Assembly (NCBI GenBank): GCA_013349295.1
Contig: DUZW01000003.1
Coordinates: forward strand, 1-64,000
Reading direction: 5' to 3'
Length of the DNA stretch: 64,000 nt
Origin: Deltaproteobacteria bacterium
GTDB lineage: Bacteria > Desulfobacterota > Desulfobulbia > Desulfobulbales > Desulfurivibrionaceae
Part shown: piece after piece, positions 1 to 64,000 of the stretch
Position numbering within the stretch: the stretch's first letter is position 1
Layout of the letters: every line of letters starts with the position of its first letter
The notes under the pieces: model-generated
The model's input: only the letters and a program-made list of their open reading frames with translations
Told to the model about the DNA's origin: nothing
Database searches by the model: none
Made by a program: the position numbers and the translations under genes

Positions 1-1
1 C

Positions 2-1516
2 GCCTTTCTCAAGGGGGCCAATCTCAAAAACGCCTTCCTTGCCAACAGCAACCATGACCTGGCAATCCTGGAGGGAACCACTTACACCGCCCCGGAAAAC
101 GCCTTGAAAGAGCTGAAAAAGGTCTTACCGGAACCGGCCACACCCGCCCCCCCGCCTGCCAAAATAGAACAAGCGCGAACCCCCTCCCCGGCACCTGCCC
201 CTGTCGTCATCCCGTTGCCACCGGCAACAGCGCCCGTACCCAAGCCTGAAGCCTTACCCGCTCCAGCCCCTGGACAAACTCCGCCGACAGAATCAGTCGG
301 CCCGTCGCCAACCTCCTTGCCCGAGCCAGCGCCGGTGACCCAGGCGCCGGAACCCGTGGAGCCCTCACCGATGCAACCCGCTCCTGCCGCGGTTGCAAAA
401 AAACCGGCAGTTCCCGAGGCCATGTCATCGGGAGCCACCCCCGAGGTGGAGCGCCTGATAGCGAAGAACGCCTGCCCCGGCTGCAACCTGGCCGGAGCCG
501 ATCTGGCCGGCCTTAACCTGAATCGAGCGAATCTGGCCGGAGCCAACCTGAGCGAAGCCAATCTTAAAGGTGCAAGCCTCAAGACGGCGGATCTGGCCGC
601 GGCAAACCTCAGCCGGGCCAACCTCACGGGAGCCAACCTCGCCGGAGCCGATCTCTACAAAGCCGACCTCACCGGGGCAATCCTCTCACAAACCGATTTT
701 GAAGGGGCGTACCTGATCGGAACAATCTTGGAGAAAGAACGCCAGAAGGGCACCAAGGAGGATATAGATGCGTTCCTCGCCCAGTACCGGGATAAAACAA
801 CACCCGCCGACAGCAAGGGAACATATTTTCAGGAAAAAGAACGGGCGCAGATGGAAAATTTACGGGCTCCCTCTTTCCAGGCGATGCAGACAACACCGAC
901 GACGGGAGCTCCCGAGCAGAAGAAGGAAACCGCTGAACTCACCCCGCCGCTCCCCCCCAGCCCGGTCACGGAAGAACCCTCTGTCGCTTCTCCCATCCCC
1001 AGCGCCCCGGCGGAAGCCCGGACTGCCATAACGCCTCCAACCGAAGCAGTAACTGCCGAGAGGACACCAGCGACTACGACAAACATCGCCGTGCCGACCA
1101 TCGCGCACCCGGTCCCGCCAAGCTCTCCGGCCCCGACCAAAACACCGCAAGAAGCGCATGCGCCTGCCCCCCCCAAGCTTACCGACCTGGAAAAGCTCCT
1201 GCAACTCAATCGCTGCGTGGAATGCGATCTTTCCGGCCTGGATCTCTCCGGGAAAAAACTCCAAGGCGCCACCTTGGAACGCAGCAATCTCGCCGGGGCT
1301 AACCTGCGTAATGCCAATCTGGAAGGAGCCAACCTCAAAGGCGCGAACCTTACCGGAGCCAATCTGGAAAATGCCAATCTGGAAGGGGCTGATTTCTACA
1401 AGGCGGACGTGAGCAACGCCAACCTTAAAGGCGCAAACATCAAGAACGCATCGGGACTTAAACAGACCGGTGCCCAACCGGAAGAAATCACGAAACCAGG
1501 TTTCTTTTCAAAATAA
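2..1516 (+). CDS. Pentapeptide-repeat protein, 5' end outside the window
   Basis: The reading frame is open from the first bases, so this is the C-terminal part of a longer protein; an internal TTG near 104 is not a credible start. Three blocks of A(D/N)LxG-type pentapeptides are seen: one at the truncated N-terminus, one encoded at about 480-740 and one at about 1210-1450. Each of the two complete blocks is preceded by a similar cap containing a CxxC pair (CPGC and CVEC). The blocks are separated by long proline/alanine-rich linkers, likely disordered. Pentapeptide blocks fold as right-handed quadrilateral beta-helices and act as scaffolds or binding surfaces; the partner here is unknown. 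Location cannot be judged without the N-terminus. The antisense frames show long ORFs caused only by the repeat composition. Confidence 0.85.
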
Positions 1517-1580
1517 TTCGTCGCATTCAAGACGGGGCATAGACCAGACAAAGACAAATAAAGCCCAGGGGAACTGATGT

Positions 1581-2027
1581 CTAAGCGTTGTTGATCTTGA
1601 TTTCCTTTTTTTTGCTCTTGGCGGTCTTGGGCATGGTGATGGTGAGCACGCCCTTATCGAATTTGGCCTCAATTTTATCCTCCAGCACCTCCACAGGCAG
1701 ACGAAATGACCGTTGAAAGGTCCCGCTGTAGCGCTCCAGATAATAGTGGTGCTCGTCTTTTTCCTCTTTTTCTTTTTTCTTCTCGCCCTCGATGGTTAAC
1801 AGGTTGCCGGAAAGGCTCAGCTTGATGTCTTGCGGATCAAGGCCGGGCAGCTCGGCCTTGACGATCAACTTGTCCTTGGTTTCCGAGATGTCGGCCATCG
1901 GCGCCCACCCCTTGCTGAACATGGTGGGCATCGGCCAATCATCCAGGAACCGGTTCCACAGTCGGTCCATTTCGTTGCGCAGGCTGCTGATCTCTGAAAA
2001 CGGTTTCCTTGGGATAAGATCCATCAT
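1581..2027 (-). CDS. Small heat-shock protein, Hsp20/alpha-crystallin family
   Basis: 148 aa, the usual size for a bacterial sHsp. An N-terminal amphipathic part (EMDRLWNRFLDDW) is followed by the alpha-crystallin domain (about residues 42-135), including the conserved stretch LPGLDPQDIKLSLSGNLLTI and the G-V-L-T-I signature near the C-terminus. The tail ends in an IKI triplet, the I-x-I motif that docks into neighbouring subunits. It should act as an ATP-independent cytoplasmic holdase. The start is either of two adjacent ATG codons; AGGAGGTG lies just upstream. It is transcribed away from the response-regulator gene, with a perfect 20-bp palindrome in its promoter region. Confidence 0.95.
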   Translation of the reverse strand: MMDLIPRKPFSEISSLRNEMDRLWNRFLDDWPMPTMFSKGWAPMADISETKDKLIVKAELPGLDPQDIKLSLSGNLLTIEGEKKKEKEEKDEHHYYLERYSGTFQRSFRLPVEVLEDKIEAKFDKGVLTITMPKTAKSKKKEIKINNA

Positions 2028-2072
2028 TCCACACCTCCTGGGATAAGTCCCCCCTGGACTTTAGTCTCCGTC

Positions 2073-2092
2073 CATGCCGGTTAACCGGCATG
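2073..2092 (-). promoter_or_regulatory. Perfect 20-bp palindrome upstream of hsp20, operator candidate
   Basis: The sequence catgccggttaaccggcatg is its own reverse complement. It lies 46 bp before the hsp20 start. Directly upstream on the minus strand is GATAAT (2098..2093), a good -10 element, so the palindrome would cover the transcription start. There is no loop and no T-run, which argues against a terminator. Neither a CIRCE element nor a clear sigma-32 promoter is recognised. Repressor binding is an inference. Confidence 0.5.
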
Positions 2093-2147
2093 ATTATCTC
2101 ACAAGCACGGCTTAAAGAGGTTTGACCGGGCCGATCCTCGCAGACAA

Positions 2148-2534
2148 TTATTTTTTCTCAAGGACCCGGACAAGGGCTTCTTCCAGATCCTCCATGGAAA
2201 AAGGTTTTTCAATGAATTCATGCACCCCGAGCCGGAAGGCCTCGGAAATGACAGGTTCGGTCATGTAGGCCGTGAGCAGGATTTTACTGAACCGATTGTT
2301 GATGCCCTGCGCCTTTTTTAAAAACTCAAGGCCGTCCATGCCGGGCAAACGGTAGTCGGTGATGACGATCTCGCATTCTTTGCTCTTGATGATCTCCAGT
2401 CCGTCTTCCCCTGTCTCAACCGCCATGAGCGCGCAATTTTCATTGGCAAAAAAACGTCGCAAAGAATCCCGGATCCACTGATCATCCTCGACAAGCAGCA
2501 CTTTCATCCCCTGCAATCGCTCAAACAGCTCCAT
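2148..2534 (-). CDS. Single-domain response regulator (REC only)
   Basis: 128 aa consisting of one receiver domain. The acidic pair is in VLLVEDDQW, the phosphoacceptor Asp in VITDYRLPGMDG, the switch Thr in LLTAYM and the conserved Lys in FIEKPF. There is no output domain, so it probably acts by protein contact or as a phosphorelay intermediate. The start is set by GGAGGAGGG placed correctly before the first ATG; a second in-frame ATG nine codons later has no properly spaced site. It overlaps the 3' end of the upstream histidine kinase gene by 14 bp, which implies translational coupling and cognate pairing. Confidence 0.93.
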   Translation of the reverse strand: MELFERLQGMKVLLVEDDQWIRDSLRRFFANENCALMAVETGEDGLEIIKSKECEIVITDYRLPGMDGLEFLKKAQGINNRFSKILLTAYMTEPVISEAFRLGVHEFIEKPFSMEDLEEALVRVLEKK

Positions 2535-4329
2535 GACACCCTCCTCCGGGAATATATCCTTCCTGCTCCGAGTTAACCGTCAAGGTAATAACAAATTCAG
2601 CACCGCCCCAGACGCTTTCCTCCACGGTCAGCGTACCGTGATGATCGCCGATAATCCGCCGGCACAGACTCAGACCGATGCCGGTCCCGTCACTCTTAGT
2701 GGTGTAGAACGGTTCAAAAATCTTGTTCCGCAAACCTTCCGGGATTCCCGGTCCTGAGTCGCCCACCCGGATAACCACCGCCTCCTTCTCAAGAGCGGTT
2801 CGCACCGAGATCCTTTTCACCTCGGAGTGGCTTAGGGCCTCTGCCGCATTGGTCAGGAGATTGATGATGACCTGCTCAATCAGGCTGGTATCAAGACTAC
2901 AGCGGGGCAAATCGCAGGCCAGATCTTTCTCCAGCCCCACCGCATCTCTCCGCAAAGCGGCGGCGCACAGCAAGAGAGCGTTTTCCACCGGTTGATTGAC
3001 ATCAACCATCACCAACCGCGGCTGGCTCGGCTTGGAAAAATCCATGACCCGCCTGATCACTGATTCTATTTTCCGGGAGGCTGCCTGGGCCTGGGAAATA
3101 ATCTCGCCCACCGTCTCCAGATTCTCTTTTCGCTCATGGATCTTGCCCAGAGTATCAAGATAGATGTTGATGCCGGAGAGGGGGTTTCGAATCTCATGGG
3201 CAATGCCCGCGGCTACCCGGCCAAGGGAAGACATCTTGTCCTGAACCCGGACAAGATGTTCCAGCTCCTTGTTTCGGGTGATATCGACCATGCTGACCAG
3301 GACCGTATCCCTCCCCTGATAATCAATCCGGCTGGCCCGGCAGAACACCCATTTCATGCCCTTGCCCCCGTCATCCTTCTGCTGGGGATAAAAACGAAAA
3401 TCAAGATCAACCGAAGCCACCTCACCCCTGCTGACCCGGCCATAGGCGGACTCTACCTTTTCCAGATCATCGGGATGCACCCCGGCAAAGGCGTCCGGTC
3501 GGTAATGGGCGGGAAGAGGCCCAAAAAGTCTTTTCTGTTCAGGATTGCGATAGATGACCGCATTGTCCTGAATCAGGAGAATCCCGGCTTGGGAATTTTC
3601 CACCAACTCCCGAAACCTGTTTTCGGTAATGACCCGCTGCGCCTCAAGCTCCGCAAGATAGAGGGCCTGCCCCACATCTTGAGCTATTTCCCCAAGCAGC
3701 ATCCGCTCTCCAAGCTCGTGCTCGCGGGATGCCGAGACAGAAACCCCCAACAACCCATAGATCTGGCCCTGATGACTCACTCTGACCGTAAAACAAACCC
3801 TGTCCGCACCGTCCGCGGCATGGGGGCAACCCGCACAACTTGTTGTCTGGTCGCTCACCACCAGCCCCTCTCGGGATAATGCCTTTTTCGCGCAAACAGG
3901 GAAGACCCCGCTTTCCATGCCCTGCCCCCTTCGGGGAAACTCTTCCCCCTGGAAGACTTCGGAGCAGCAAAGCAGCGCCCCCTGTCGGTTTACCAAGGCA
4001 AGCCAGGCACTGAAACAATACCCGTCATCCACCAGGATACGACAGATCCCGTTGAGCAGTTCGTCCCGGTTTTTTCTCTCGGCCTGCAGCAGATGTATCC
4101 GACGCACGGTCCGCACAACCAAGGCAAGATCGGCCTCCCGTTCCCTGCTCCGCCACCGTTGCAAAAGCCAGATCCGTACCGATATCCCGCCAAGACCGCC
4201 AAGCAGCAGCAACAGGCTGGTTGGCAGCGAATAATCGAAAACGGAGCGGCCGTCCTCCAACAGAGCGACAAGGGAGAGCAACACCCCCCCTCCGAGAAAG
4301 GCCAGAATATTCAATATGCTCTTCCGCAT
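2521..4329 (-). CDS. Membrane-anchored sensor histidine kinase with GAF-like and PAS domains
   Basis: 602 aa. Two hydrophobic segments at about residues 5-25 and 33-56 form an N-terminal hairpin anchor with almost no periplasmic loop, so sensing is probably cytoplasmic or in the membrane. A GAF-like region (about 70-225) contains several cysteines, including CAGC. A PAS domain follows (about 235-360), then HisKA with the phosphoacceptor in GIAHEIRNPLSG and a HATPase domain with N box NLLTNAAEAL, DSGPGIPEG, and GTGIGLSLCR. It is NtrB-like in layout. It lies between the downstream response regulator (14-bp overlap) and an upstream hybrid kinase (19-bp gap), so all three are probably one operon. 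The ligand is unknown; the cysteine-rich GAF-like part suggests redox or a metal. Confidence 0.92.
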   Translation of the reverse strand: MRKSILNILAFLGGGVLLSLVALLEDGRSVFDYSLPTSLLLLLGGLGGISVRIWLLQRWRSREREADLALVVRTVRRIHLLQAERKNRDELLNGICRILVDDGYCFSAWLALVNRQGALLCCSEVFQGEEFPRRGQGMESGVFPVCAKKALSREGLVVSDQTTSCAGCPHAADGADRVCFTVRVSHQGQIYGLLGVSVSASREHELGERMLLGEIAQDVGQALYLAELEAQRVITENRFRELVENSQAGILLIQDNAVIYRNPEQKRLFGPLPAHYRPDAFAGVHPDDLEKVESAYGRVSRGEVASVDLDFRFYPQQKDDGGKGMKWVFCRASRIDYQGRDTVLVSMVDITRNKELEHLVRVQDKMSSLGRVAAGIAHEIRNPLSGINIYLDTLGKIHERKENLETVGEIISQAQAASRKIESVIRRVMDFSKPSQPRLVMVDVNQPVENALLLCAAALRRDAVGLEKDLACDLPRCSLDTSLIEQVIINLLTNAAEALSHSEVKRISVRTALEKEAVVIRVGDSGPGIPEGLRNKIFEPFYTTKSDGTGIGLSLCRRIIGDHHGTLTVEESVWGGAEFVITLTVNSEQEGYIPGGGCHGAV

Positions 4330-4348
4330 CCGTCAGGAGAAGATTCCT

Positions 4349-6796
4349 CTATTCTTCAGCCTGCCCATCGCCATCAAGCACCCGGCGCACCATCTTCGCC
4401 AGTCTTGCAGTGCTGAACGGCTTGAGCAGATACTCTTGCACCCCCATCTCCCTGGCCTCATCCTCGGTAATGATATCGCTGTAGCCCGTGGTCAAGATAA
4501 CCGGAATGCCGGGCCGCAAGGCCAGAATCTTTTCGGCAAGCTGGGCGCCGGTCATGCCCGGCATGGTCAGATCGGTGATAATCAGGTCAAAAGCCTCCGG
4601 ATCAGCGATAAACTGCGCCCAGGCCTCCCGACTGTCACCGAAGGCCTGAATCCGGTATCCCAAGGCCCCGAGCGCCTGCTTGCCCAATTCGACCAGGGAA
4701 GGTTCATCATCCACGAACAGGATGCGTTCAGTGCCACGGGAGACAGGCAAATCGACCGATGCGCCGCAAATTTCCTCCACCTCCGTGATGCGGGGGAAGT
4801 AGAGATCGAAAACCGTTCCCTGGCCTGGCACACTGGTAACTTCAATGGCGCCCTGATGGTTTTTCATAATTCCATGCACCACGGCAAGCCCCATCCCGGT
4901 TCCTTCACCGGGTTGTTTTGTAGTGAAAAAAGGATCAAAGATCCGCGCCGCCACATTCGGTTCCATCCCCTGCCCGTTATCCCGTACCCCAAGATGGATA
5001 TAGGCTCCGGGGCGAAGATCCGGATTCAAGGCGGCACGAGCCCCGTCAATTTCTTCGGGGCCAAGGGTGATCAGGAGAACTCCCTCCTGGCCGCGCATGG
5101 CATGGGAGGCGTTGACACAGAGATTCATCAACATCTGATGGATCTGCACCGGATCAGCCAAGGCCCAGCAGGGCTTGTCACTTATTTCCTGCTTCATTTC
5201 CATGGTGCTGGGCAGGGAAGCCCTGAGCAGTTTCATGGCCTCCTTGACGATGCTCCGCAGTTCAAGTGGTTGCCGCCTTGCCTCGCTTTGCCTGCTGAAG
5301 GTAAGAATCTGCGCCACCAGATCCCTGGCCCGCTTGCCTGCCTTGGCAACTTGAGTCAACTTGGTATAGGCGGGCATGTCCGGCTGCATATCCATCATAA
5401 CCAGCTCCGTGTACCCCAGGACCGCGGCAAGGATATTGTTGAAATCATGGGCAATGCCGCCGGCCAGGGTCCCGATGGCCTCCATCTTCTGGGCTTGGAG
5501 GAGCTGGCACTCCAGCCTCTTCTGCTCACTGATGTCCTTGGCGAAATGGGCGATGCCGCATATCTTCCCCCGGTCCTGGTCATCCATGACCGGCGTTGCA
5601 GTCACACGAAAGGTCTTTTGCAGCTCGGGATGAAAAAACTCCTGACTGTACGACTTGGGATCATGGGAAGAAAAATGCGCTACGCAACCGGAACAGGGCA
5701 CGGAACTCCCCCGGAACACTTCGTAACAAAACCGTCCGACAAGCTCTTCCGCTGTTTTTTGAAAAATACGGCAGGTCGCCTTGTTTACCCGGGTCAGGCG
5801 CCGGGAATCATCCTGCAAGGTAACGATGTCATCAACCGCATCAAAGGTCCGCTCCCACTCCCGCTGAGCCTTCCCCGTCCGTTGTTCGGCAAAGCGGCGT
5901 TCGCGGATTTCCTGGTGGAGCTGCTCGTTTTTCTGGGTAAGCTCCGAGGTGCGCGCCACCACCATTTGCTCCAAATGGTCACGATATCCCTCCAGCTTCT
6001 CTTCCGCTATTTTGCGCTCGGTGATATCCTGAATAATCGCCACGGCTGTCCGCTGGTCCGCATCGACAATGGGCAGCACGACCAAGGCAACCCGCCGTCC
6101 CTTCAACAGCAGGGCTGTCTCCTCGCCAAGGGCAATAGCCCGCTCCCCAAGCCCGGCAAATATTCTTCTCACTTCCTGCCGGGTGCTTCCCGCGAAAAAA
6201 TCAAAAAAATTCGCAGCAAGGATTTCTTCTTCCCGCGCCCCGAGGATCGCCGCCCCGGCGGCGTTGACATACACGACTATCCCTTCGGAGTTGCACTCGA
6301 CTATCCCCTCGCTGATATTGCCAAGAACAACCTCGAAATGTTTCCTGGAAATCAACAACTCCTTGGTGATTTCCCGCTGATAGACACTTTCAATTCCTAC
6401 AACCCCGGCAGAAACGAAATCTTCCTTGTTGTTGCGGGCGGCAAGCAACCGGGAGATATGCTGTTCAATATCGCGAAAAGGCCCCTTGGCGATACAGGCA
6501 TTGGCGCCGAAGGAGGCGAAATCGATCTTTTCCTCGGCGGCAATGGCGGAAAGGATGATAATACAGACGTTTTCCAGCTCCGGCATGGAACGCACGATGC
6601 GACACAGCTTATCTCCGCCGATATTTGGCATGACCATGTCCACAAACATGATATCCGGGACAAAATCGGACAGCACGTCAAGGGCGGTCAGGCTGTCAGG
6701 CGCGGTTTTCACCTCATAGCCTTTCTTGCTAAGGAAATTGTCCATGAGCCGAAGTATCAGCGGATGGTTGTCCACTACCAAAATTTTTTCTTTCAT
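4349..6796 (-). CDS. Hybrid sensor kinase: REC-PAS-PAS-HisKA-HATPase-REC
   Basis: 815 aa with no membrane segment, so cytoplasmic. Domain order: N-terminal receiver (Asp in IMFVDMVMPN), PAS (about 155-270), a coiled-coil linker, a second PAS with CSGC (about 310-430), HisKA (GGIAHDFNNILAAVLGY), HATPase (DNGQGM, GEGTGMGLAVVHG) and a C-terminal receiver (Asp in LIITDLTMPGM, Lys in YLLKPF). The ATG at 6796 is chosen because GGGAGGG stands immediately upstream; a TTG four codons earlier overlaps that ribosome-binding site. It is the first gene of a tight operon with the kinase and regulator downstream. Three separate receivers around two transmitters suggest a branched phosphorelay. Confidence 0.92.
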   Translation of the reverse strand: MKEKILVVDNHPLILRLMDNFLSKKGYEVKTAPDSLTALDVLSDFVPDIMFVDMVMPNIGGDKLCRIVRSMPELENVCIIILSAIAAEEKIDFASFGANACIAKGPFRDIEQHISRLLAARNNKEDFVSAGVVGIESVYQREITKELLISRKHFEVVLGNISEGIVECNSEGIVVYVNAAGAAILGAREEEILAANFFDFFAGSTRQEVRRIFAGLGERAIALGEETALLLKGRRVALVVLPIVDADQRTAVAIIQDITERKIAEEKLEGYRDHLEQMVVARTSELTQKNEQLHQEIRERRFAEQRTGKAQREWERTFDAVDDIVTLQDDSRRLTRVNKATCRIFQKTAEELVGRFCYEVFRGSSVPCSGCVAHFSSHDPKSYSQEFFHPELQKTFRVTATPVMDDQDRGKICGIAHFAKDISEQKRLECQLLQAQKMEAIGTLAGGIAHDFNNILAAVLGYTELVMMDMQPDMPAYTKLTQVAKAGKRARDLVAQILTFSRQSEARRQPLELRSIVKEAMKLLRASLPSTMEMKQEISDKPCWALADPVQIHQMLMNLCVNASHAMRGQEGVLLITLGPEEIDGARAALNPDLRPGAYIHLGVRDNGQGMEPNVAARIFDPFFTTKQPGEGTGMGLAVVHGIMKNHQGAIEVTSVPGQGTVFDLYFPRITEVEEICGASVDLPVSRGTERILFVDDEPSLVELGKQALGALGYRIQAFGDSREAWAQFIADPEAFDLIITDLTMPGMTGAQLAEKILALRPGIPVILTTGYSDIITEDEAREMGVQEYLLKPFSTARLAKMVRRVLDGDGQAEE

Positions 6797-6905
6797 GATC
6801 CCTCCCAAAACGCTATCGGCAAGCCCCCTCGCCGCTCTGCCGTAAATGCACCTTTATTCCACTGTTTTTTTTGATTGTAGCACATCTCCCATTCCCGCCG
6901 TGCGG

Positions 6906-8339
6906 TTAAAATGTCGACATCCCGCTCCACTCCTGAAAACGATACAGGACGTACTTAACCGACGATTTCTCGGAAAATTGCCGATAATCAAGGGAATAGA
7001 CACCATCTTGATTCCGCCAGATTCGCTCGAAATATCCAGCTGCCGCCTGAACCACCTGCGAATCCGCCGGGGCAGTCACCTCAAAACAAGCCTCCAGATT
7101 CAAGTCGTCAATATTCCTTCGGGTTAGATTTGCCGAGCCGCCGATGAGCACTGTCTGGCCGGGCAGGGAAATCATGGTCAATTTGGTATGAAACTGCTCA
7201 CCGTGCGTTCCATACCAGCGGATCTGAATTCGGCCCTGGGATTTTTCGACAAGTTCATGGGCCACCGGCCGGTTGGGAATCCCGTTTTTCCTGCGACCAA
7301 AGGCATCCTTGTTGGGATCAAGGAGAAGCCGCACCTCGGCCCCTCTGGCCGCCGCCTCAAGAAGCCCTGAGACAACCTCGCGATCGGAAAGATAGAACAT
7401 AGCCATTCGCACCGAACAACCACTCCCGCACAAGGCGAGACTCTGCAACAACCGCGATTTGATCTTCCCTTCGGTGAGCAGGCGCAGAGACACCTTCCCT
7501 GATTCGGGACGAACCGGTATCACCCACTTGGGGAGATCCTCCCCGGAAAAGCTTGCCACCGCAGCTTCCGCATCGACAACATCCCGCACCACCGCGCCCT
7601 GGGCGACAATGGCGATGTTGGAATGATAGGCGCTTGCATCATGGGGGTTGGCGGAAGTGATGAGCGCCTCTTTTTCATTGACCACCACCTTACGATGGTT
7701 GGCCTTGAAATTAAAAAGACTCAGATATCCACGGATTGTCATGGCAGGACCATCCGGGGCAAAAGGCGAGGGCAGCCAGCCTGCCCCTTTCGTGCCGAAC
7801 CATTGACAAAAAAGTCGCCACCAGGACGAATAGATGAAGTTGGAATCACGCAGCTTGCTGGTATCCGTATAAATGATCCGCACCCCGCTTGCCCGCAGCC
7901 TTCGGAAATGCTCCGGCTCATCCGCCCCGTAAGTCCGGTTGATTGCATCGGTGATGAGCACGATATCCACTTGGGGTGAACGCAGTTTTTTTTCAACGAG
8001 CCTGCGAGCCATCTCGTCGGACAAGGTTGGGAATTTTTCCCCTTGGTCATGAATATTGTTGAACAGAAAAAGGTCAAGCAGGACAAAACGCTCTGCCCCA
8101 TCAATAATTCCACACATCCGCTTAAAAATGGTTTGCTCGCATACCGGCCGTCCGGCCTGCTGATAGGTGCAATCGACCAGAAACTCGACCTTCGGCGCAA
8201 CTCGCGGCGGACCTTCCAACGAAAGGCCGTTGGGCAGAGGCTTGCTCCGCCCATACGCCATCAGGCCCAGCCAGACAACCGCCAGGACAATCACAAGGAT
8301 GCTCAAGAGCTTTCCCCACCTGAATCTTAGCTTTCCCAT
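6906..8339 (-). CDS. Phospholipase D superfamily protein, membrane-anchored
   Basis: 477 aa with one N-terminal transmembrane segment (about residues 9-28) and the rest probably periplasmic. Two PLD half-sites are visible: NHRKVVVNE...TSAN near residue 215 and FHTKLTMIS...GGSANL near 384. Both His and both Lys are kept, but the usual Asp of HxK(x)4D is Glu in the first and Ser in the second. Cardiolipin synthases share this two-domain layout but have more membrane segments, so the substrate (phospholipid or another phosphodiester) is not certain. The ATG at 8339 follows AAAGGGG; an upstream GTG is less likely. It appears monocistronic, with its own promoter. Confidence 0.85.
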   Translation of the reverse strand: MGKLRFRWGKLLSILVIVLAVVWLGLMAYGRSKPLPNGLSLEGPPRVAPKVEFLVDCTYQQAGRPVCEQTIFKRMCGIIDGAERFVLLDLFLFNNIHDQGEKFPTLSDEMARRLVEKKLRSPQVDIVLITDAINRTYGADEPEHFRRLRASGVRIIYTDTSKLRDSNFIYSSWWRLFCQWFGTKGAGWLPSPFAPDGPAMTIRGYLSLFNFKANHRKVVVNEKEALITSANPHDASAYHSNIAIVAQGAVVRDVVDAEAAVASFSGEDLPKWVIPVRPESGKVSLRLLTEGKIKSRLLQSLALCGSGCSVRMAMFYLSDREVVSGLLEAAARGAEVRLLLDPNKDAFGRRKNGIPNRPVAHELVEKSQGRIQIRWYGTHGEQFHTKLTMISLPGQTVLIGGSANLTRRNIDDLNLEACFEVTAPADSQVVQAAAGYFERIWRNQDGVYSLDYRQFSEKSSVKYVLYRFQEWSGMSTF

Positions 8340-8357
8340 AAACACCCCTTTGGATTG

Positions 8358-8387
8358 ATTACATCACAGTCCGTTGACGCTTGTCAA
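8358..8387 (-). promoter_or_regulatory. Sigma-70-type promoter for the PLD-family gene
   Basis: On the minus strand, TTGACA (8387..8382) and TGTAAT (8363..8358) are separated by 18 bp. The first is a perfect -35 and the second matches five of six -10 positions. Transcription would start near 8351, leaving a short leader that still contains the AAAGGGG ribosome-binding site. Confidence 0.6.
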
Positions 8388-8493
8388 TTATGTCGGCCAT
8401 ACAATGAGAAGAAAGACGATAACTCAGCAAGAAAGAAGCAAAGAAGGAAACACTCGCGGGGAAAAGCGAAGGGAGGAATTCCGACAAAAAAAC

Positions 8494-9975
8494 TCACACC
8501 GTGGCCAGAAAGATATCCACCAGATTCGGATCAAATTGGGTTCCGGCCAGGGAACGGATGTGCTCGGCAACCTTTTCCTGGGGCCAGGCCTCCCGGTACC
8601 GACGGGCCGAGATCAAGGCATCCCAGGCATCGGCAATGGAAAAGATCCTGGCAGCCAGAGGAATCTGCTCGCCTTTCAAGCCGCGCGGATAGCCGTTGCC
8701 ATCCCACCACTCATGATGGCAATAGGGAATATCAAGGGCCGGGCGCAGATAATGAATGGGAGACAACAGGTCAAAGGCAAAGCCAGGATGCTGCTGCATG
8801 ATCTGCTGCTCTTCTTCGCTAAGCGGACCGGTATTCATCAAAACGGTATCAGGCACCGCCATCTTGCCGATATCGTGGAGCAAGGCGCCGCGACGAACAT
8901 GATCAAGCTCATCCTCACGAATACCCAGGGCGCAGGCCACCTTCATGGTGATCTCGGTCACCCGCTGGGTATGGCCCTCTGTTTCCGAATCACGCAATTC
9001 CAAGGCCTTTGCCCAACCCTCGATGGTGGTGTCGTAGGCCAAGGTCAATTCAATGTTTGACTCCTGGAGTTTACGGAAAAGCGTCGCATTATCAATGGCA
9101 ATTGCCGCCTGGATGGCCAGGGCCTCAAAAAAATCGAACCATTCCGGTTCGGCCACAAACCGCTGCCGGCAATAAATCTCAAAAACCCCCTTTACCTGCC
9201 CTTTGGCAATCAGGGGAATGGCATAGTAGGTTATGAATTTCTCATTCCGAAGCAGCTCATGTCGAGAAAAAGGGTTAGGGTGCTCGTTAAGATCGGCAAC
9301 ATGAAAAACCCGGCGTTCATAAGCGGCAAGGCCGGCACCGCCCTCACCAAGCCGCACCCTGGTTTTCCGGATGCCCATCCCCTCAAAACCCCAATCCGCC
9401 CCATAATCCAGGGTCTGGGTGTGGGTGTTAAGCAAAAGAATGGCGCCGGCATCCATGCCCAGCTGCGACACGGTCTGTTCCAGGAAAAGTTTCATGGTCA
9501 ACCGCAGGTCAAGGCTCGCGGTAATCACCATATCAATGCCGTGCAGGGTGGTCAAATGCTGGAGTCTTGCCCTGGCCCTCCCTTCCGCCTCAAGCCGGGC
9601 GACAATCTCCTTTTCAAGTTCCGTGTTCTTCTGCACAAGGGCTGTATTTGCCCGGACGATTGCCCTGTCCGTTTCACGGACCTTGGCAATGGTGAGTCTG
9701 GACAAGCCGATGACAAGGAAAACAAAGAAAGAACCACCGAGAAAAACCAACCCGGTGATGATTTCCACAGGGAAAACAAGCTTCCTGACCTGAACGACGA
9801 TAAAAAGCAGGTAGCCGACAATAAAAAAGAGGATCAGGCTGGTCAAGGCCTGCCATTTTCCCGCAAGGGAAAGAGGAACCTGCCGCCGAGTCTTCACACA
9901 GAGGCGCACGGCGGAAATCAGAAAAATTATCCCCGGCACCACCAAAATGGTGGACAGCAATTGACTCTGCGTCAT
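8494..9975 (-). CDS. GAF/HD-GYP protein, probable cyclic-di-GMP phosphodiesterase
   Basis: 493 aa. Three N-terminal hydrophobic segments (about 5-25, 43-65, 70-92) are followed by a coiled coil (about 95-145), a GAF domain (about 145-300) and an HD-GYP domain (about 315-493). The catalytic signatures are complete: LLHDIGKMAVPD, HHEWWDGNGYPRG and the trailing RIFSIADAWDAL. HD-GYP proteins hydrolyse cyclic-di-GMP (or cGAMP) at a di- or tri-metal centre. The protein is inner-membrane anchored with a cytoplasmic output domain. It is divergent from the unknown gene at 10312 and separated from the PLD gene, so probably transcribed alone. A PilZ-type receptor candidate lies at 57.4 kb. Confidence 0.93.
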   Translation of the reverse strand: MTQSQLLSTILVVPGIIFLISAVRLCVKTRRQVPLSLAGKWQALTSLILFFIVGYLLFIVVQVRKLVFPVEIITGLVFLGGSFFVFLVIGLSRLTIAKVRETDRAIVRANTALVQKNTELEKEIVARLEAEGRARARLQHLTTLHGIDMVITASLDLRLTMKLFLEQTVSQLGMDAGAILLLNTHTQTLDYGADWGFEGMGIRKTRVRLGEGGAGLAAYERRVFHVADLNEHPNPFSRHELLRNEKFITYYAIPLIAKGQVKGVFEIYCRQRFVAEPEWFDFFEALAIQAAIAIDNATLFRKLQESNIELTLAYDTTIEGWAKALELRDSETEGHTQRVTEITMKVACALGIREDELDHVRRGALLHDIGKMAVPDTVLMNTGPLSEEEQQIMQQHPGFAFDLLSPIHYLRPALDIPYCHHEWWDGNGYPRGLKGEQIPLAARIFSIADAWDALISARRYREAWPQEKVAEHIRSLAGTQFDPNLVDIFLATV

Positions 9976-10311
9976 ACAGTTTCCTGACAGTGCAAGGATT
10001 CCTCGGGGAATGCCCCGCTTTCTAGAAACAATTCACAACCTGCTTGCTTTCAATGTACAAAATGAAGGCGAGAAAGTCAAAACTCCTGCACGCCTAAGCG
10101 TTTTCGGAACGCGGGTTATCGTGCCGTGACCCGTCTTCGATTTAAATGCAAAGCGACAAGGCAACGACTGCGGCAATCATTGCCTTTCGCAATTGAACCA
10201 GTGGTTGCTTTTCAAAATTATTTCCCCTACCATGATATAAACTCTTCGTCTTTCCAAGGGGAACGGCATCGCCTGAGTTGAACAACGACACCGGGAGAAA
10301 ATCGCGCAAAC
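9976..10311. other. 336-bp intergenic region between divergent genes
   Basis: This space separates the HD-GYP gene and the unknown gene. It is richer in A+T near 10195-10250 (for example ttcaaaattatttcc and tgatataaac), where promoter elements for the rightward gene probably lie, but no -35/-10 pair with good spacing stands out. No ORF, hairpin or copy of the interspersed repeat was recognised. Confidence 0.5.
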
Positions 10312-11058
10312 ATGCAGCCACTTGTCATCGAATACCGATTTCGCCTGCTGGACACCAGTGAAGAGCTGTTCAGCATCCGCCTTGACCCCCAAACCCTCGA
10401 GACCTTGCCCGACACCGCCGCAGAGCCATTGCCGGACTGGACGGCGCTCACCTTCGTCCAATGCAGCAGTTGCCCGTTGACGGAGACATCATCTTCCCAC
10501 TGCCCGGCCGCAGCCAACCTTGCCCCCATTGTCCAGCGAGGGGAAAGACTTATGTCCATAGATATGGTGGATCTTCAGGTTACAACCGCCGAACGGATAA
10601 CCCTGCAAAAAACCACGGCGCAAAGGGCACTATGCTCCCTGATGGGACTGGTCATCGCGGGGAGCAGCTGCCCGCACACCGCCTTTTTCAAACCCATGGC
10701 CCGGTTTCATTTGCCGCTGGCCAGCGAGGAAGAAACCATCTTTCGCGCCACGGCAACCTATATGCTGTCCCAATATTTTGTAAAAAACGAGGGAGGAGAA
10801 GCGGACTTCAACCTGGAAAAATTAACGAATCTGTACCGCACCATGGAGGAGGTCAATCTGGCCATGGCAAAAAGAGTACGGAGCGCATCAAAAACCGACT
10901 CGTCCGTCAATGCCATTGTCCTGCTTGACATGTACGCCAAGGCCCTGCCGTATGTAATCAAGCAATCCCTCGAAGAACTCCGCTACCTGTTCGCCCCGTT
11001 TCTGAACCAGTCTCCCCTCCGAGGAAATCCTCCTCAGTCCGACAGATCGGCAGCTTAA
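10312..11058 (+). CDS. Conserved-looking protein of unknown function with paired cysteines
   Basis: 248 aa, soluble, no signal peptide. The N-terminal half is a mixed alpha/beta-looking domain (IEYRFRLLDTSEELFSIRLD, then WTALTFVQCSSCPL) with a CxxC followed by HCPAAANLAPIV. A second cysteine occurs in AGSSCPHTAFFKPMARFHLPLA. The C-terminal part is helical. It resembles, from memory only, an uncharacterised DUF family in delta-proteobacteria. The cysteine pattern would suit a metal or Fe-S site, but no function is assigned. It stands alone: the next gene is convergent. Codon use is like that of the neighbours. Confidence 0.8.
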   Translation: MQPLVIEYRFRLLDTSEELFSIRLDPQTLETLPDTAAEPLPDWTALTFVQCSSCPLTETSSSHCPAAANLAPIVQRGERLMSIDMVDLQVTTAERITLQKTTAQRALCSLMGLVIAGSSCPHTAFFKPMARFHLPLASEEETIFRATATYMLSQYFVKNEGGEADFNLEKLTNLYRTMEEVNLAMAKRVRSASKTDSSVNAIVLLDMYAKALPYVIKQSLEELRYLFAPFLNQSPLRGNPPQSDRSAA

Positions 11059-11091
11059 AACGATTACCGTTCGCGGTTAACCCGAGATGCC

Positions 11092-12408
11092 CTAGCGACT
11101 GACCGCTCCACCAAGGGCTCTGTATCTGGCAGCAGCCGACCGGCCCAGGTTACCGCCCGGATCTGCCGCTGCCACCTGGCTGTACAACCCCCTGGCCTTT
11201 GCAAGCTCAGCTGTTTTCTCATAGCTTTCGGCAAGGAAAAAGGCACCGCCCAGAGTAGGCATCAACTTCATGCTTTTTTGCAGATGCTCCTTGGCCAAAG
11301 CGGGATTATCCTCTTTCAGATACAGAAAGCCGAGGCCAAAATGGCTTTCACAATAATCCGCATCCAGCTGCACAGCCTTGGCCAAACTTTTTTTTGCTTC
11401 ACCATGGCTGTTGTTTTTCAAATAAGCCATTCCCAACGCACTGTGCAGCAAAGCCTGCCCAGGAGCTTTGCGAACCGCCTGCTCATACAAGTCGATGGCC
11501 CCGGCCATATCCTTGGCCCGTTCTTTTTCCCGCGCCTTATCGTAATCGCCGTATGCCTCCCTGTTTTTCATTAACGGTTCCATCGCCCGCTTGAAATCCC
11601 CGGCGCCGGAAGCATACGCCGCATTGTTTATCGCCCAACTGTATTTAGTGTCAATATAGTACTGGTTATCCCGCATCCGTTCCCTGGAAAAGGGATGGGT
11701 CCGAAACAATCCCTGAATCCATTGGGAGTCACCTTCACCACTTTTTTGGGCTAGAAATTCCTGCAGCTCAACCGCCCCCTTGGGGCTGTACTGGGCTTTC
11801 ACCATATAGTCGATCCCCAGCCGATCCGCCTCACGCTCCTGCTCCCGACTGTATGAGCTGTCCAGGATAGAACCGGCCACCTGCCCTGCTTGCTGCGCCA
11901 CGCCGCTGTAAGAGGTCCCGCTGCTCTGATAGGACAAAATCTGCAAACCAAGATTCAGCAAAATTCCGCGTTGCAAATTCTGCACCGAATGCCGAGCCGT
12001 GACATGGCCAAGCTCATGCCCCAAAACTGCGGCAAGCTGGGCCTCGTTTTCCAAGGATACCAGCAAACCGCGGGTAATGGCGATATTACCGCCGGGCATG
12101 GCAAAGGCGTTGGGGCTGGAGTCGTTAACGATCTTGAAGGCATAAGGCAGATTGGGACGATGACCGACTTTGGCCAGACGCATCCCCACCGCCGCAACAT
12201 ACTCCTTAAGGTGTTGGTCAACATATTCCCCCTGCATCCGTTGCACTGCCTCGGGAAAGGCCTTTTTGCCAAGGGTGACTTCTTCCTGTTCATTCAAGCT
12301 GTAGAAAGAGAGCTCCGACTTGCCGGTAACGGGATTTACGGCGCAACCCGGGAGAAAAGCCTGAGCCACAACGAGAAAAGAGAGAATTATCCACTGAACA
12401 CAACGCAT
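11092..12408 (-). CDS. M48-family metalloprotease with TPR repeats, lipoprotein (BepA-like)
   Basis: 438 aa. The chosen ATG begins a lipoprotein signal peptide (MRCVQWIILSFLVV...) ending in the lipobox LPGC. A longer frame extends upstream but runs into the porin gene's terminator and has no signal logic. The catalytic zinc motif is HELGH (in AVLGHELGHVTARH) with the third ligand in the EREADRLG segment. TPR-like helices fill the C-terminal third. BepA/YfgC proteins of this layout act in the periplasm on outer-membrane beta-barrel and LptD assembly. The gene is the last on its strand before the divergent unknown gene. Confidence 0.92.
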   Translation of the reverse strand: MRCVQWIILSFLVVAQAFLPGCAVNPVTGKSELSFYSLNEQEEVTLGKKAFPEAVQRMQGEYVDQHLKEYVAAVGMRLAKVGHRPNLPYAFKIVNDSSPNAFAMPGGNIAITRGLLVSLENEAQLAAVLGHELGHVTARHSVQNLQRGILLNLGLQILSYQSSGTSYSGVAQQAGQVAGSILDSSYSREQEREADRLGIDYMVKAQYSPKGAVELQEFLAQKSGEGDSQWIQGLFRTHPFSRERMRDNQYYIDTKYSWAINNAAYASGAGDFKRAMEPLMKNREAYGDYDKAREKERAKDMAGAIDLYEQAVRKAPGQALLHSALGMAYLKNNSHGEAKKSLAKAVQLDADYCESHFGLGFLYLKEDNPALAKEHLQKSMKLMPTLGGAFFLAESYEKTAELAKARGLYSQVAAADPGGNLGRSAAARYRALGGAVSR

Positions 12409-12540
12409 AAGAGGATACCTGCCGGAATAATTGGCACAAAACGCACGAAACCAACGAGGGACAAAGGTCAATCTTGATTTCATGCGATTCGTGATGCAAG
12501 GAGTTGACGATTGTTCAACAACTGTATTCAATCCATCTAA

Positions 12541-12577
12541 AAAAAACAAAAAAAAGGGTGACCGACTCGGCCACCCT
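12541..12577 (-). terminator. Rho-independent terminator of the porin operon
   Basis: On the minus strand the stem AGGGTGGCCG/CGGTCACCCT (one mismatch, 3-nt loop) is followed by a long T-run interrupted by one G. It lies 28 bp past the porin stop codon. Confidence 0.88.
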
Positions 12578-12605
12578 CAAATACCTGAATAATCTTGCTC
12601 TCGGC

Positions 12606-14108
12606 TTAGAAACGGACGTCGAGCAGGAAGTAGAGGTTATCAAGCTCGGCGGTGGACTCGCCGAAATCACCGATATGCAACCCGCTATTGCTGTAATTAT
12701 AGTCAATATGGGTGTAGCCTAACCGCCCAAAGAGATTGTCGTTGAAGGGCTGGATGTAGTAGAAGTCATAAGCGTCGCCACGGGTGGCCAGCTTATTGTA
12801 CAACTCGGCGCTACCCCAAGTGAAGTTAAACCAGTAGTCGCTGCCATGGTTGTACTCAAACCCGACCTTGGGGTTATTCCACGGTTTATACGGAATATTG
12901 TAACGCAGCCCCGTATGCACCGCCCAACCGGTATGGCTTGTGGTTCCGTCATTGTTCATGAGACCAGCGGTTCCTTCAAGTGTCGCGATGGAACCATTTG
13001 TATCATAACCGATTGTTCCGCTGGGATGAGTCTTATTCAGTCCGGTGGAGAGAAAGATATCGAACCCGGAATCTGCAACGTTATTGGCCTGGACATGGAT
13101 ACCGTAGAGATCCATATTGCCGATGTTGTTGGCACTGGTTGCGGCGGAATTACCAAGATAGTAATTATTCGCAGTCAAGTCATTGGCGCGCAGGGCGCTT
13201 AACACCAGAAGGCTGTCCCGCACCCCTGGAATTTCGGTTTCGAAGAACGCGGCGAATACGTTGCTGTCATCCACTGCTCCGCCATATGTATCCATATAGG
13301 CGACGGAAGTGTTGGTATCCTGATAGGTCTTACCCCAGGCAAAACGGATGCCGGAATTCTTCCAACCCAGATACCGCTCAAGACCGACTGTGGCCACCAC
13401 GCCGTCCGATTCGCCGTCAAACAGAAGGGAGGGATAGGTGGACTGACGGAGCCGGTTTTCCTTCAGCTCGGAAGGGGGACCCTCGGAGGAGGGATGACGG
13501 CCGAAGGTAAGGGCCAACGGGATGGGCATGCCCTCGGGAATCCAGTCCACATAGGCGCGGTCCAGCTTCAGGCCGGTGTCCCCGGGGATATGGGCCGCGT
13601 TGGAGTCGTTGGCATAAATATTCGAGGCGTTATTGTTGAAATTCTTGTAGGCGGTGACACGCCCGGTAAACAGAAGATTCTTCTGAATCTCGGAATCCAG
13701 GTTCAACCGGAAGCGGTTGCTCCAGTGATTGTCGTTATGCTCTTCGACCAGAGAACCGGGGGACAAGTTTGCATTATTTTTCACCTTGAAAAAATCCGCC
13801 CTGGTCCGCAGTTCGGCGCCAAGACTGATGCGGTCTTTCAAGGTTTTGGTTTCAACCTTATCCAAGGTATCGTAGATCGTTTCCACGTCCTTAGCCAGCT
13901 TGCTCGGCATGGCGGCGGAAGTAGCCTTAGCGGAAGGGCTTTCGGCTTTTTCCATCTGATCAACCCGCTTCTGCAGGGTGTCCAGACGTTCAAGAATCGC
14001 CTTATAATCTTCTGCAGGAATGGATACAACACTCTGGCCACCTGCTCCTGCGACGGCGCAGCTTGTCCAGGCCAGCAATGCACCCGCGGTCAATAATATT
14101 TTTTTCAC
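12606..14108 (-). CDS. Porin-like outer-membrane beta-barrel protein (DUF3373-type)
   Basis: 500 aa. The start is a GTG preceded by GGAGGAGG; upstream codons in the same frame lack a ribosome-binding site. A signal peptide (KKILLTAGALLAWTSCAVAG) is followed by a predicted coiled coil (about residues 28-75, EDYKAILERLDTLQKRVDQM) and then a long region of alternating aromatic/polar beta strands, ending in DVRF with the C-terminal Phe typical of outer-membrane barrels. Coiled coil plus barrel is the layout of trimeric porins anchored to peptidoglycan. Its gene follows a monohaem cytochrome c gene by 40 bp in one operon that ends at the terminator downstream. Substrate unknown. Confidence 0.85.
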   Translation of the reverse strand: MKKILLTAGALLAWTSCAVAGAGGQSVVSIPAEDYKAILERLDTLQKRVDQMEKAESPSAKATSAAMPSKLAKDVETIYDTLDKVETKTLKDRISLGAELRTRADFFKVKNNANLSPGSLVEEHNDNHWSNRFRLNLDSEIQKNLLFTGRVTAYKNFNNNASNIYANDSNAAHIPGDTGLKLDRAYVDWIPEGMPIPLALTFGRHPSSEGPPSELKENRLRQSTYPSLLFDGESDGVVATVGLERYLGWKNSGIRFAWGKTYQDTNTSVAYMDTYGGAVDDSNVFAAFFETEIPGVRDSLLVLSALRANDLTANNYYLGNSAATSANNIGNMDLYGIHVQANNVADSGFDIFLSTGLNKTHPSGTIGYDTNGSIATLEGTAGLMNNDGTTSHTGWAVHTGLRYNIPYKPWNNPKVGFEYNHGSDYWFNFTWGSAELYNKLATRGDAYDFYYIQPFNDNLFGRLGYTHIDYNYSNSGLHIGDFGESTAELDNLYFLLDVRF

Positions 14109-14148
14109 TTTTCTCCTCCTCCCAGTGATATCTTTTTTCGCCAGTGAA

Positions 14149-14451
14149 TTATTTGGGAATAACTGCGGCTGCCGGTTGATCACTGTCGGCTGCATGTGCC
14201 ACCAAATACTTGATCACCGATTGCAGGTCTGCATCACTCATGCCCATGTCACCAGGGTGACGCCCCCGGGCAAAATATTTCTCCCACACCGTGCCGGCCT
14301 TGTCGGCGGGGTTCACAATAGCCGCCTTGCCTCCCTTTTTGTGACATGCGCCACAGCTCTGTAAAAAGAGCGCGTCTCCGCTGGCCGCCAAAGCGACTGC
14401 AGGAAGCATCAGCGACATTGCTGTCAACATTGTTACGATTCGCTTCTGCAC
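14149..14451 (-). CDS. Periplasmic monohaem c-type cytochrome
   Basis: 100 aa. A signal peptide (about residues 1-22, ending VALA-A) precedes a small class-I cytochrome domain with one haem site CGACH and a likely axial Met in GDMGMSDADL. The start is GTG with GGAGGT seven bases upstream; a TTG one codon earlier is too close to it. It is the first gene of a pair with the porin, behind a good sigma-70 promoter. It probably shuttles electrons in the periplasm; the partner enzyme is not in the window. Confidence 0.92.
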   Translation of the reverse strand: MQKRIVTMLTAMSLMLPAVALAASGDALFLQSCGACHKKGGKAAIVNPADKAGTVWEKYFARGRHPGDMGMSDADLQSVIKYLVAHAADSDQPAAAVIPK

Positions 14452-14502
14452 CAACCCACCTCCCTTTCAAAAATTGATAACAGAAATCCTGTTTCCTGAA
14501 AG

Positions 14503-14532
14503 TTTATAACTGGTTACTTTCAAAAAAGTCAA
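14503..14532 (-). promoter_or_regulatory. Sigma-70-type promoter for the cytochrome c-porin pair
   Basis: On the minus strand TTGACT (14532..14527) and TATAAA (14508..14503) are 18 bp apart, with a leader of about 45 nt to the GTG start. Just upstream of the -35 is the 10-bp palindrome atcatatgat, a possible regulator site. Confidence 0.6.
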
Positions 14533-14611
14533 CATATCATATGATGTATTTTTATTTCTTCACCTGCCAAAATCCTTTATTTTCCAAAGTGTTGCTTTCA
14601 TTTTCAGCAAA

Positions 14612-15679
14612 TCAACAAATCCTGGGGAGCTGTTCGCCCACCGGCATATCGATAATCCGGTGCGCTCCAAGGACGGTACGCATGGCCACCAGCCCCGGGT
14701 TATCCGCAACAACCTCGCCGATAACCCTTGCCTCCCGCCCCAAGTGATGGCTTCGCATCACGGCCACCATCCGGTCGGCAACCTCCTGTGGGACGACAGC
14801 CACCAGCTTACCCTCATTGGCGACATACATCGGCTCGATGCCCAACACCTCGCAAGCGCCCCGCACCTCGGGCCTCACCGGGATGGCAGTCTCTTCCAAC
14901 ATGATGCCGACCCGGGAGGCGGCGGCAAACTCGTTGAGCGTGGTGGCGAGCCCACCCCGAGTGGGATCGCGCATGGCATGAATGGCCGAGGAGACATGCA
15001 GCATCTGCTCCACCAAACCGTTCAAGGAGGCAGTGTCACTTTTCACCCGGGATTCAAAGGAAAGCCCCTCGCGGCTGGTCAAAATAGCCATGCCATGATC
15101 AGCAATGGTGCCGGAAAGGATAACCCTGTCCCCGATCTTAAGATTGGCGGCGGAGACATTCAGCTTGTCAGGCACCCGGCCCACTCCGGTGGTGGTAATG
15201 AAAAGCTTGTCGCAACAGCCCCGGTTGACCACCTTGGTGTCCCCGGTCACAATCTGCACCCCGGCGGTTTTCGCCGCCCTTTCCATGGAGAGGAGAACGC
15301 GATGCAGGGTGGTCATGGGCAACCCCTCTTCGATGATAAAGGCTACAGCCAGATAGAGCGGCGTTGCCCCGCTCATGCAGACATCGTTCACTGTCCCGTT
15401 GATCGCCAAATCACCGATATCGCCGCCTGGAAAAAACAGAGGATCAACCACAAAGGAGTCGGTGGTCAGGGCCAAACGGCCTTGAGGAAAATCAACGACC
15501 GCCTGATCCTCTAAACGGTCCAGGGTTTCATTGCCGAAGCGCGGCAGAAAAAAACGACTGACAAGCTCGGCGGAGAGACGCCCACCGCTGCCGTGTGCCA
15601 ATTGGATCGTTTCATACTCCATGATGGGCAGAGGGCAACTGAAATCTTCCGGATTCACATGAGTCATAGTACGTTCCAT
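14612..15679 (-). CDS. hypE: HypE, carbamoyl-dehydratase for the hydrogenase CN ligand
   Basis: 355 aa, a full-length PurM/AIR-synthase-type ATPase. HypE receives a carbamoyl group from HypF on its C-terminal cysteine and dehydrates it to the thiocyanate that becomes the CN ligand of the NiFe site. The sequence shows the N-terminal HGSGGR motif, the acidic metal/ATP residues in TTDSFVVDP, GDTKVV, and the C-terminal end PRIC with the acceptor Cys as last residue. Start choice lies between two nearby ATG codons; neither has a strong ribosome-binding site. It is the last gene of the hyp operon, separated from hypD by a repeat element. Confidence 0.97.
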   Translation of the reverse strand: MERTMTHVNPEDFSCPLPIMEYETIQLAHGSGGRLSAELVSRFFLPRFGNETLDRLEDQAVVDFPQGRLALTTDSFVVDPLFFPGGDIGDLAINGTVNDVCMSGATPLYLAVAFIIEEGLPMTTLHRVLLSMERAAKTAGVQIVTGDTKVVNRGCCDKLFITTTGVGRVPDKLNVSAANLKIGDRVILSGTIADHGMAILTSREGLSFESRVKSDTASLNGLVEQMLHVSSAIHAMRDPTRGGLATTLNEFAAASRVGIMLEETAIPVRPEVRGACEVLGIEPMYVANEGKLVAVVPQEVADRMVAVMRSHHLGREARVIGEVVADNPGLVAMRTVLGAHRIIDMPVGEQLPRIC

Positions 15680-15741
15680 GATTGCTTCAATGAGATGGAG
15701 CTATCCAGCTAACGCCGCAAAACAGACTGAAACATCCAAAC

Positions 15742-15849
15742 CGTAACTGCTCTGCAGTGCCGCAGATGCGCGAAAGAGGCCTGCGAAGGGTGTTATTGCA
15801 CATGCGCAGGCCGATGACAAAGCTGATGTGGTGCTGCCGGACAGTTACG
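15742..15849 (-). repeat. Interspersed nested-hairpin repeat, copy A
   Basis: This 108-bp element has perfect 8-bp termini CGTAACTG/CAGTTACG that continue as an imperfect inverted repeat. Inside is a second stem GGCCTGCG/CGCAGGCC. It lies between hypD and hypE and overlaps the last 18 codons and stop codon of hypD. Copies B to E share the core (on the minus strand: GCAGCACC, CATC, GCTTTGTCAT, GGCC). The size and two-stem form resemble REP/BIME-type palindromic units or a non-autonomous MITE; no transposase is seen. Confidence 0.85.
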
Positions 15850-16926
15850 ATGATATTTATAGTAGGCGGCGCAAGCACCCTCGCCCGAAACCATGGTCGC
15901 CCCCAAGGGATGCTCCGGGGTACATTCCCGCCCGAAGGCCGGACAGCTATCGGGTTTGATCAACCCCTGCAAAACACTGCCGCTCTTACACAGCGCCGAT
16001 TCCCGCACACTGATGCTCTCCACGGCAAACTTCCGCTCGGCGTCATAGGCAGCCAGTTCGTCCCTGATCACCAAACCGCTGGCAGGCAAAACCCCGATCC
16101 CCCGCCAGGGCCGATCGCTCACCGCGAACACCTCGTCCACAACCCGTTGCGCCGCCCGGTTGCCTTCCCGGCTCACCGAGCGTCCGTACTGGTTTTCCAC
16201 GACATGGCTACCTGCCTCAAGCTGACGGAGAACCCTGAGCAGGCCGGCGAGGATATCGATGGGTTCAAAGCCGGTGACCACGATGGGCACCCGGAATTCC
16301 TCGGCAAGGGGCTCGTATTCCCGCCAGCCCATGACCGTGCAGACATGCCCAGGCGCCAGATAACCCTGAACCCGGTTGAAGGGCGAGGCCAACAAGGCCC
16401 GGATGGCCGGCGGCGCCAGCACATGACTGGCCAAGAGGCTGAAATTCGTCAACCCTTCCCGCTTGGCTTGGAGCAGGGCCATAGCATTGCCCGGCGCCGT
16501 TGTTTCAAAACCCACGGCCAGGAAAACCACCTCCCGCTCAGGATTCTGTCGGGCCATGGCCACGGCTTCCAACGGCGAATAAACCATGCGCACATCAGCC
16601 CCGGCGGATTTCGCCATGAACAGACTGGAAACGCTGCCCGGTACCCGGAGCATATCGCCGAAACTGGTAAAGATCACCTCGGGTCTGGCGGCGATGGCCA
16701 CCGCCCGATCAAGGGTTTCCACCGGGGTCACGCACACCGGGCAACCCGGCCCATGCACCAGCTCCACCTGGCCGGGAAGAAGCTGATCAATCCCGTTTTT
16801 CATGATGGCATGGGTGTGGCCGCCGCAAATCTCCATGACCACCCAAGGTCGGGTGACGGTCTGGCGAATTTCCTCAAGAAGAGCTCCGGCCAACGCCGGA
16901 TCGCGGTATTCATCAACATATTTCAT
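15793..16926 (-). CDS. hypD: HypD, Fe-S scaffold for Fe(CN)2CO assembly, with repeat-encoded tail
   Basis: 377 aa. HypD carries a [4Fe-4S] cluster and, with HypC, is the platform on which the Fe(CN)2CO group is built. Seen here are [31 protein letters not shown], the GHVCTVMG region and the C-terminal cysteines in [14 protein letters not shown], all standard. After the usual ending [12 protein letters not shown] the frame enters repeat copy A and adds 18 residues ([18 protein letters not shown]) before a stop. The first ATG fits the family N-terminus. hypC is 53 bp upstream. Confidence 0.97.
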
Positions 16927-16979
16927 ACGAAAAAAAGAACCTCACTAAACTGAAGACCACGCCCAGATACTGATCTTTC

Positions 16980-17252
16980 TTACTTTCCCAAAGGATTCCC
17001 GAAGATATCCGTACCCTGGGCCGCCATGGCCTGAACCAGTTCCTGCCAGGCCGCGAAACTCTGCCGCGCCTCTTCCTCGTCCAGCACCGAAAGAGCAAAC
17101 CCCGCATGAACCACGGTATACTGGCCCACCACGATCTCCGGCACATACTCAAGACAGATCTTGTTGACCGTGCCGCTGTAGTCCACATACCCCATGGTCA
17201 GGCCGTTTTCTTTAAAAACCTCGATTACCCTGCCGGGAATTGCCAGACACAT
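16980..17252 (-). CDS. hypC: HypC, hydrogenase maturation chaperone
   Basis: 90 aa with the family N-terminus MCLAIPGRV; after Met removal the exposed Cys2 binds the Fe(CN)2CO intermediate and mediates contact with HypD and the large-subunit precursor. The core motif VDYSGT and the middle VGQYTVVHAGFAL are present. Length is normal. It sits between hypF and hypD in the operon. Confidence 0.97.
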   Translation of the reverse strand: MCLAIPGRVIEVFKENGLTMGYVDYSGTVNKICLEYVPEIVVGQYTVVHAGFALSVLDEEEARQSFAAWQELVQAMAAQGTDIFGNPLGK

Positions 17253-17348
17253 ATTGTCACCATTTTTTGTAACTACTCAGGCGGATAGACCGAAGGTTGA
17301 GATTTTCTCAGTATACTTCAGCCTTCAGCCTCAATACCCAGATAATTA

Positions 17349-19613
17349 TTACCCTTGCCTCAACGCCTGCCGACCGATTACGGCCTGTCCCAAGGAAATG
17401 CCCCCATCATTGCAGGGCAACTCTTTATGAACCAGCACCTGAAACCCGGCACGAACCAAAGAAGCAACCAGCCCCTCCAGGAGAAGCCTGTTCTGAAAAA
17501 CTCCGCCGCTCAAGACCACCGTATTGATTTTTTCCCGGATCCGCGCCTCCACGGCTACCTCGCTGAAAACCGCAATCAGCCAGAGATGGAACCTTCGACT
17601 GATTTCACTCCGCGCCATGCCGCCCTGCACGGCTTTGGCCGCCTCCCTGATCAAGGAACGCACCGAGATTTTCAGCATATCATCTTCCGGGTAAACTTCG
17701 CAGGGAAATAGATCATCGCCAAGACTGCCCGCCGCCTGCATCATCTCAATAGCGGCCTGGGCCTCATACTGGATGATCTGCCTGCCCCCGCTCATGGCGG
17801 CCACCGCATCAAAGAGCCTGCCGCAGCTGCTGGTCAGGGGGGAATTCACCCCCTTTTGCACCATGGCAAGGATCGGGCCGCACTCATGCTTCGCCATAAA
17901 AGGCAAATCGGGCAACTCCTTACCATGGGCGGCATGGAGATAACTCAGGGCAGTCCGCCAGGGGGCCTGCACTGCGGCATCACCGCCCGGCAAAGGCAGG
18001 GCTTCCAAGGCGGAAAACCGTTGGTACCCGCGGGCGTCTCCCAGCAAAACCTCGCCGCCCCAGATGGTCTGATCCTCCCCGTACCCCGCCCCATCGAGAA
18101 TAATACCGATGGCCGGGCCCGCATGCCGGTTTTCAGCCAGACAGGCGGCCAGATGGGCATGATGATGCTGCACGGCCAGGGTGGGCACATTCTGCTCCCC
18201 GGCCCACCGGCTGGAGAGATACTGGGGATGCAGATCGTGCACGATCAGGGCCGGGTTGATTTCAAAAAGAGACGCCAACTGGCCGAGGCTTTGCTGAAAA
18301 ACCCGGTAAGCCTCCAGATTTTTCAGATCCCCGATGTGCTGGCTGAGAAAGGCCTGCTTTTCCTTGAGCAGGCAGACGGTGTTCTTGAGTTCCGCCCCCA
18401 CCCCGAGAACCATCTCCCCTGTTTCCGAAAGAGCGATGGGTTTCGGAGCAAATCCCCGGCTGCGCCGGACCTGACGGATCATTCCGGCCTGAAGGGCGAC
18501 CAGCGAATCATCGCAGGGCAGGTGAATACCCCGGTCATGCATCAGAAAACAGTCGGCGATCCCGGCCAAACGCTGCACCGCCTCGTCATTTTCGATGCAG
18601 ATCGGCTCTTCGCTGAGATTGCCGCTGGTCATGACCAAAACCCGCACCGCTCCCTGCAGCAGGAGATAGTGAAGCGGCGCATAGGGCAGCATGAGCCCGA
18701 ACTGATCGTATCCCGGGGCAACCTCTTCCACCAGGCCATGCCCATCTTTTTTGGCGGCCAGAACAATGGGTCGCTCCCGGCTCGCAAGGGCCTGCTCTTC
18801 CATGGGGTCCAGCCGACAAATCTTCCGGGCCACCGCCAAGTCCGAAACCATGACCGCCAGAGGCTTGGCCTCCCTGCCCTTCCGCCGACGCAGACGGTTT
18901 ACCGCCTGGGAGTTGGCCGCATCCACCGCCAGATGGAAGCCGCCCACCCCCTTGACCGCCACGATCTCGCCTGCCGCCAGCCGCCGGACTGCCGCGTGCA
19001 ACGCCCCATCTTGTTGGGCCGACTGCCGCCCATCCGGTTCCACTAGGCTGAGCTGCGGCCCGCAATCAGGGCAGCAGTTGGGCTGGGCATGAAAACGCCG
19101 GTTGCCGGGATCATCATATTCCCTCTGGCAAGATGCGCACATGGTGAAACCGCACATGGTCGTCTGGGGACGGTCATAGGGAATACGCCGGACAATGGTA
19201 TAACGGGGGCCGCAGTTGGTGCAGTTGATGAAGGGATAACGAAACCTCCGGTCAGCCGGATCGAAGAACTCGGCCAGACAGGCCTCACACACGGCGACAT
19301 CGGGGGAAATCAGGGTGGAGACCGGACCAGCAACAGCGGAATGGTGAAGAATAAATTCGCCATCATGCCACAGGGGGATGGAATCGAAAACGATCTCGCC
19401 GACCTGGGCCAAGGGGGGCGCTTCTCCTCGCAGGGCAACGAGAAAATCCTGAAGCTGCGCGACCTGCCCTTCGCTCTCAATGGCAACCCCTTCCGGAGTA
19501 TTGGCCACAAAGCCGGTCAGACCACGCGCCCTGGCCAGTCGATAGACAAAGGGTCGAAAGCCTACGCCTTGAACAATGCCGCCGACAGATATCTTCCAGC
19601 GCTCGGTTGGCAT
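17349..19613 (-). CDS. hypF: HypF, carbamoyltransferase
   Basis: 754 aa, full length. It transfers carbamoyl phosphate-derived carbamoyl (via carbamoyl-AMP) to HypE. In order: acylphosphatase domain (about 5-90, VQGVGFRPFVYRLA), a double zinc-finger segment (CEAC...CTNC and CASC...CPDC), a YrdC-like domain (about 205-375) and a Kae1-like C-terminal domain with HHHAHLAACLAE, GIILDGAGYG and SGGVFQNRLL. The ATG at 19613 follows AAGGGA; a TTG six codons upstream is ignored. hypC is 96 bp downstream, and repeat copy B separates hypF from hypB upstream. Confidence 0.97.
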   Translation of the reverse strand: MPTERWKISVGGIVQGVGFRPFVYRLARARGLTGFVANTPEGVAIESEGQVAQLQDFLVALRGEAPPLAQVGEIVFDSIPLWHDGEFILHHSAVAGPVSTLISPDVAVCEACLAEFFDPADRRFRYPFINCTNCGPRYTIVRRIPYDRPQTTMCGFTMCASCQREYDDPGNRRFHAQPNCCPDCGPQLSLVEPDGRQSAQQDGALHAAVRRLAAGEIVAVKGVGGFHLAVDAANSQAVNRLRRRKGREAKPLAVMVSDLAVARKICRLDPMEEQALASRERPIVLAAKKDGHGLVEEVAPGYDQFGLMLPYAPLHYLLLQGAVRVLVMTSGNLSEEPICIENDEAVQRLAGIADCFLMHDRGIHLPCDDSLVALQAGMIRQVRRSRGFAPKPIALSETGEMVLGVGAELKNTVCLLKEKQAFLSQHIGDLKNLEAYRVFQQSLGQLASLFEINPALIVHDLHPQYLSSRWAGEQNVPTLAVQHHHAHLAACLAENRHAGPAIGIILDGAGYGEDQTIWGGEVLLGDARGYQRFSALEALPLPGGDAAVQAPWRTALSYLHAAHGKELPDLPFMAKHECGPILAMVQKGVNSPLTSSCGRLFDAVAAMSGGRQIIQYEAQAAIEMMQAAGSLGDDLFPCEVYPEDDMLKISVRSLIREAAKAVQGGMARSEISRRFHLWLIAVFSEVAVEARIREKINTVVLSGGVFQNRLLLEGLVASLVRAGFQVLVHKELPCNDGGISLGQAVIGRQALRQG

Positions 19614-19652
19614 GAAATCCCTTTTGCCCAAAGATCAGGTAATCCCTTGTCC

Positions 19653-19765
19653 TGTAATCAGTTACCGAATCATACCCATCCGAAAGTGGCGCCAAAGAGG
19701 CCTGTAAAATGTGCTGTTGCACATGCGCCGGCCAATGGCAAAAGATGGATGCTGCTTAAAATTAG
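19653..19765 (-). repeat. Interspersed nested-hairpin repeat, copy B
   Basis: About 110 bp between hypB and hypF. It aligns with copy A through aaagaggcctg, ttgcacatgcg, ggcc and a degenerate gctgc-ttaaaattag end. That end abuts hypB, and the TAA stop of hypB falls at the place of the terminal TAA in copy A. The outer inverted repeat is more decayed than in A, so the boundaries are approximate. Confidence 0.7.
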
Positions 19766-20532
19766 AGCTGCCGACGCAGCCAGTCCAGCCACCCGGACAT
19801 GCCCTCGCCGCTTCTGGCTGAGATTTCAAAAAATTCAAGTCGGTGATTCACCCGCAATCCATATTCCCGGCAACGGGCCACATCAAAATCAACATGGGGC
19901 AGAAGATCGGTCTTGTTGATCAGGCACAGGCTGGCAGCATCGAACATGGCCGGATATTTGAGAGGCTTGTCCTCTCCTTCGGTGACGCTGATGATCACAA
20001 CCTTGGCAGCCTCGCCCAGATCAAACATGGCCGGACAGACCAGATTGCCGACATTTTCGATAAAAAGCAGGGAGTCCTCCGCCGGTTCCAGCTGGTGCAA
20101 GGCCTGATGCACCATATCCGCGTCAAGATGACAACCGGCCCCGGTGTTTACCTGAACCACCGGCACCCCGGTGGCATCGATCCGTTCGGCATCGAGCATG
20201 GTCTGCTGATCCCCTTCGATAACCGCGATAGGAATCACCTGGTGCAGCTCGCGAATGGTCCGTTCCAAAATGGTGGTCTTGCCGGAACCGGGTGAACTGA
20301 CCAGATTGAAGGCCACGATCCGCCTTTCCCTGAAGAACTCCCGGTTGTGCGCGGCAATCCCATCGTTTTTCCCGAGCACCGCTTCCCGCACCTCCACAAG
20401 CCGCCCCTCGCGAGGAAGATCCTGGTGCGAATGATGCCGCCCTGCCGAGCCGGAGCCGGACATGGCCTGCCGCCCCGGACTCTTGATGGTTACCCCGTTC
20501 TCCGGCTGACTGCAATTGCAGGAATCACACAT
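19762..20532 (-). CDS. hypB: HypB, nickel-handling GTPase
   Basis: 256 aa. HypB is the SIMIBI-class GTPase that, with HypA, delivers Ni to the hydrogenase large subunit. The P-loop is SSPGSGKTT, the G-domain metal site includes GAGCHLD, and the guanine-specificity motif is NKTDLL. The N-terminus carries CDSCNC, matching the high-affinity Ni motif of HypB proteins, followed by a modest His content (RHHSHQD) and not a long poly-His store. hypA lies 21 bp upstream. Confidence 0.97.
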   Translation of the reverse strand: MCDSCNCSQPENGVTIKSPGRQAMSGSGSAGRHHSHQDLPREGRLVEVREAVLGKNDGIAAHNREFFRERRIVAFNLVSSPGSGKTTILERTIRELHQVIPIAVIEGDQQTMLDAERIDATGVPVVQVNTGAGCHLDADMVHQALHQLEPAEDSLLFIENVGNLVCPAMFDLGEAAKVVIISVTEGEDKPLKYPAMFDAASLCLINKTDLLPHVDFDVARCREYGLRVNHRLEFFEISARSGEGMSGWLDWLRRQL

Positions 20533-20553
20533 GAATCCACCTGTTTTTTCGTC

Positions 20554-20898
20554 TTATTCATCAACGGTGAGGGATAACACCTTTAATTCCCTGCCCTGCA
20601 CGGCATCCACTGCATACCCTCCGCATTGGGGGCACTGGGCGAGCAGGGAGTCAAGCGCAAAAGAATGACCGCAATCCAGGCAGCGGCCACACCCTTCAAC
20701 CTCGCGAATCTCAAGGCGAGCACCTTCAGCGGGGGTGTCGCGGGAAGCAGCTTCAAAACAGAAGAGCAGCGCCTCAATCATTACCCCGGAAAGCTTGCCG
20801 GCCTCGAGTTCGACCGAGGTAACCCTCTGCCCCCCAACGGCCTTCGCCTTTGTCGAAACAAGTTCGACGATATTTACAGCCAGAGACATCTCATGCAT
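20554..20898 (-). CDS. hypA: HypA, nickel metallochaperone
   Basis: 114 aa from the ATG that gives MHEMSL. In this family His2 of the mature N-terminus is a Ni ligand, so an in-frame ATG five codons earlier is rejected although it is also possible by sequence alone. The zinc site is formed by CGRCLDC and CPQC. It is the promoter-proximal gene of hypABFCDE. No strong promoter was recognised in the 82 bp before it, so transcription may begin inside or before the upstream kinase gene. Confidence 0.95.
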   Translation of the reverse strand: MHEMSLAVNIVELVSTKAKAVGGQRVTSVELEAGKLSGVMIEALLFCFEAASRDTPAEGARLEIREVEGCGRCLDCGHSFALDSLLAQCPQCGGYAVDAVQGRELKVLSLTVDE

Positions 20899-20980
20899 TG
20901 CATCATGATACACAAAGAGGCAGGCTTATTCCAGACAAGAGCAGCCCTTCACTTTCTTTTTATGCGGCTTTCCAAAGAGA

Positions 20981-23020
20981 TTATCCATGACAGACAGGCG
21001 ACGGCGGGAGGTCATCAACCAAAGGACCATGCACCGGAAGCGTAATAATGAACCGAGCCCCCATCCCCGGAGAACTTTCCGCAATGATGGTCCCGCCATG
21101 CCGCTCGACAATCCGCTTGCACACCGCAAGGCCGATACCAACTCCCTCGTACTCGCTCCGGCCATGCAACCGCTGAAAAAGGCCAAAGATCTTGGAAGTA
21201 GACTCCGCAGCAAAACCAATACCGTTATCCTCCACCGTAATGCAGCAAAAATCCGCCGTCCCGTCCGCGTCCGGACCGGCAATGATCCGACTGGACACCA
21301 GAACGCGGGGAGGCAGATTCGGCTTGCGATATTTAAGGGCGTTGGCGATAAGGTTCTGAAAAAGCTGCCGAATCTGCAGGGGATCCGCCTTGATCCGACA
21401 CAGGCCGTTAACCTCTATCTGCCCCTTGGTCTCTGCGATCCGCACCTCCAGATCGGCGATCACATGCAGCACGATCTTCTCCAAGTCAATCTCCTCAAGG
21501 GGCTGAGGCTTGGAGGAAACACGCGAATAGGCCAGCACCCCGGAGATCAGCTCCTGCATCCGCACCGTAGCGGTTTCGATCCGTTGGATATACTCAAGGC
21601 CCTGCTCCGGGATAATTTCTCCATAGCGGGCCCGTAATCTCTCGCTGAAGGCCTGAACAAGAACCAAAGGCTCCCGCAGGTCATGGGAGGCCATGTAGGC
21701 AAAATCCTGGAGATCCCTGTTGCTGTTAGCCAGCTCCACGGCGAACTTGTTGAGCGTTTTTTCGCTCCACTTGCTGGCGGTGATATCACGATTACTCGCC
21801 CTGCGACCGAGGCAATCACCGGATTTCCCATACACCGGCTGACAGGTATGACCTATCCAACGCTCCTGCCCGTCCTTGGTAAGAATCCTGAACTCCATCA
21901 TGCACACCGCACGCTCCGACACGGCATGCCTGAAATGATCATCAAGCTGGGCCCTGTGATCCGGATGGGTGATCTCCACTATGAGTCGTGGGTTTTCCTT
22001 GAACTCCTCCGGGCGGTACCCGGTGATCCGCTCCGACGAGGGTGACACATACAAGAAATTACCCGCCGGGTCCTTCCAGTACTCCCAGTCACAGGTAAAA
22101 TCCGCAACGGTTCGAAACTTTTCCTCGCTGGCCAGGATTTCGGCCTCGACTTTTTTCCGCTCGGCAATCTCCTTGAGCAAGGCGGCATTGGCCTCCGCCA
22201 GCTCCTCGCTTTGTCGGGCAAGATGGTCTCGGGAGAGCTGCAAGGCCTCCTGGGCTGCATCACGCTCAGCGACACGCCGCCGCAGAAGGCCACCGCCGAA
22301 AAGCAGCCCGACCACCCCGGCCAACCAAGTCAAACCACCCCCGAGAATATGGGAGAAAACCTGTTTTTTCTGGAGCGCCAACGCCTCAACCATCGGCAGG
22401 CTGAGACTAACCCCACCGCGGATGTCTCCTTCCTTGTATCCTTGATGGCCGTGACATGGAAGACAGTCCGACGTGATCGCCACCGCCTGAATCAGTCGCA
22501 GGTGAGGCACTCCGCCAACCTCGGCAAATTCGATCTTTTCCCGTAGACGAGACTTGCCGAACTCCTCAAGGGCTCGGCGTTCCCACGCATCCGGACTATT
22601 TTCCGGCCGTAACGGGTTGAGGCTTGTCATCCTGGCGACCACGCCATAGAGGCTTGAAAAATCCTCGCCCACTTGCCGAACCATATAGGCAGGATTCATC
22701 AAGGTAAGGCGCCTGCCCGAGGGCGTCACCAGATCCCGTTCGGGGATGTGCGCCAGGTAAGGACTCGGCGGAGTCCGCTGGTCGACGGGCACATACACCC
22801 CGCCATGGGTAGCCACCCAAAAACGCAAAGCGCGATCCTTGCTGCAGTATGCCCGAATTTCAATGATCGCTAATTTCTCGGTGCTCTGCCGGATGCCGTT
22901 TATTTGATAAAAGGAAAGCCAGGAGACGAACAGGGTCCAGAGCCCGACCAAAATCCAGGTAAACCGCCGGACAGGCACAGGGCTGTTTTTTAAATTCTGC
23001 GGTTTTGTAGAATCGTTCAC
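20981..23020 (-). CDS. Sensor histidine kinase with haem-type (DUF3365/Tll0287-like) periplasmic domain
   Basis: 679 aa. Transmembrane segments near residues 20-38 and 217-242 flank a periplasmic domain that contains CLPCH (186-190), a c-type haem motif set in a DUF3365-like fold (SSLYGVVARMTSLNPLRPENSPD is typical). A coiled coil and a PAS domain (about 290-410) follow, then a phytochrome-like HisKA (YMASHDLREPLVLVQAFSERL) and HATPase (NALKYRKP, DNGIGF, YEGVGIGLAVCK). Such domains are thought to sense redox state or small gases through haem. The start is a GTG with a weak site. It lies between a LuxR-type regulator upstream and hypA downstream, all on one strand. Confidence 0.9.
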   Translation of the reverse strand: MNDSTKPQNLKNSPVPVRRFTWILVGLWTLFVSWLSFYQINGIRQSTEKLAIIEIRAYCSKDRALRFWVATHGGVYVPVDQRTPPSPYLAHIPERDLVTPSGRRLTLMNPAYMVRQVGEDFSSLYGVVARMTSLNPLRPENSPDAWERRALEEFGKSRLREKIEFAEVGGVPHLRLIQAVAITSDCLPCHGHQGYKEGDIRGGVSLSLPMVEALALQKKQVFSHILGGGLTWLAGVVGLLFGGGLLRRRVAERDAAQEALQLSRDHLARQSEELAEANAALLKEIAERKKVEAEILASEEKFRTVADFTCDWEYWKDPAGNFLYVSPSSERITGYRPEEFKENPRLIVEITHPDHRAQLDDHFRHAVSERAVCMMEFRILTKDGQERWIGHTCQPVYGKSGDCLGRRASNRDITASKWSEKTLNKFAVELANSNRDLQDFAYMASHDLREPLVLVQAFSERLRARYGEIIPEQGLEYIQRIETATVRMQELISGVLAYSRVSSKPQPLEEIDLEKIVLHVIADLEVRIAETKGQIEVNGLCRIKADPLQIRQLFQNLIANALKYRKPNLPPRVLVSSRIIAGPDADGTADFCCITVEDNGIGFAAESTSKIFGLFQRLHGRSEYEGVGIGLAVCKRIVERHGGTIIAESSPGMGARFIITLPVHGPLVDDLPPSPVCHG

Positions 23021-23233
23021 AAACCACCAGGAGTTTACAGACGCCCCGTTCCGGCTTCACGGAAAAAGGGCTGTTTTGAAAGGAATTCCCCATCCCCACA
23101 CAACAACGCTGCTATGACAGCGTACAGATCCCAAATCTTTTTGACCAGACAAGAAAAACGCGCAGGGTATTTTTTTTAAAACAAAAGAAACCCTGGGGCA
23201 AAAGGGGAACCAAGGAGCGGAACCTGCCCCTTT

Positions 23234-23908
23234 TTAAGAATCCGGCCAGAGAGCGGGATCGGCCACGCCGATCTTCATGGCAAACTTCAGCATGGCCAGC
23301 GGCTCGCTCATCCCGAGCTTTTTACTGATGTTGGAACGGTGTTTTTCCACCGTTTTAGGGCTGAGACACAAGAGCTCGGCTATGCTCCTGGTGGGATTGC
23401 CCTCGATGACCAGCCTGAATATCTGCTGTTCCCGGTCGGACAACTGATCATACCTGCTCGAGTCGGCGGATTTTCGATCCTCGTTGTTGAGGTACCCGCG
23501 GATGATTTCCGAATTTATCTCCCTGCTCAAAAAATATTTGCCCTGGGCCGCCATCTCCACCGCCTCAAGAACCTCGGACCAGGAGGCGGTTTTTAAAACA
23601 TAGCCATGGGCTCCGGCGGCCAAAGCTTGATGCACATACATCTCGCGGGAGAACATCGACAGGATCACGACTGCCGTGCCCGGGGAATCGTTTTTGACCA
23701 GTGGGATACACTCAAGACCATTGACCATGGGCATGGCGACATCAAGGATCGCCACGTTCGGCTGCAACCTCCGGATCTCCTTGATGGCCGCCTCACCGTC
23801 CGCAGCCTCGCCAACAAACTCAAGAGTCTTGCTGTTGGCAAGCATCTGCCGCAGCCCTTCCCTGACGATGGAATGATCATCCGCCACAAAAACCGCGATC
23901 TTCGCCAT
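23234..23908 (-). CDS. LuxR/NarL-type response regulator
   Basis: 224 aa. The receiver has VFVADDHSIV, the phosphoacceptor in VAILDVAMPMVNG and Lys in GYVLKTAS. The C-terminal helix-turn-helix is the NarL/FixJ type (LSDREQQIFRLV, SIAELLCLSPKTVEKHRSNI). The ATG at 23908 has GGAGAAAGG just upstream; a longer frame of 52 codons lacks support. It precedes the haem-type kinase gene by 213 bp on the same strand and is its probable partner. Targets are unknown; the hyp operon is a candidate by position. Confidence 0.92.
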   Translation of the reverse strand: MAKIAVFVADDHSIVREGLRQMLANSKTLEFVGEAADGEAAIKEIRRLQPNVAILDVAMPMVNGLECIPLVKNDSPGTAVVILSMFSREMYVHQALAAGAHGYVLKTASWSEVLEAVEMAAQGKYFLSREINSEIIRGYLNNEDRKSADSSRYDQLSDREQQIFRLVIEGNPTRSIAELLCLSPKTVEKHRSNISKKLGMSEPLAMLKFAMKIGVADPALWPDS

Positions 23909-24358
23909 CCTTTCTCCTAAAAAAACAGACGCGCCCACTTTTAGGGGCACACAACTCCTCATTGCCTGCCCCGTCATAACTCCGACCTTTGGATACAGGC
24001 AGACTTTTTCATAGAATACTATTTGGCGGTCAGGATCAAGTTTTTTTCCTGAAACGGCAGGCAACAGGGATCAGCCACGCAAGCACGCGGGACATATCAT
24101 AACTTGTTGCGCCCACCCCAACACCCCACGGACCAAACCCCATGGAACGCCGCCAATACGCCGAAACACCAGTAACGACGAAAACTCAACCAATTATCCA
24201 TCATCAACATGCATCAATACAAACCCGACACGAGCGGGTGTGTTCACCTGAAATCGCTCTTCATTTTCACCTGAGCAATTAAGAAATTTCTCGTTGGCCG
24301 AGCCGACTCTTTACGGTATGGTGGCGCAACCAAAACGCAACCAAGGACGCCACACACC
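23909..24358. other. 450-bp intergenic region between the NarL-type regulator and the splB-like gene
   Basis: No ORF worth calling. On the minus strand near 24040-24005, TTGATC followed after 17 bp by TTCTAT could drive the regulator gene. On the plus strand TTGGCC and TATGGT, 17 bp apart at about 24295-24323, could drive the radical SAM gene. Both are imperfect. Two direct repeats are annotated separately. Confidence 0.45.
24243..24274 (+). promoter_or_regulatory. Direct repeat TTCACCTGA x2, operator candidate
   Basis: Two exact copies of ttcacctga start 23 bp apart, about two helical turns, some 50 bp before the possible promoter of the splB-like gene. Binding of a dimeric regulator is inferred only from the spacing. 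Confidence 0.35.
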
Positions 24359-25498
24359 ATGCCGCATACCACCCATTTTGACCCGGCCAGCATTATCCAG
24401 CATGTGTATGTGGAGGATGACTGCAGGGATCTGCCCCTCACCCAAAATATCATTGCTAATCTCCCGGACAGGGATGTGCGGATTATTCCACCTCGATCCG
24501 GCCCGGACCTTTCGACTGGCAGCCCCGGCCCGAAAAGCCTCACCAGCGGGAAAAAGCACCTTGTTCTCTGTAAAAACCGGGGCCGCTTTCTCAAGCCCTG
24601 CCCCGCGACCCGGGAATACCGCTGCTGCGACTACCAGGTTCTCAATGTCGGCATGAACTGCCCCATGGACTGCGTATACTGCATCCTCCAGGCCTATCTG
24701 AACAACCCCTGGCTTTCTTTTTTTGTGAATACCGATGATCTCTTGGCGGAGCTCACTGCTGCCTTTGCCGAAACCCCACAGAGCTTCCGGCGCATCGGCA
24801 CCGGCGAATTCACCGACAGCATGGCCCTGGACCGGGTCACGGGCTTGAGCCGAACCCTCATTGAATTTTTCCGGGATCAACCGAACGCGGTGCTTGAGCT
24901 GAAATCGAAAGCGGTTGCTCTCGACAACCTGCGGCACAGCGAACATGGCGGCCGCACCATCATGGCCTGGTCGCTCAACAGCACGGAAATCATGAAAAAG
25001 GAAGAGCTGCGCACCGCCAGCCTGGACCAACGCTTGGCTGCGGCTGCCCAGTGCGCCGAATGGGGCTATAAACTGGCCTTTCATTTTGACCCGCTCATCT
25101 ATCATCCCGGCTGGCAAAACGGTTACAAAGAAACGATTGACCGGCTCTTTGCCACGGTTCCGGCGGCAAGCATTGTCTGGATCAGCATGGGGGCGCTGCG
25201 TTTTCTCCCCGCCCTGAAAAGCATTGCCACCGGGCGTTTCCCCACTTCCCGTTTTTTTCATGAGGAGTTCGTCCTGGGACTGGACAATAAATTCCGTTAT
25301 TTTCGTTCGCTGCGCACGGAAATGTACCGTCACATGGCGCACCATCTCAATCGCTATCTGGATCCGGACACCTGCCTCTATTTTTGCATGGAAAGCGATG
25401 AAATCTGGCAGGATGTCTTTGGCTTCTCACCGGAAGAGAAAGGTGGGTTGGCCACCATGCTCGACCGGGCTGCCCGGACAAAATGCGGTTTATCCTGA
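24359..25498 (+). CDS. Spore photoproduct lyase-like radical SAM protein
   Basis: 379 aa. The [4Fe-4S]/SAM motif is CPMDCVYC (Cys101, 105, 108), the unusual CxxxCxxC spelling also used by SplB. Preceding residues HLVLCKNRGRF...CPATREYRCCDY and the stretch ELKSKAVALDNL are also SPL-like. SplB repairs the 5-thyminyl-5,6-dihydrothymine lesion in spores. No spore gene is visible here, and SPL-like proteins in non-sporulating anaerobes are largely uncharacterised, so DNA-lesion repair is only a possibility. ssb is the next gene, 241 bp downstream on the same strand, with no hairpin between, though co-transcription is not shown. Confidence 0.85.
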   Translation: MPHTTHFDPASIIQHVYVEDDCRDLPLTQNIIANLPDRDVRIIPPRSGPDLSTGSPGPKSLTSGKKHLVLCKNRGRFLKPCPATREYRCCDYQVLNVGMNCPMDCVYCILQAYLNNPWLSFFVNTDDLLAELTAAFAETPQSFRRIGTGEFTDSMALDRVTGLSRTLIEFFRDQPNAVLELKSKAVALDNLRHSEHGGRTIMAWSLNSTEIMKKEELRTASLDQRLAAAAQCAEWGYKLAFHFDPLIYHPGWQNGYKETIDRLFATVPAASIVWISMGALRFLPALKSIATGRFPTSRFFHEEFVLGLDNKFRYFRSLRTEMYRHMAHHLNRYLDPDTCLYFCMESDEIWQDVFGFSPEEKGGLATMLDRAARTKCGLS

Positions 25499-25739
25499 GC
25501 ATGACCTGATTTACCCGGACTACGCTCATTCCAAACCCTGATTTTTTGTCTGTTGATTTTTACCCGAGCCATCCTTACTATGGAATATCGTCCCCCGTCA
25601 GCCGTGTACTGAAAACCGCTGAGATTCCGCCCTCGGAAAAGGTTGGTGCAGGCGCAAGCAATAGCCGTTATGATGGACGGGCCACCAATACAGCACCTCA
25701 TTTTCAATGTAAACCTGATCGAAAATATAAGGAGAAAAA

Positions 25740-26147
25740 ATGGTCAATAAAGTCATCCTCATCGGCAACCTCGGCAAAGACCCGGAAGTCCGCTACTCAC
25801 AGGCAGGGGCCGCCATTGCCAGCTTCAATGTCGCCACAACGGAAACCTGGAAAAAACAGGACGGTTCCAAGGAAGAATTGACCGAATGGCACCGGATCGT
25901 CGCCTTCGGCCGCCTGGGCGAGATTTGCGGCGAGTACCTTTCAAAGGGCTCCAAGGTTTTTATCGAAGGACGACTGCAAACCCGTAAATGGGATGATAAG
26001 GACGGCAACACCAAATACACCACTGAAATCGTGGCCAGGGAGATGAAGATGCTTTCACCCCGCGGCAGCGGAGATGCTTCGCAGTCCCAACAGTACAACG
26101 ACCAGCCTTTTCCCGAGCCGGTAATGGGGGATGACGTTCCCTTCTAA
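25740..26147 (+). CDS. ssb: Single-stranded DNA-binding protein
   Basis: 135 aa. The N-terminal OB fold (about 1-105) starts [19 protein letters not shown] and holds the aromatic ssDNA-binding residues ([20 protein letters not shown]). A short linker ends in DDVPF, the acidic tip that docks repair and replication partners. The start has AAGGAG seven bases upstream. A hairpin follows the gene. Confidence 0.98.
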
Positions 26148-26171
26148 AAACGACCCAGGTGCAAATCGTAA

Positions 26172-26210
26172 GCAAACCCAGACAGGTTCTTACCTGACTG
26201 GGTTTTGCTG
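26172..26210 (+). terminator. Hairpin downstream of ssb, possible terminator
   Basis: The arms gcaaacccagacagg and cctgactgggttttgc pair over about 15 bp with one mismatch and one bulge around a 6-nt loop. The U-rich part (GGGTTTT) is inside the 3' arm and no further T-run follows, so termination efficiency is uncertain. Confidence 0.5.
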
Positions 26211-26255
26211 ATTATGGATGTTTCCGCTTTGAAATGACAGACAGGGAAGTCAGGT

Positions 26256-27197
26256 ATGGATTACTATAAATTACTCGGTGTGGAGAAGAGTGCTTCGCCG
26301 GAGGAAATCAAAAAGGCCTACCGCAAACTTGCCCTCAAGTATCACCCGGACCGCAACAAAGGGAACAAGGAAGCGGAGGAGCAGTTCAAGAAAATCAGCG
26401 AGGCGTACGCCGTTCTTTCCGACAAGGAAAAACGGCAGCAATACGACTCGTTTGGCTCTGCAGGCTTCCAGCAGCGCTATTCACAGGAAGATATCTTCCG
26501 CAACGTTGACCTGGGTGATATCCTCCGGGAATTCGGGATCAATTTCGGCGGGGGCCGGGGTTCCTTCCGAAGTTCCGGCGGAGGAGGAGGCATGTTTGAC
26601 GAGATGTTCCGTCAAACAGGGGCAGGTGGTCGCCCCAGCCATGGCTTTCAGGATTTCCGCCAGCAACAACAGGTAAAGGGCAACGATCTTTCGCTGGAAC
26701 TGCCGATCACCCTTCATGAAGTGCTGACCGGTACCGAAAAAACCATCTCACTTGGCCGTGGCGCCACAGCGGAAAAGGTTGCCGTAAAAATTCCCGCAGG
26801 AATCGAGACAGGCAAGAAGATGCGAATTTCCGGCAAAGGCTCACCTTCCCCAACAGGGGGGCCGCCGGGAGACCTTTATCTCCTGATCCGGGTCGAACCG
26901 CACCAGATATTCACCAGGGAAGGGACCCATCTCGGCATGGACCTGCAAATACCTTACAGCTCCGCCGTACTTGGCGCGGTGGTGGAAGTCCCAACCCTGG
27001 AGGGAAAGCATCTTAAGGTCAAGGTTCCACCCGGTTGCCAGCCCCAGGCAAAACTTCGCCTTCGCAAGCAGGGGTTGCCGGATGGCCAGGGAGGAATACG
27101 GGGAGACCTGTTGGTAAAAATTCTGGTGGCGGTGCCGAAGACCTTATCGGATGAACAGCAGGAGCTGGTTAACAGATTGAAGGAATCCGGACTGTAA
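26256..27197 (+). CDS. DnaJ-family co-chaperone of the CbpA type
   Basis: 313 aa. A J domain (about 1-70) with the HPD triad in KYHPDRNKG is followed by a Gly/Phe-rich region (about 75-145, [15 protein letters not shown]) and two C-terminal substrate-binding domains. The DnaJ zinc-finger module with its CxxCxGxG repeats is absent, which places it with CbpA and not DnaJ. It would stimulate DnaK ATPase in the cytoplasm. It ends 11 bp from the convergent lipoprotein gene. Confidence 0.93.
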
Positions 27198-27208
27198 AAA
27201 GTTTCTGG

Positions 27209-27925
27209 CTAGATAACGATGCCGAGAAACATGGTGGAGATATTGAAGATATATTTCTCCGGCAATCCTCCCCGCATGATGATATCATCTTCAATGCGGG
27301 TGAGGATCTGGGTCATGATAACCTCATAACCCATATTGATGTAACCGTCTTCCCCTGCTTCGTTGGTGACGAAGAGCAACTTCCCGCTCTTGTCCTTGTA
27401 TGTCTTCAGCCGCCAGTTCACCTGACTGACATTATGGTGAAGCCGTTGCAAGCGCTCCAAGGAAATCTGCAGACCGCTCAGGAAAATCCCCCCATCCCGA
27501 ACATTATAAGCCTCCTTGATGCTTTTCCACAGACCAAGGCTCAACAGGTAGATCCGGTCCGGCTCGGCAACTCCCCCCTGAAACGCAGCAGTAAGTATCT
27601 CATGGGACGGCTTGAAGGCATACACCTGCTCACCGGTGGGGAGAGAACCGAATATGGAATCGACCTTCTGTCGTTGCTGGGCCTGATCTTTCTCATACTT
27701 GGGGTTCTTAGCATAGAGGCGGACGGTAAAATCACGCAAGGAGCAGCGATACTGCTCCACGTGGTGGCGGATGATGCTGACATCCGTCGGAGTAAAAAAC
27801 TCCCTGACGCCGGCGCCGGCCTTGCTCCCGGAAAATCCGCATCCGGAAAGCCAGAACACGACACAGAGCATCAATATGAGGACACCGGCTTTGAAAAGGA
27901 CCCCGACAACGGGCCTCGACATCAC
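27209..27925 (-). CDS. Putative lipoprotein of unknown function
   Basis: 238 aa. The N-terminus is a type II signal peptide with the lipobox LSGC at about residues 26-29 (VLILMLCVVFWLSGC). The mature part is mostly helical with many charged residues (RLYAKNPKYEKDQAQQRQKVDSIFG) and ends in a hydrophobic stretch (IFNISTMFLGIVI). No family is recognised. It follows purC on the same strand at 85 bp, with an imperfect hairpin between. Confidence 0.8.
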   Translation of the reverse strand: MMSRPVVGVLFKAGVLILMLCVVFWLSGCGFSGSKAGAGVREFFTPTDVSIIRHHVEQYRCSLRDFTVRLYAKNPKYEKDQAQQRQKVDSIFGSLPTGEQVYAFKPSHEILTAAFQGGVAEPDRIYLLSLGLWKSIKEAYNVRDGGIFLSGLQISLERLQRLHHNVSQVNWRLKTYKDKSGKLLFVTNEAGEDGYINMGYEVIMTQILTRIEDDIIMRGGLPEKYIFNISTMFLGIVI

Positions 27926-28010
27926 ATCACCTCGTAGGGCATTAGGAGCCTAAAGGTACAAGATGGAGAGAGCGGTATCTCCGCCTCCATTGCCTTGCTC
28001 CTTTCATCTT

Positions 28011-28901
28011 TTAAATATCTCCGCCGGTTATCTTTTGCAAAGCCTCCCGATAACGGGAAGCGGTCTTCTCAATGATCTCCCGCGGCAATCTGGGCGGCGG
28101 CGGGTTTTTCCCCCAACTGAGGGTGGAAAGATAGTCCCGGAGAAACTGTTTGTCAAAACTCGGCTGTCCGGCACCGGGCCGATACTGGTCTTCCGGCCAG
28201 AACCGGGAAGAATCCGGGGTCAACACCTCATCGATGAGAATAATCTCTCCGTCAAAGATGCCCAGTTCAAACTTGGTGTCGGCGATGATGATTCCCCTGC
28301 CGCGGGCGTAATCCGCCGCCTTTTCATAGAGACGAACACAGATATCCTTGATCCTGGCGGTCTGTTCCTTGCCCACGATATCTTCCATCTCACCCAAGGA
28401 GATGTTCTCATCATGCATGCCAAGGGCCGCCTTGGTGGAGGGAGTAAAAAGCGGCTCGGGAAACTTGTCGGACTCCCGCATCCCGGCAGGCAAGGCAAAG
28501 CCGCAGACGGTGGGATCTTTTTTATATGCCTGCCAAAACGAACCGGAAAGATAGCCGCGAACAATACACTCCACCGGCAGGGGTTTGGCCTTTTTCACCA
28601 ACAGGCTCCGACCCGCCAACTGCTCACGGTACGGGGCGCACACCGCCGGATATTCCTCGACATTTGCCGTGATCAGATGATTGGGGACAATGTCCTTGAG
28701 ATAATCAAACCAGAACAGGGAAAGCTTGGTCAGAATCGCGCCCTTGTCGGGAATGGGATCATCCATGACCACATCAAAGGCGGAGATACGATCCGAGGCC
28801 ACCATCAACAGATGATCTTCGACCTCGTAAAGATCCCGGACCTTGCCGCGATGCAACAGATGAAGATTTGTAAAATTCGTTTGGGTTACTGGAGTTGTCA
28901 T
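28011..28901 (-). CDS. purC: Phosphoribosylaminoimidazole-succinocarboxamide synthase
   Basis: 296 aa. It joins CAIR and aspartate with ATP to give SAICAR in purine synthesis. Family features include the GKVRDLYEV nucleotide motif near the N-terminus, ASDRISAFDVVM, VRGYLSGSFW and the C-terminal acidic LIDEVLTPDSSRFW. The ATG giving MTTPVTQTNF is preferred over the upstream end of the frame, and GGAAG is suitably placed. It is of the longer PurC type common in many Gram-negatives and yeast. It may be co-transcribed with mutL, 126 bp upstream. Confidence 0.96.
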   Translation of the reverse strand: MTTPVTQTNFTNLHLLHRGKVRDLYEVEDHLLMVASDRISAFDVVMDDPIPDKGAILTKLSLFWFDYLKDIVPNHLITANVEEYPAVCAPYREQLAGRSLLVKKAKPLPVECIVRGYLSGSFWQAYKKDPTVCGFALPAGMRESDKFPEPLFTPSTKAALGMHDENISLGEMEDIVGKEQTARIKDICVRLYEKAADYARGRGIIIADTKFELGIFDGEIILIDEVLTPDSSRFWPEDQYRPGAGQPSFDKQFLRDYLSTLSWGKNPPPPRLPREIIEKTASRYREALQKITGGDI

Positions 28902-29027
28902 GACGTATTCTTCCTTATCAAAAAAATTGCAGCGGCGTAGCGGCGGCGGGCGTACGAATGCCGGACCCCTTCGCAAAAGGATACATTTTCCAAACCGCTT
29001 GTGCGATATTTTTTTTTCAAACCAGTC

Positions 29028-30890
29028 TCAACCGCGATAAAACCATTTCTTGATGTCGTGGGCGGTAAAACTCTTAGCCACGGGCCGGCCATGGGGACAA
29101 TGGGAAAAAACCTCGGCCCGCTGCATCTGGTCAAGCAGGGCTTCGGCTTCCTTGGAGGTCAGGCTTTGTCCTGCCTTGATGGCTGCCTTGCAGGCCATGT
29201 CAGACAGCACCTCCTCGGCGCGGACCCCGCCTTTCCCGGAACCTGCCTCGGCAAATCTGGCAAATATTCCGGCCATCACCTCCTCAACCGAAGAACGGCC
29301 GAGCACCGCGGGCACGGCTTTCACCACATGACTGCCTCCGCCGAAATCCTCGATCTCGATGCCGAGACCGGCAATCTCCTCGGCGTATTGCTTGAGAATC
29401 TGAATCTCCTCCAGACTGCACTCCATGACCTTTGGGAACAACAAGGTCTGGCGGGCGATCTTTTTGCCGGCAAACTGCCTTTTCAGCACCTCAAACAGCA
29501 GCCGTTCATGGGCGGCATGCTGGTCAATGGCAAGCAAGCCGTTATCCGTGGCACATAAAAGATAGGTGTCCAACAACTGGCCGAGATAACGCAATCCGCC
29601 GGGCGAAGAGACGGGTTCTTCCCCTGAGACATCAAAAATTCTGGGTGACCCTGCCTGATCACCACACTGCGGCTCTGCACCAAATACGCTCTCCGGGGAG
29701 ACGGAACTCTGTCCCCCAACAGGAGCGGCTTGACGCGATGGAGAGGCCGCCTTAAAGAGCGGCAACGGCTCCTGTACCACGGGCGCCGATTCGACACAGA
29801 GCGGTGCATAACCCTTGACCGGAGTTGCTACGGCCCGCGCCGCCCCTGAAACAACAGGAGAAGTCCTGAAGATTTCCTGCTTCAAGGTCTGCTGAAAATC
29901 CGCCATGGCGGACTGAACCGCGACGACCACGGCCTGATGCACCACTGCCGGTTTGTGAAATCTCACTTCCTGTTTGGTGGGGTGGACATTTACATCAACG
30001 CTTTCCAGCGGCATGGTGAGAAAAATCACCCCGCCTGGCCCCCGCCCTTTCATGAGAAAGTTCTGAAACCCTTCGCTCACCGCATGGGCTATCAGACGGT
30101 CATGGATCGCCCTGCCATTGACAAAAATTCTCAACCGGGCGGAGGCGGGGGTGTCCGGCGGCAGGAGATACCCGGAAACCCCGGGTTCGTCACCGTTTTC
30201 GTCCTGTCCCTGGCGCCCCAACTCAATCAGTGACCCGACCCCTTTGCCAAAAATCCTTTCCGCCCTGCTCCTGGGCGTATCAAGTCCGACGGGCAGCCGC
30301 AGCACCTCGCGGCCATCGACTGTAAAATTTACCCCTAGAGCCGGTCGGGCAAGGGCATAATTCTTCACCACCTCTTCGATATGGGCCAGTTCGGTTCTGG
30401 TGGATTTTAAAAATTTTTTCCGAGCCGGGACATTGCCGAAAAGATCCGTCACCTCAAAGGAGGTGCCGGGACTGCCCCCCATCTCATGCACCTTAAGGAT
30501 CCTCCCAAAACGGAGATCAACCTGGGTCCCCAGAACTTGAGCGGCAGGACGCGAGGTGATCCGCAACCGCGCCACCGAGGCAATGCTGGGCACAGCCTCG
30601 CCCCTAAACCCAAGGGAGCGGATGGCGCCAAGCTCGGCAAGGCTTACGATCTTGCTGGTGGCATGTCGCTCCAGACAGAGAAGCACATCATCCTGATCCA
30701 TGCCGGAGCCATCGTCAATCACCCGGATCAAGCGCGTGCCGTCTCCTTCCACCTGGATGGTGACCTGACCGGCCCCGGCATCGATGGCATTTTCCAGCAG
30801 CTCCTTGACCACCGAGGCAGGCCGCTCGACAACCTCGCCGGCGGCTATCTGATTGGCCAGATTTTCCGGAAGAATCTTGATCCTGGACAA
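29028..30890 (-). CDS. mutL: DNA mismatch repair protein MutL
   Basis: 620 aa. The GHKL ATPase N-terminus has IAAGEVVERPASVVKELLENA-type motif I, DDGSGM, RHATSKI and GFRGEA. The C-terminal dimerisation domain (about 435-620) has DQHAAHERLLFE, which matches the DQHAxxE endonuclease motif except that the metal-binding x2E(x)4E segment needs checking, plus ACKAAIKAG and CPHGRPV; this suggests nicking activity as in MutH-less bacteria. The start is a TTG that fits the canonical N-terminus (SRIKILPENLANQIAAGEV). Three bases separate it from the stop of the M23 gene upstream. Confidence 0.97.
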   Translation of the reverse strand: MSRIKILPENLANQIAAGEVVERPASVVKELLENAIDAGAGQVTIQVEGDGTRLIRVIDDGSGMDQDDVLLCLERHATSKIVSLAELGAIRSLGFRGEAVPSIASVARLRITSRPAAQVLGTQVDLRFGRILKVHEMGGSPGTSFEVTDLFGNVPARKKFLKSTRTELAHIEEVVKNYALARPALGVNFTVDGREVLRLPVGLDTPRSRAERIFGKGVGSLIELGRQGQDENGDEPGVSGYLLPPDTPASARLRIFVNGRAIHDRLIAHAVSEGFQNFLMKGRGPGGVIFLTMPLESVDVNVHPTKQEVRFHKPAVVHQAVVVAVQSAMADFQQTLKQEIFRTSPVVSGAARAVATPVKGYAPLCVESAPVVQEPLPLFKAASPSRQAAPVGGQSSVSPESVFGAEPQCGDQAGSPRIFDVSGEEPVSSPGGLRYLGQLLDTYLLCATDNGLLAIDQHAAHERLLFEVLKRQFAGKKIARQTLLFPKVMECSLEEIQILKQYAEEIAGLGIEIEDFGGGSHVVKAVPAVLGRSSVEEVMAGIFARFAEAGSGKGGVRAEEVLSDMACKAAIKAGQSLTSKEAEALLDQMQRAEVFSHCPHGRPVAKSFTAHDIKKWFYRG

Positions 30891-30893
30891 GAC

Positions 30894-32264
30894 TTAAAGA
30901 ACACTCAGCATATGAATTTTCAACCACTCCTCATCCCACCACTCAATAGGATCGACAAAAATCCCGTTGACCAAGATGCTGAAATGCAGGTGATCGCCTC
31001 CGGCCATGCCGGTGGTGCCGGTAAGGCCGACAACCGAGCCCTTTTCAACCATGGTGTTCACCTGCACATCAATCTGGCTCAGGTGGGAGTAAAGACTGAA
31101 AATCCCCTGGCCATGATCAAGGATGACGGTATTTCCGTAGATCCCAAGATACTCGGCGAAAATCACCTGTCCCCGGTTGGCGGCTTCGACATTGGCATGC
31201 TGGAGCGAAGCAATATCAACCCCCAGATGCACCTGCTCGTCGATCTTCTCGCCGTTGTACAAATAGGTGCGGCGATCGGCATATCCGGCCCGCGGGCTCC
31301 CTTCCATCCTCCCGAAACGACCGTCCCAAAAACGTTCGGGCTGGAATTTCGCGCAGATCTCCTGAATCTTCTTGTAATTCGCCTGGCGGATATCGTTGTT
31401 CACCTTGATATACTGCTCGACAGGCGTACCGGCGAGCTCAGGATAATGATCGGCAAACTCCGGCAGCTTGGCGGAAAGAAAGTCGTCGCTGATGGTAATC
31501 TTATCGCTGACAATCCTGCGCACATGCAAATCCATGGTAAACGGAGACTTGGCCTCGTTTCCAGCCTGATCCGCCGCAACAACAAAGGCTTTTTCAATCT
31601 TAGCGATATCATAAGGCAGCCCCATGCAGGCGCCATAGACCCCATCGCCCCGCTTGGGCAGAGCAAAACCCGGATAGAATATATCGTTGACCAGCACCCC
31701 GTGCCTGCCGGCCGGCTCGCTGACCCGATAGACAACCACCCCGGCTCCGCCGCCCTTGATATACTTTGGCGAGTCCATCACACTGATTACCGGCGGCTTG
31801 GTATCAACAACCAGAGCCGTGGTGTGGACCGTAACATTGCCCCTGAACCAGTTCCACCAGGAAAAATCAGCCACCGTTACCACCAGTTCGGCCGCGCCGT
31901 CCTTAAAGCCAAGGGCCTTGGGGGTTACCTCGATGGTCTCCTCGATTTTATTCGGCCCGGCCCCGCCGAGATACCCAGTCCGGGGATAGTTTTTTTCGAA
32001 CAGCAAGGCCTTTTTATTCTCCTGAACCAGGGCAACCTCGATGGAACGCAGGCCACTTTTTGCATCACTGGCCACAAAGGAAAGCTGTCTGGTCAGGCCG
32101 AGATGGGAGATATCCCCCCCAAGCACCACCTGCGGCTTTTCCATTTCCCCCACCAACCAAAAAAAAGCAACCAGAACCAAAGCAAGCAACCCCGCCCCCA
32201 TAAGAATCAGCGTGGGAAGTGCACTCCTGTTTTTTGTCACTTTATCAAACGGGTCAAGATTCAT
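30894..32264 (-). CDS. M23-family peptidase (LytM-type), inner-membrane anchored
   Basis: 456 aa. A transmembrane segment (about residues 17-38) anchors a periplasmic region with an Ig-like part (about 40-300) and a C-terminal M23 domain. Zinc ligands are visible as HLGVD and HLHFS, with YGNTVILDHGQGIFSLYSHL between them. Such proteins cleave peptidoglycan cross-links or, when degenerate, activate amidases; here the ligands are intact. It precedes mutL with a 3-bp gap, so the two are co-transcribed. Confidence 0.93.
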   Translation of the reverse strand: MNLDPFDKVTKNRSALPTLILMGAGLLALVLVAFFWLVGEMEKPQVVLGGDISHLGLTRQLSFVASDAKSGLRSIEVALVQENKKALLFEKNYPRTGYLGGAGPNKIEETIEVTPKALGFKDGAAELVVTVADFSWWNWFRGNVTVHTTALVVDTKPPVISVMDSPKYIKGGGAGVVVYRVSEPAGRHGVLVNDIFYPGFALPKRGDGVYGACMGLPYDIAKIEKAFVVAADQAGNEAKSPFTMDLHVRRIVSDKITISDDFLSAKLPEFADHYPELAGTPVEQYIKVNNDIRQANYKKIQEICAKFQPERFWDGRFGRMEGSPRAGYADRRTYLYNGEKIDEQVHLGVDIASLQHANVEAANRGQVIFAEYLGIYGNTVILDHGQGIFSLYSHLSQIDVQVNTMVEKGSVVGLTGTTGMAGGDHLHFSILVNGIFVDPIEWWDEEWLKIHMLSVL

Positions 32265-32417
32265 CCTTCCATCCTTTTCTACAAGCGTCTCCGGACAGGA
32301 GACTTATTTAATGTCACAACGATGGCTTCACAGGGGGTACCCCCCCGGCCCTCATTTTTTTTAAAATTTCACAACCAACTATTCGGCTCAAGCCAAGCCA
32401 CAGGGGAAACATCACCA

Positions 32418-32527
32418 TTGCAATTGCTCGACAGTACCGCACATGCGAAAAAAAAGCCTGCGAAGCGTACTATTGCTCTTGAGCTGGCCGATACCAAAAC
32501 AGACGTGATGCTGCCGAGCAGTTACAA
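32418..32527 (-). repeat. Interspersed nested-hairpin repeat, copy C
   Basis: 110 bp in the 383-bp space between the divergent M23 and FAD-reductase genes. The ends TTGCAATTGCTCGACAG and (reverse complement) TTGTAACTGCTCGGCAG form the outer stem. The interior keeps gcctgcgaagcgtactattgc and ctggccgat as in copy A. Unlike A, B and D it is not at a 3' end. The remainder of this intergenic space shows no ORF and no clear promoter. Confidence 0.85.
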
Positions 32528-32647
32528 ATTTTCACGATAATACCATGAACCGCCCCACGATTCCAGAGCTCTTAATATCTTGACAGGAAAAGCAATCCTC
32601 ATATAGTGTGCGAGGTGTTTTTCAGCCCGGGATTCGAGACAACAACC

Positions 32648-33679
32648 ATGAAAAATTTCCATACCATCATCGTAGGCGGCGGCCCTGGAGGGCTGGCATG
32701 CGCCACACTTCTTGCCCGGCAGGGCAAAGACGTCCTGGTGCTTGAGCGCAACAGCACCATCGGCCCCAAGGTCTGCGCCGGCGGCATTCCCTCCGCCGCC
32801 ATGGGCCTTGACTTCCCTGAAACCCTGTGGGAAAGATCCTTCACCCGCCAATACATCAGCAGCAACTGGCAACATGCCATGATCCAAGACACCGACCCCA
32901 TTATCCGCACCGTCGACAGGGGCAGACTCGGGCGCTGGATGGAGGAAAGGGCCGTGGCCGCCGGAGTCACCATCACCACCAACGCCCTTGTTCAGAAGAT
33001 CACCCCAAAAGTGGTTCATACCAGGGGAGGCGGAGAGTTCGGCTATGATTTCCTGGTAGGCGCCGACGGCAGCAGCTCCCTGGTGCGGCGTCACCTCGGC
33101 ATCCCCATCGAAAGAATAGGGATCGGCATCAATTACCAGACACCGGGAAACTTCCCCGAGATGCAGTGGCACCTGAACACCGATCTTTTCGGCAATGGCT
33201 ACGCCTGGGTTTTCCCCCACCAGGATACGGCCTCCATCGGCGTATATGCCAGACGCAGTACCAGTAAACCCGGCATGCTGCTGAATAGCCTGCACCAGTG
33301 GGCCGCCCAGCACAACCTTGAACTCAAGTCTCGTCAGCCGCAGGCAGCCCTGATCAATTTCGATTTTCGCGGCTGGCATTTTGGCAACCGCTTCCTGATC
33401 GGCGATGCGGCAGGCCTTGCCTCGGGCCTCACAGGCGAGGGCATCTATTCCGCCATCGTTTCCGGAGAAGAGGCCGCGCGCACCATCCTCGATGCCGGGT
33501 ATGAAAGCAAAAAAATGATCCAGCTCATCAAGAAACACCAGCAGCATGCCCGCATTCTTGATCTGGCCTCCGGCGGAAAACTGGCGGGAAAACTTATTTT
33601 GGAGAGCCTGATTTTCTGCCTGCGTACCGGACTCATCCCTTGCCGCGCCCTGGAAATGGGAATTGATCAACCCTCATGA
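32648..33679 (+). CDS. FAD-dependent oxidoreductase of the geranylgeranyl reductase family
   Basis: 343 aa from the ATG giving MKNFHTIIVGGG. The FAD-binding GGGPGGLACATLLA and the E-R residues of VLVLERN form the Rossmann dinucleotide site; KVCAGGIPSAA and the later FLIGDAAGLASGLTGEGI are typical of the GGR family. Family members reduce polyprenyl double bonds, for example in quinone side chains or lipids, or act as general flavin reductases. The next gene, a small dihaem cytochrome, overlaps it by 4 bp, which suggests a haem partner for electron delivery. A GTG 14 codons upstream is less likely as start. Confidence 0.88.
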   Translation: MKNFHTIIVGGGPGGLACATLLARQGKDVLVLERNSTIGPKVCAGGIPSAAMGLDFPETLWERSFTRQYISSNWQHAMIQDTDPIIRTVDRGRLGRWMEERAVAAGVTITTNALVQKITPKVVHTRGGGEFGYDFLVGADGSSSLVRRHLGIPIERIGIGINYQTPGNFPEMQWHLNTDLFGNGYAWVFPHQDTASIGVYARRSTSKPGMLLNSLHQWAAQHNLELKSRQPQAALINFDFRGWHFGNRFLIGDAAGLASGLTGEGIYSAIVSGEEAARTILDAGYESKKMIQLIKKHQQHARILDLASGGKLAGKLILESLIFCLRTGLIPCRALEMGIDQPS

Positions 33680-33966
33680 AGGACTTACCCGTGGACCACC
33701 CTACCCCCCAAAAAAAGAAAACCCTGCTGTTCAACATTCTGTTCGTTGCCGGCTGTACAGCCATCCTTGTTTTCTTACTCAAGGCCCCACCCGAATCAAC
33801 CAAAAAACTCCCCCAGGATGCAAATCACCTGCAATTTTACTCCATGGGCAAAAAGGAAGCGGAGAAATATTGCGGCGCCTGCCATGCCCCCGACGGTCAG
33901 GCTCCTCTTCCCGTGGGCCATCCCCCCAAATACCGCTGTCTCTTCTGCCACAAGAAATACAAATAA
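33676..33966 (+). CDS. Small membrane-anchored dihaem c-type cytochrome
   Basis: 96 aa. One hydrophobic segment (about residues 17-35, LLFNILFVAGCTAILVFLL) is followed by a short periplasmic domain with two haem motifs, CGACH and CLFCH, only about 20 residues apart. It starts in an ATGA overlap with the flavoprotein gene and is followed by tsaE after 1 bp, so the three are one transcript. It may pass electrons between the quinone pool and the flavoprotein or a periplasmic partner. No family name is certain. Confidence 0.85.
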   Translation: MKDLPVDHPTPQKKKTLLFNILFVAGCTAILVFLLKAPPESTKKLPQDANHLQFYSMGKKEAEKYCGACHAPDGQAPLPVGHPPKYRCLFCHKKYK

Positions 33967-33967
33967 G

Positions 33968-34465
33968 ATGAAAATAACCATTTCCCTGCCAGACCTGCAC
34001 CTTACCGCCGCCCTGGGCCGCTATCTCGGGGAGGTCGCCCGCCCCGGCGAGGTGATCACCCTGGCCGGCTCTTTGGGAGCCGGAAAAACCACCCTCACTC
34101 AAGCCATCGGCCAGGGCCTCAAAGTGCCGGAAGCCTACTATATAACCAGCCCCACCTTCAGCCTTCTCCACGAATACCCTGGTCGGCTGCCCCTCTACCA
34201 TATGGATCTCTATCGCTTGAACGATGAAACGGAAATCGAGGATCTCGGTCTGCTGGAATATCTCTACGGAACAGGAGTCACCGTGATCGAATGGCCGGAC
34301 AGGCTTGGAAGCCTTATGCCCGAGGAGCGGCTCCACATCGAGCTCTTCCTGCTAAGTGAAACAGCGCGTCTGGCGGAGATAACCGCCCATGGCGAAGCGT
34401 GGCGGGAAAAAATCACCGCGATGCAGACCAACCAAGAGTGGCAGAGGCGAGGCAACAACGGCTGA
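33968..34465 (+). CDS. tsaE: TsaE, ATPase for tRNA t6A synthesis
   Basis: 165 aa. P-loop GSLGAGKTTLTQ, followed by the family motifs SPTFSLLHEY, YHMDLYRL and VIEWPDR. TsaE binds the TsaB-TsaD complex and powers t6A37 modification of ANN-decoding tRNAs. The ATG at 33968 lies in the right frame; longer frames run back into the cytochrome gene. tsaC, for the first step of the same pathway, is at 37.8 kb. Confidence 0.95.
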   Translation: MKITISLPDLHLTAALGRYLGEVARPGEVITLAGSLGAGKTTLTQAIGQGLKVPEAYYITSPTFSLLHEYPGRLPLYHMDLYRLNDETEIEDLGLLEYLYGTGVTVIEWPDRLGSLMPEERLHIELFLLSETARLAEITAHGEAWREKITAMQTNQEWQRRGNNG

Positions 34466-34499
34466 AAGAACACGGGAACCAAAACGGATCGAAGCTACT

Positions 34500-34583
34500 C
34501 CACAGGGCCGAAAATACGCTGACCTAGCGAGCAGAACTATGACAACGCAAGGCAGCGGCCATGGGGCTGTTGATTAGTTACGA
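34500..34583 (-). repeat. Degenerate interspersed repeat, copy E (tentative)
   Basis: Between tsaE and the convergent hybrid kinase. On the minus strand it starts CGTAACT, then CAGC, TGTCAT and CTGC as in copy A, but the rest is diverged and the inner stem is not recognisable. Its terminal TAA is the kinase stop codon. Confidence 0.4.
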
Positions 34584-36362
34584 AGGATCTTTGTGTTCCA
34601 GGCAGGAAAGCCGGGGCATCATCTCGCTTAGGATCATGGCCAGCTTTGCCTTGATGATGGGCTTGGTAAGAAAGCCGTTCATCCCGGCCTCGTAGCAAGC
34701 GAGTTCATCCTCTTTTCTCGCGTGGGCCGTCAGACCGACAATAACCAGCGGCTCTTTCCGGGCACGCAACCCGACATAGTTCTGCCGCTGGAGCGGATCA
34801 GCCTCAATCGCCCTGATTCTTCTGGTGGCTTCCATGCCGTCCATATTGGGCATCTGGACATCCATCAAGACAAGATCAAAGGACTGACTTTGGAGATGCT
34901 CCAAGGATTCGGCACCATCGGAGGCAACCTCGATCTCATATCCTTCCCGGGTGATCAGGATGCCGGCCAGCCGCTGGTTGACCGCATTGTCCTCAACCAG
35001 CAGAATCCTCCCGCCGGTGGCACCTTTTACACGTCCCGTACCCTTGTGCTCTTTCAAGGAGATAGCCTCTGCCGAGGCCTCTTCCAGGGGAATCACGAAA
35101 TAAAAGGTACTGCCCTTGCCCACCTCGCTCGCCACCGCGAGATGACCACCCATGAGTTCCACGAGCTGGAGACAGATGGCCAGCCCAAGACCGGTGCCCC
35201 CATACTTTCTAGTGGTCGAGCCGTCGGCCTGGGTGAACTTTTCGAATATCGCCTCAACCCTATCGGGGGGAATGCCTATGCCGCTGTCGCGCACTGAAAA
35301 ACGGCTGACAATACGACCGGCAGCCTCTCGTTCATAATCAACCTGAATATCAATCCCGCCCCGCTCGGTAAATTTCATGGCGTTTCCGACAAGATTTATC
35401 AAGATCTGGCGAAGCCGGTTGCTGTCCCCCATTATTTTTTTAGGGATGCGGCTGTCAATCCTGCTGGTAACGCTCACCCCCTTTTCCCGGGCAGGAATCT
35501 TGAACATGGCGGCCACGTTACCGATCACCTCGGCAAGATCAAAGGGCAACCGTTCAAGCTCAAGTTTTCCCGCCTCGATTTTTGCCAAATCAAGGATGTC
35601 GTTGATCAGGGTCAGCAAGCTGGTCGCGGATTGGGTGATGGTTCTGGTATAATCGTACTGCTCTTCGGTGAGGGAGGTTTCGGTCAGGAGTTCACTGAAG
35701 CCGATGATTGCGTTCATGGGCGTCCGCAACTCATGACTCATATTTGCCAAAAAATCGCTCTTCAGCCGACTGATCTCCTCAAGCCGCACATTGGCTTCGC
35801 GCAACTCGGCGGTTTGTTTGGCTATTTCGCTTTCCAGCTTCCTGGCATACTCTTTTTCCCGCTCCTGATTGAGCCGATACTGGCGAAAGTTATCCTCAAC
35901 AAGCTTGCCGTGCTGCTGCTGGAGGATGCTGATCTGCCGGACCGACTGCTCATGCTCCGCGACAAGCATCTCCCGTTCCTGCCTGTACAGGGCAAGATCA
36001 AGGGTATTGTGCAACAGAGTCGTAATCGAGGAATCTGGCCGCCAATCCTCTGCCGGCGCCGCGGCACAAGAAATGATCAACACCGCCGACAGTTTGACAA
36101 GATACACCGCATGGCAACCGCCGCCGTTATCCATCTTGCCCGCGACAAAACCATCAATGCCCTTGGCTTGGCGCACCAGCTGTTCCCGCAGCGACGGAGA
36201 AAGGACCAGAGGACGCACCCCCTCGAACAAGGTACCCGCATCGCTTACCAGGAGCAGCAATGCCTCCGGCAACAATGCATCAAGACTCATCAGAAAACTT
36301 TGCAGTTCCTCATTGGGGTCAATCAGTTCATCAAAGATGTCGTCAAAGGTGGGCTCGCTCAT
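34578..36362 (-). CDS. Soluble hybrid sensor kinase: coiled coil-HisKA-HATPase-REC
   Basis: 594 aa without transmembrane segments. An N-terminal alpha/beta region (about 1-130) of unknown type is followed by a long coiled coil (about 130-205), HisKA (LANMSHELRTPMNAIIGF), HATPase (NLVGNAMKFT, DSGIGI, YGGTGLGLAIC) and a receiver (Asp in DLVLMDVQMPNMDG, Lys in GFLTKPI). It is BarA/ArcB-like without its own HPt. An HPt gene and an HDOD gene lie directly upstream in the same operon (7-bp gap to HDOD). Its stop codon coincides with the end of a degenerate repeat. Confidence 0.92.
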   Translation of the reverse strand: MSEPTFDDIFDELIDPNEELQSFLMSLDALLPEALLLLVSDAGTLFEGVRPLVLSPSLREQLVRQAKGIDGFVAGKMDNGGGCHAVYLVKLSAVLIISCAAAPAEDWRPDSSITTLLHNTLDLALYRQEREMLVAEHEQSVRQISILQQQHGKLVEDNFRQYRLNQEREKEYARKLESEIAKQTAELREANVRLEEISRLKSDFLANMSHELRTPMNAIIGFSELLTETSLTEEQYDYTRTITQSATSLLTLINDILDLAKIEAGKLELERLPFDLAEVIGNVAAMFKIPAREKGVSVTSRIDSRIPKKIMGDSNRLRQILINLVGNAMKFTERGGIDIQVDYEREAAGRIVSRFSVRDSGIGIPPDRVEAIFEKFTQADGSTTRKYGGTGLGLAICLQLVELMGGHLAVASEVGKGSTFYFVIPLEEASAEAISLKEHKGTGRVKGATGGRILLVEDNAVNQRLAGILITREGYEIEVASDGAESLEHLQSQSFDLVLMDVQMPNMDGMEATRRIRAIEADPLQRQNYVGLRARKEPLVIVGLTAHARKEDELACYEAGMNGFLTKPIIKAKLAMILSEMMPRLSCLEHKDPS

Positions 36363-36369
36363 CAGCGCT

Positions 36370-37212
36370 TCAATCGTCCGATTCGTAGAGTTCTTTGGCC
36401 ATGACCATTTCCCCAGGCAAATCCCTGATGATAATCTTGTAATCCGACATCCTTTGTTTTACGTGCGCAGCCAATTCAGGGGCCAGCGGCTCAAGGGGGC
36501 CGGGCATATGAAAATACTGCATTTTCCCCGCCATGAATTCCGCCAATTGCAAAATACTGCCGGTGCTGGAAACAGATTTCACCTGCTTGGCAAGATGGTG
36601 CGACTTGATGGAGCTGAGCACTTCCTGGGGCAACCCCCAGTCCTTGGCAAGAAGATAGCCCACCTCGGCATGATCGGTGCCGATGGCAGCACGCTCACAC
36701 TCGGGCAGGGTCCCCTTTCCTTCCCGAAATGCCCGGCATGCTTCACGCAGCTGCTCCCCGGCAATCTGGTTTTCAACGATAAGTCCGATGTCATGGATTA
36801 TCCCGGCCAAAAAAACATCATCGCCATCCTTGCCGAAAATACGCTTGGCGATCATCCCGGAAAGGATGGCCACGGTGGCGGAATGCAACCAGAGTTTCTG
36901 GGGCGAAAAATCAACGCCGTCACCCTTGAACATCCCGCGCAGGGATTCAACCGCGACCAGATTGCGCAGCTGGCGCATGCCGGCAAAGACCACGGCCTTG
37001 GAAATGGATTCAACCTTTTGGGACAAAGCGAAATAGGGGCTGTTGACAAGGCGCAACAGGCGGGTGACCAAAACGGGATCGAGCTTGATGATTTCCTCGA
37101 AATCCTGCATGGTGCTGTGATCGTCATTGACCAGTTGGGTCACTTTGATCGCCACATGCGGAAGCGTTTTAAGCTCGGTGAATTTTCTAATTATGTCTTT
37201 GGCGCTGGGCAT
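36370..37212 (-). CDS. HDOD-domain signalling protein
   Basis: 280 aa consisting essentially of one HDOD domain (about 15-215). HDOD proteins resemble HD phosphohydrolases but usually lack catalytic residues and serve as regulatory scaffolds. Here the central stretch FLAGIIHDIGLIVENQ retains an H-D pair, and a later GTDHAEVGYLLAKDWGLP is typical. It is between HPt and hybrid kinase genes, so it is probably part of that relay's input or output. Confidence 0.9.
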   Translation of the reverse strand: MPSAKDIIRKFTELKTLPHVAIKVTQLVNDDHSTMQDFEEIIKLDPVLVTRLLRLVNSPYFALSQKVESISKAVVFAGMRQLRNLVAVESLRGMFKGDGVDFSPQKLWLHSATVAILSGMIAKRIFGKDGDDVFLAGIIHDIGLIVENQIAGEQLREACRAFREGKGTLPECERAAIGTDHAEVGYLLAKDWGLPQEVLSSIKSHHLAKQVKSVSSTGSILQLAEFMAGKMQYFHMPGPLEPLAPELAAHVKQRMSDYKIIIRDLPGEMVMAKELYESDD

Positions 37213-37280
37213 GGCTCAAGCACGCGAATTTTGGAGGGACCTTGTCTCTGCAAGGAATTGTGGGCTATCTGAGGGAACGT

Positions 37281-37607
37281 TCATTGCCTGCCGTCAAAGG
37301 CCTTGAGAAGTGCGGCAAGCTGATCAGCCAGCTCTCTTCCCCTTGAAAGGTTGCTGGCCCTGCCTTGCTTTTCAAGTTCGGAGGCAACCTTGCGCACCCC
37401 CTCAACCCCGAGACTGGCCGAGGCGCCCTTGATACTGTGCGCGGCATCAGCCACCGTCACGGCATCTTCCGCGGCAAGACCGTCGTTGATCCGCGCCAGA
37501 TCCGAAGCGGAAGAATCGCTGAACAGCTCCAGAAGCTCCGCCAACATCTCTTCGTCATCCCCAGCCTGCTCCAGGGCAAAGTTCCTATCCCACTCAAGAT
37601 CTGCCAT
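37281..37607 (-). CDS. Stand-alone HPt phosphotransfer protein
   Basis: 108 aa, all helical. The phosphoacceptor His is in AHSIKGASASLGV, the standard HPt signature, preceded by ELFSDSSASDLARI. It would relay phosphate from the hybrid kinase two genes downstream to a regulator not present in this operon. It is the first gene of HPt-HDOD-kinase. Confidence 0.92.
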   Translation of the reverse strand: MADLEWDRNFALEQAGDDEEMLAELLELFSDSSASDLARINDGLAAEDAVTVADAAHSIKGASASLGVEGVRKVASELEKQGRASNLSRGRELADQLAALLKAFDGRQ

Positions 37608-37797
37608 CTCTGTTCCTTATCATGAATTTGGCGTTGTCACAGCCCAAAACATTGAGGCGGCGACAACGACACTCAACTCAATTACACGAACGATTCGTTT
37701 TATCATACCGAAAGCATTACAGATCGGCAAATGTATAAATAAAAAAACCATGCACTGACTTTCTCACTCGCCTCTCACAGGAGAATACAGCAACGCC

Positions 37798-38433
37798 CTA
37801 AACCCCGGACAACACGGCCTCAATCTCGGAAAAAGGGATAACACCGGCCCTGAGCTGACAAACCTTGCCCTCTTGATAAGCCAGGAGTGTAGAGCCTTGG
37901 CCGCCGGGAGTTTCTCCACCATCGATAACCGCGTCAACCTCCGGCCCCAATTGGTCAAGTACGCCGCCGGCCGCCACAGCCGCCGGCTGACCGGAAAAAT
38001 TAGCGCTGGTCGCCGTGATCGGCCGACCAAACCCCCTCACAAGTTTTCGGGCCACGGGATGGGAAGAAACCCGGACCCCGATATTGCCCCGATAGCCGGT
38101 AAGCATCTGTGGCAATGAGTCAACCCCCGGAAAAACAAGGGTCAATGGCCCGGGCCAGAATTTCTCCATGAGAATGGTAAAGGGGGGAGGAATCTCCGCG
38201 ACAAGACAGGAAAGCTGGGACGGATTGTCAATAATCAGCAAAACCGGCTTGTCGGGAGAACGTCCTTTCAAGGCGAAAAGACGAGAGAGGGCCGCCTGAT
38301 TGAAAGGATCAACCGCCAGCCCGTAATATGTTTCCGTGGGGAAGGCGACAACCCCACCCGCCCGAAGGACCGCACAGGCATGAGCAATGGCCTCATCCGT
38401 CACAAGGTGTTCCACGCCGACTTGTTCTGTCAC
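37798..38433 (-). CDS. tsaC: Threonylcarbamoyl-AMP synthase (TsaC/Sua5, YrdC domain)
   Basis: 211 aa. YrdC fold with the family motifs VVAFPTETYYGLAVD, KGRSPDKPVLLII and the C-terminal ATSANFSGQPA. It makes threonylcarbamoyl-AMP from Thr, bicarbonate and ATP for t6A. Its length suits TsaC or a short Sua5 without the C-terminal Sua5 domain. The start overlaps the purE stop by 4 bp (ATGA), so translation is coupled to purE. Confidence 0.93.
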   Translation of the reverse strand: MTEQVGVEHLVTDEAIAHACAVLRAGGVVAFPTETYYGLAVDPFNQAALSRLFALKGRSPDKPVLLIIDNPSQLSCLVAEIPPPFTILMEKFWPGPLTLVFPGVDSLPQMLTGYRGNIGVRVSSHPVARKLVRGFGRPITATSANFSGQPAAVAAGGVLDQLGPEVDAVIDGGETPGGQGSTLLAYQEGKVCQLRAGVIPFSEIEAVLSGV

Positions 38434-38918
38434 AGGCTCTCGACAAGCCGCTGCGCCTTTACCTCAACTTCACGGGCCATCTCGTCCTTAAAGGCAACAA
38501 GCCTTTCCGCCAACTTTTCATCGGCAAGCGCCAAAATCTGCGCTGCAAGAATCGCACCATTTTTTGCTCCGGCCTTACCGATACCCATGGTGGCCACCGG
38601 CACTCCCGGAGGCATCTGCACCGTGGAGAGCAGGGCATCAAGCCCCTTTAAGGAGGATGAATCCACCGGCACTCCGATAACCGGCAGGATGGTATGGGCA
38701 GCCAGCACTCCGGCCAGATGTGCGGCCATCCCGGCCGCGGCGATGATTATTTTCAAGCCGCGGGCTCTGGCGCTGCTTGCGTATTCCATGGCCCGCGCCG
38801 GACTGCGATGGGCCGAAGCCACTGTTATTTCGTAGGGAATTTCCATCTTCTTCAAAAAATCCACGCAACCCTGCATAACCGGCAGATCCGAATCACTCCC
38901 CATGACAATACCAATCAT
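38430..38918 (-). CDS. purE: N5-carboxyaminoimidazole ribonucleotide mutase
   Basis: 162 aa. The N-terminal GSDSDLPVMQGC and EITVASAHRSPARAMEY (catalytic His in SAHR) and the AAGMAAHLAG segment are diagnostic of class I PurE. It converts N5-CAIR to CAIR. It lies between purD and tsaC on one strand, with repeat copy D between purD and purE. Confidence 0.97.
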   Translation of the reverse strand: MIGIVMGSDSDLPVMQGCVDFLKKMEIPYEITVASAHRSPARAMEYASSARARGLKIIIAAAGMAAHLAGVLAAHTILPVIGVPVDSSSLKGLDALLSTVQMPPGVPVATMGIGKAGAKNGAILAAQILALADEKLAERLVAFKDEMAREVEVKAQRLVESL

Positions 38919-38947
38919 AATGACCTCACATAAATGAAAATGAAAAA

Positions 38948-39010
38948 GTTAACAGCACCAAAACAAGACATCAAAACGACAAAGCAGATGCGGTGCTGCT
39001 GAATGTTTAT
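38948..39010 (-). repeat. Interspersed nested-hairpin repeat, short copy D
   Basis: About 63 bp between purD and purE. On the minus strand the core cagcagcaccgcatctgctt matches copies A and C, but the inner stem is deleted. The ends AACAGCACC and GGTGCTGCT still pair. The purD stop codon TAA lies in its terminal part. Confidence 0.65.
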
Positions 39011-40281
39011 TTTCGATCCAAGGCCTTCCGACCGATATCCTTCCTATAATAACAGCCGTCCCAGCTGATCTCTTCGGCAGCCTTGTAAGCTTTGACAATG
39101 GCCTCCTGCACCGTGTCGCCGATGGCGGTCACTCCCAACACCCGCCCGCCATTAGTGACAACGGTATCTCCTTGCAGGGCTGTACCGGCGTGAAAAACCA
39201 CCACATCCTTATGCTGAGCCGCCCTGGCAAGCCCATCGATGGGTTTGCCATTTTCATACTTGCCAGGATACCCACCTGCCGCCATGACCACACAGACCGT
39301 GGGCCGCGTATCAATCTCCAAGGAAATCTCGGACAAACGGCCATCAACCACCGCCTCCATGATCTCCACCAGATCGGTTTTAAGACGCATGAGCAGAGGC
39401 TGAGCCTCGGGGTCGCCAAAACGGCAATTGAACTCAAGCACCTTGACCACACCCTGGTCAATCATCAACCCGGCGTAGAGCACCCCCTTGTAGGGGCAGC
39501 CTTCCGCCGCCAGGGCCTTGACCGTCGGCAGCATCACCGTTTCCATGACCAGCCGATGCAGATCCTCGGTCACCACGGGCGCAGGCGAATACGCCCCCAT
39601 GCCGCCGGTGTTCGGTCCCTTGTCTCCATCAAAAATCGCCTTATGGTCCTGGGAGGTTGGCAGGGGCAGCACCGTTTCTCCATCAGTGAAGGCCAGAAAA
39701 GAGGCCTCCTCACCACGAAGAAACTCCTCGACCACCACCCGACTGCCTGCCTCGCCAAAAGCCTTCTCCTTCATGAACAGGTCCACCGCCGCCTTGGCCT
39801 CGGCAATGGTCTGGGCTACCACCACACCCTTACCCGCCGCAAGGCCATCGGTTTTGACAACCATGGGCGCAGACTGCTTTTCCACATAGGAAAGCGCTTC
39901 CTCCCTGTCCGTAAAGGTTGCATAAAAAGCTGAAGGGATATGATATTTTTCAAGCAGATCCTTCATGAAGACCTTGCTGCCTTCAAGGGTGGCGGCGTTG
40001 CGCCGAGGGCCAAAAACCCGCAACCCTTTTTCTTCAAAATGATCAACGATTCCCAAGGCAAGGGGGACTTCAGGCCCAACCACGGTGAGATCGATCCCTT
40101 CCGTCCGAGCAAAACCGGAAAGTTCTTCAATGGCGGTGGCGCTGATTTTGACACAGGTTGCCAGGGCGCTGATTCCGGCGTTACCCGGAGCACAAAAAAT
40201 TTCCGTTACCCTTGGGCTCTGCCGCAATTTCCAGACCAGGGCATGTTCTCTGCCCCCCGAACCAACAACCAGAATTTTCAT
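39007..40281 (-). CDS. purD: Phosphoribosylamine-glycine ligase
   Basis: 424 aa, ATP-grasp enzyme making GAR. Seen: KILVVGSGGREHALVWKL, GNAGIS, GPEVPLALGIVD, the ATP-grasp segment VVKTDGLAAGKGVV, and FNCRFGDPEAQPLL. The ATG at 40281 has GAGGAG seven bases upstream; the TTG one codon before it is inside that spacing. It heads a purD-purE-tsaC group. Confidence 0.97.
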   Translation of the reverse strand: MKILVVGSGGREHALVWKLRQSPRVTEIFCAPGNAGISALATCVKISATAIEELSGFARTEGIDLTVVGPEVPLALGIVDHFEEKGLRVFGPRRNAATLEGSKVFMKDLLEKYHIPSAFYATFTDREEALSYVEKQSAPMVVKTDGLAAGKGVVVAQTIAEAKAAVDLFMKEKAFGEAGSRVVVEEFLRGEEASFLAFTDGETVLPLPTSQDHKAIFDGDKGPNTGGMGAYSPAPVVTEDLHRLVMETVMLPTVKALAAEGCPYKGVLYAGLMIDQGVVKVLEFNCRFGDPEAQPLLMRLKTDLVEIMEAVVDGRLSEISLEIDTRPTVCVVMAAGGYPGKYENGKPIDGLARAAQHKDVVVFHAGTALQGDTVVTNGGRVLGVTAIGDTVQEAIVKAYKAAEEISWDGCYYRKDIGRKALDRK

Positions 40282-40580
40282 CAAAAATCTCCTCGGCTTC
40301 TTTCTGAAATTATCTATTATCCCCTTGGAGTCATTGGAAAATGCCCCAAATCAGAGTGAGCTATTTTACCCCAAAATCGCCGGGCAAGAAAGCATTAAAC
40401 CGTTGCAAAAAAATAATATCGTTACCTGACAGTAGAACCAAACGCAGAAATGCAAGCCAGAAACAGGGACACCCAGCCAGTTTCGTAACGCAACTAAAAT
40501 CCAGCCGCTCCTGCCATCGCCCAACAACCCACTGCTCCTGCCGGCAACATACCGCTCACACATAGAAAAAAAATTTTGCC

Positions 40581-40609
40581 TTGACACCCGCCCATTCCCC
40601 CTCTATGAT
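40581..40609 (+). promoter_or_regulatory. Near-consensus sigma-70 promoter of the TetR-type gene
   Basis: TTGACA (40581-40586) and TATGAT (40604-40609) are separated by exactly 17 bp. Transcription should start near 40616, just before the palindromic operator. Confidence 0.85.
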
Positions 40610-40620
40610 AGGCCTCAAAA

Positions 40621-40640
40621 ATGAATGAGTGCGCATTCAT
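40621..40640 (+). promoter_or_regulatory. Palindromic operator for the TetR/FadR-type repressor
   Basis: atgaatgagtgcgcattcat has 7-bp arms ATGAATG/CATTCAT. This is close to the TGAATGA-TCATTCA boxes bound by FadR-type TetR regulators of fatty acid degradation in Bacillus and relatives. It lies immediately after the predicted transcription start and 47 bp before the start codon, a natural place for autorepression. Confidence 0.75.
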
Positions 40641-40687
40641 AAGGCGACAGGCTCCCTCACCTTACCTCTGTTTATCCCGCTGAATCC

Positions 40688-41281
40688 ATGAGAACATCCG
40701 ACAAACATTCAAAGATTATCGAAGCGGCCATCACCGTTTTTGCCAGAAAAGGTTTTTTCAGCGCCCGCATTTCCGACATCGCCAAGGAAGCCCAGGTTGC
40801 CGATGGGACCATCTATCTCTACTTCAACAACAAATACGACATTCTTATTTCACTGTTCGAGGAAGAAATCGGCAAGATCATCGTGCAGGTCAAGCTTCTC
40901 ATAGAAAAAGAGACCGACCCGCGGAAGATGCTCCAGATTTTCGCCCTGCACCACATGCAGCTCATGGAAGAGAAAAAAGAACTTGCCGAGGTGTTGCAGA
41001 TGGAGTTGCGTCAGAGCAACAAATTCATGAAAGAATACAGAAATACGAAGTTTATTGAATACGTGGATGTGGTCTCCGCCATTATCCACAAAGGGCAGGA
41101 AGAGGGGGTGTTCCGCAAGAGCCTCCTGCCCGGTGTGTTCAAGCGGGCCTTTTTCGGCGCCTTGGATGAAACATCAAGGCTTTGGGTTCTGTCGCCCGAC
41201 CATACCTATACCATTGTCGAAGCAGCCCAGCAGATCAGCGACATCTTTATTTCCGGAATCATGACGGAAAACCAGGTCTGA
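40688..41281 (+). CDS. TetR-family repressor, FadR-like
   Basis: 197 aa. The N-terminal HTH domain (about 8-55: IIEAAITVFARKGFFSARISDIAKEA, then VADGTIYLYFNNKYDIL) is very close to the FadR/YsiA group, whose ligands are long-chain acyl-CoAs. The C-terminal helical domain would bind the effector. The operator in its own leader fits that group. No fatty acid gene is adjacent, so targets must be elsewhere. GreA is convergent on the right. Confidence 0.88.
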   Translation: MRTSDKHSKIIEAAITVFARKGFFSARISDIAKEAQVADGTIYLYFNNKYDILISLFEEEIGKIIVQVKLLIEKETDPRKMLQIFALHHMQLMEEKKELAEVLQMELRQSNKFMKEYRNTKFIEYVDVVSAIIHKGQEEGVFRKSLLPGVFKRAFFGALDETSRLWVLSPDHTYTIVEAAQQISDIFISGIMTENQV

Positions 41282-41355
41282 TTCCTGTCCTTAAACAAAT
41301 TTTCCGCAATAAACCAAATTGCCCGGCAAGGCGAAGAATCGAATGCCGAGCCAGC

Positions 41356-41841
41356 TCAACTACGTTCCGGCGGTTTGATATCCATGACCTCAAGCTGCCG
41401 CACCCCACCCGGAGTTTTCACGGTTATCTCGTCACCCACGCTTTTACCGATCATTGCCCGGCCAATCGGAGAAAGCACGGAAATACTGCCCTTGCTCACA
41501 TCAGCCTCTTCCGGCCCCAAAAGCTGATAGCGAATCTCATCCTCCGTGTCCAAATCAACAAGGGAAACAACCGTGCCGAAAACCACCCGGGAACAGTCCA
41601 CCGCCGAGCAATCAATCACCTCGGCCCGACTGAGCTTGTCCTTGAGCTCCAAGAGCCGTCCTTCGATATGCGACTGACGCTCCTTGGCCGCATGATATTC
41701 GGCGTTTTCCTTTAAATCGCCGTGCCCCCGCGCCACCTCGATCGCTTCAATGACCGCCGGTCGTTCTTTCTTCTGCAACCGATCAAGTTCCTGACGCAAT
41801 CTGGCATATCCCTCCTGAGACATGGGAATACGCTCAACCAT
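41356..41841 (-). CDS. greA: Transcript cleavage factor GreA
   Basis: 161 aa. An N-terminal coiled coil carries the acidic tip (GHGDLKENAEYHAAKERQ, with D and E residues that position Mg in the RNA polymerase active site), and a C-terminal FKBP-like domain ends PPERS. It rescues backtracked polymerase. AAGGAGGG precedes the ATG. Slightly divergent residues at the end of the core do not exclude a GreB-like paralogue. Confidence 0.95.
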   Translation of the reverse strand: MVERIPMSQEGYARLRQELDRLQKKERPAVIEAIEVARGHGDLKENAEYHAAKERQSHIEGRLLELKDKLSRAEVIDCSAVDCSRVVFGTVVSLVDLDTEDEIRYQLLGPEEADVSKGSISVLSPIGRAMIGKSVGDEITVKTPGGVRQLEVMDIKPPERS

Positions 41842-41871
41842 AACACCCTCCTTGCCAAAGCATAGCTCTAC

Positions 41872-41932
41872 AAAAAAAATGGCCGTTTTCCCGGCAGGCA
41901 GTTACAGCAGCGGATGCCCCGGATAAAACGGC
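41872..41932 (-). terminator. Rho-independent terminator of the TPR/beta-barrel gene
   Basis: On the minus strand GCCGTTTTATCCGGGGCA pairs with TGCCGGGAAAACGGC around a loop of about 19 nt, followed by CCA and eight T. It lies 130 bp past the stop of the gene at 42062 and just before greA. Confidence 0.82.
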
Positions 41933-42061
41933 GAAAATATTTTCAACACATCCTCTACCCGACACATTCTTGAGATACAAAGCGACGGGACAGCGACAGA
42001 ACATTCAATTAGCACAGAGAAAAAAAGATTGCAAGGGAAAGCGCACCTGGAAAGCCTGCGC

Positions 42062-45000
42062 CTACCATCGGTAAACAGCCGAAAGAAAAAACTCCTTGGC
42101 CCGGTAGTCCGGACCCGAGGTCAACTCCGTCGTCGCGGCAAGAATGAGCTGCGGTGCATATTCCACAAAAAAACCGCCCCTCCAGGTCTGCATGGCGTAC
42201 CCCATTTCATCATAAACAACGGCATATTCCAGATCATAGTACCGGGGAACCCCACGCCTGAATTGATCATCGGAAAGCTGGTGCTTGAAATATACGCTGA
42301 AACGGTTCTGCCAGTAATTTTTCGGAGTCCAATATGGGTGGTCGGCGGCAGCAAACCCATCCAGCTCGAGAGGCCCGCCGGCCCTTGCCTCGGCAGTGTC
42401 CTTGAAATCATAAGTATAGCTGAACTTCAAAAATGCCGGTTCAAAAAAAAGCAGGTAGGCAGCCCAGACATCATACCCCTTCATGTTATTATCATCGGAA
42501 AAACTAGCGTAGAGGTAGCCTCCTCCCGCCTGGACGCTGGGAACCATATCCAACACAAAATCCGCCTTGTAATCCTGCTGAACGATATTACGTCCGAGGC
42601 TGGCCAAAGTATCATGCTTAACATCACGGCCATAGGAAAAAATGCCGGTCAAGCGATCACCCAGGCGGCCCTCCGCAGCCATCTCGACAAGAGCGGTGTC
42701 GGGCCGGTTATTTTCCAGCAATTCCATCCCAGCTCCTCCACGCAAGCGAAGCTGCTCGTTAATATTGGCCGAGTAGGAAACAAGGGCGCGGTTCCCACGA
42801 ATCTTGCCATTGCCGCCGGGGTCCTGATAGTCAAGCCGGGAGAAATTCACTTCCAGGTCATGCTGCAGATAGGGCGAGCATTGCAGACTGGCACCTTCCC
42901 AGCTTTTTTTGATGGCCTTATATCCCTCCCTGCCCTCCTCCCTGAGATAACCATACCCCAAAGCGACCCGAGGTTGACGCTTCAGCTCGTTTCTCTGCCT
43001 GGCCTCGGCAAGCCCGGGGAAGTCGCTGCCGGCAGCGCTGATCTCCTCATACAGCGCGGCCTCATGCCCCAATTGTCCGAATCTGCTGTAAATCCCGGCA
43101 AGATCAAACTGCAGGGAGGCGTCCGAAGGATATTCCCGCAACAAGGTCCTAAAATAATTCGCGGCGGCCAGATACTCACGATTCATCACCGCCTGCCTGG
43201 CGGTTTTCTCTAAGGCAAACTGCCTGCACCAACGGTATCTGGCATAAAAGGGAACCGCCAGTTGATTAAGCACATCTGCATCGGGTCCGGACTCAAGTAA
43301 GGCCCTGGGTTCCATCAACGCATCAACCACGGTATGCCTGTCGATCTCGGCAACGGTCAACTGCGTCCAGAGACCATACTCCTCGGACCGGGGCAAGGTC
43401 ACGCCCCGAGCCTTTCCCTGTGTTGCGATACTGTCCACCACCGAGGGCTCCAGAAAAGCATCGTACACCATCAGGGATTTTTCCCATTCATGCTCCGCCC
43501 AGAGAATCCGCGCCTTGAGCAAAAGCATGTCCGGTCGTTGCTCAAGTTGAGCAAAGCGTTCTTCCACCGCTCCGGCCTCGGCAAATCGACCACGGTCGAA
43601 AAACAACTGGGCAAGACGCACGGCGGCAAACTCCTGCTCCGGAAAATCTCGGACAATCCCCTGCCAGATCTCGATGGCCGCGCCGATATCGCCATGGGCC
43701 TCCCTGGCCGAAGCAGACAAAGAACGGATCACGACGGATTCGGGATACTGTCGACTTGCCAGTTCCGCCCTCTCACTGAGCTCCGCCACCAGAGACTCCC
43801 CCTCCAGAGCCTTCAGAAAACCGAGAACAAGACCTTGATCCTGGGTATATTCCGCCAGCATTCGCTGAAAAATCTCCTTTTCCGCACCACTCTTCCCCTG
43901 GGCGCGGGAAATGCGCAGCAGAAGCAGATCTGCCTCGGGCCTCTCACGCTGCCCGACCAAAGACACGGCCACCTGCTCGGCTTCGGCATAACGGCCATCA
44001 GAAAACAACAACCGGGCGCGAAGCAGATCCGCCTCCCGATGCAGCAACTGTAATGACAACGGCAGCCCTCCCCCTGCCGTTGTCGGCAATTCACCGGCAA
44101 GCTGCCCCAGAATCTTGATTGCCTCCCCGGTTTCGCCCTCGGCCGCCAACAACCGCGCCCGCAGCAGCCTGACATCAAACGCTTTCTTCGTCACGACTCC
44201 GATCTTTCGAGGAGCCCCGATATCCTGCCGCTTGTCCTTGCCATCCTGCTGCGTCAGCTGATCAAGCCAGACCCAGGCCTCGGAAAAATGCTTTTCCTGA
44301 AGGGCCAATTCAAATAAGCGCACCAGAACCGCCTCGTCCCCCGGATGATGAAGATAGGCCTGCCGCAAAACCTGTTCCGCCTCATAGGGCAAGCCGCTCC
44401 GCCGGTAGGCCTCGGCCAGACCGAAAAAAGCAGCCGTAACCAACTCCACGTCAGCCTGATACTTTGTAAGTATTCCGGCATAATATTCCCTAGCCGCGCC
44501 AAAAAAAGCAGCATCAGTCAGAGCCTTGGCGATGAGAAGCTGGGTCTGCGGAGAGCCATGCAGCCCAGAAAATTTTTCCTGTAATCGGGAAAGGTGACTC
44601 CGGGTTTTCCCGGGTAGACCAAGTCCTCCCGCCAGTTGAAGGCAACGCAGACTGAACATGCCCGTTTCGTCAGCCCCGTCCAAAAGCTGTTCATAAAGGA
44701 CCAGGGCCTTGGCGGAATGGCCGAGCCGCTCGTACACCAACGCCTGTCCGGCCAGAACCTCAGGCGTCCTTACGCCGAGAGCCTCCAGCCGGGAAAACAT
44801 ATCCCGGCTCTTGGACAGTTCCCCACGGTCAAGATACATGCGGGCCAGTTTCTGAAGAACTGCTCTGTTGCCGGGCTCCATTTTGAATAAAATCTCAAGC
44901 ACTTCGAGGAGTTTTTGTCTCCGCTCCAAATACGCCCACATGGCCTTGGCCTCGTCGTCATTACCGCCCGCCAACAGCGCCTTGGCCCGTTTGGCCAGGA

Positions 45001-46240
45001 TCTTCGGATCATCGGGGGTAACCGCCAGAATCTGGTCATAGAGGACAACAGCCTCCCGCAGCTCGCCATTGAGTTCATACTGTCCGGCCCAACGCTCCAG
45101 GTTCCCAAGGTCTGGTGCAGGCTCAAGCCCGAGGCCACGCCCGAGAACCACACCCTCGGGCTTATTCCCCAAAACCGCGTGGATATCGATCACCTGCCGC
45201 AGCACCTCCTTATCCTCCGGCTTCAGGAAAATATACCGTTCAAAACAGGCAAGGGCTTCGGGGAGACGGAAAAGACCGGAATAGATTTGTCCAAGACGCT
45301 TGAGAAGTCTGGGAGAGGATGGCTCCTTCTCAAAAAGAGGCAGAAGATAGGCCAAGGCATCCTCCCCTTTGCCGCCCTTCAGATAATAAGCGGTCAACCG
45401 CTCTTTTGCCTCGGAGCTTTGGGAAGTGTGCGCCAGACGCTGCCAATACTCCACCGCCTGACTCTCAAGGCCTGATTTATCAAAGGCCTGGGCTGCCTTG
45501 AGCAGAATCGCCGGGTCGGCCTGATTTTCCCGGGCCAAAACAGCTAAATGCACCCTAGCCTTGTCGTAGGATCCCATTTCGTAATAGAGATTGGCCAACT
45601 CTTCCCGCAAGGCGAGCCGAGTGGGTTCACGCTGGAGCAGGGCTTCCAGCATGGCCGTCGCCTCCCCTTTCTTCTGCAGGGCAATAAGGGCCGAAGCCGT
45701 ACCACGCATGGCTTGGAGGTTGCCAGGCTCCCGCTGGAGAATTTTCTTGTACAGCTCAACAGCCCGGGCACCGTTGCCCTGTACTCTGCTCGCTTCTGCC
45801 AGGGCCAACAAATACTGGAAATTCCTGGGGGCTGCTTCAACCAACGATTCAAGGTGGGGAAGGGCACCATCCTCCCTCTTCAGTTGCAGGAGAACAGTAA
45901 CCAACTCCCAGCGGGCAGCTTCGAGCCCCTCCCGCATGACCAGCAGCGCCTCGTAAACAGGAACCGCCTCAACAAGCCTGCCGCCACGCACCAGTTCCCG
46001 GCCCTGATCCCACAAAGCCTTCCAGGCGACATCCTTTTCTTCTTTGAGCTGGATGGTCCGCGCCGGGACAACCTGCTTTCCCTGTGGCGCAGGAATCTCT
46101 GCCGCATTTCCCCGCCCAGAAGGGATGATTTGCATTAAGAAAGAAAATACAACCACCAAAAAAACGACGCGGGCTGTCCCGCGCGGGACAGCCGGTAAAA
46201 AGAGAAAGGGAGGAAAGAAGTTATGCAATCTGATGAGCAT
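42062..46240 (-). CDS. Large TPR protein with C-terminal outer-membrane beta-barrel
   Basis: 1392 aa. After a hydrophobic signal region (VVFLVVVFSFLMQIIPSGRG, cleavage likely at NAA-E) come about 25 TPR-like helix pairs (about residues 60-1050), then a region rich in alternating aromatic strands (about 1080-1390) ending in YRW, an outer-membrane barrel signature. TPR superhelix plus C-terminal barrel is the layout of exopolysaccharide exporters BcsC, PgaA and PelB. The start is uncertain: the ATG used here and a TTG eight codons earlier both lack a good ribosome-binding site. A DegT aminotransferase gene lies 65 bp upstream and may supply an amino sugar. Confidence 0.85.
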   Translation of the reverse strand: MLIRLHNFFPPFLFLPAVPRGTARVVFLVVVFSFLMQIIPSGRGNAAEIPAPQGKQVVPARTIQLKEEKDVAWKALWDQGRELVRGGRLVEAVPVYEALLVMREGLEAARWELVTVLLQLKREDGALPHLESLVEAAPRNFQYLLALAEASRVQGNGARAVELYKKILQREPGNLQAMRGTASALIALQKKGEATAMLEALLQREPTRLALREELANLYYEMGSYDKARVHLAVLARENQADPAILLKAAQAFDKSGLESQAVEYWQRLAHTSQSSEAKERLTAYYLKGGKGEDALAYLLPLFEKEPSSPRLLKRLGQIYSGLFRLPEALACFERYIFLKPEDKEVLRQVIDIHAVLGNKPEGVVLGRGLGLEPAPDLGNLERWAGQYELNGELREAVVLYDQILAVTPDDPKILAKRAKALLAGGNDDEAKAMWAYLERRQKLLEVLEILFKMEPGNRAVLQKLARMYLDRGELSKSRDMFSRLEALGVRTPEVLAGQALVYERLGHSAKALVLYEQLLDGADETGMFSLRCLQLAGGLGLPGKTRSHLSRLQEKFSGLHGSPQTQLLIAKALTDAAFFGAAREYYAGILTKYQADVELVTAAFFGLAEAYRRSGLPYEAEQVLRQAYLHHPGDEAVLVRLFELALQEKHFSEAWVWLDQLTQQDGKDKRQDIGAPRKIGVVTKKAFDVRLLRARLLAAEGETGEAIKILGQLAGELPTTAGGGLPLSLQLLHREADLLRARLLFSDGRYAEAEQVAVSLVGQRERPEADLLLLRISRAQGKSGAEKEIFQRMLAEYTQDQGLVLGFLKALEGESLVAELSERAELASRQYPESVVIRSLSASAREAHGDIGAAIEIWQGIVRDFPEQEFAAVRLAQLFFDRGRFAEAGAVEERFAQLEQRPDMLLLKARILWAEHEWEKSLMVYDAFLEPSVVDSIATQGKARGVTLPRSEEYGLWTQLTVAEIDRHTVVDALMEPRALLESGPDADVLNQLAVPFYARYRWCRQFALEKTARQAVMNREYLAAANYFRTLLREYPSDASLQFDLAGIYSRFGQLGHEAALYEEISAAGSDFPGLAEARQRNELKRQPRVALGYGYLREEGREGYKAIKKSWEGASLQCSPYLQHDLEVNFSRLDYQDPGGNGKIRGNRALVSYSANINEQLRLRGGAGMELLENNRPDTALVEMAAEGRLGDRLTGIFSYGRDVKHDTLASLGRNIVQQDYKADFVLDMVPSVQAGGGYLYASFSDDNNMKGYDVWAAYLLFFEPAFLKFSYTYDFKDTAEARAGGPLELDGFAAADHPYWTPKNYWQNRFSVYFKHQLSDDQFRRGVPRYYDLEYAVVYDEMGYAMQTWRGGFFVEYAPQLILAATTELTSGPDYRAKEFFLSAVYRW
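46172..46193 (-). repeat. Perfect 22-bp palindrome in the 5' part of the TPR gene
   Basis: The arms GGCTGTCCCGC and GCGGGACAGCC are exact complements without a loop. As annotated it lies inside the coding region (residues AVPRGTA), ahead of the hydrophobic signal core. If the true start is further in, it would be an operator or leader hairpin. Confidence 0.6.
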
Positions 46241-46305
46241 CAGCAGGGGGTGTCCTCTCGGCAACCGTGAAAAGGACCGGAGTAAGAAACTAAAAAAAAA
46301 CGGAT

Positions 46306-47499
46306 CTACCGGGTATAAAATTCGGCAATCTTTTCAACAACAAAACATTGCATCTCGTCCGTGAGCTCGGGGAATATAGGCAGAGCCAGAGTCTCAAGCG
46401 CTGCCCTCTCAGCCTCGGGAAACGAAACATCTTCGTAGCCCAGGCCGGCGACACATCCCTGTCGGTGGAGGGGAATGGGGTAGTAAATCTCCGCCCCGAC
46501 ATCATGGCTCTGAAGATGGTGGAGCAACCCATCACGCTCCCTTACCCTGATGACAAATTGGTTATAGATATGATAATCGCACTCCTCCCCGACCGTCAAC
46601 CCCTCTGCCTGATAGACCGCTTCGGGCAAAGAGACCGCGCCGTTTTTCAGCAGTGCGGTTTGACTGAAGAGACGACGATAGTTTGCGGCATTGCGACGTC
46701 GTGCCTTGTGCCACTCGGAGAGGTGGGAGAGTTTTATATCAAGGACCACGGCCTGGATGGGATCGATCCGGAAATTCCCCCCAACCACACCATGATGATA
46801 CTTGGGCGCCCCGCCATGCACGCGGATTATCCTGATCCGCTCGGCCAGCTCCGGATCGTTGCAGGTAATCAAGCCACCGTCGCCGATGCCGCCGAGATTC
46901 TTGCTGGGAAAAAAGGAAAAGCACCCCGCCTCCCCCATGGAGCCTGCCCGCCGCCAGACGGTCTGACCACCGCTCTTCGTGGGATACACGGCGCCGATGG
47001 CCTGGGCGGCATCCTCCACCACCGGCAGATCGTACTGCCTGGCCAGAGCAAGAATCCGGCCCATGTCCGCACATTGGCCATAGAGGTGCACCGGAATAAT
47101 CGCCTTGATCCGCTTCCCGGTTCGGGCATCCTCGGCCAGAACTTCGGCCATCCGCGACGGGTCGATATTGTAGGTCACCGGATCGATATCAGCAAAAACC
47201 GGTCGGGCGCCTAAGCGGAGGATACACCCCATTGTGGCAAAAAAAGAATAGGGCGTGGTCAACACCGCATCGCCGGGACCGATGCCCAGGGCCATGAGAG
47301 CGGCAAGCAGGGCGTCGGTGCCGCTGGCAACGCCGATCCCATGGCCGGCGCCACAGTAGGCGGCAATATTTTTTTCAAACTGTTCGACCTTGGGGCCGAG
47401 GATGTACTGGGTCGAATCGATGACCTCGGTCACTGCGGCAAGGATCTCATCGCGCAAGGGGGCCATCTGGCCATGCAAATCTAGAAGGGGAACTCGCAT
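46306..47499 (-). CDS. DegT/DnrJ/EryC1/StrS-family PLP aminotransferase
   Basis: 397 aa. The PLP-binding Lys is in FFPSKNLGGIGDGG; other family motifs are GVASGTDALLAAL, TTPYSFFATMG, DAAQAIGA and the final HLQSHDVGAEIYYPIPLH. These enzymes aminate keto sugars for LPS, capsule or exopolysaccharide. Start MRVPLLDLHGQ is standard. It is between an RpoH-like sigma gene (51 bp) and the TPR/beta-barrel gene. Confidence 0.93.
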   Translation of the reverse strand: MRVPLLDLHGQMAPLRDEILAAVTEVIDSTQYILGPKVEQFEKNIAAYCGAGHGIGVASGTDALLAALMALGIGPGDAVLTTPYSFFATMGCILRLGARPVFADIDPVTYNIDPSRMAEVLAEDARTGKRIKAIIPVHLYGQCADMGRILALARQYDLPVVEDAAQAIGAVYPTKSGGQTVWRRAGSMGEAGCFSFFPSKNLGGIGDGGLITCNDPELAERIRIIRVHGGAPKYHHGVVGGNFRIDPIQAVVLDIKLSHLSEWHKARRRNAANYRRLFSQTALLKNGAVSLPEAVYQAEGLTVGEECDYHIYNQFVIRVRERDGLLHHLQSHDVGAEIYYPIPLHRQGCVAGLGYEDVSFPEAERAALETLALPIFPELTDEMQCFVVEKIAEFYTR

Positions 47500-47550
47500 A
47501 AGTCTTTTCCAGGTATCGCCGAGGACGGCGGGAAGAAAATAAAATAACGC

Positions 47551-48537
47551 TCAGGAACGCCAAGGGTTGAGAAATTCAGCAAGAAAATCCTTGATATCAG
47601 GGACTTCCTTTTCAAAATATTCCCGCATCTTTTTCAAAAGATTGGCCTCGATCTGCCGCACCCGCTCCCGGGAGATGTCAAATTTGTCGGCAATATCCTG
47701 CAGGGTGAGGGGCTCGTCGCTCAGCAATCGGCTGGACAGGATGGCCTTTTCCTTATCGTTTAAGCTCTCCCGCAGTTTGTCCAAAACCGTGGCCATCCAT
47801 TCCTGCACTTCCTTTTCCGCTACCCGTTCTTCAACGGTGGGTCCGATCATGGGCAGGAAATTTTTCTGTTCCTCATCCGAGCCTTCCCGCACCGGACTTT
47901 CCAGGGAAACATCCCAGTTGTCCATGCGCTGGCTCATCTCAATGACTTCGCTTTCCTTTACATTGAGGCGCTCTGCCAACAATTTGACCTCGGGAGCAAA
48001 GCCCTGCGATTCTAGCAGTTTTTTTTCTTTATTCAAGCTGAAAAAAAGTTTGCGCTGGGCCTGGGTGGTGCCGATCTTGACCAACCGCCAGTTATCCATA
48101 ATGAACTTAAGAATATAGGCCCGAATCCAGTAAGCGGCATAATAGGAAAACTTCACCTGCCGGTAGGGGTCGAATTTCTTTACCGCCTGCACCAGACCGA
48201 CATTGCCCTCCTGGATGAGATCGAGAAAATTCTGCATCCAGTATTTCTGGAAATCCATGGCCACCTTGACCACCAGCCGCAGATTGGAGGTCACCAGCTT
48301 GTAGGCTGCTTCCGGGTCGCCTGTTTCCTGGAAATGACGGGCCAGCTCATCGGTTTCTTCACGACTCATGAGCTTGTATTGGCTGATTTCCTGCAGATAC
48401 CGATGTAGCCCGGCATTGCCCAAGGCGGGAAGATTTTCATCATCGGGCAAGGCGACAAGGGGATGCAGTTCTTCCTGCATCTCCTCATCATCATTGATTA
48501 TTTCAAAAACTTCAGGATCTTCTTTCATGTGGGTCAT
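47551..48537 (-). CDS. rpoH: RNA polymerase sigma factor of the RpoH (sigma-32) group
   Basis: 328 aa from the ATG giving MTHMKED (a second ATG is three codons later; neither has a clear ribosome-binding site). Regions 1.2 (LHRYLQEISQYKLMS), 2 (QKYWMQNFLDLIQEGNVGLVQA and FSYYAAYWIRAYIL) and 4 (TLQDIADKFDISRERVRQIEA) are all present, and QAQRKLFFSLNKEKKLL matches the RpoH box. The acidic N-terminal extension makes it longer than E. coli RpoH. It likely drives heat-shock genes such as the hsp20 at 1.6 kb, although that gene shows no textbook sigma-32 promoter. Confidence 0.9.
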   Translation of the reverse strand: MTHMKEDPEVFEIINDDEEMQEELHPLVALPDDENLPALGNAGLHRYLQEISQYKLMSREETDELARHFQETGDPEAAYKLVTSNLRLVVKVAMDFQKYWMQNFLDLIQEGNVGLVQAVKKFDPYRQVKFSYYAAYWIRAYILKFIMDNWRLVKIGTTQAQRKLFFSLNKEKKLLESQGFAPEVKLLAERLNVKESEVIEMSQRMDNWDVSLESPVREGSDEEQKNFLPMIGPTVEERVAEKEVQEWMATVLDKLRESLNDKEKAILSSRLLSDEPLTLQDIADKFDISRERVRQIEANLLKKMREYFEKEVPDIKDFLAEFLNPWRS

Positions 48538-48783
48538 TATTAATAGAACCGCGGCAAAGGTCAATCTCTTTCCACAACAGCATGCCCCTTGCCTTCCTTG
48601 TCTCAAATTTCATAGGAATGGCAGATCAACGGTAATCCCTTTTTTAAATTGCCTTTGCAAGGTTATCTTTTTATGATAGATAGCCTCTTCTGTGGGATAA
48701 GCACATTTTTCCGCCCACTTTCATGTTTCTGACACAGCACGGCAACTGCCCGAGTGAACAAACAGGACCTCCCCGGATTACCC

Positions 48784-50577
48784 ATGGAAAACATTCGAAA
48801 TTTCAGCATAATCGCCCATATCGACCACGGAAAATCCACCCTGGCCGACCGCTTTATCCAGCATTGCGGAATGGTTACCGACCGTCAGTTCCACGACCAA
48901 CTTCTTGACAGCATGGATATCGAACGAGAGCGCGGCATCACCATCAAAAGCCAGGCGATCTGCCTTCCTTACCGGGCTAAAAACGGCAAGGACTACATCC
49001 TTAACCTCGTTGACACCCCGGGTCATGTTGATTTCAGCTATGAGGTCTCCCGAGCCCTTGCCTCATGCGAAGGAGCGCTGCTCCTTGTTGACGCGGCCCA
49101 AGGCATTGAAGCCCAGACCCTGGCCAACCTCTATCTTGCCATGGAACATAACCTGGAAATAATCCCGGTCATCAACAAGATCGATCTCCCCGCCGCAGAC
49201 CCCGAGGGCGTTGCCCACCAAATCGAAGAAGACCTTGGCCTGGACGCCGCCCACATCCAGCTCTGTTCGGCAAAAACCGGTTTAGGAGTCGATGCCGTGC
49301 TGGAAGCGGTGGTCAATATCCTGCCCCCCCCCAAGGGCGACCCGGAGAAACCTCTTGAAGCCTTGATCTTTGACGCATTCTACGATCCGTTTCGGGGAAC
49401 CATCATCTCCTGCCGCCTCTTTGAAGGGAAGATCAAAGCCGGGGACACCATCCTCTTCATGTCCAACAATGCCTCCTACCGGGTCGAAGAGGTGGGCTTC
49501 TTCCGCCTGAGCCGCGAACCCCAGAAAGAATTGAGCGCGGGACAGGTCGGCTACATCATCGCCGGGATCAAAAACATCACCGATACCAGACCAGGTGACA
49601 CCCTCACCCTGAAGGACCGCCCCTGCGCCAAACCCTTGCCGGGCTTCCAGGAGGTCAAGCAGGTGGTGTTTTCCTCCATCTATCCCGTGTCCACGGACGA
49701 CTACGAAACCCTGGCTACTGCGCTGGAAAAGCTCACCCTCAACGATGCCTCCCTCTCCTTCCAGAAGGACGCCTCCACCGCGCTGGGCTTCGGCTTCCGC
49801 TGCGGATTCCTTGGGCTGCTCCACTTGGAGGTGGTACAGGAACGATTGGAGCGGGAATTCGACCTCTCGCTGATCCTCACCGTGCCTTCGGTGAACTACC
49901 ACCTCTTCCTCAAGGACGGGACCATGAAAGAGGTGGACAACCCGGCACACTACCCGGACCCCACCGTCATCGACCGCGTCGAGGAGCCCTTTATCAAGGC
50001 CACCATCCTCATCCCGGAACGTTACATGGGGGCAGTGATGACCCTCTGCATGGAGCGGCGCGGCGAGAACACCCACTACCACTACCCCATACCCGGCAGA
50101 ATCGAGTTCACCTGCGAGCTGCCCCTGGGGGAAATCATCTACGACTTCTATGACCGGCTCAAATCCATCACCCAGGGGTACGGATCCTTTGATTTTGATC
50201 TCTTGGATTACCGGGAAAGTGATCTGGTCAAACTGGACATCCTGGTGAATGGCGAACGGGTGGATGCCCTCTCCCAACTGGTGCACCGCAACAATGCCAG
50301 GCCGCGCGGGCTCCATGCCTGCGAAAAACTGAAAGAGGAAATTCCACGACAGATGTTCAAGATCGCCATCCAGGCGGCGTTGGGCGGCAACATCATCGGA
50401 AGGGAAACCATCTCCGCCCTGCGCAAGGACGTGCTGGCGAAATGCTATGGCGGCGACATCAGCCGCAAAAGAAAACTGCTGGAAAAACAAAAGGCCGGAA
50501 AAAAGCGGATGAAAACCGTGGGCAACGTGGAGATCCCGCAGAGCGCCTTTCTGGCGGTACTCAAGTCAGACCAGTAA
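48784..50577 (+). CDS. lepA: Elongation factor 4 (LepA)
   Basis: 597 aa. G-domain motifs [13 protein letters not shown] (P-loop), [10 protein letters not shown] (switch I), [12 protein letters not shown] and NKIDLP are complete, and the LepA-specific C-terminal domain with [17 protein letters not shown] is present. The ATG giving [10 protein letters not shown] is chosen because most LepA proteins begin there; a GTG ten codons earlier is possible. Neither has a good ribosome-binding site. It is divergent from the rpoH operon. Confidence 0.97.
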
Positions 50578-50746
50578 CCCAGAGCCTCATTTTTCAGGGG
50601 CTGAGCCGAAATATCCTCCTCCCGGCCTTCTTGACGCCGTTAACGGCTACGGAAGCGAGCTGCTAACGGTTTATTTCCGAAAGCAAGAAGGGGAGCACGC
50701 ACACCCGCAGAGAATCAACCACCTCGGCCACGGCTGCCCCTCTCCT

Positions 50747-51010
50747 TCAGGGACAATGCGTGGCAAGCACGCATTCAACCTTTCGCTCCATAATTTTCTG
50801 AACATCCTCGTCGCTTAAGGAGGCGCTGCTCCCTTTTGAAATATAGACGATACAGTCATTGCAAACATTGAGCGCACTGCGGTAATCGTCCAGTTCCAGG
50901 GCAACCTCCCAGCAGGGTCTGTTTCCGTTGCCTTGCTTCAAGGCAAGACAGCTGTCCTCTTTCCCGCAATGGGTGATCTGCCAGCAACACCATTCATCCA
51001 GTGCCATCAT
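50747..51010 (-). CDS. Small cysteine-rich protein (two-CW type)
   Basis: 87 aa with ten cysteines: WCCWQITHCGKEDSC, then PCWEV, NVCNDC and a final ATHC. The paired CW motifs and central C-x-x-C resemble small two-CW domain proteins common in delta-proteobacteria, presumably metal-binding. Function unknown. It precedes engB on the same strand after 89 bp in gene order reversed, that is, it lies downstream of engB. Confidence 0.75.
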   Translation of the reverse strand: MMALDEWCCWQITHCGKEDSCLALKQGNGNRPCWEVALELDDYRSALNVCNDCIVYISKGSSASLSDEDVQKIMERKVECVLATHCP

Positions 51011-51099
51011 TGTTTACATCCTCACATTTCTTGAAAAAAAAGAAGCCCCCGGCCAGGCCGACAGCATTGTCATCACGTTCAAGAACTGAAGGCGAAAGG

Positions 51100-51696
51100 C
51101 TACCCCAGAAAGGTGGCGATTGCCGCCATTAATTCATCCTTCCCATCCCCTGTTTTCGCGGAAAACAGCACCCGTTCATGCTTGTTCAAACCGAGAGCGG
51201 CATCGAGAATGGCGGCCTGCTTGGCCTGCTCGTTGTTGGAAAGCTTATCCCGCTTGGTGTAAACAATGATAAAAGGACGACCCCGGCTCCGGAGCCATTC
51301 GACCAGCTCCCTGTCCTGGGCCTTCAGAAGATGACGGAGATCGATCAGCACCACCACACAGCGCAGGGTTGGGCTGGTGGCAAGATACTCGGTGACCAGC
51401 CCCTGCCATTCATCTTGGAGTTTTTTGGAGACCTTGGCAAAACCATAACCCGGCAAATCAACCAGATAGAGCTTGCCGTCCACCAAAAAATAGTTGAGGC
51501 TCTGGGTCTTCCCTGGTCGGGCGCTGACCTTGACCAGTCCCTTACGGTTCACCAACCGGTTAATCAGGCTTGATTTGCCCACATTAGAACGCCCGGCAAA
51601 GGCGATTTCGGGAAAAATCTCCTCCGGCAGCTGCTCCATCTTGAAAGCGCTTTTCACAAACTCGATCTTCGAGTAATTCACGGCAGAGTCGGTCAC
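51100..51696 (-). CDS. engB: Ribosome-biogenesis GTPase EngB/YsxC
   Basis: 198 aa. P-loop GRSNVGKSSL, the G2 region RPGKTQSLN, G3 DLPGYG and G4 YTKRDKL. It acts in 50S subunit assembly. The start is GTG preceded by GGGAG. The two-CW gene follows on the same strand. Confidence 0.96.
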   Translation of the reverse strand: MTDSAVNYSKIEFVKSAFKMEQLPEEIFPEIAFAGRSNVGKSSLINRLVNRKGLVKVSARPGKTQSLNYFLVDGKLYLVDLPGYGFAKVSKKLQDEWQGLVTEYLATSPTLRCVVVLIDLRHLLKAQDRELVEWLRSRGRPFIIVYTKRDKLSNNEQAKQAAILDAALGLNKHERVLFSAKTGDGKDELMAAIATFLG

Positions 51697-51868
51697 ATTT
51701 TCTCCCTGGCGACACAGCCGCCCACACGTTGTTTGACAACCCTGTCCGGATGAAATTCAGGAGCTGTTACGACACATAATAACTTTATTCGTGACCATCG
51801 CCGCCAACACTGCTTCGCACGGCTCTCTCGTCTGCACGGCTGCCACGAGCACACATTACGAGCGCGGC

Positions 51869-52741
51869 TCAAATGACCTTGTTCAAGGAATATTCGATGA
51901 TGCCTTCGGCCCCGTTCTTCAAAAGTCTGGGGATAAGATCCCGAACCACATGCTCGGAGATGACGGTTTCCACCGAGAACCATTCCGTCTGATACAAATG
52001 TGCCACAGTGGGCGCGTTCATACTGGGCAGGATGCCGATCACTTGATCAAGATGGGTCTTGGGAACATTCATCTTGAGACCGACGATTTTATCGGCCCGC
52101 AGCGCCCCTTGCAATAACAAGGCAATGTTCTCGATCTTCTCCCTCTTCCAGGGATCAGCCCAGGCAGTCTTGGAAGCGATAAACTGGGTATTGGAGGTCA
52201 TCAACTCGTGGATTATCCGCAAACCATGGGCTCGGATAGTGCTTTCCGTCTCCGTGACCTCGACGATGGCGTCGGCCAGCCCGGAAACGACCTTGGCCTC
52301 GGTGGCGCCCCAAGAAAAAGAGATATCGACATTGATGCCCTTTTCGGCAAAGAATTTCCGGGTATAACCAACCAGCTCGGTGGCAATCTTCTTGCCTTCA
52401 AGATCCTCAAGGCGCTGGATACTGGAATCTCCAGGCACGGCGAGAACCCAGCGGGTCGGCCGCTTGCTGACCTTAGAATAGACCAGATCGGCCACCACCA
52501 CGATGTCGGACTCATTCTCGAGCGTCCAGTCCTTGCCGGTGATGCCTGCGTCCAGCACCTCCTTTTCCACGTAGCTGGACATTTCCTGGGGCCGACAGAT
52601 GGAGCAGGACAACTCGGGATCATCCACCTCCGGAAAGTAATTGCGGGAGGAGAGTTTGATCCGCCAGCCTGATTTTTCAAAAAGTTCGATGGTCGCCTTT
52701 TCCAGGCTGCCCTTGGGAATACCAAGTTTCAAGATGTTCAT
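51869..52741 (-). CDS. hisG: ATP phosphoribosyltransferase, long form
   Basis: 290 aa, the long HisG with a C-terminal ACT-like regulatory domain (about 215-290) for histidine feedback. N-terminal [12 protein letters not shown] and the PRPP site [13 protein letters not shown] are present. It needs no HisZ. It overlaps hisI upstream by 4 bp, so the first and third steps of histidine synthesis are coupled. Confidence 0.96.
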
Positions 52742-53115
52742 TTTTTATAGACCTTCCCGGGATCAAAAACCGGCGTATCATTAACCTCAAGCTCGCTGCC
52801 CTGAACTTTTCTAAAAAAACAGCTACGGTACCCTTTATGGCAGGCGGCACCGCCCAGCTGTTCCACCAAAAAAACCACGGTATCCGCATCACAGTCAACC
52901 AGGATTTCTTTTACCAGCTGCACATGCCCCGATGACTCCCCCTTGAGCCAGAGCTTGCCACGGGAGCGGCTCCAATAATGGACCTTGCCGGTTTCCAGGG
53001 TTTTCTCCCAGGACTCTTCGTTGATATAGGCAAGCATGAGAACCTCCCTGGTCAGGTGGTCCTGGGCAATGGCCGGCAGCAGGCCGCCTCCCTTGTCAAA
53101 TCGCAGCACACTCAT
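52738..53115 (-). CDS. hisI: Phosphoribosyl-AMP cyclohydrolase
   Basis: 125 aa from the ATG with GGGAG upstream; the frame extends further but unsupported. [19 protein letters not shown] and the zinc/magnesium site (CDADT, and [10 protein letters not shown]) are canonical. There is no fused HisE domain. A 57-codon cysteine-rich ORF precedes it by 26 bp. Confidence 0.96.
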
Positions 53116-53141
53116 AATTCTCCCACAACGGCAGGCAACAT

Positions 53142-53315
53142 TCAGTTGCTCTTTCCGTCCAAGTTCCGAGCCGTTTTTTGCTCTTCTCCCGCCTTTTCCC
53201 TGCCTAAAAAATGCAGCAGGCAAGCACTCCTGAATTTACAATATTCCGTGGGCCTGCGACAGACAGCCTTTTCGGAATCAAACTTTTCCTTATATTTTTC
53301 ACAAACGAGCTCCAT
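53142..53315 (-). CDS. Small cysteine-rich ORF upstream of hisI
   Basis: 57 aa, highly charged (21 Lys/Arg/Glu/Asp in the first 40 residues region) with four cysteines: Cys5, Cys19, Cys26 and Cys32, in the pattern C-x13-C-x6-C-x5-C ([19 protein letters not shown]). AGGTGG lies a few bases before the ATG, and the stop is followed 26 bp later by hisI, so it looks like a real gene at the head of a hisI-hisG transcript. Four cysteines spaced this way could bind Zn or Fe-S. No family is recognised. Confidence 0.6.
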
Positions 53316-53545
53316 GCCACCACCTGGAAAAATCGCAAATTATGCCTATCTTTCTATCTTGTCAAGTAGTTGCAGCTTGAGGACAGCCAACAATATCCGG
53401 CCTCTGAGTTCAAAAAAAAATTAAAGTAGCATATCCTTGGGAAAAAGACTATTTTTTTAGGGTTACATCACTGCGCAGAAAAATCATTCCTGCCCCAGCA
53501 TTTTTTTACTTTTACTTGTTTTCCCACAAGATAAAACCACAAGTC

Positions 53546-55048
53546 ATGATCACACCTGTCCCCTTTACTTCCGTGCAGCCCGACCTTGAACAGTCCTCCC
53601 TCGGGATGAGCCAAGGCCCCCCTCCCACGCTCGCCCAGGCTGAAGATGTTATCACTCAGACCAAGGAGGCTTTGGCCGCACAAAAAAAGGAAATCTTAAC
53701 CTTCTCGGCCGATCCCCGCGTAACCCAGTGGCACGCATGCAACTTCAGCACCTACGCCCGGCTCCTTGATTTTTTCAACATACCGAGCAGCTTGTCTGAG
53801 GCCAGAGACCAGCATCCCGCAAAAGCCGCGAAGATCCTCAAGCTGATTGAAAAAGGTGAAAACGACCTGGGCGCCCTGGATATCGATATTCGCCGCAAAG
53901 CCATCCAGCCCTCCAAGGCTTTCAGCCAGACACAAAGTATCGTGCAGGAATGCGCCACCTATCAAAACACCGTAAAAAACTGGCGAGCCCAGATCACTCT
54001 TTTAACCGAAGCAGACAAAAACCTGCGAGAACAGCTCTCGGTTCACGCCCTGCTTCCCCTGGCCAAGGAGCTCGGCAAGCGGAACGCGGCTTTGGTGGAG
54101 GAGGGGTACAACTTTTACCGCATGGTCAAGAACGACACCTCCCAGCGCGACACCCCCACCCTGCATGATTATCACGCCCAGGCCATTGACCTGGAAAAAC
54201 GGATCCGCCATATCGACCTCGGAGGCCTCCCCGGACTCGCACGGGTCATCGTCGATCACAATCTCCAGGTGGCACTGGCTGCCACCGATCAACTCAAGGA
54301 ATTCATTGAGTTTTTCCTGAAAAATCTTCCCGGGGAGATTATCGCACTGGACAAGATTCAACAGGAACTTATCAGCCTGCGGGACACCCCGACCCCGGAT
54401 ATTTTGGCAAGAATCGAGCCTATCGCCACCAGCCTGTCCAGAAACCTGCTCGGTCTGCACAACAAGGCACAGAGCATGAAGCAAATACAGCTTCTACCCA
54501 TCGTCCTGGAAGAAACCCGCACCCTCCACTTCACCATGAAAAGCACCATCCTCCCGGAGATGAAGCGTCGAATCAGCGCACCAGGCTCTCCGGTAAACCT
54601 CAACTCGGTCGCAGCCGAGAAGACCGCCGATTTTTTCATGGGATTTAAGGGTTTTGTGCGGGCCGTCAAGCTGCTATTCAGCGCTGCGGGCGGACAAAAG
54701 GCGATAAAATCCGAAGACATGCACCATCTGCTCATCGATATCCTCAACACCTGCGACATTTACTATGGCAACACCAAGGAGGATGTCACCAAACTGCACA
54801 ATTTCATCGAAACCAAACTCAGCGACTTCGAACAGCCTTTTCCCTACGAAAGCCTGTTCCAGATGGCAAAAGAGGCCATCCGCACTTACGGCTCCCGCCT
54901 TGAAAAACTGCTATACAGCTTTGAGACAACCGATTTCAGCAGCGACGACAAGGACGAAAAGCCCACTCAGGCGCACAAAACCACGGTGGGACGCCTTATC
55001 GCTAAACTGGAAGTACGCACTGCAAACCTAGAAAGCGCCAGGACCTGA
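53546..55048 (+). CDS. Large helical protein of unknown function
   Basis: 500 aa from the first ATG; a TTG ten codons earlier is possible, and neither shows a strong ribosome-binding site. No transmembrane segment or signal. The sequence is almost entirely amphipathic helix, with coiled-coil-like parts (about 45-70, 125-190, 250-340) and no catalytic motif. A conserved-looking core is FFMGFKGFVRAVKLLFSAAGGQKAIK near residue 385. A 73-aa membrane protein gene starts 3 bp after its stop, so the two proteins probably work together at the membrane. Confidence 0.75.
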   Translation: MITPVPFTSVQPDLEQSSLGMSQGPPPTLAQAEDVITQTKEALAAQKKEILTFSADPRVTQWHACNFSTYARLLDFFNIPSSLSEARDQHPAKAAKILKLIEKGENDLGALDIDIRRKAIQPSKAFSQTQSIVQECATYQNTVKNWRAQITLLTEADKNLREQLSVHALLPLAKELGKRNAALVEEGYNFYRMVKNDTSQRDTPTLHDYHAQAIDLEKRIRHIDLGGLPGLARVIVDHNLQVALAATDQLKEFIEFFLKNLPGEIIALDKIQQELISLRDTPTPDILARIEPIATSLSRNLLGLHNKAQSMKQIQLLPIVLEETRTLHFTMKSTILPEMKRRISAPGSPVNLNSVAAEKTADFFMGFKGFVRAVKLLFSAAGGQKAIKSEDMHHLLIDILNTCDIYYGNTKEDVTKLHNFIETKLSDFEQPFPYESLFQMAKEAIRTYGSRLEKLLYSFETTDFSSDDKDEKPTQAHKTTVGRLIAKLEVRTANLESART

Positions 55049-55050
55049 CC

Positions 55051-55272
55051 ATGCTCCAATTCCTTGACCAACTTCCGTTTCCGGTTCTGATCGTTGTTAC
55101 GATTTTCATGCTCCTGGCGCCGTTTCACCCCATGCCCCATGTGGTGGAAAAGATTATCATGCTAAAAAACGGTCAACTCCATCGGCCAATCGACATCTTT
55201 GACCTCGTATTTCATCTGACCCCGTTGCTACTGCTTACCTTAAAGTGGTGGCTGTCCCAGGGCCGACCTTGA
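55051..55272 (+). CDS. Small two-helix membrane protein
   Basis: 73 aa with two hydrophobic segments (about 8-27 and 53-68) separated by a short loop (MPHVVEKIIMLKNGQLHRPIDIFD). The PHxxEK...RPIDIFDLxxH pattern recurs in small unnamed proteins of Proteobacteria as far as I remember. It is directly coupled to the helical 500-aa protein upstream. Function unknown. Confidence 0.7.
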   Translation: MLQFLDQLPFPVLIVVTIFMLLAPFHPMPHVVEKIIMLKNGQLHRPIDIFDLVFHLTPLLLLTLKWWLSQGRP

Positions 55273-55333
55273 CCACGCCCCCTGCCGCAATAGCCAACCA
55301 ACATATAAGTTACGAATAAAGGAGTAACCCACC

Positions 55334-55852
55334 ATGCAGCGAGTTTCAGAAAACGATTCAGTCACCATTATTTATGATGGACTTCTCTCCACCGGTGAAA
55401 AATTTGATTCCTCCCAGGATACCGGCCCCCTGCAATTCCAGCTGGGGACCGGCAGTGTGCTCCCCGCCTTTGAGCAGGCAGTGCTGGGCATGGCGGCCAA
55501 GGAAAGCAAGAGCATCACGGTTGCGGCCAAGGATGCTTATGGCCTGAAAAATGAAGACCTGATTATGAGCGTGAGCCGCCAAGGCTTGGCCGGCCAAGCC
55601 ATCACTCCGGGCATGATCCTCGGCATGAATATGGAACAGGATGGACAGCAACACAAGATTCCGGCCACCGTGCTCTCCGTGGATACGGAAACTGTGACCG
55701 TTGATTTCAATCACCCGCTGGCCGGGCAGGATATCACCTACCAGATTACCCTGCTTTCCATCGATACCCCTGCCGCCGAGGCCGCCGGTCGCGATTGCTC
55801 TTCCTCCGCCAAGGGCGGTTGCACCCCGAACCGCGGCTGCGGTTGCGCCTGA
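55334..55852 (+). CDS. FKBP-type peptidyl-prolyl isomerase, SlyD-like, with Cys-rich tail
   Basis: 172 aa. FKBP fold with an inserted flap domain (about 70-125) as in Sly[35 protein letters not shown] and the final beta strand. The last 25 residues ([21 protein letters not shown]) hold four cysteines, like the metal-binding tail by which SlyD stores Ni and helps HypB, though without the His-rich part. AAAGGAG precedes the ATG. thiD follows closely on the same strand. Confidence 0.9.
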
Positions 55853-55867
55853 ACCGAGCCTTTTTCC

Positions 55868-56722
55868 ATGTCCACGGAACACCACCTCCCGGGCCGGCAT
55901 ACCTCGCGGGCTATCCTGAGCATTGCCGGTTCCGACCCCTCCGGGGGGGCCGGGATCCAGGCAGACCTCAAGACCTTCACCGCCATCGGGGTCTATGGGG
56001 GAGCGGCGATCACCTGCCTGACCGCCCAAAACAGCCTTGGGGTCGATTCCTGCCTGCCCATTGACCCCGAGTTTGTCAAAAAACAGATCCATCTGGTTCT
56101 AGCCGATCTGCCCGTCAGCCACATCAAGACCGGGATGCTTGGCACCGATAGAATCGCCCGGGCAATGGCCGAGGCCCTGCTCGATTTTTCCGGCGAGCTC
56201 ATCTGCGATCCGGTGCTTACTGCGAGTGACGGACATGAGCTTTTTCAAAAAACGGAGAGAAATACAGGCCTGCAGGCTCTGCTCAACATTGCTACAGTCC
56301 TTACTCCCAACCTCCCGGAACTGGCAGCCCTGACGGACCAGGACCTGAAAACACCCAAAAAAGCGGTGGAGGCGGCAGCCACCCTGATGATCCGATATCC
56401 CAGACTACGGGCCATTGTGCTCACCGGTGGGCATATCCGGGAACAGGCCGAGGAGGTGGAGGATTTTCTAATCCTCCGACGGGAATCAACCCCGGAGATC
56501 CATACTGCCAAACATGCACGGATCACCACCAGAAACACCCACGGCACCGGCTGCACCTTTGCCTCCGCCTTCGCCGCCTATCACCTGCTCCACGGCAACT
56601 ACCAGGATGCTTTTTTCAAGGCGGTGTCCTTCATGGACACCGTCCTGCGGCAAAGCGCCGAGCTTGCCCTCGGCAAAGGCAAGGGGCCGCTGGCCCACCA
56701 TCTTTTCCGGGGCAAGGCCTGA
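55868..56722 (+). CDS. thiD: Hydroxymethylpyrimidine/phosphomethylpyrimidine kinase
   Basis: 284 aa. Ribokinase-like fold with [56 protein letters not shown] and the anion-hole/catalytic [12 protein letters not shown]. It makes HMP-PP for thiamin. It starts 15 bp after the FKBP gene. Confidence 0.96.
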
Positions 56723-56912
56723 TTCCGTACAGGCATCATGACCCGGCAGAGGACGGCAAAGGCCAAGACGGTTGAGAAAATCTGACCTGCAGCCAAATCG
56801 TAAAAAATCTCTGCGATTCGCTGGAAATTTTTCTTGGTCTGGCCAGTGAAATGATGGAGTTCGAGATGGAAACGGATTGAAAGGGGTCACGACAAAAGGA
56901 GCAGCTCAAATC

Positions 56913-57386
56913 ATGCGTATTTGGATTGATGCCGATGCCTGCCCCGGCCCGGTAAAGGAGATTCTGTTCCGGGCCGCGGAGCGGATGCGGATAGAGAGCA
57001 TCCTGGTGGCGAACCATTATCTGAAGATCCCACGATCGCCCTTTATCAAAACCGTGCAGGTCAAGGCAGGATTCAATGTCGCGGACGCCAGGATCATTGA
57101 GAGCCTTGCCCCTGGCGATCTGGTTATCACCGCGGATATTCCCCTTGCAGCCGAGGTGGTCGCGGCCTCGGCAACCGCCCTGAATCCACGGGGCACACTC
57201 TATACCCCGGACACCATCCAGGAACACTTGGCGCGCCGGGACTTCATGGACGAATTGCGCTCAGCGGGCACCATTACCGGCGGGCCATCCGCCTTGAGCA
57301 AGGTGCATCTTCAGGCGTTTGCCAACCAGTTGGACAGATACCTGACCCGGCATGCACCCCCCGCACCGCAAGCCGCACCACGATAG
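56913..57386 (+). CDS. DUF188 (YaiI/YqxD) family protein
   Basis: 157 aa. N-terminal MRIWIDADACPGPVKEILFR, then GDLVITADIPLAAEVV and LNPRGTLYTPDTI are diagnostic of this PIN-like/NYN-like family of unknown role. The conserved Asp residues would bind metal. The ATG chosen starts the family domain; AAAAGGAG lies upstream. Confidence 0.93.
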   Translation: MRIWIDADACPGPVKEILFRAAERMRIESILVANHYLKIPRSPFIKTVQVKAGFNVADARIIESLAPGDLVITADIPLAAEVVAASATALNPRGTLYTPDTIQEHLARRDFMDELRSAGTITGGPSALSKVHLQAFANQLDRYLTRHAPPAPQAAPR

Positions 57387-57417
57387 ATAGCGCCGGACTG
57401 CCGCCTCCAGCCACCCA

Positions 57418-57774
57418 CTATTCTTCCAGGGAAAACCGCCTGATAAACCGAGCCAGGGCGACAACCTGCTCCGGGACAAGATCACCAAAAGCCATTCCCC
57501 GGCGCCTGACCTCGCCCGCTCCTCCTTCAGCCTCTTCGTCCATGACAACGTCACTGACATTGATGAGAGGGATATTTTCCAAAAAAAGCTCCTCCCCGCC
57601 AAAGATGATGCCGAACTCAGCAGGCTGCATGTTCATGTTGTCATAAGCCGTATAGCGGAAAGACAAGCCGCCGAAGCTCAGTTCAATGATATCGCCATAC
57701 ACGGAATCAATGTCGATCACCCCGCCCTTCACCGGAAACCTCCGACATCGCCTGCTCTCTCGCTGGTTACCCAT
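57418..57774 (-). CDS. PilZ-domain protein
   Basis: 118 aa. The N-terminal NQRESRRCRRFPVKGG matches the RxxxR cyclic-di-GMP motif, and GDIIELSFGGLSF matches the second part (D/NxSxxG). The ATG at 57774 sits six bases after AAGGGGG; an ATG two codons earlier overlaps it. It may be the receptor for signals set by the HD-GYP protein at 8.5 kb. Confidence 0.82.
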   Translation of the reverse strand: MGNQRESRRCRRFPVKGGVIDIDSVYGDIIELSFGGLSFRYTAYDNMNMQPAEFGIIFGGEELFLENIPLINVSDVVMDEEAEGGAGEVRRRGMAFGDLVPEQVVALARFIRRFSLEE

Positions 57775-57830
57775 GCTCATCCCCCTTTTCCACAAGAATC
57801 AACCTTCGCCTGCACTGCGGCATGCAAAAA

Positions 57831-58040
57831 TCACATCATCCGTATCCTGCCGCAATCCGGACAGACCCAGGTCGGACCATTGCTGATGGTCCACATATTT
57901 TCCTTAAAGCAATCATCGCAGATTTGAAAACCGCAGGGACAATTCCAGCAGAAGGGCAATTTCCGACGACAACAATGACACTGGAACTCCTTGGGGCCAC
58001 GCCGACGACCCGCCTTTTTCGGTTGCTCTCCGTCCATCAT
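57831..58040 (-). CDS. Small zinc-ribbon protein
   Basis: 69 aa with eight or more cysteines in CHCC, CWNCPCG, CDDC and CPDCG pairs: two zinc-binding knuckles, rubredoxin-like in spacing but richer. It overlaps cutA by 4 bp (CGATGATG). Function unknown; nucleic-acid or protein binding is possible. Confidence 0.8.
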   Translation of the reverse strand: MMDGEQPKKAGRRRGPKEFQCHCCRRKLPFCWNCPCGFQICDDCFKENMWTISNGPTWVCPDCGRIRMM

Positions 58041-58366
58041 CGCAAAGGCTCCCTAACCTCTGCGGCCAGCCAGGCCAGGTACTCCCTGCTCCCCGCAATG
58101 ACAGGCATGACGACAATCTCCGGAACCTCATAGGAATGCATCGACTTGATCGCCGCCTCAATCTCAGGATAAAGCGCAGCGCGACTTTTGACAAGACAGA
58201 GATATTCCCCCGCCGTTTCGATCTTCCCCTGCCAGCGATAATGGCTGGTCATGGGGCCGATCACTTGGACACAAGCGGCCAGGCGCTTCTCAACCAACAT
58301 TCCGGCAATGGCCCCACCCTCCTCCTCGGTGGCAACCGTGGTGGCAACCTGAATATATTCGTTCAT
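58037..58366 (-). CDS. cutA: Divalent-cation tolerance protein CutA
   Basis: 109 aa. The core VTTVATEEEGGAIAGMLVEKRLAACVQV and VKSRAALYPEIEAAIKSMHSYEVPEIV are characteristic of trimeric CutA1. Its role in metal tolerance is old and unsettled. AAGGAG precedes the ATG; the zinc-ribbon gene is translationally coupled. Confidence 0.94.
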   Translation of the reverse strand: MNEYIQVATTVATEEEGGAIAGMLVEKRLAACVQVIGPMTSHYRWQGKIETAGEYLCLVKSRAALYPEIEAAIKSMHSYEVPEIVVMPVIAGSREYLAWLAAEVREPLR

Positions 58367-58562
58367 TTCACACGCTCCTTACAATAGAAAGCAAACGCCG
58401 GCCATTCTTGTTCCCCGCCGGAAATGCGTAAACCTCTCCGGCCCAACCATCGAAACAAAGTTTTGCCAAGAGACGACCAAGATCATGGACAGCCTGCCCC
58501 AATCTCTGGTACATTTAAAAATTCGCAACAGTTTTCCACACCACAAAACAAGGAGTCGCTCC

Positions 58563-59336
58563 ATGCTGCTGGCGGTTGACATTGGCAACACCCACATGGT
58601 GATCGGGGTTTTCACCGGCCCGAAGCTTCGCTGTCACTGGCGGGTAAAAACCGACAAAAGCAGTACGGTTGATGAACTAGCCGCCATCTTCCACACCCTT
58701 TTTACCATGGAAGGACTCCGCTTCAACGATATTTCCGACACGATCATCTCTAGCGTGGTGCCGACGATGCAGGCCGCTTGGGCAGTCTTCGCCACCCGAT
58801 ACCTGAAAACCGAGGCGCTGGTGGTAGGCGGGGATACGGTGCAAACCGGCATGCCGGTCCTCATTGACAACCCCTCGGAAATCGGAGCCGACCGTCTCGT
58901 TAATGCCGTGGCGGCCTACGACAGGTTCAAAACGTCCCTCATCGTCGTTGATTTTGGCACCGCCATAACCTGGGACTGCGTTTCCGCCGCAGGGGAATAC
59001 CTGGGCGGCGCCATCGCCCCAGGACTCTCCATTGCCATGGAGGCCTTGGGTAACCGCACGGCCAAACTGCCCCAGGTGGATATCTCCACCCCGCCTGCCG
59101 CCCCCATCGGCACCAATACCGTGACTGCGATCAAATCGGGCATCCTCTTCGGTTATGGCGGCATGGTGGACGGCCTTATCCGACGGCTACGGGAGCAGAT
59201 GGCCCCGGAACTGCCACAGGCAGTAGCAACCGGCGGCATGGCCACCCTCATTGCCCCTTACACCACCAGCATCGATCATGTCGACCCCATGCTCACCCTC
59301 ACCGGCCTGCAACTGCTCCATGAACGCAACACCTGA
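58563..59336 (+). CDS. coaX: Type III pantothenate kinase
   Basis: 257 aa from the ATG with AAGGAG upstream, giving MLLAVDIGNTHMVIGVF (N-terminal ATP motif). GADRLVNAVAAY and VVDFGTAITWDCV are the catalytic and phosphate motifs. It phosphorylates pantothenate in CoA synthesis and is not inhibited by CoA. The next gene overlaps its end by 17 bp. Confidence 0.96.
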   Translation: MLLAVDIGNTHMVIGVFTGPKLRCHWRVKTDKSSTVDELAAIFHTLFTMEGLRFNDISDTIISSVVPTMQAAWAVFATRYLKTEALVVGGDTVQTGMPVLIDNPSEIGADRLVNAVAAYDRFKTSLIVVDFGTAITWDCVSAAGEYLGGAIAPGLSIAMEALGNRTAKLPQVDISTPPAAPIGTNTVTAIKSGILFGYGGMVDGLIRRLREQMAPELPQAVATGGMATLIAPYTTSIDHVDPMLTLTGLQLLHERNT

Positions 59337-60237
59337 GCCCATCCTCGCCGCCCCCCTGAAAAAAGGGGATACCATCGGCATTGTCGCCCCTGCCGGACCG
59401 GTGCGCAACGAAGGCGATTTTGCCGCCGGCTTGAAACTTCTCACCGATCTGGGATTTAAAACACGCTACCAAAGCGACATCCTCCGGCACAACGGCTACC
59501 TGGCCGGGACCGACCACGAACGCCTGGCCGAACTGCACGACCTCTGGCGCGACCCGGAGGTAAAGGCCATCCTGGCTGTGCGCGGCGGGTATGGTTGCCT
59601 GCGACTCCTTCCGGACCTGGACTTCGCCCTTATCCGCCGGCAGCCTAAAATGCTCATCGGTTTTTCCGACCTCACGGTCCTTCTCTCCGCAATCCAGCAA
59701 AAAACCGGGCTCATCACCTTCCACGGCCCCATGCTCACTACCCTGGCCAGGAGCGATCGCGAGTCGCAGGAAGGGTTTTTCGATCTGCTCACGGGTCGGT
59801 CACGAACTGAAATCAAGATAAAGGGGCTGGAAATCCTCAAAGGAGGTCAGGCCAGCGGGAGACTTCTGCCGGGCAACCTTACCAGTCTGGTCCACCTGCT
59901 GGGCACCCCCTTTGAGCCGGACTGGCAGGATACCATCCTGGTATTGGAAGACATCGGTGAAGCACCCTACCGCATCGACCGATTGCTCAGCCATCTTGCC
60001 GCGGCAGGGAGATTGTCCCGCATCGCCGGCCTCATTCTGGGCGACTTTGACCAGTGCGGAGATATTGAACTGATTTGGCAACGCTCACTAGAACTCCTGA
60101 GCGACAGGCAAATCCCCATCTGGGCCAACTTCCCGATGGGCCACGGAAGCAGAAACCAAATTCTCCCCCTAGGCGCCGAAGCCAGGCTCGATTCCACGGC
60201 AGGACGCCTCATCCTCCCGGAACATCCGGCTCTGTAG
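59320..60237 (+). CDS. LD-carboxypeptidase, S66 family
   Basis: 305 aa. The Ser-Glu-His triad of LdcA/MccF-type enzymes is visible: nucleophile in GFSDLTVLL, Glu in LEDIGEAPYRID, His in GHGSRNQILPLG. N-terminal GDTIGIVAPAGPV and GGYGCLRLLPDLD are typical. LdcA trims tetrapeptides in peptidoglycan recycling. It overlaps coaX by 17 bp, so translation is likely coupled. Confidence 0.92.
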   Translation: MNATPEPILAAPLKKGDTIGIVAPAGPVRNEGDFAAGLKLLTDLGFKTRYQSDILRHNGYLAGTDHERLAELHDLWRDPEVKAILAVRGGYGCLRLLPDLDFALIRRQPKMLIGFSDLTVLLSAIQQKTGLITFHGPMLTTLARSDRESQEGFFDLLTGRSRTEIKIKGLEILKGGQASGRLLPGNLTSLVHLLGTPFEPDWQDTILVLEDIGEAPYRIDRLLSHLAAAGRLSRIAGLILGDFDQCGDIELIWQRSLELLSDRQIPIWANFPMGHGSRNQILPLGAEARLDSTAGRLILPEHPAL

Positions 60238-60314
60238 TCTTTTCTTCGCTCGTAGATTCAGACGTTATCCGCAAGCCCCCCCGCAAAACCGCACTCTTTT
60301 CCCCCAATGCAACA

Positions 60315-60363
60315 ATTGCAATTATGCAATGCCACCAGCGCGCCTGTATTGCATAATTGCAAT
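60315..60363 (+). promoter_or_regulatory. Tandem dyads TTGCA-N4-TGCAA, enhancer-site candidate for a sigma-54 activator
   Basis: The 16-bp arms attgcaattatgcaat and attgcataattgcaat form a perfect inverted repeat with a 17-bp spacer. Each arm is itself a dyad TTGCA-N4-TGCAA, and the two dyad centres are 33 bp apart, about three helical turns. They lie about 90-150 bp upstream of the sigma-54 promoter, the usual place for NtrC-family binding sites. This lies in the 322-bp space between ldcA and the membrane protein gene. Confidence 0.72.
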
Positions 60364-60450
60364 GCAGACTTCGCAAAGCCCATCCCGCCGACAAAGGACA
60401 ACCTACTGATAACAATCAGAAAAAAACAAATAGATGCGCAATACTCCGCA

Positions 60451-60467
60451 CTGGCACGGGAAATGCT
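60451..60467 (+). promoter_or_regulatory. Sigma-54 promoter (-24/-12)
   Basis: CTGGCACGGGAAATGCT matches the consensus YTGGCACGrNNNTTGCW at all fixed positions but one, with exact GG-N10-GC spacing. Transcription would begin near 60478, about 80 nt before the first gene of the cytochrome group. Confidence 0.8.
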
Positions 60468-60500
60468 CTGCCAAGAATGCAACGAATAGACAACAACGCT

Positions 60501-60521
60501 TTGCGCGTATTGCATACGCAA
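60501..60521 (+). repeat. Imperfect dyad with the TTGCAT motif in the leader
   Basis: The stretch from 60501 to 60521 has arms TTGC-GTAT and ATACGCAA, with a 2-nt bulge, and repeats the TTGCAT word of the upstream dyads. It lies in the predicted leader. It could be a further binding site for the same activator or an autoregulatory element. Confidence 0.4.
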
Positions 60522-60559
60522 CCGATATTCCACCGGAAACCACTTTACAGGAGGACATC

Positions 60560-60985
60560 ATGGCGCACTTATTGATCTTGTTGGCGATTATCCCCCTTGG
60601 CTGTTTCCTTTTAACCAAAAAAGCCCACCCTAAAGACCGGTGGCTGCTCTTCGGCGTCTCGTTTGGAACGGTTATCTCTCCTGCCAGCTACGGCCTGATC
60701 CAATTTACCAGCATGCCGGTGATCGGCAAGTTACTGGGCCTCATCGGCCTGATGGCAAATCTTATCCACGGCTCCCTGGGCTACTTCTTCCTGCAGAGCA
60801 TCGGCATACTGGCGGAAGACGCCCCTCTGCAAGGCTCGCAGCTTCTCATGATCCACATGGTCAACGCCTTGATCTGGTCGTCATATTACGGGATGATCGG
60901 TTGCAAGATCGGCCAGAAAATCGCGGGTGAGGTTAGCGAAAGCAGCCACGGCAGGACACCTGTCCGCCAAGAGGTGCGGGGATAA
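60560..60985 (+). CDS. Polytopic membrane protein, first gene of the cytochrome group
   Basis: 141 aa with about four transmembrane segments (near 3-20, 32-55, 60-82 and 95-118) and a charged C-terminal tail. Histidines occur in or near the segments (LIHGSLGYFF, MIHMVNALIW), which would allow haem or quinone contacts, but no family is recognised. CAGGAGG precedes the ATG; a longer frame lacks support. It follows the sigma-54 promoter and starts the four-gene group with the heptahaem cytochrome and cytochrome b. Confidence 0.8.
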   Translation: MAHLLILLAIIPLGCFLLTKKAHPKDRWLLFGVSFGTVISPASYGLIQFTSMPVIGKLLGLIGLMANLIHGSLGYFFLQSIGILAEDAPLQGSQLLMIHMVNALIWSSYYGMIGCKIGQKIAGEVSESSHGRTPVRQEVRG

Positions 60986-61066
60986 TCACCAGACACGGCC
61001 AGCGCCGAGGGCCGCACGGGTACACGAGCTAAAAAATGCAACAAATCCATAGAGGGAGGAATCGCC

Positions 61067-61297
61067 ATGATGAATTCCAGAGAAGGAAAAACCGCACACG
61101 GACATCATTATGCCTATCACGGCACAGAATTGGCGAATGAAACAGGGGAAGGGATCAACATGGCCGCCTTCGGCATCCTGGTTTCCCTGGCAGGGATTGT
61201 GGGCTTCTGGGGCATGGCCTGCCTCGTGGCCGGCTTGATGAACAACAGCCTGGTCGGCCTTGGCCTCGGCTGGCTTGCTGCAATCCTCGGCGTATGA
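61067..61297 (+). CDS. Small His-rich membrane protein
   Basis: 76 aa. The N-terminus is His-rich (HGHHYAYHGTE) and the C-terminal half is one or two hydrophobic segments (about 32-55 and 60-76). AGGGAGG precedes two adjacent ATG codons. It lies between the polytopic protein and the heptahaem cytochrome. A metal-handling or assembly role is only a guess. Confidence 0.7.
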   Translation: MMNSREGKTAHGHHYAYHGTELANETGEGINMAAFGILVSLAGIVGFWGMACLVAGLMNNSLVGLGLGWLAAILGV

Positions 61298-61336
61298 GCT
61301 ATTCCGCTTGCGGCTGAGGGCAACAAAAAAACAGAG

Positions 61337-61398
61337 GTGCGCATGGTTTCATCCCGGTTTCGGAATCTCTCCCGAAGCAGGGATGAAGCCATGCGCAC
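61337..61398. repeat. Large stem-loop between the small membrane gene and the heptahaem gene
   Basis: Arms of 19 nt, GTGCGCATGGTTTCATCCC and GGGATGAAGCCATGCGCAC, pair fully (one G-U), with an inner stem TTCGG/CCGAA in the loop. No T-run follows on the plus strand. On the minus strand a run of T does follow, but no minus-strand gene lies upstream of it. It could be a processing or stability hairpin that separates expression of the first two genes from the cytochromes. Confidence 0.75.
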
Positions 61399-61455
61399 AG
61401 AGGCGTTTACCACGAAGCGGAGGAATACCCGGCAAACCAACCTACTTGATGTACG

Positions 61456-61470
61456 CCTGCCTCCGGCAGG
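61456..61470 (+). repeat. Short hairpin before the heptahaem cytochrome gene
   Basis: CCTGCC-TCC-GGCAGG, a 6-bp stem with a 3-nt loop, ends 44 nt before the start codon. Too short and lacking T to be a good terminator; possibly an mRNA element. Confidence 0.4.
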
Positions 61471-61514
61471 ATAAAATCCGCAGCTAAAGATTTCACAGGG
61501 AGATACCTGAAGCC

Positions 61515-62669
61515 ATGAAAAAAACATGCCCGTTATCGATCAGTATTGGCTTGAGCATCGTTTTTGCCTGTCTTGCGGCACCGCCCCTTGCCCGGGCCGC
61601 CATCAAAAACTCCGACTGCTTCGGCTGCCATAGCGACGAAACCCTTTTTAGAAGCGAAACCGATGGGGTGAGTCAAAGCCGGATGAGCGAACAACTCTTC
61701 ATCGACAAGGAAAAATTCAGCCATTCTGTCCATCACAGCAATGGCATCGGCTGTGTTGATTGCCACGCCGATATAAAAAACCTCAATTACAATGAGGAAG
61801 TACCCCACAAAAAACAACTGGCACCGGTCAACTGCACCATGTGCCACGAGGAGGAGAGCGCTGCATTCAAGGACAGTGTCCATATGAAAATCCGCGGCAA
61901 AGGGATAACCATGACCTGTTACGCCTGCCATGGCTACCATTATGTTACGCACCAGGAATCCATGTCGGTGGTGGAACGGGTCAACAATGTCTGTGCCAAA
62001 TGCCACAACCCCTACCTGTCCCACGACTGGCTGCCCAAGAAAAATGAACATTTCGCCTTTGTGGAATGCGTGGTTTGCCATGCCCCTGAAGCACCACGCC
62101 ACATCCAACTCACTTTTTTTGATCTGGTGACCAACAAGATGTACTCCGGACAGGAAATTCTCAAAATTCTCGGCATAGCCGAAAATGAGTTCATGCCCAT
62201 GCTGGATATAAACAAGGATGGCAACATCAACATCAACGAGTTTGAAAATCTGGAACTGATGCTCAAGCAAAAGAACGTCCATGCAATTTTCCATGCCGAA
62301 CTCGTTGTGGAGATGCAAGCCATGGCCCATCAGGTGAACAAAGGAACAGCGGAAAGAGATTGCAAGACCTGCCATGCCGCCGATTCCCCGTACTTCAAGG
62401 CGGTTGTCCTTTTGCTTACCAAGGATGACGGCAGCGCGAACCACTTCCAGGTGGACAGGACCGTACTGGAAAGTTTCAGCCTGAGACATTTTTACGTTTT
62501 GGGCGGCACGAGAATGAAACTTATCGACAAGATCGGATTTCTGCTCCTGGCCGGAGGTTTATCCGTGGTGCTCGTGCATCTCACCGTGCGGATCGCCACC
62601 ATCCCCCTGCGCAGAAAGAATGAATGCGACGACAAACAGTTAAGCCTGGAGAAGGAGGTTTCCCAATGA
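61515..62669 (+). CDS. Heptahaem c-type cytochrome with EF-hand and C-terminal membrane anchor (CbcA-like)
   Basis: 384 aa. A signal peptide (residues 1-29) is followed by seven CxxCH motifs at residues 35, 80, 107, 135, 160, 185 and 283, with extra His in between as candidate axial ligands. Between haems 6 and 7 an EF-hand loop occurs at 231-242 (DINKDGNININE), with all calcium ligand positions filled. A transmembrane segment lies near 336-358 with a positive cytoplasmic end (RRK). Seven haems plus an anchor and an adjacent b-type cytochrome match, from memory, CbcA of the Geobacter CbcBA quinol oxidase. The cytochrome b gene overlaps by 4 bp. Confidence 0.9.
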   Translation: MKKTCPLSISIGLSIVFACLAAPPLARAAIKNSDCFGCHSDETLFRSETDGVSQSRMSEQLFIDKEKFSHSVHHSNGIGCVDCHADIKNLNYNEEVPHKKQLAPVNCTMCHEEESAAFKDSVHMKIRGKGITMTCYACHGYHYVTHQESMSVVERVNNVCAKCHNPYLSHDWLPKKNEHFAFVECVVCHAPEAPRHIQLTFFDLVTNKMYSGQEILKILGIAENEFMPMLDINKDGNININEFENLELMLKQKNVHAIFHAELVVEMQAMAHQVNKGTAERDCKTCHAADSPYFKAVVLLLTKDDGSANHFQVDRTVLESFSLRHFYVLGGTRMKLIDKIGFLLLAGGLSVVLVHLTVRIATIPLRRKNECDDKQLSLEKEVSQ

Positions 62670-63286
62670 CCCATGAAAAACTGATCTATATCCATCCAAC
62701 CCCGATTCGCGTCTGGCATTGGCTCAATGCGGCAGGAATCGTCCTGCTGGTTATCACGGGTTTCCAGATCCGCTATGCGGAAGTGCTCAATCTCATGCCG
62801 TTAAAAGAGACCATAACCCTGCATAACTATGTCGGTTTCGGCGTAATCGCAGCCTATTTCCTCTGGCTCTATTACTATCTGAGCACCGACAAAATCACCA
62901 TTTACTTTCCGAATCTCAGCACCTTTGTCGCCAAGGCAGTGAAGCAGGTTAAATTTTACGGCTATGGGATTTTCCGTGATGAACCCAACCCCCACATCAT
63001 GACCCCGGAAAACAAGTTCAACGTCCTGCAACAGAAAGCGTATCTGGGCATCATGTTTGTCCTCCTGCCGGCACAGATGATCTCAGGAGTTTTTCTCTGG
63101 AAGGTGAAGGGGTACTCGGACTACATCCATCTGCTGGGCGGGATACGGATAATCGACACGATCCATGTCCTTTTCTTTTTCTTCTTTGCCTCATTCCTGG
63201 TGGTGCATTGTTATCTCGCCACACTTGGACATACCCCGCTTGCGCATTTCAAGGCAATGATCACCGGCTATGAAGAACACCGTTAA
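62666..63286 (+). CDS. Dihaem b-type cytochrome, quinol-oxidising subunit (CbcB-like)
   Basis: 206 aa with four transmembrane segments. Candidate haem b ligands: His10/His18 in IHPTPIRVWHWLN, His53 in TLHNYVGFG, and the C-terminal TIHVLFFFFF and VVHCYLATLGH. This is the cytochrome b561/HydC-FdnI type that takes electrons from menaquinol. GGAGG is eight bases before the ATG, and it overlaps the heptahaem gene by ATGA, so both form one complex. A terminator follows. Confidence 0.9.
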   Translation: MTHEKLIYIHPTPIRVWHWLNAAGIVLLVITGFQIRYAEVLNLMPLKETITLHNYVGFGVIAAYFLWLYYYLSTDKITIYFPNLSTFVAKAVKQVKFYGYGIFRDEPNPHIMTPENKFNVLQQKAYLGIMFVLLPAQMISGVFLWKVKGYSDYIHLLGGIRIIDTIHVLFFFFFASFLVVHCYLATLGHTPLAHFKAMITGYEEHR

Positions 63287-63335
63287 GCGCCACTCTGACG
63301 GACCGGGCAAATACGACACCCTACGGTGCAGAAAC

Positions 63336-63373
63336 ACAAAAGGAGGGTTGCCCTTGGGCAACCCTCCTTTTGT
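63336..63373. terminator. Bidirectional rho-independent terminator
   Basis: An 18-bp perfect stem (arms acaaaaggagggttgccc and gggcaaccctccttttgt) with a 2-nt spacer is followed by T residues on the right and by A residues on the left. It ends both the cytochrome group and the convergent activator gene. Confidence 0.93.
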
Positions 63374-63397
63374 TATCCTTTAAGACACACTGAAATG

Positions 63398-64000
63398 TTA
63401 TTTAATCGCAGCCGAAAAGGTAATGCCGTATTTCTTCATCTTCCGCCACAATGTTGTCTTTTCGATACCGAGGTAGGCTGCCGCCTTGCCTCGATGGCCG
63501 TTAAAGCGTTGCAGGGCCTCAAATATCGTACTCGATTCCGCGTTGAGCAGAGGATTAGCCTCAATGCGCAGATTTTCATGGTGATCATCCTCGCCACCCA
63601 TTTCCCGAAGCAAGCCCTCCGGCAGATGATACCTATCGATCGTCTCCCCGTGACAGAGAACAAAGCAGTACTCGATGATATTTTCCAGCTCCCGCACATT
63701 ACCCGGATACTCATGACGCATGAGAATACTAAGGGCATCAGGAGACAGCGTCTTTATCTTCTTGTGACTCAACGCATTGAATTTCCTAATAAAATGATGG
63801 GCAAGCAGAGGAATGTCCTCGCGACGCTCAATCAGGGGCGGCAAAGAGATTCTGATCACATTAAGCCGGTAGAAGAGATCGGCGCGAAACACCCCTTGGT
63901 CCACTTGCTCCTTCAGGTTCTTGTTGGTGGCGGCAATAACCCGGACATCCGCCTTGTGGGTGGTGGTGCAGCCCAGCGGCTCGAATTCCTTTTCCTGCAA
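63398..64000 (-). CDS. Sigma-54-dependent transcriptional activator, N-terminal part outside the window
   Basis: The last 200 residues are visible. The AAA+ domain ends with sensor motifs (RADLFYRLNVIRISLPPL, sensor II EYPGNVRELENIIEY), and the Fis-type HTH follows (ALQRFNGHRGKAAAYLGI and TTLWRKMKKYGI). The frame is open to the window edge, so the regulatory domain cannot be seen. It is convergent with the cytochrome group and the likely activator of its sigma-54 promoter. In Geobacter the CbcBA genes depend on a sigma-54 activator named BccR. Confidence 0.9.
   Translation of the reverse strand: MQEKEFEPLGCTTTHKADVRVIAATNKNLKEQVDQGVFRADLFYRLNVIRISLPPLIERREDIPLLAHHFIRKFNALSHKKIKTLSPDALSILMRHEYPGNVRELENIIEYCFVLCHGETIDRYHLPEGLLREMGGEDDHHENLRIEANPLLNAESSTIFEALQRFNGHRGKAAAYLGIEKTTLWRKMKKYGITFSAAIK

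Follow-up and report, generated by a model that had tools for sequence, protein, structure and literature searches.

A candidate Desulfobulbales branch of the CbcBA cytochrome complex with a putative accessory gene and a PAS-PAS sigma-54 activator

Described Cbc systems and the reference loci

The Cbc5/CbcBA complex of Geobacter is encoded by cbcEDCBA, where GSU0593 is CbcB and GSU0594 is CbcA. CbcL is a different bc-type cytochrome from CbcBA. The cbcA-E gene order has been published (PMC11434368 and PMC7894505, in the sections available), and the physiology reported for this complex family in Geobacter is that of quinol oxidation, with respiration near −0.2 V, according to the available parts of PMC12307469. 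In the accessible portions of PMC10553843 the presence of CbcAB is already mapped over Desulfobulbia and Thermodesulfobacteria. The same portions report Qrc as absent from Seep-SRB2 and Desulfobulbales, predict that CbcBA in Seep-SRB2 runs in reverse, and propose its transfer from Desulfuromonadales into Seep-SRB2. For Desulfurivibrio alkaliphilus, a CbcL-like bc complex has been proposed as the link from quinone to periplasm (PMC12545173, in excerpt).

Geobacter-type reference loci stand in for G. sulfurreducens, and were recognized by PpcA homologues together with gene order. At E 1e-30 PpcA had no match in the 76 genomes of family f38; its best identity was 86% in the 48 genomes of family f60. 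Gene order was read from L089 and L091 rather than L086, where a wrong-strand frame lies over the CbcC region. In both, CbcA and CbcB are followed by a multihaem cytochrome, a membrane protein with one CXXCH and then another membrane protein, corresponding to the published order.

The locus studied lies at the end of the window, by which we mean the whole stretch of 64,000 nucleotides analyzed, from a source genome of 2.9 Mb that is 88% complete. Its features are summarized in Table 1. A preliminary description had proposed two membrane genes, a heptahaem cytochrome c translationally coupled to a cytochrome b, a sigma-54 promoter and a convergent activator, and every element is present. The promoter has a −24/−12 site, the two cytochrome reading frames overlap as ATGA, and the activator gene (C3:63398-65260) converges on the cytochrome genes. 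The arrangement recurs in relatives, among the loci compared, and is therefore not due to chance. CbcC, CbcD and CbcE are absent at the locus, with no 12-haem or CbcD-like gene 3' of the cytochrome b. An Hmc-like complex is found about 8 kb from the locus.

Table 1. Features of the locus (span 60316-65260)
Feature	Position	Strand	Remarks
Upstream dyad 1 TTGCAATTATGCAA, putative activator site	60316..60329	.	in tandem with dyad 2
Upstream dyad 2 TTGCATAATTGCAA	60349..60362	.	33 bp from dyad 1
Sigma-54 −24/−12 promoter TGGCACGGGAAATGC	60452-60466	+	89 bp past dyad 2, 93 bp ahead of ORF1
ORF1, 141-aa membrane protein, motif N-x2-HG-x2-GY	60560-60985	+	
ORF2, 76 aa, one hydrophobic helix, motif G-x-WG	61067-61297	+	
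Long covarying RNA hairpin, z −5.35	61337..61398	+	between ORF2 and cytochrome c
CbcA-type heptahaem cytochrome c, membrane anchored, 384 aa	61515-62669	+	profile comparison with 11 Desulfuromonadia-type CbcA
EF-hand loop DINKDGNININE, residues 231-242 of cytochrome c	62205..62240	+	between haem 6 and haem 7
CbcB-type cytochrome b, 206 aa, PF01292 E 3.3e-27	62666-63286	+	overlaps cytochrome c stop as ATGA
Inverted repeat, probable two-way terminator	63336..63373	.	between convergent genes
PAS-PAS-AAA+-HTH_8 sigma-54 activator	63398..64000, gene to C3:65260	−	3' part in window

The two cytochromes

The cytochrome c has seven CXXCH motifs, at residues 35, 80, 107, 135, 160, 185 and 283, with a hydrophobic stretch at the N-terminus and a membrane helix at the C-terminus. 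Its conserved histidines are sufficient, as judged from sequence, for bis-His ligation of all seven haems. Profile comparison with the alignment of 11 CbcA proteins gave a probability of 100 and E = 1.3e-41 over 323 columns. The match is nearly full length, with haems, EF-hand and membrane anchor all in register, and it upholds the proposed homology to CbcA; identity to the L086 counterpart is only about 24%. The closest named relatives are metagenome-assembled genomes, at five loci, two of them from Desulfurivibrio sp. and Desulfobulbaceae bacterium UBA2273. The AlphaFold model is poor (pLDDT 53) and so offers no structural check. The closest solved sequence, PDB entry 28pb_A, was missing from the best 50 of 85 matches in a fold search with that model.

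In the cytochrome b, His18, His53, His167 and His181 are invariant among 11 aligned proteins, and a four-helix fold is predicted from family membership. The protein is 47.8% identical to its L086 counterpart. It is found in 42 of 146 Desulfobulbales genomes, and in none of the five genomes of genus g4 of the source's own family. We constructed a tree of 72 rows from fetched loci only, from which L039 (a 9-aa fragment) and L043 (a cut copy) were dropped; matches without a fetched locus, and most of the 42 genomes, lie outside it. The 13 Desulfobulbales rows form one clade (support 100/99) that is sister to f37/f41 (97/94), and with midpoint rooting these two together stand beside, not inside, the CbcB clade of Desulfuromonadia type (95/77). 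This agrees with the earlier claims of a CbcB homologue and of a lineage outside Desulfuromonadales; on this tree of fetched loci a recent transfer from Geobacter is rejected. By sequence, then, the cytochromes of the locus are CbcA and CbcB homologues in a separate Desulfobulbales clade.

The EF-hand had been taken as a sign of a variant form. That idea has to be abandoned, as the loop is family-wide, being present in 47 of 54 loci, Geobacter-type loci included; this count omits the duplicates L040-L043 and the incomplete loci L038 and L109. Shuffles gave an expectation of 0.3, and none of 40 other multihaem fragments has the loop. The seven misses comprise four loci with a near-EF loop (L027, L034, L074 and L107) and three with none (L112, L113 and L120). 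Its occurrence across the family suggests that calcium may have an unexamined role in a multihaem cytochrome of respiration; among the literature matches listed, none dealt with a calcium or EF-hand role in such a protein.

Added genes and regulation

Both ORF1 and ORF2 have hydrophobic segments, and neither has a Pfam match at E 1. ORF2 has a paralogue at C3:76643-76912. ORF1 occurs in 23 of the 146 Desulfobulbales genomes, all 23 being among the 42 with the cytochrome b (hypergeometric 1.2e-15, kinship ignored). It is a genuine extra gene, specific to this lineage. Its histidine is invariant. The AlphaFold model folds well (pLDDT 85), but a comparison with PDB folds gave nothing at E 0.001. 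Identity with CbcE was ruled out by an hhalign probability of 0.1%. The RNA hairpin matched no Rfam family at E values of up to 0.5.

The sequence TTGCA-N4-TGCAA occurs at five sites in the 2.9 Mb genome, dyad 1 among them, and the dyad pair lies ahead of ORF1 in families f1 and f3. The composite of two dyads and a sigma-54 promoter was found at 19 sites in 14 of 146 Desulfobulbales genomes, with none for the reversed-pattern control, and 17 of the 19 belong to the cytochrome locus. What is new here is that ORF1 is confined to genomes with the cytochrome b, and that the tandem dyad plus promoter is near-exclusive to the locus.

The activator gene has 620 codons, with an uncertain true start. 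Each of its PAS domains has a Cys-x8-Cys-x3-Cys motif, and its domain scan gave no receiver domain. In the activator tree, which includes several rows cut at internal starts as well as two rows in the wrong frame (L099 and L101), the activators of cbc loci form a clade with support of 100/99. The window activator falls in a different clade from the activators that adjoin Geobacter-type cbc loci; of the latter, 3 of 3 scanned are REC-AAA+ proteins. The clades named hold none of the four f73 rows, so that the activators of L099, L101 and L103 fall outside the nine-member clade. The Geobacter-type REC-AAA+ regulator beside cbc is presumably BccR; a literature search on BccR with Geobacter found no paper. 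With PAS-PAS instead of REC-AAA+, no receiver domain and a separate clade, the activator is rejected as a BccR orthologue, and its supposed equivalence to BccR is not supported. No activator of this PAS-PAS clade kind was found at L033, L034 or L036, and the neighboring activator at L031 carries a C-terminal receiver domain. There are further sigma-54 activators elsewhere in the source genome.

Proposed function and relation to known systems

We consider it probable (roughly 0.7) that the locus is the Desulfobulbales branch of Cbc5/CbcBA, which would move electrons between menaquinol and periplasmic cytochromes, with ORF1 as an accessory and a redox-sensing PAS activator working via the dyads. 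CbcB would take electrons from menaquinol via b haems to CbcA, which would pass them to periplasmic electron carriers, and the opposite direction is also possible. ORF1 could be an accessory membrane subunit or an assembly factor. The PAS domains, with their cysteine motifs, may sense redox state, and the activator would turn on essentially a single unit through the dyad pair. Extracellular or interspecies electron transfer, to which the preliminary description pointed, would be a hypothetical role. Of outer-membrane porin-cytochrome conduits, an MtrB/PioB-type porin (PF11854) was not found in the 88%-complete source genome, and is present in 54 of 146 genomes of the order. Within the source's genus the porin occurs in five of seven genomes with the cytochrome b (E 1e-50) and eight of ten without, so the complex does not track with it; G016 was counted as without, and holds a cytochrome b piece at a contig end.

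Electrons might instead flow in reverse, to menaquinone from periplasmic cytochromes that a hydrogenase, a formate dehydrogenase or a partner cell has reduced, with the complex replacing the missing Qrc. We regard this as a possible reading, to be held tentatively. The reported absence of Qrc in Desulfobulbales and the predicted reversal in Seep-SRB2 (available parts of PMC10553843) would fit, as would the Hmc-like complex about 8 kb off, but the sequence gives no direction, and the Geobacter family physiology of quinol oxidation near −0.2 V (PMC12307469, in part) points the other way. It is quite improbable that the locus encodes a different periplasmic oxidoreductase, related to thiosulfate, tetrathionate or nitrite, whose cytochrome b has PF01292 by descent only. 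The best NCBIfam match of the cytochrome b is indeed a thiosulfate reductase subunit, yet at 136 bits it is below the cut-off of 204. Moreover, no catalytic subunit is present among the genes of the locus, the cytochrome c resembles CbcA nearly end to end and the cytochrome b is placed beside CbcB.

It is also unlikely that the activator is here by chance and governs other genes, leaving the cytochrome genes to another regulator. In favor of this, two of the 19 composite sites precede a NifX-like gene, in two genomes, other sigma-54 activators are available, and L037 has the same activator subclade yet no dyad pair ahead of the cytochrome c. Against this, 10 of 14 fetched Desulfobulbales loci have an activator of the window activator's clade next to the cytochromes, and a contig end truncates one of the remaining four; the dyads accompany its subclade in f1, f3 and f11, if not at L032.

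On the Desulfobulbales-branch reading, sulfur-cycling bacteria that are reported without Qrc (PMC10553843, in the sections available) would have a second, separately kept branch of a complex used by Geobacter near the energetic limit. The promoter, the dyads and the near-exclusive putative activator site open its regulation to direct testing, and ORF1 offers an immediate candidate for a subunit. A further proposal, which we find rather doubtful, is that CbcA would be a Ca2+-binding conduit in most of the family, to which Desulfobulbales would have added an ORF1 subunit and a thiol- or Fe-S-sensing PAS activator independent of the Geobacter response regulator. If true, electron flow between quinone and periplasm, or the stability of the complex, would depend on periplasmic Ca2+ through the EF-hand that lies between haems 6 and 7, and, the activator having arisen independently, one thermodynamic-limit complex would have two unrelated redox switches.

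The D. alkaliphilus CbcL-like complex likewise is a proposed quinone-to-periplasm link, in a host that is probably of the window's family (PMC12545173, in excerpt). With Seep-SRB2 CbcBA the locus shares being a homologue outside Desulfuromonadales, in a group where Qrc is reported absent; transfer from Desulfuromonadales has been proposed for Seep-SRB2 (both from available parts of PMC10553843), whereas the Desulfobulbales rows here are their own clade. In common with Geobacter Cbc5, as judged on Geobacter-type genomes, it has a heptahaem anchored CbcA with an EF-hand, followed by CbcB, and a sigma-54 activator nearby. Unlike Geobacter Cbc5 it has ORF1 and ORF2 instead of CbcC, CbcD and CbcE, a PAS-PAS activator where that of Geobacter is a response regulator, a cytochrome c that is only about 24% identical, and a place in a separate clade.

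Homology and descent of the cytochrome pair

The window cytochrome c matches an alignment of 11 heptahaem Desulfuromonadia-type proteins over 323 columns (probability 100, E 1.3e-41), and has an EF-hand and a membrane histidine in the same register as these CbcA sequences. All 11 of the aligned Desulfobulbales proteins share its seven CXXCH motifs and eight more histidines (73, 98, 123, 142, 170, 179, 272 and 355). His355 (62577-62579) sits in the membrane anchor and aligns with an invariant histidine of the 11 Desulfuromonadia-type proteins; a contact with haem or quinone is possible. In cytochrome b His18, His53, His167 and His181 are invariant in 11/11 aligned proteins, with a spacing that we take to fit two b haems in the fashion of a HyaC-type subunit.

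PDB chain 28pb_A (title: Cytochrome c) matches residues 30-305 of the 350 of CbcA at reference locus L086 with E 3e-133, and the window cytochrome c with E 8e-9; we take it to be the soluble domain of a CbcA. Five genomes carrying reference loci (G318, G099, G061, G188 and G392) have PpcA homologues of 71-77% identity, from which we infer that they are Geobacter-type. At loci L089 and L091, CbcA and CbcB are accompanied by a multihaem cytochrome (12 and 9 CXXCH respectively), a one-CXXCH membrane protein and another membrane protein. This set agrees with the composition of cbcEDCBA reported in PMC11434368 and PMC7894505. The Geobacter-type cbc loci L086, L089 and L091 also have membrane histidine kinase-like proteins, named by eye, with CXXCH in the sensor part (L086:506-2137, L089:1326-2909 and L091:1180-2823), each adjoining a response regulator.

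The cytochrome b alignment, used as query, matched 100 of the 395 genomes of the phylum at E 1e-10. In a midpoint-rooted tree of 72 cytochrome b proteins from the loci analysed, a single clade (support 100/99) holds all 13 Desulfobulbales rows. Families f37 and f41 group with it (97/94), and the combined group adjoins a 15-row Desulfuromonadia-type CbcB clade with weaker support (95/77). A single frame encodes a partner cytochrome of 12 to 25 haems in f37, f41, f24 and certain further families. The separate clades indicate that the Desulfobulbales genes are an old branch and not a recent copy from Geobacter. The cytochrome c alignment and the placing of the cytochrome b clade beside CbcB uphold the preliminary description of a CbcBA-like pair: it is real and homologous to CbcBA. 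PMC10553843 already maps CbcAB presence across Desulfobulbia and Thermodesulfobacteria, so CbcBA beyond Desulfuromonadales is, as a question, not new in itself.

The EF-hand had been thought to mark a variant. The strict loop pattern is present in 47 of 54 loci whose products have at least seven haems, Geobacter-type loci included, where shuffles predict 0.3; it occurs in 0/40 other multihaem fragments of the same DNA, and is therefore a family feature. The other seven loci comprise four with a near-match and three without any. Nine 13-haem relatives (L082-L084, L093, L108, L110, L111, L116 and L119) have two loops 239-265 residues apart, which suggests a duplicated module. A text search of the literature found no paper joining EF-hand, multiheme cytochrome and calcium; in a looser search, those of the 15 matches listed out of 78 that combine EF-hand and the string CbcA appear unrelated from their titles.

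Organization of the locus

The window stops within the cbc unit on contig DUZW01000003.1 (C3) of a 2.9 Mb genome in 66 contigs that is 88% complete. Upstream of the unit lie what we take from sequence to be type III pantothenate kinase-like and LD-carboxypeptidase-like genes.

Features of the cbc region; coordinates beyond 64,000 carry the prefix C3
Feature	Position	Remark
Dyad 1	60316-60329	
Dyad 2	60349-60362	
Sigma-54 promoter	60452-60466	
ORF1	60560-60985	small membrane gene, 141 aa
ORF2	61067-61297	small membrane gene, 76 aa
Long hairpin	61337-61398	between ORF2 and cytochrome c gene
Heptahaem cytochrome c	61515-62669	
Cytochrome b	62666-63286	ATGA overlap with cytochrome c gene
Inverted repeat	63336-63373	between cytochrome b and activator genes
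Activator	C3:63398-65260	convergent with cytochrome genes
Hmc-like complex	C3:70953-73879 (L009:10953-13879)	pentahaem cytochrome, HmcB-like Fe-S protein, HmcC-like NrfD-type protein
ORF2 paralogue	C3:76643-76912	near second sigma-54 regulator

In six sequences from the window's genus, changes on both sides preserve the stem of the long hairpin at ten pairs. It has no T-run and an Rfam search gave no match; it may act in the processing or stability of the mRNA. The Hmc-like complex, with NCBIfam scores below cut-offs, lies about 8 kb past the cytochromes, and is also found near cbc genes in genomes G011 and G030, and partly in G032.

ORF1 occurs in 23 of 146 Desulfobulbales genomes (E 1e-6), the G011 match being limited to 29 residues where a contig ends. 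All 23 are among the 42 with cytochrome b (E 1e-50), with a hypergeometric value of 1.2e-15 that ignores kinship. Going by their coordinates, the two genes share a contig, at most about 6 kb apart, in 17 of the 23, and are on separate contigs in six. The motif N-x2-HG-x2-GY is common to 19 distinct ORF1 rows, of which some are truncated copies of a single gene. Over Desulfuromonadia-type loci the sole match to the ORF1 profile (E 0.097) falls within the L091 cytochrome c frame. ORF2 has a weaker tie to the cbc complex, because its family is a looser one and paralogues occur at other sites. The region C3:76.3-80.0 kb (L009:16265-19978) holds ORF2-like small membrane genes, a histidine kinase-like gene and a receiver-type sigma-54 regulator that clusters with regulators near cbc in G032 and G037.

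Direction of electron transfer

In the simplest reading CbcB would oxidise menaquinol and CbcA would hand electrons on to periplasmic cytochromes. The reported absence of Qrc from Desulfobulbales (PMC10553843) makes the reverse course, with electrons passing into menaquinone, a live alternative. No conduit in the window's genome lends support to extracellular transfer: a search of the 88% complete assembly for PF11854, the porin type covered, gave no match. PF11854 is present in 54/146 genomes of the order and 13/17 of the window's genus.

Promoter pattern and activator

An exact dyad-dyad-promoter pattern, built from the window and related loci, was run over the 146 genomes. It gave 19 sites in 14 genomes, all belonging to the 42 with cytochrome b, and the reversed pattern gave 0. 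Since the pattern was partly built from genomes searched again, the test bears on exclusiveness and not on discovery. Twelve sites are immediately 5' of ORF1 and five are 3' of it (four just ahead of cytochrome c, one ending at a contig edge); the other two (G594 and G606) precede a gene that is NifX-like by eye. The single dyad occurs five times in the window's genome, two of these being this pair.

The activator has two PAS domains, each with Cys-x8-Cys-x3-Cys, followed by AAA+ and HTH_8. Of ten further neighbouring activators scanned, seven match a similar Cys motif, and most of these come from the window's genus; those of L031, L037 and L074 gave no match. The window activator falls in a clade of 12 members (100/99). 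Nine activators beside Desulfuromonadia-type cbc loci form a separate clade (100/100). An N-terminal receiver domain is present in all three scanned members of the nine; of two window-side neighbours scanned, L035 is without a receiver domain and L031 has one at the C-terminus. Judged by sequence, the window cbc locus is a lineage-specific variant of CbcBA with a separate regulator.
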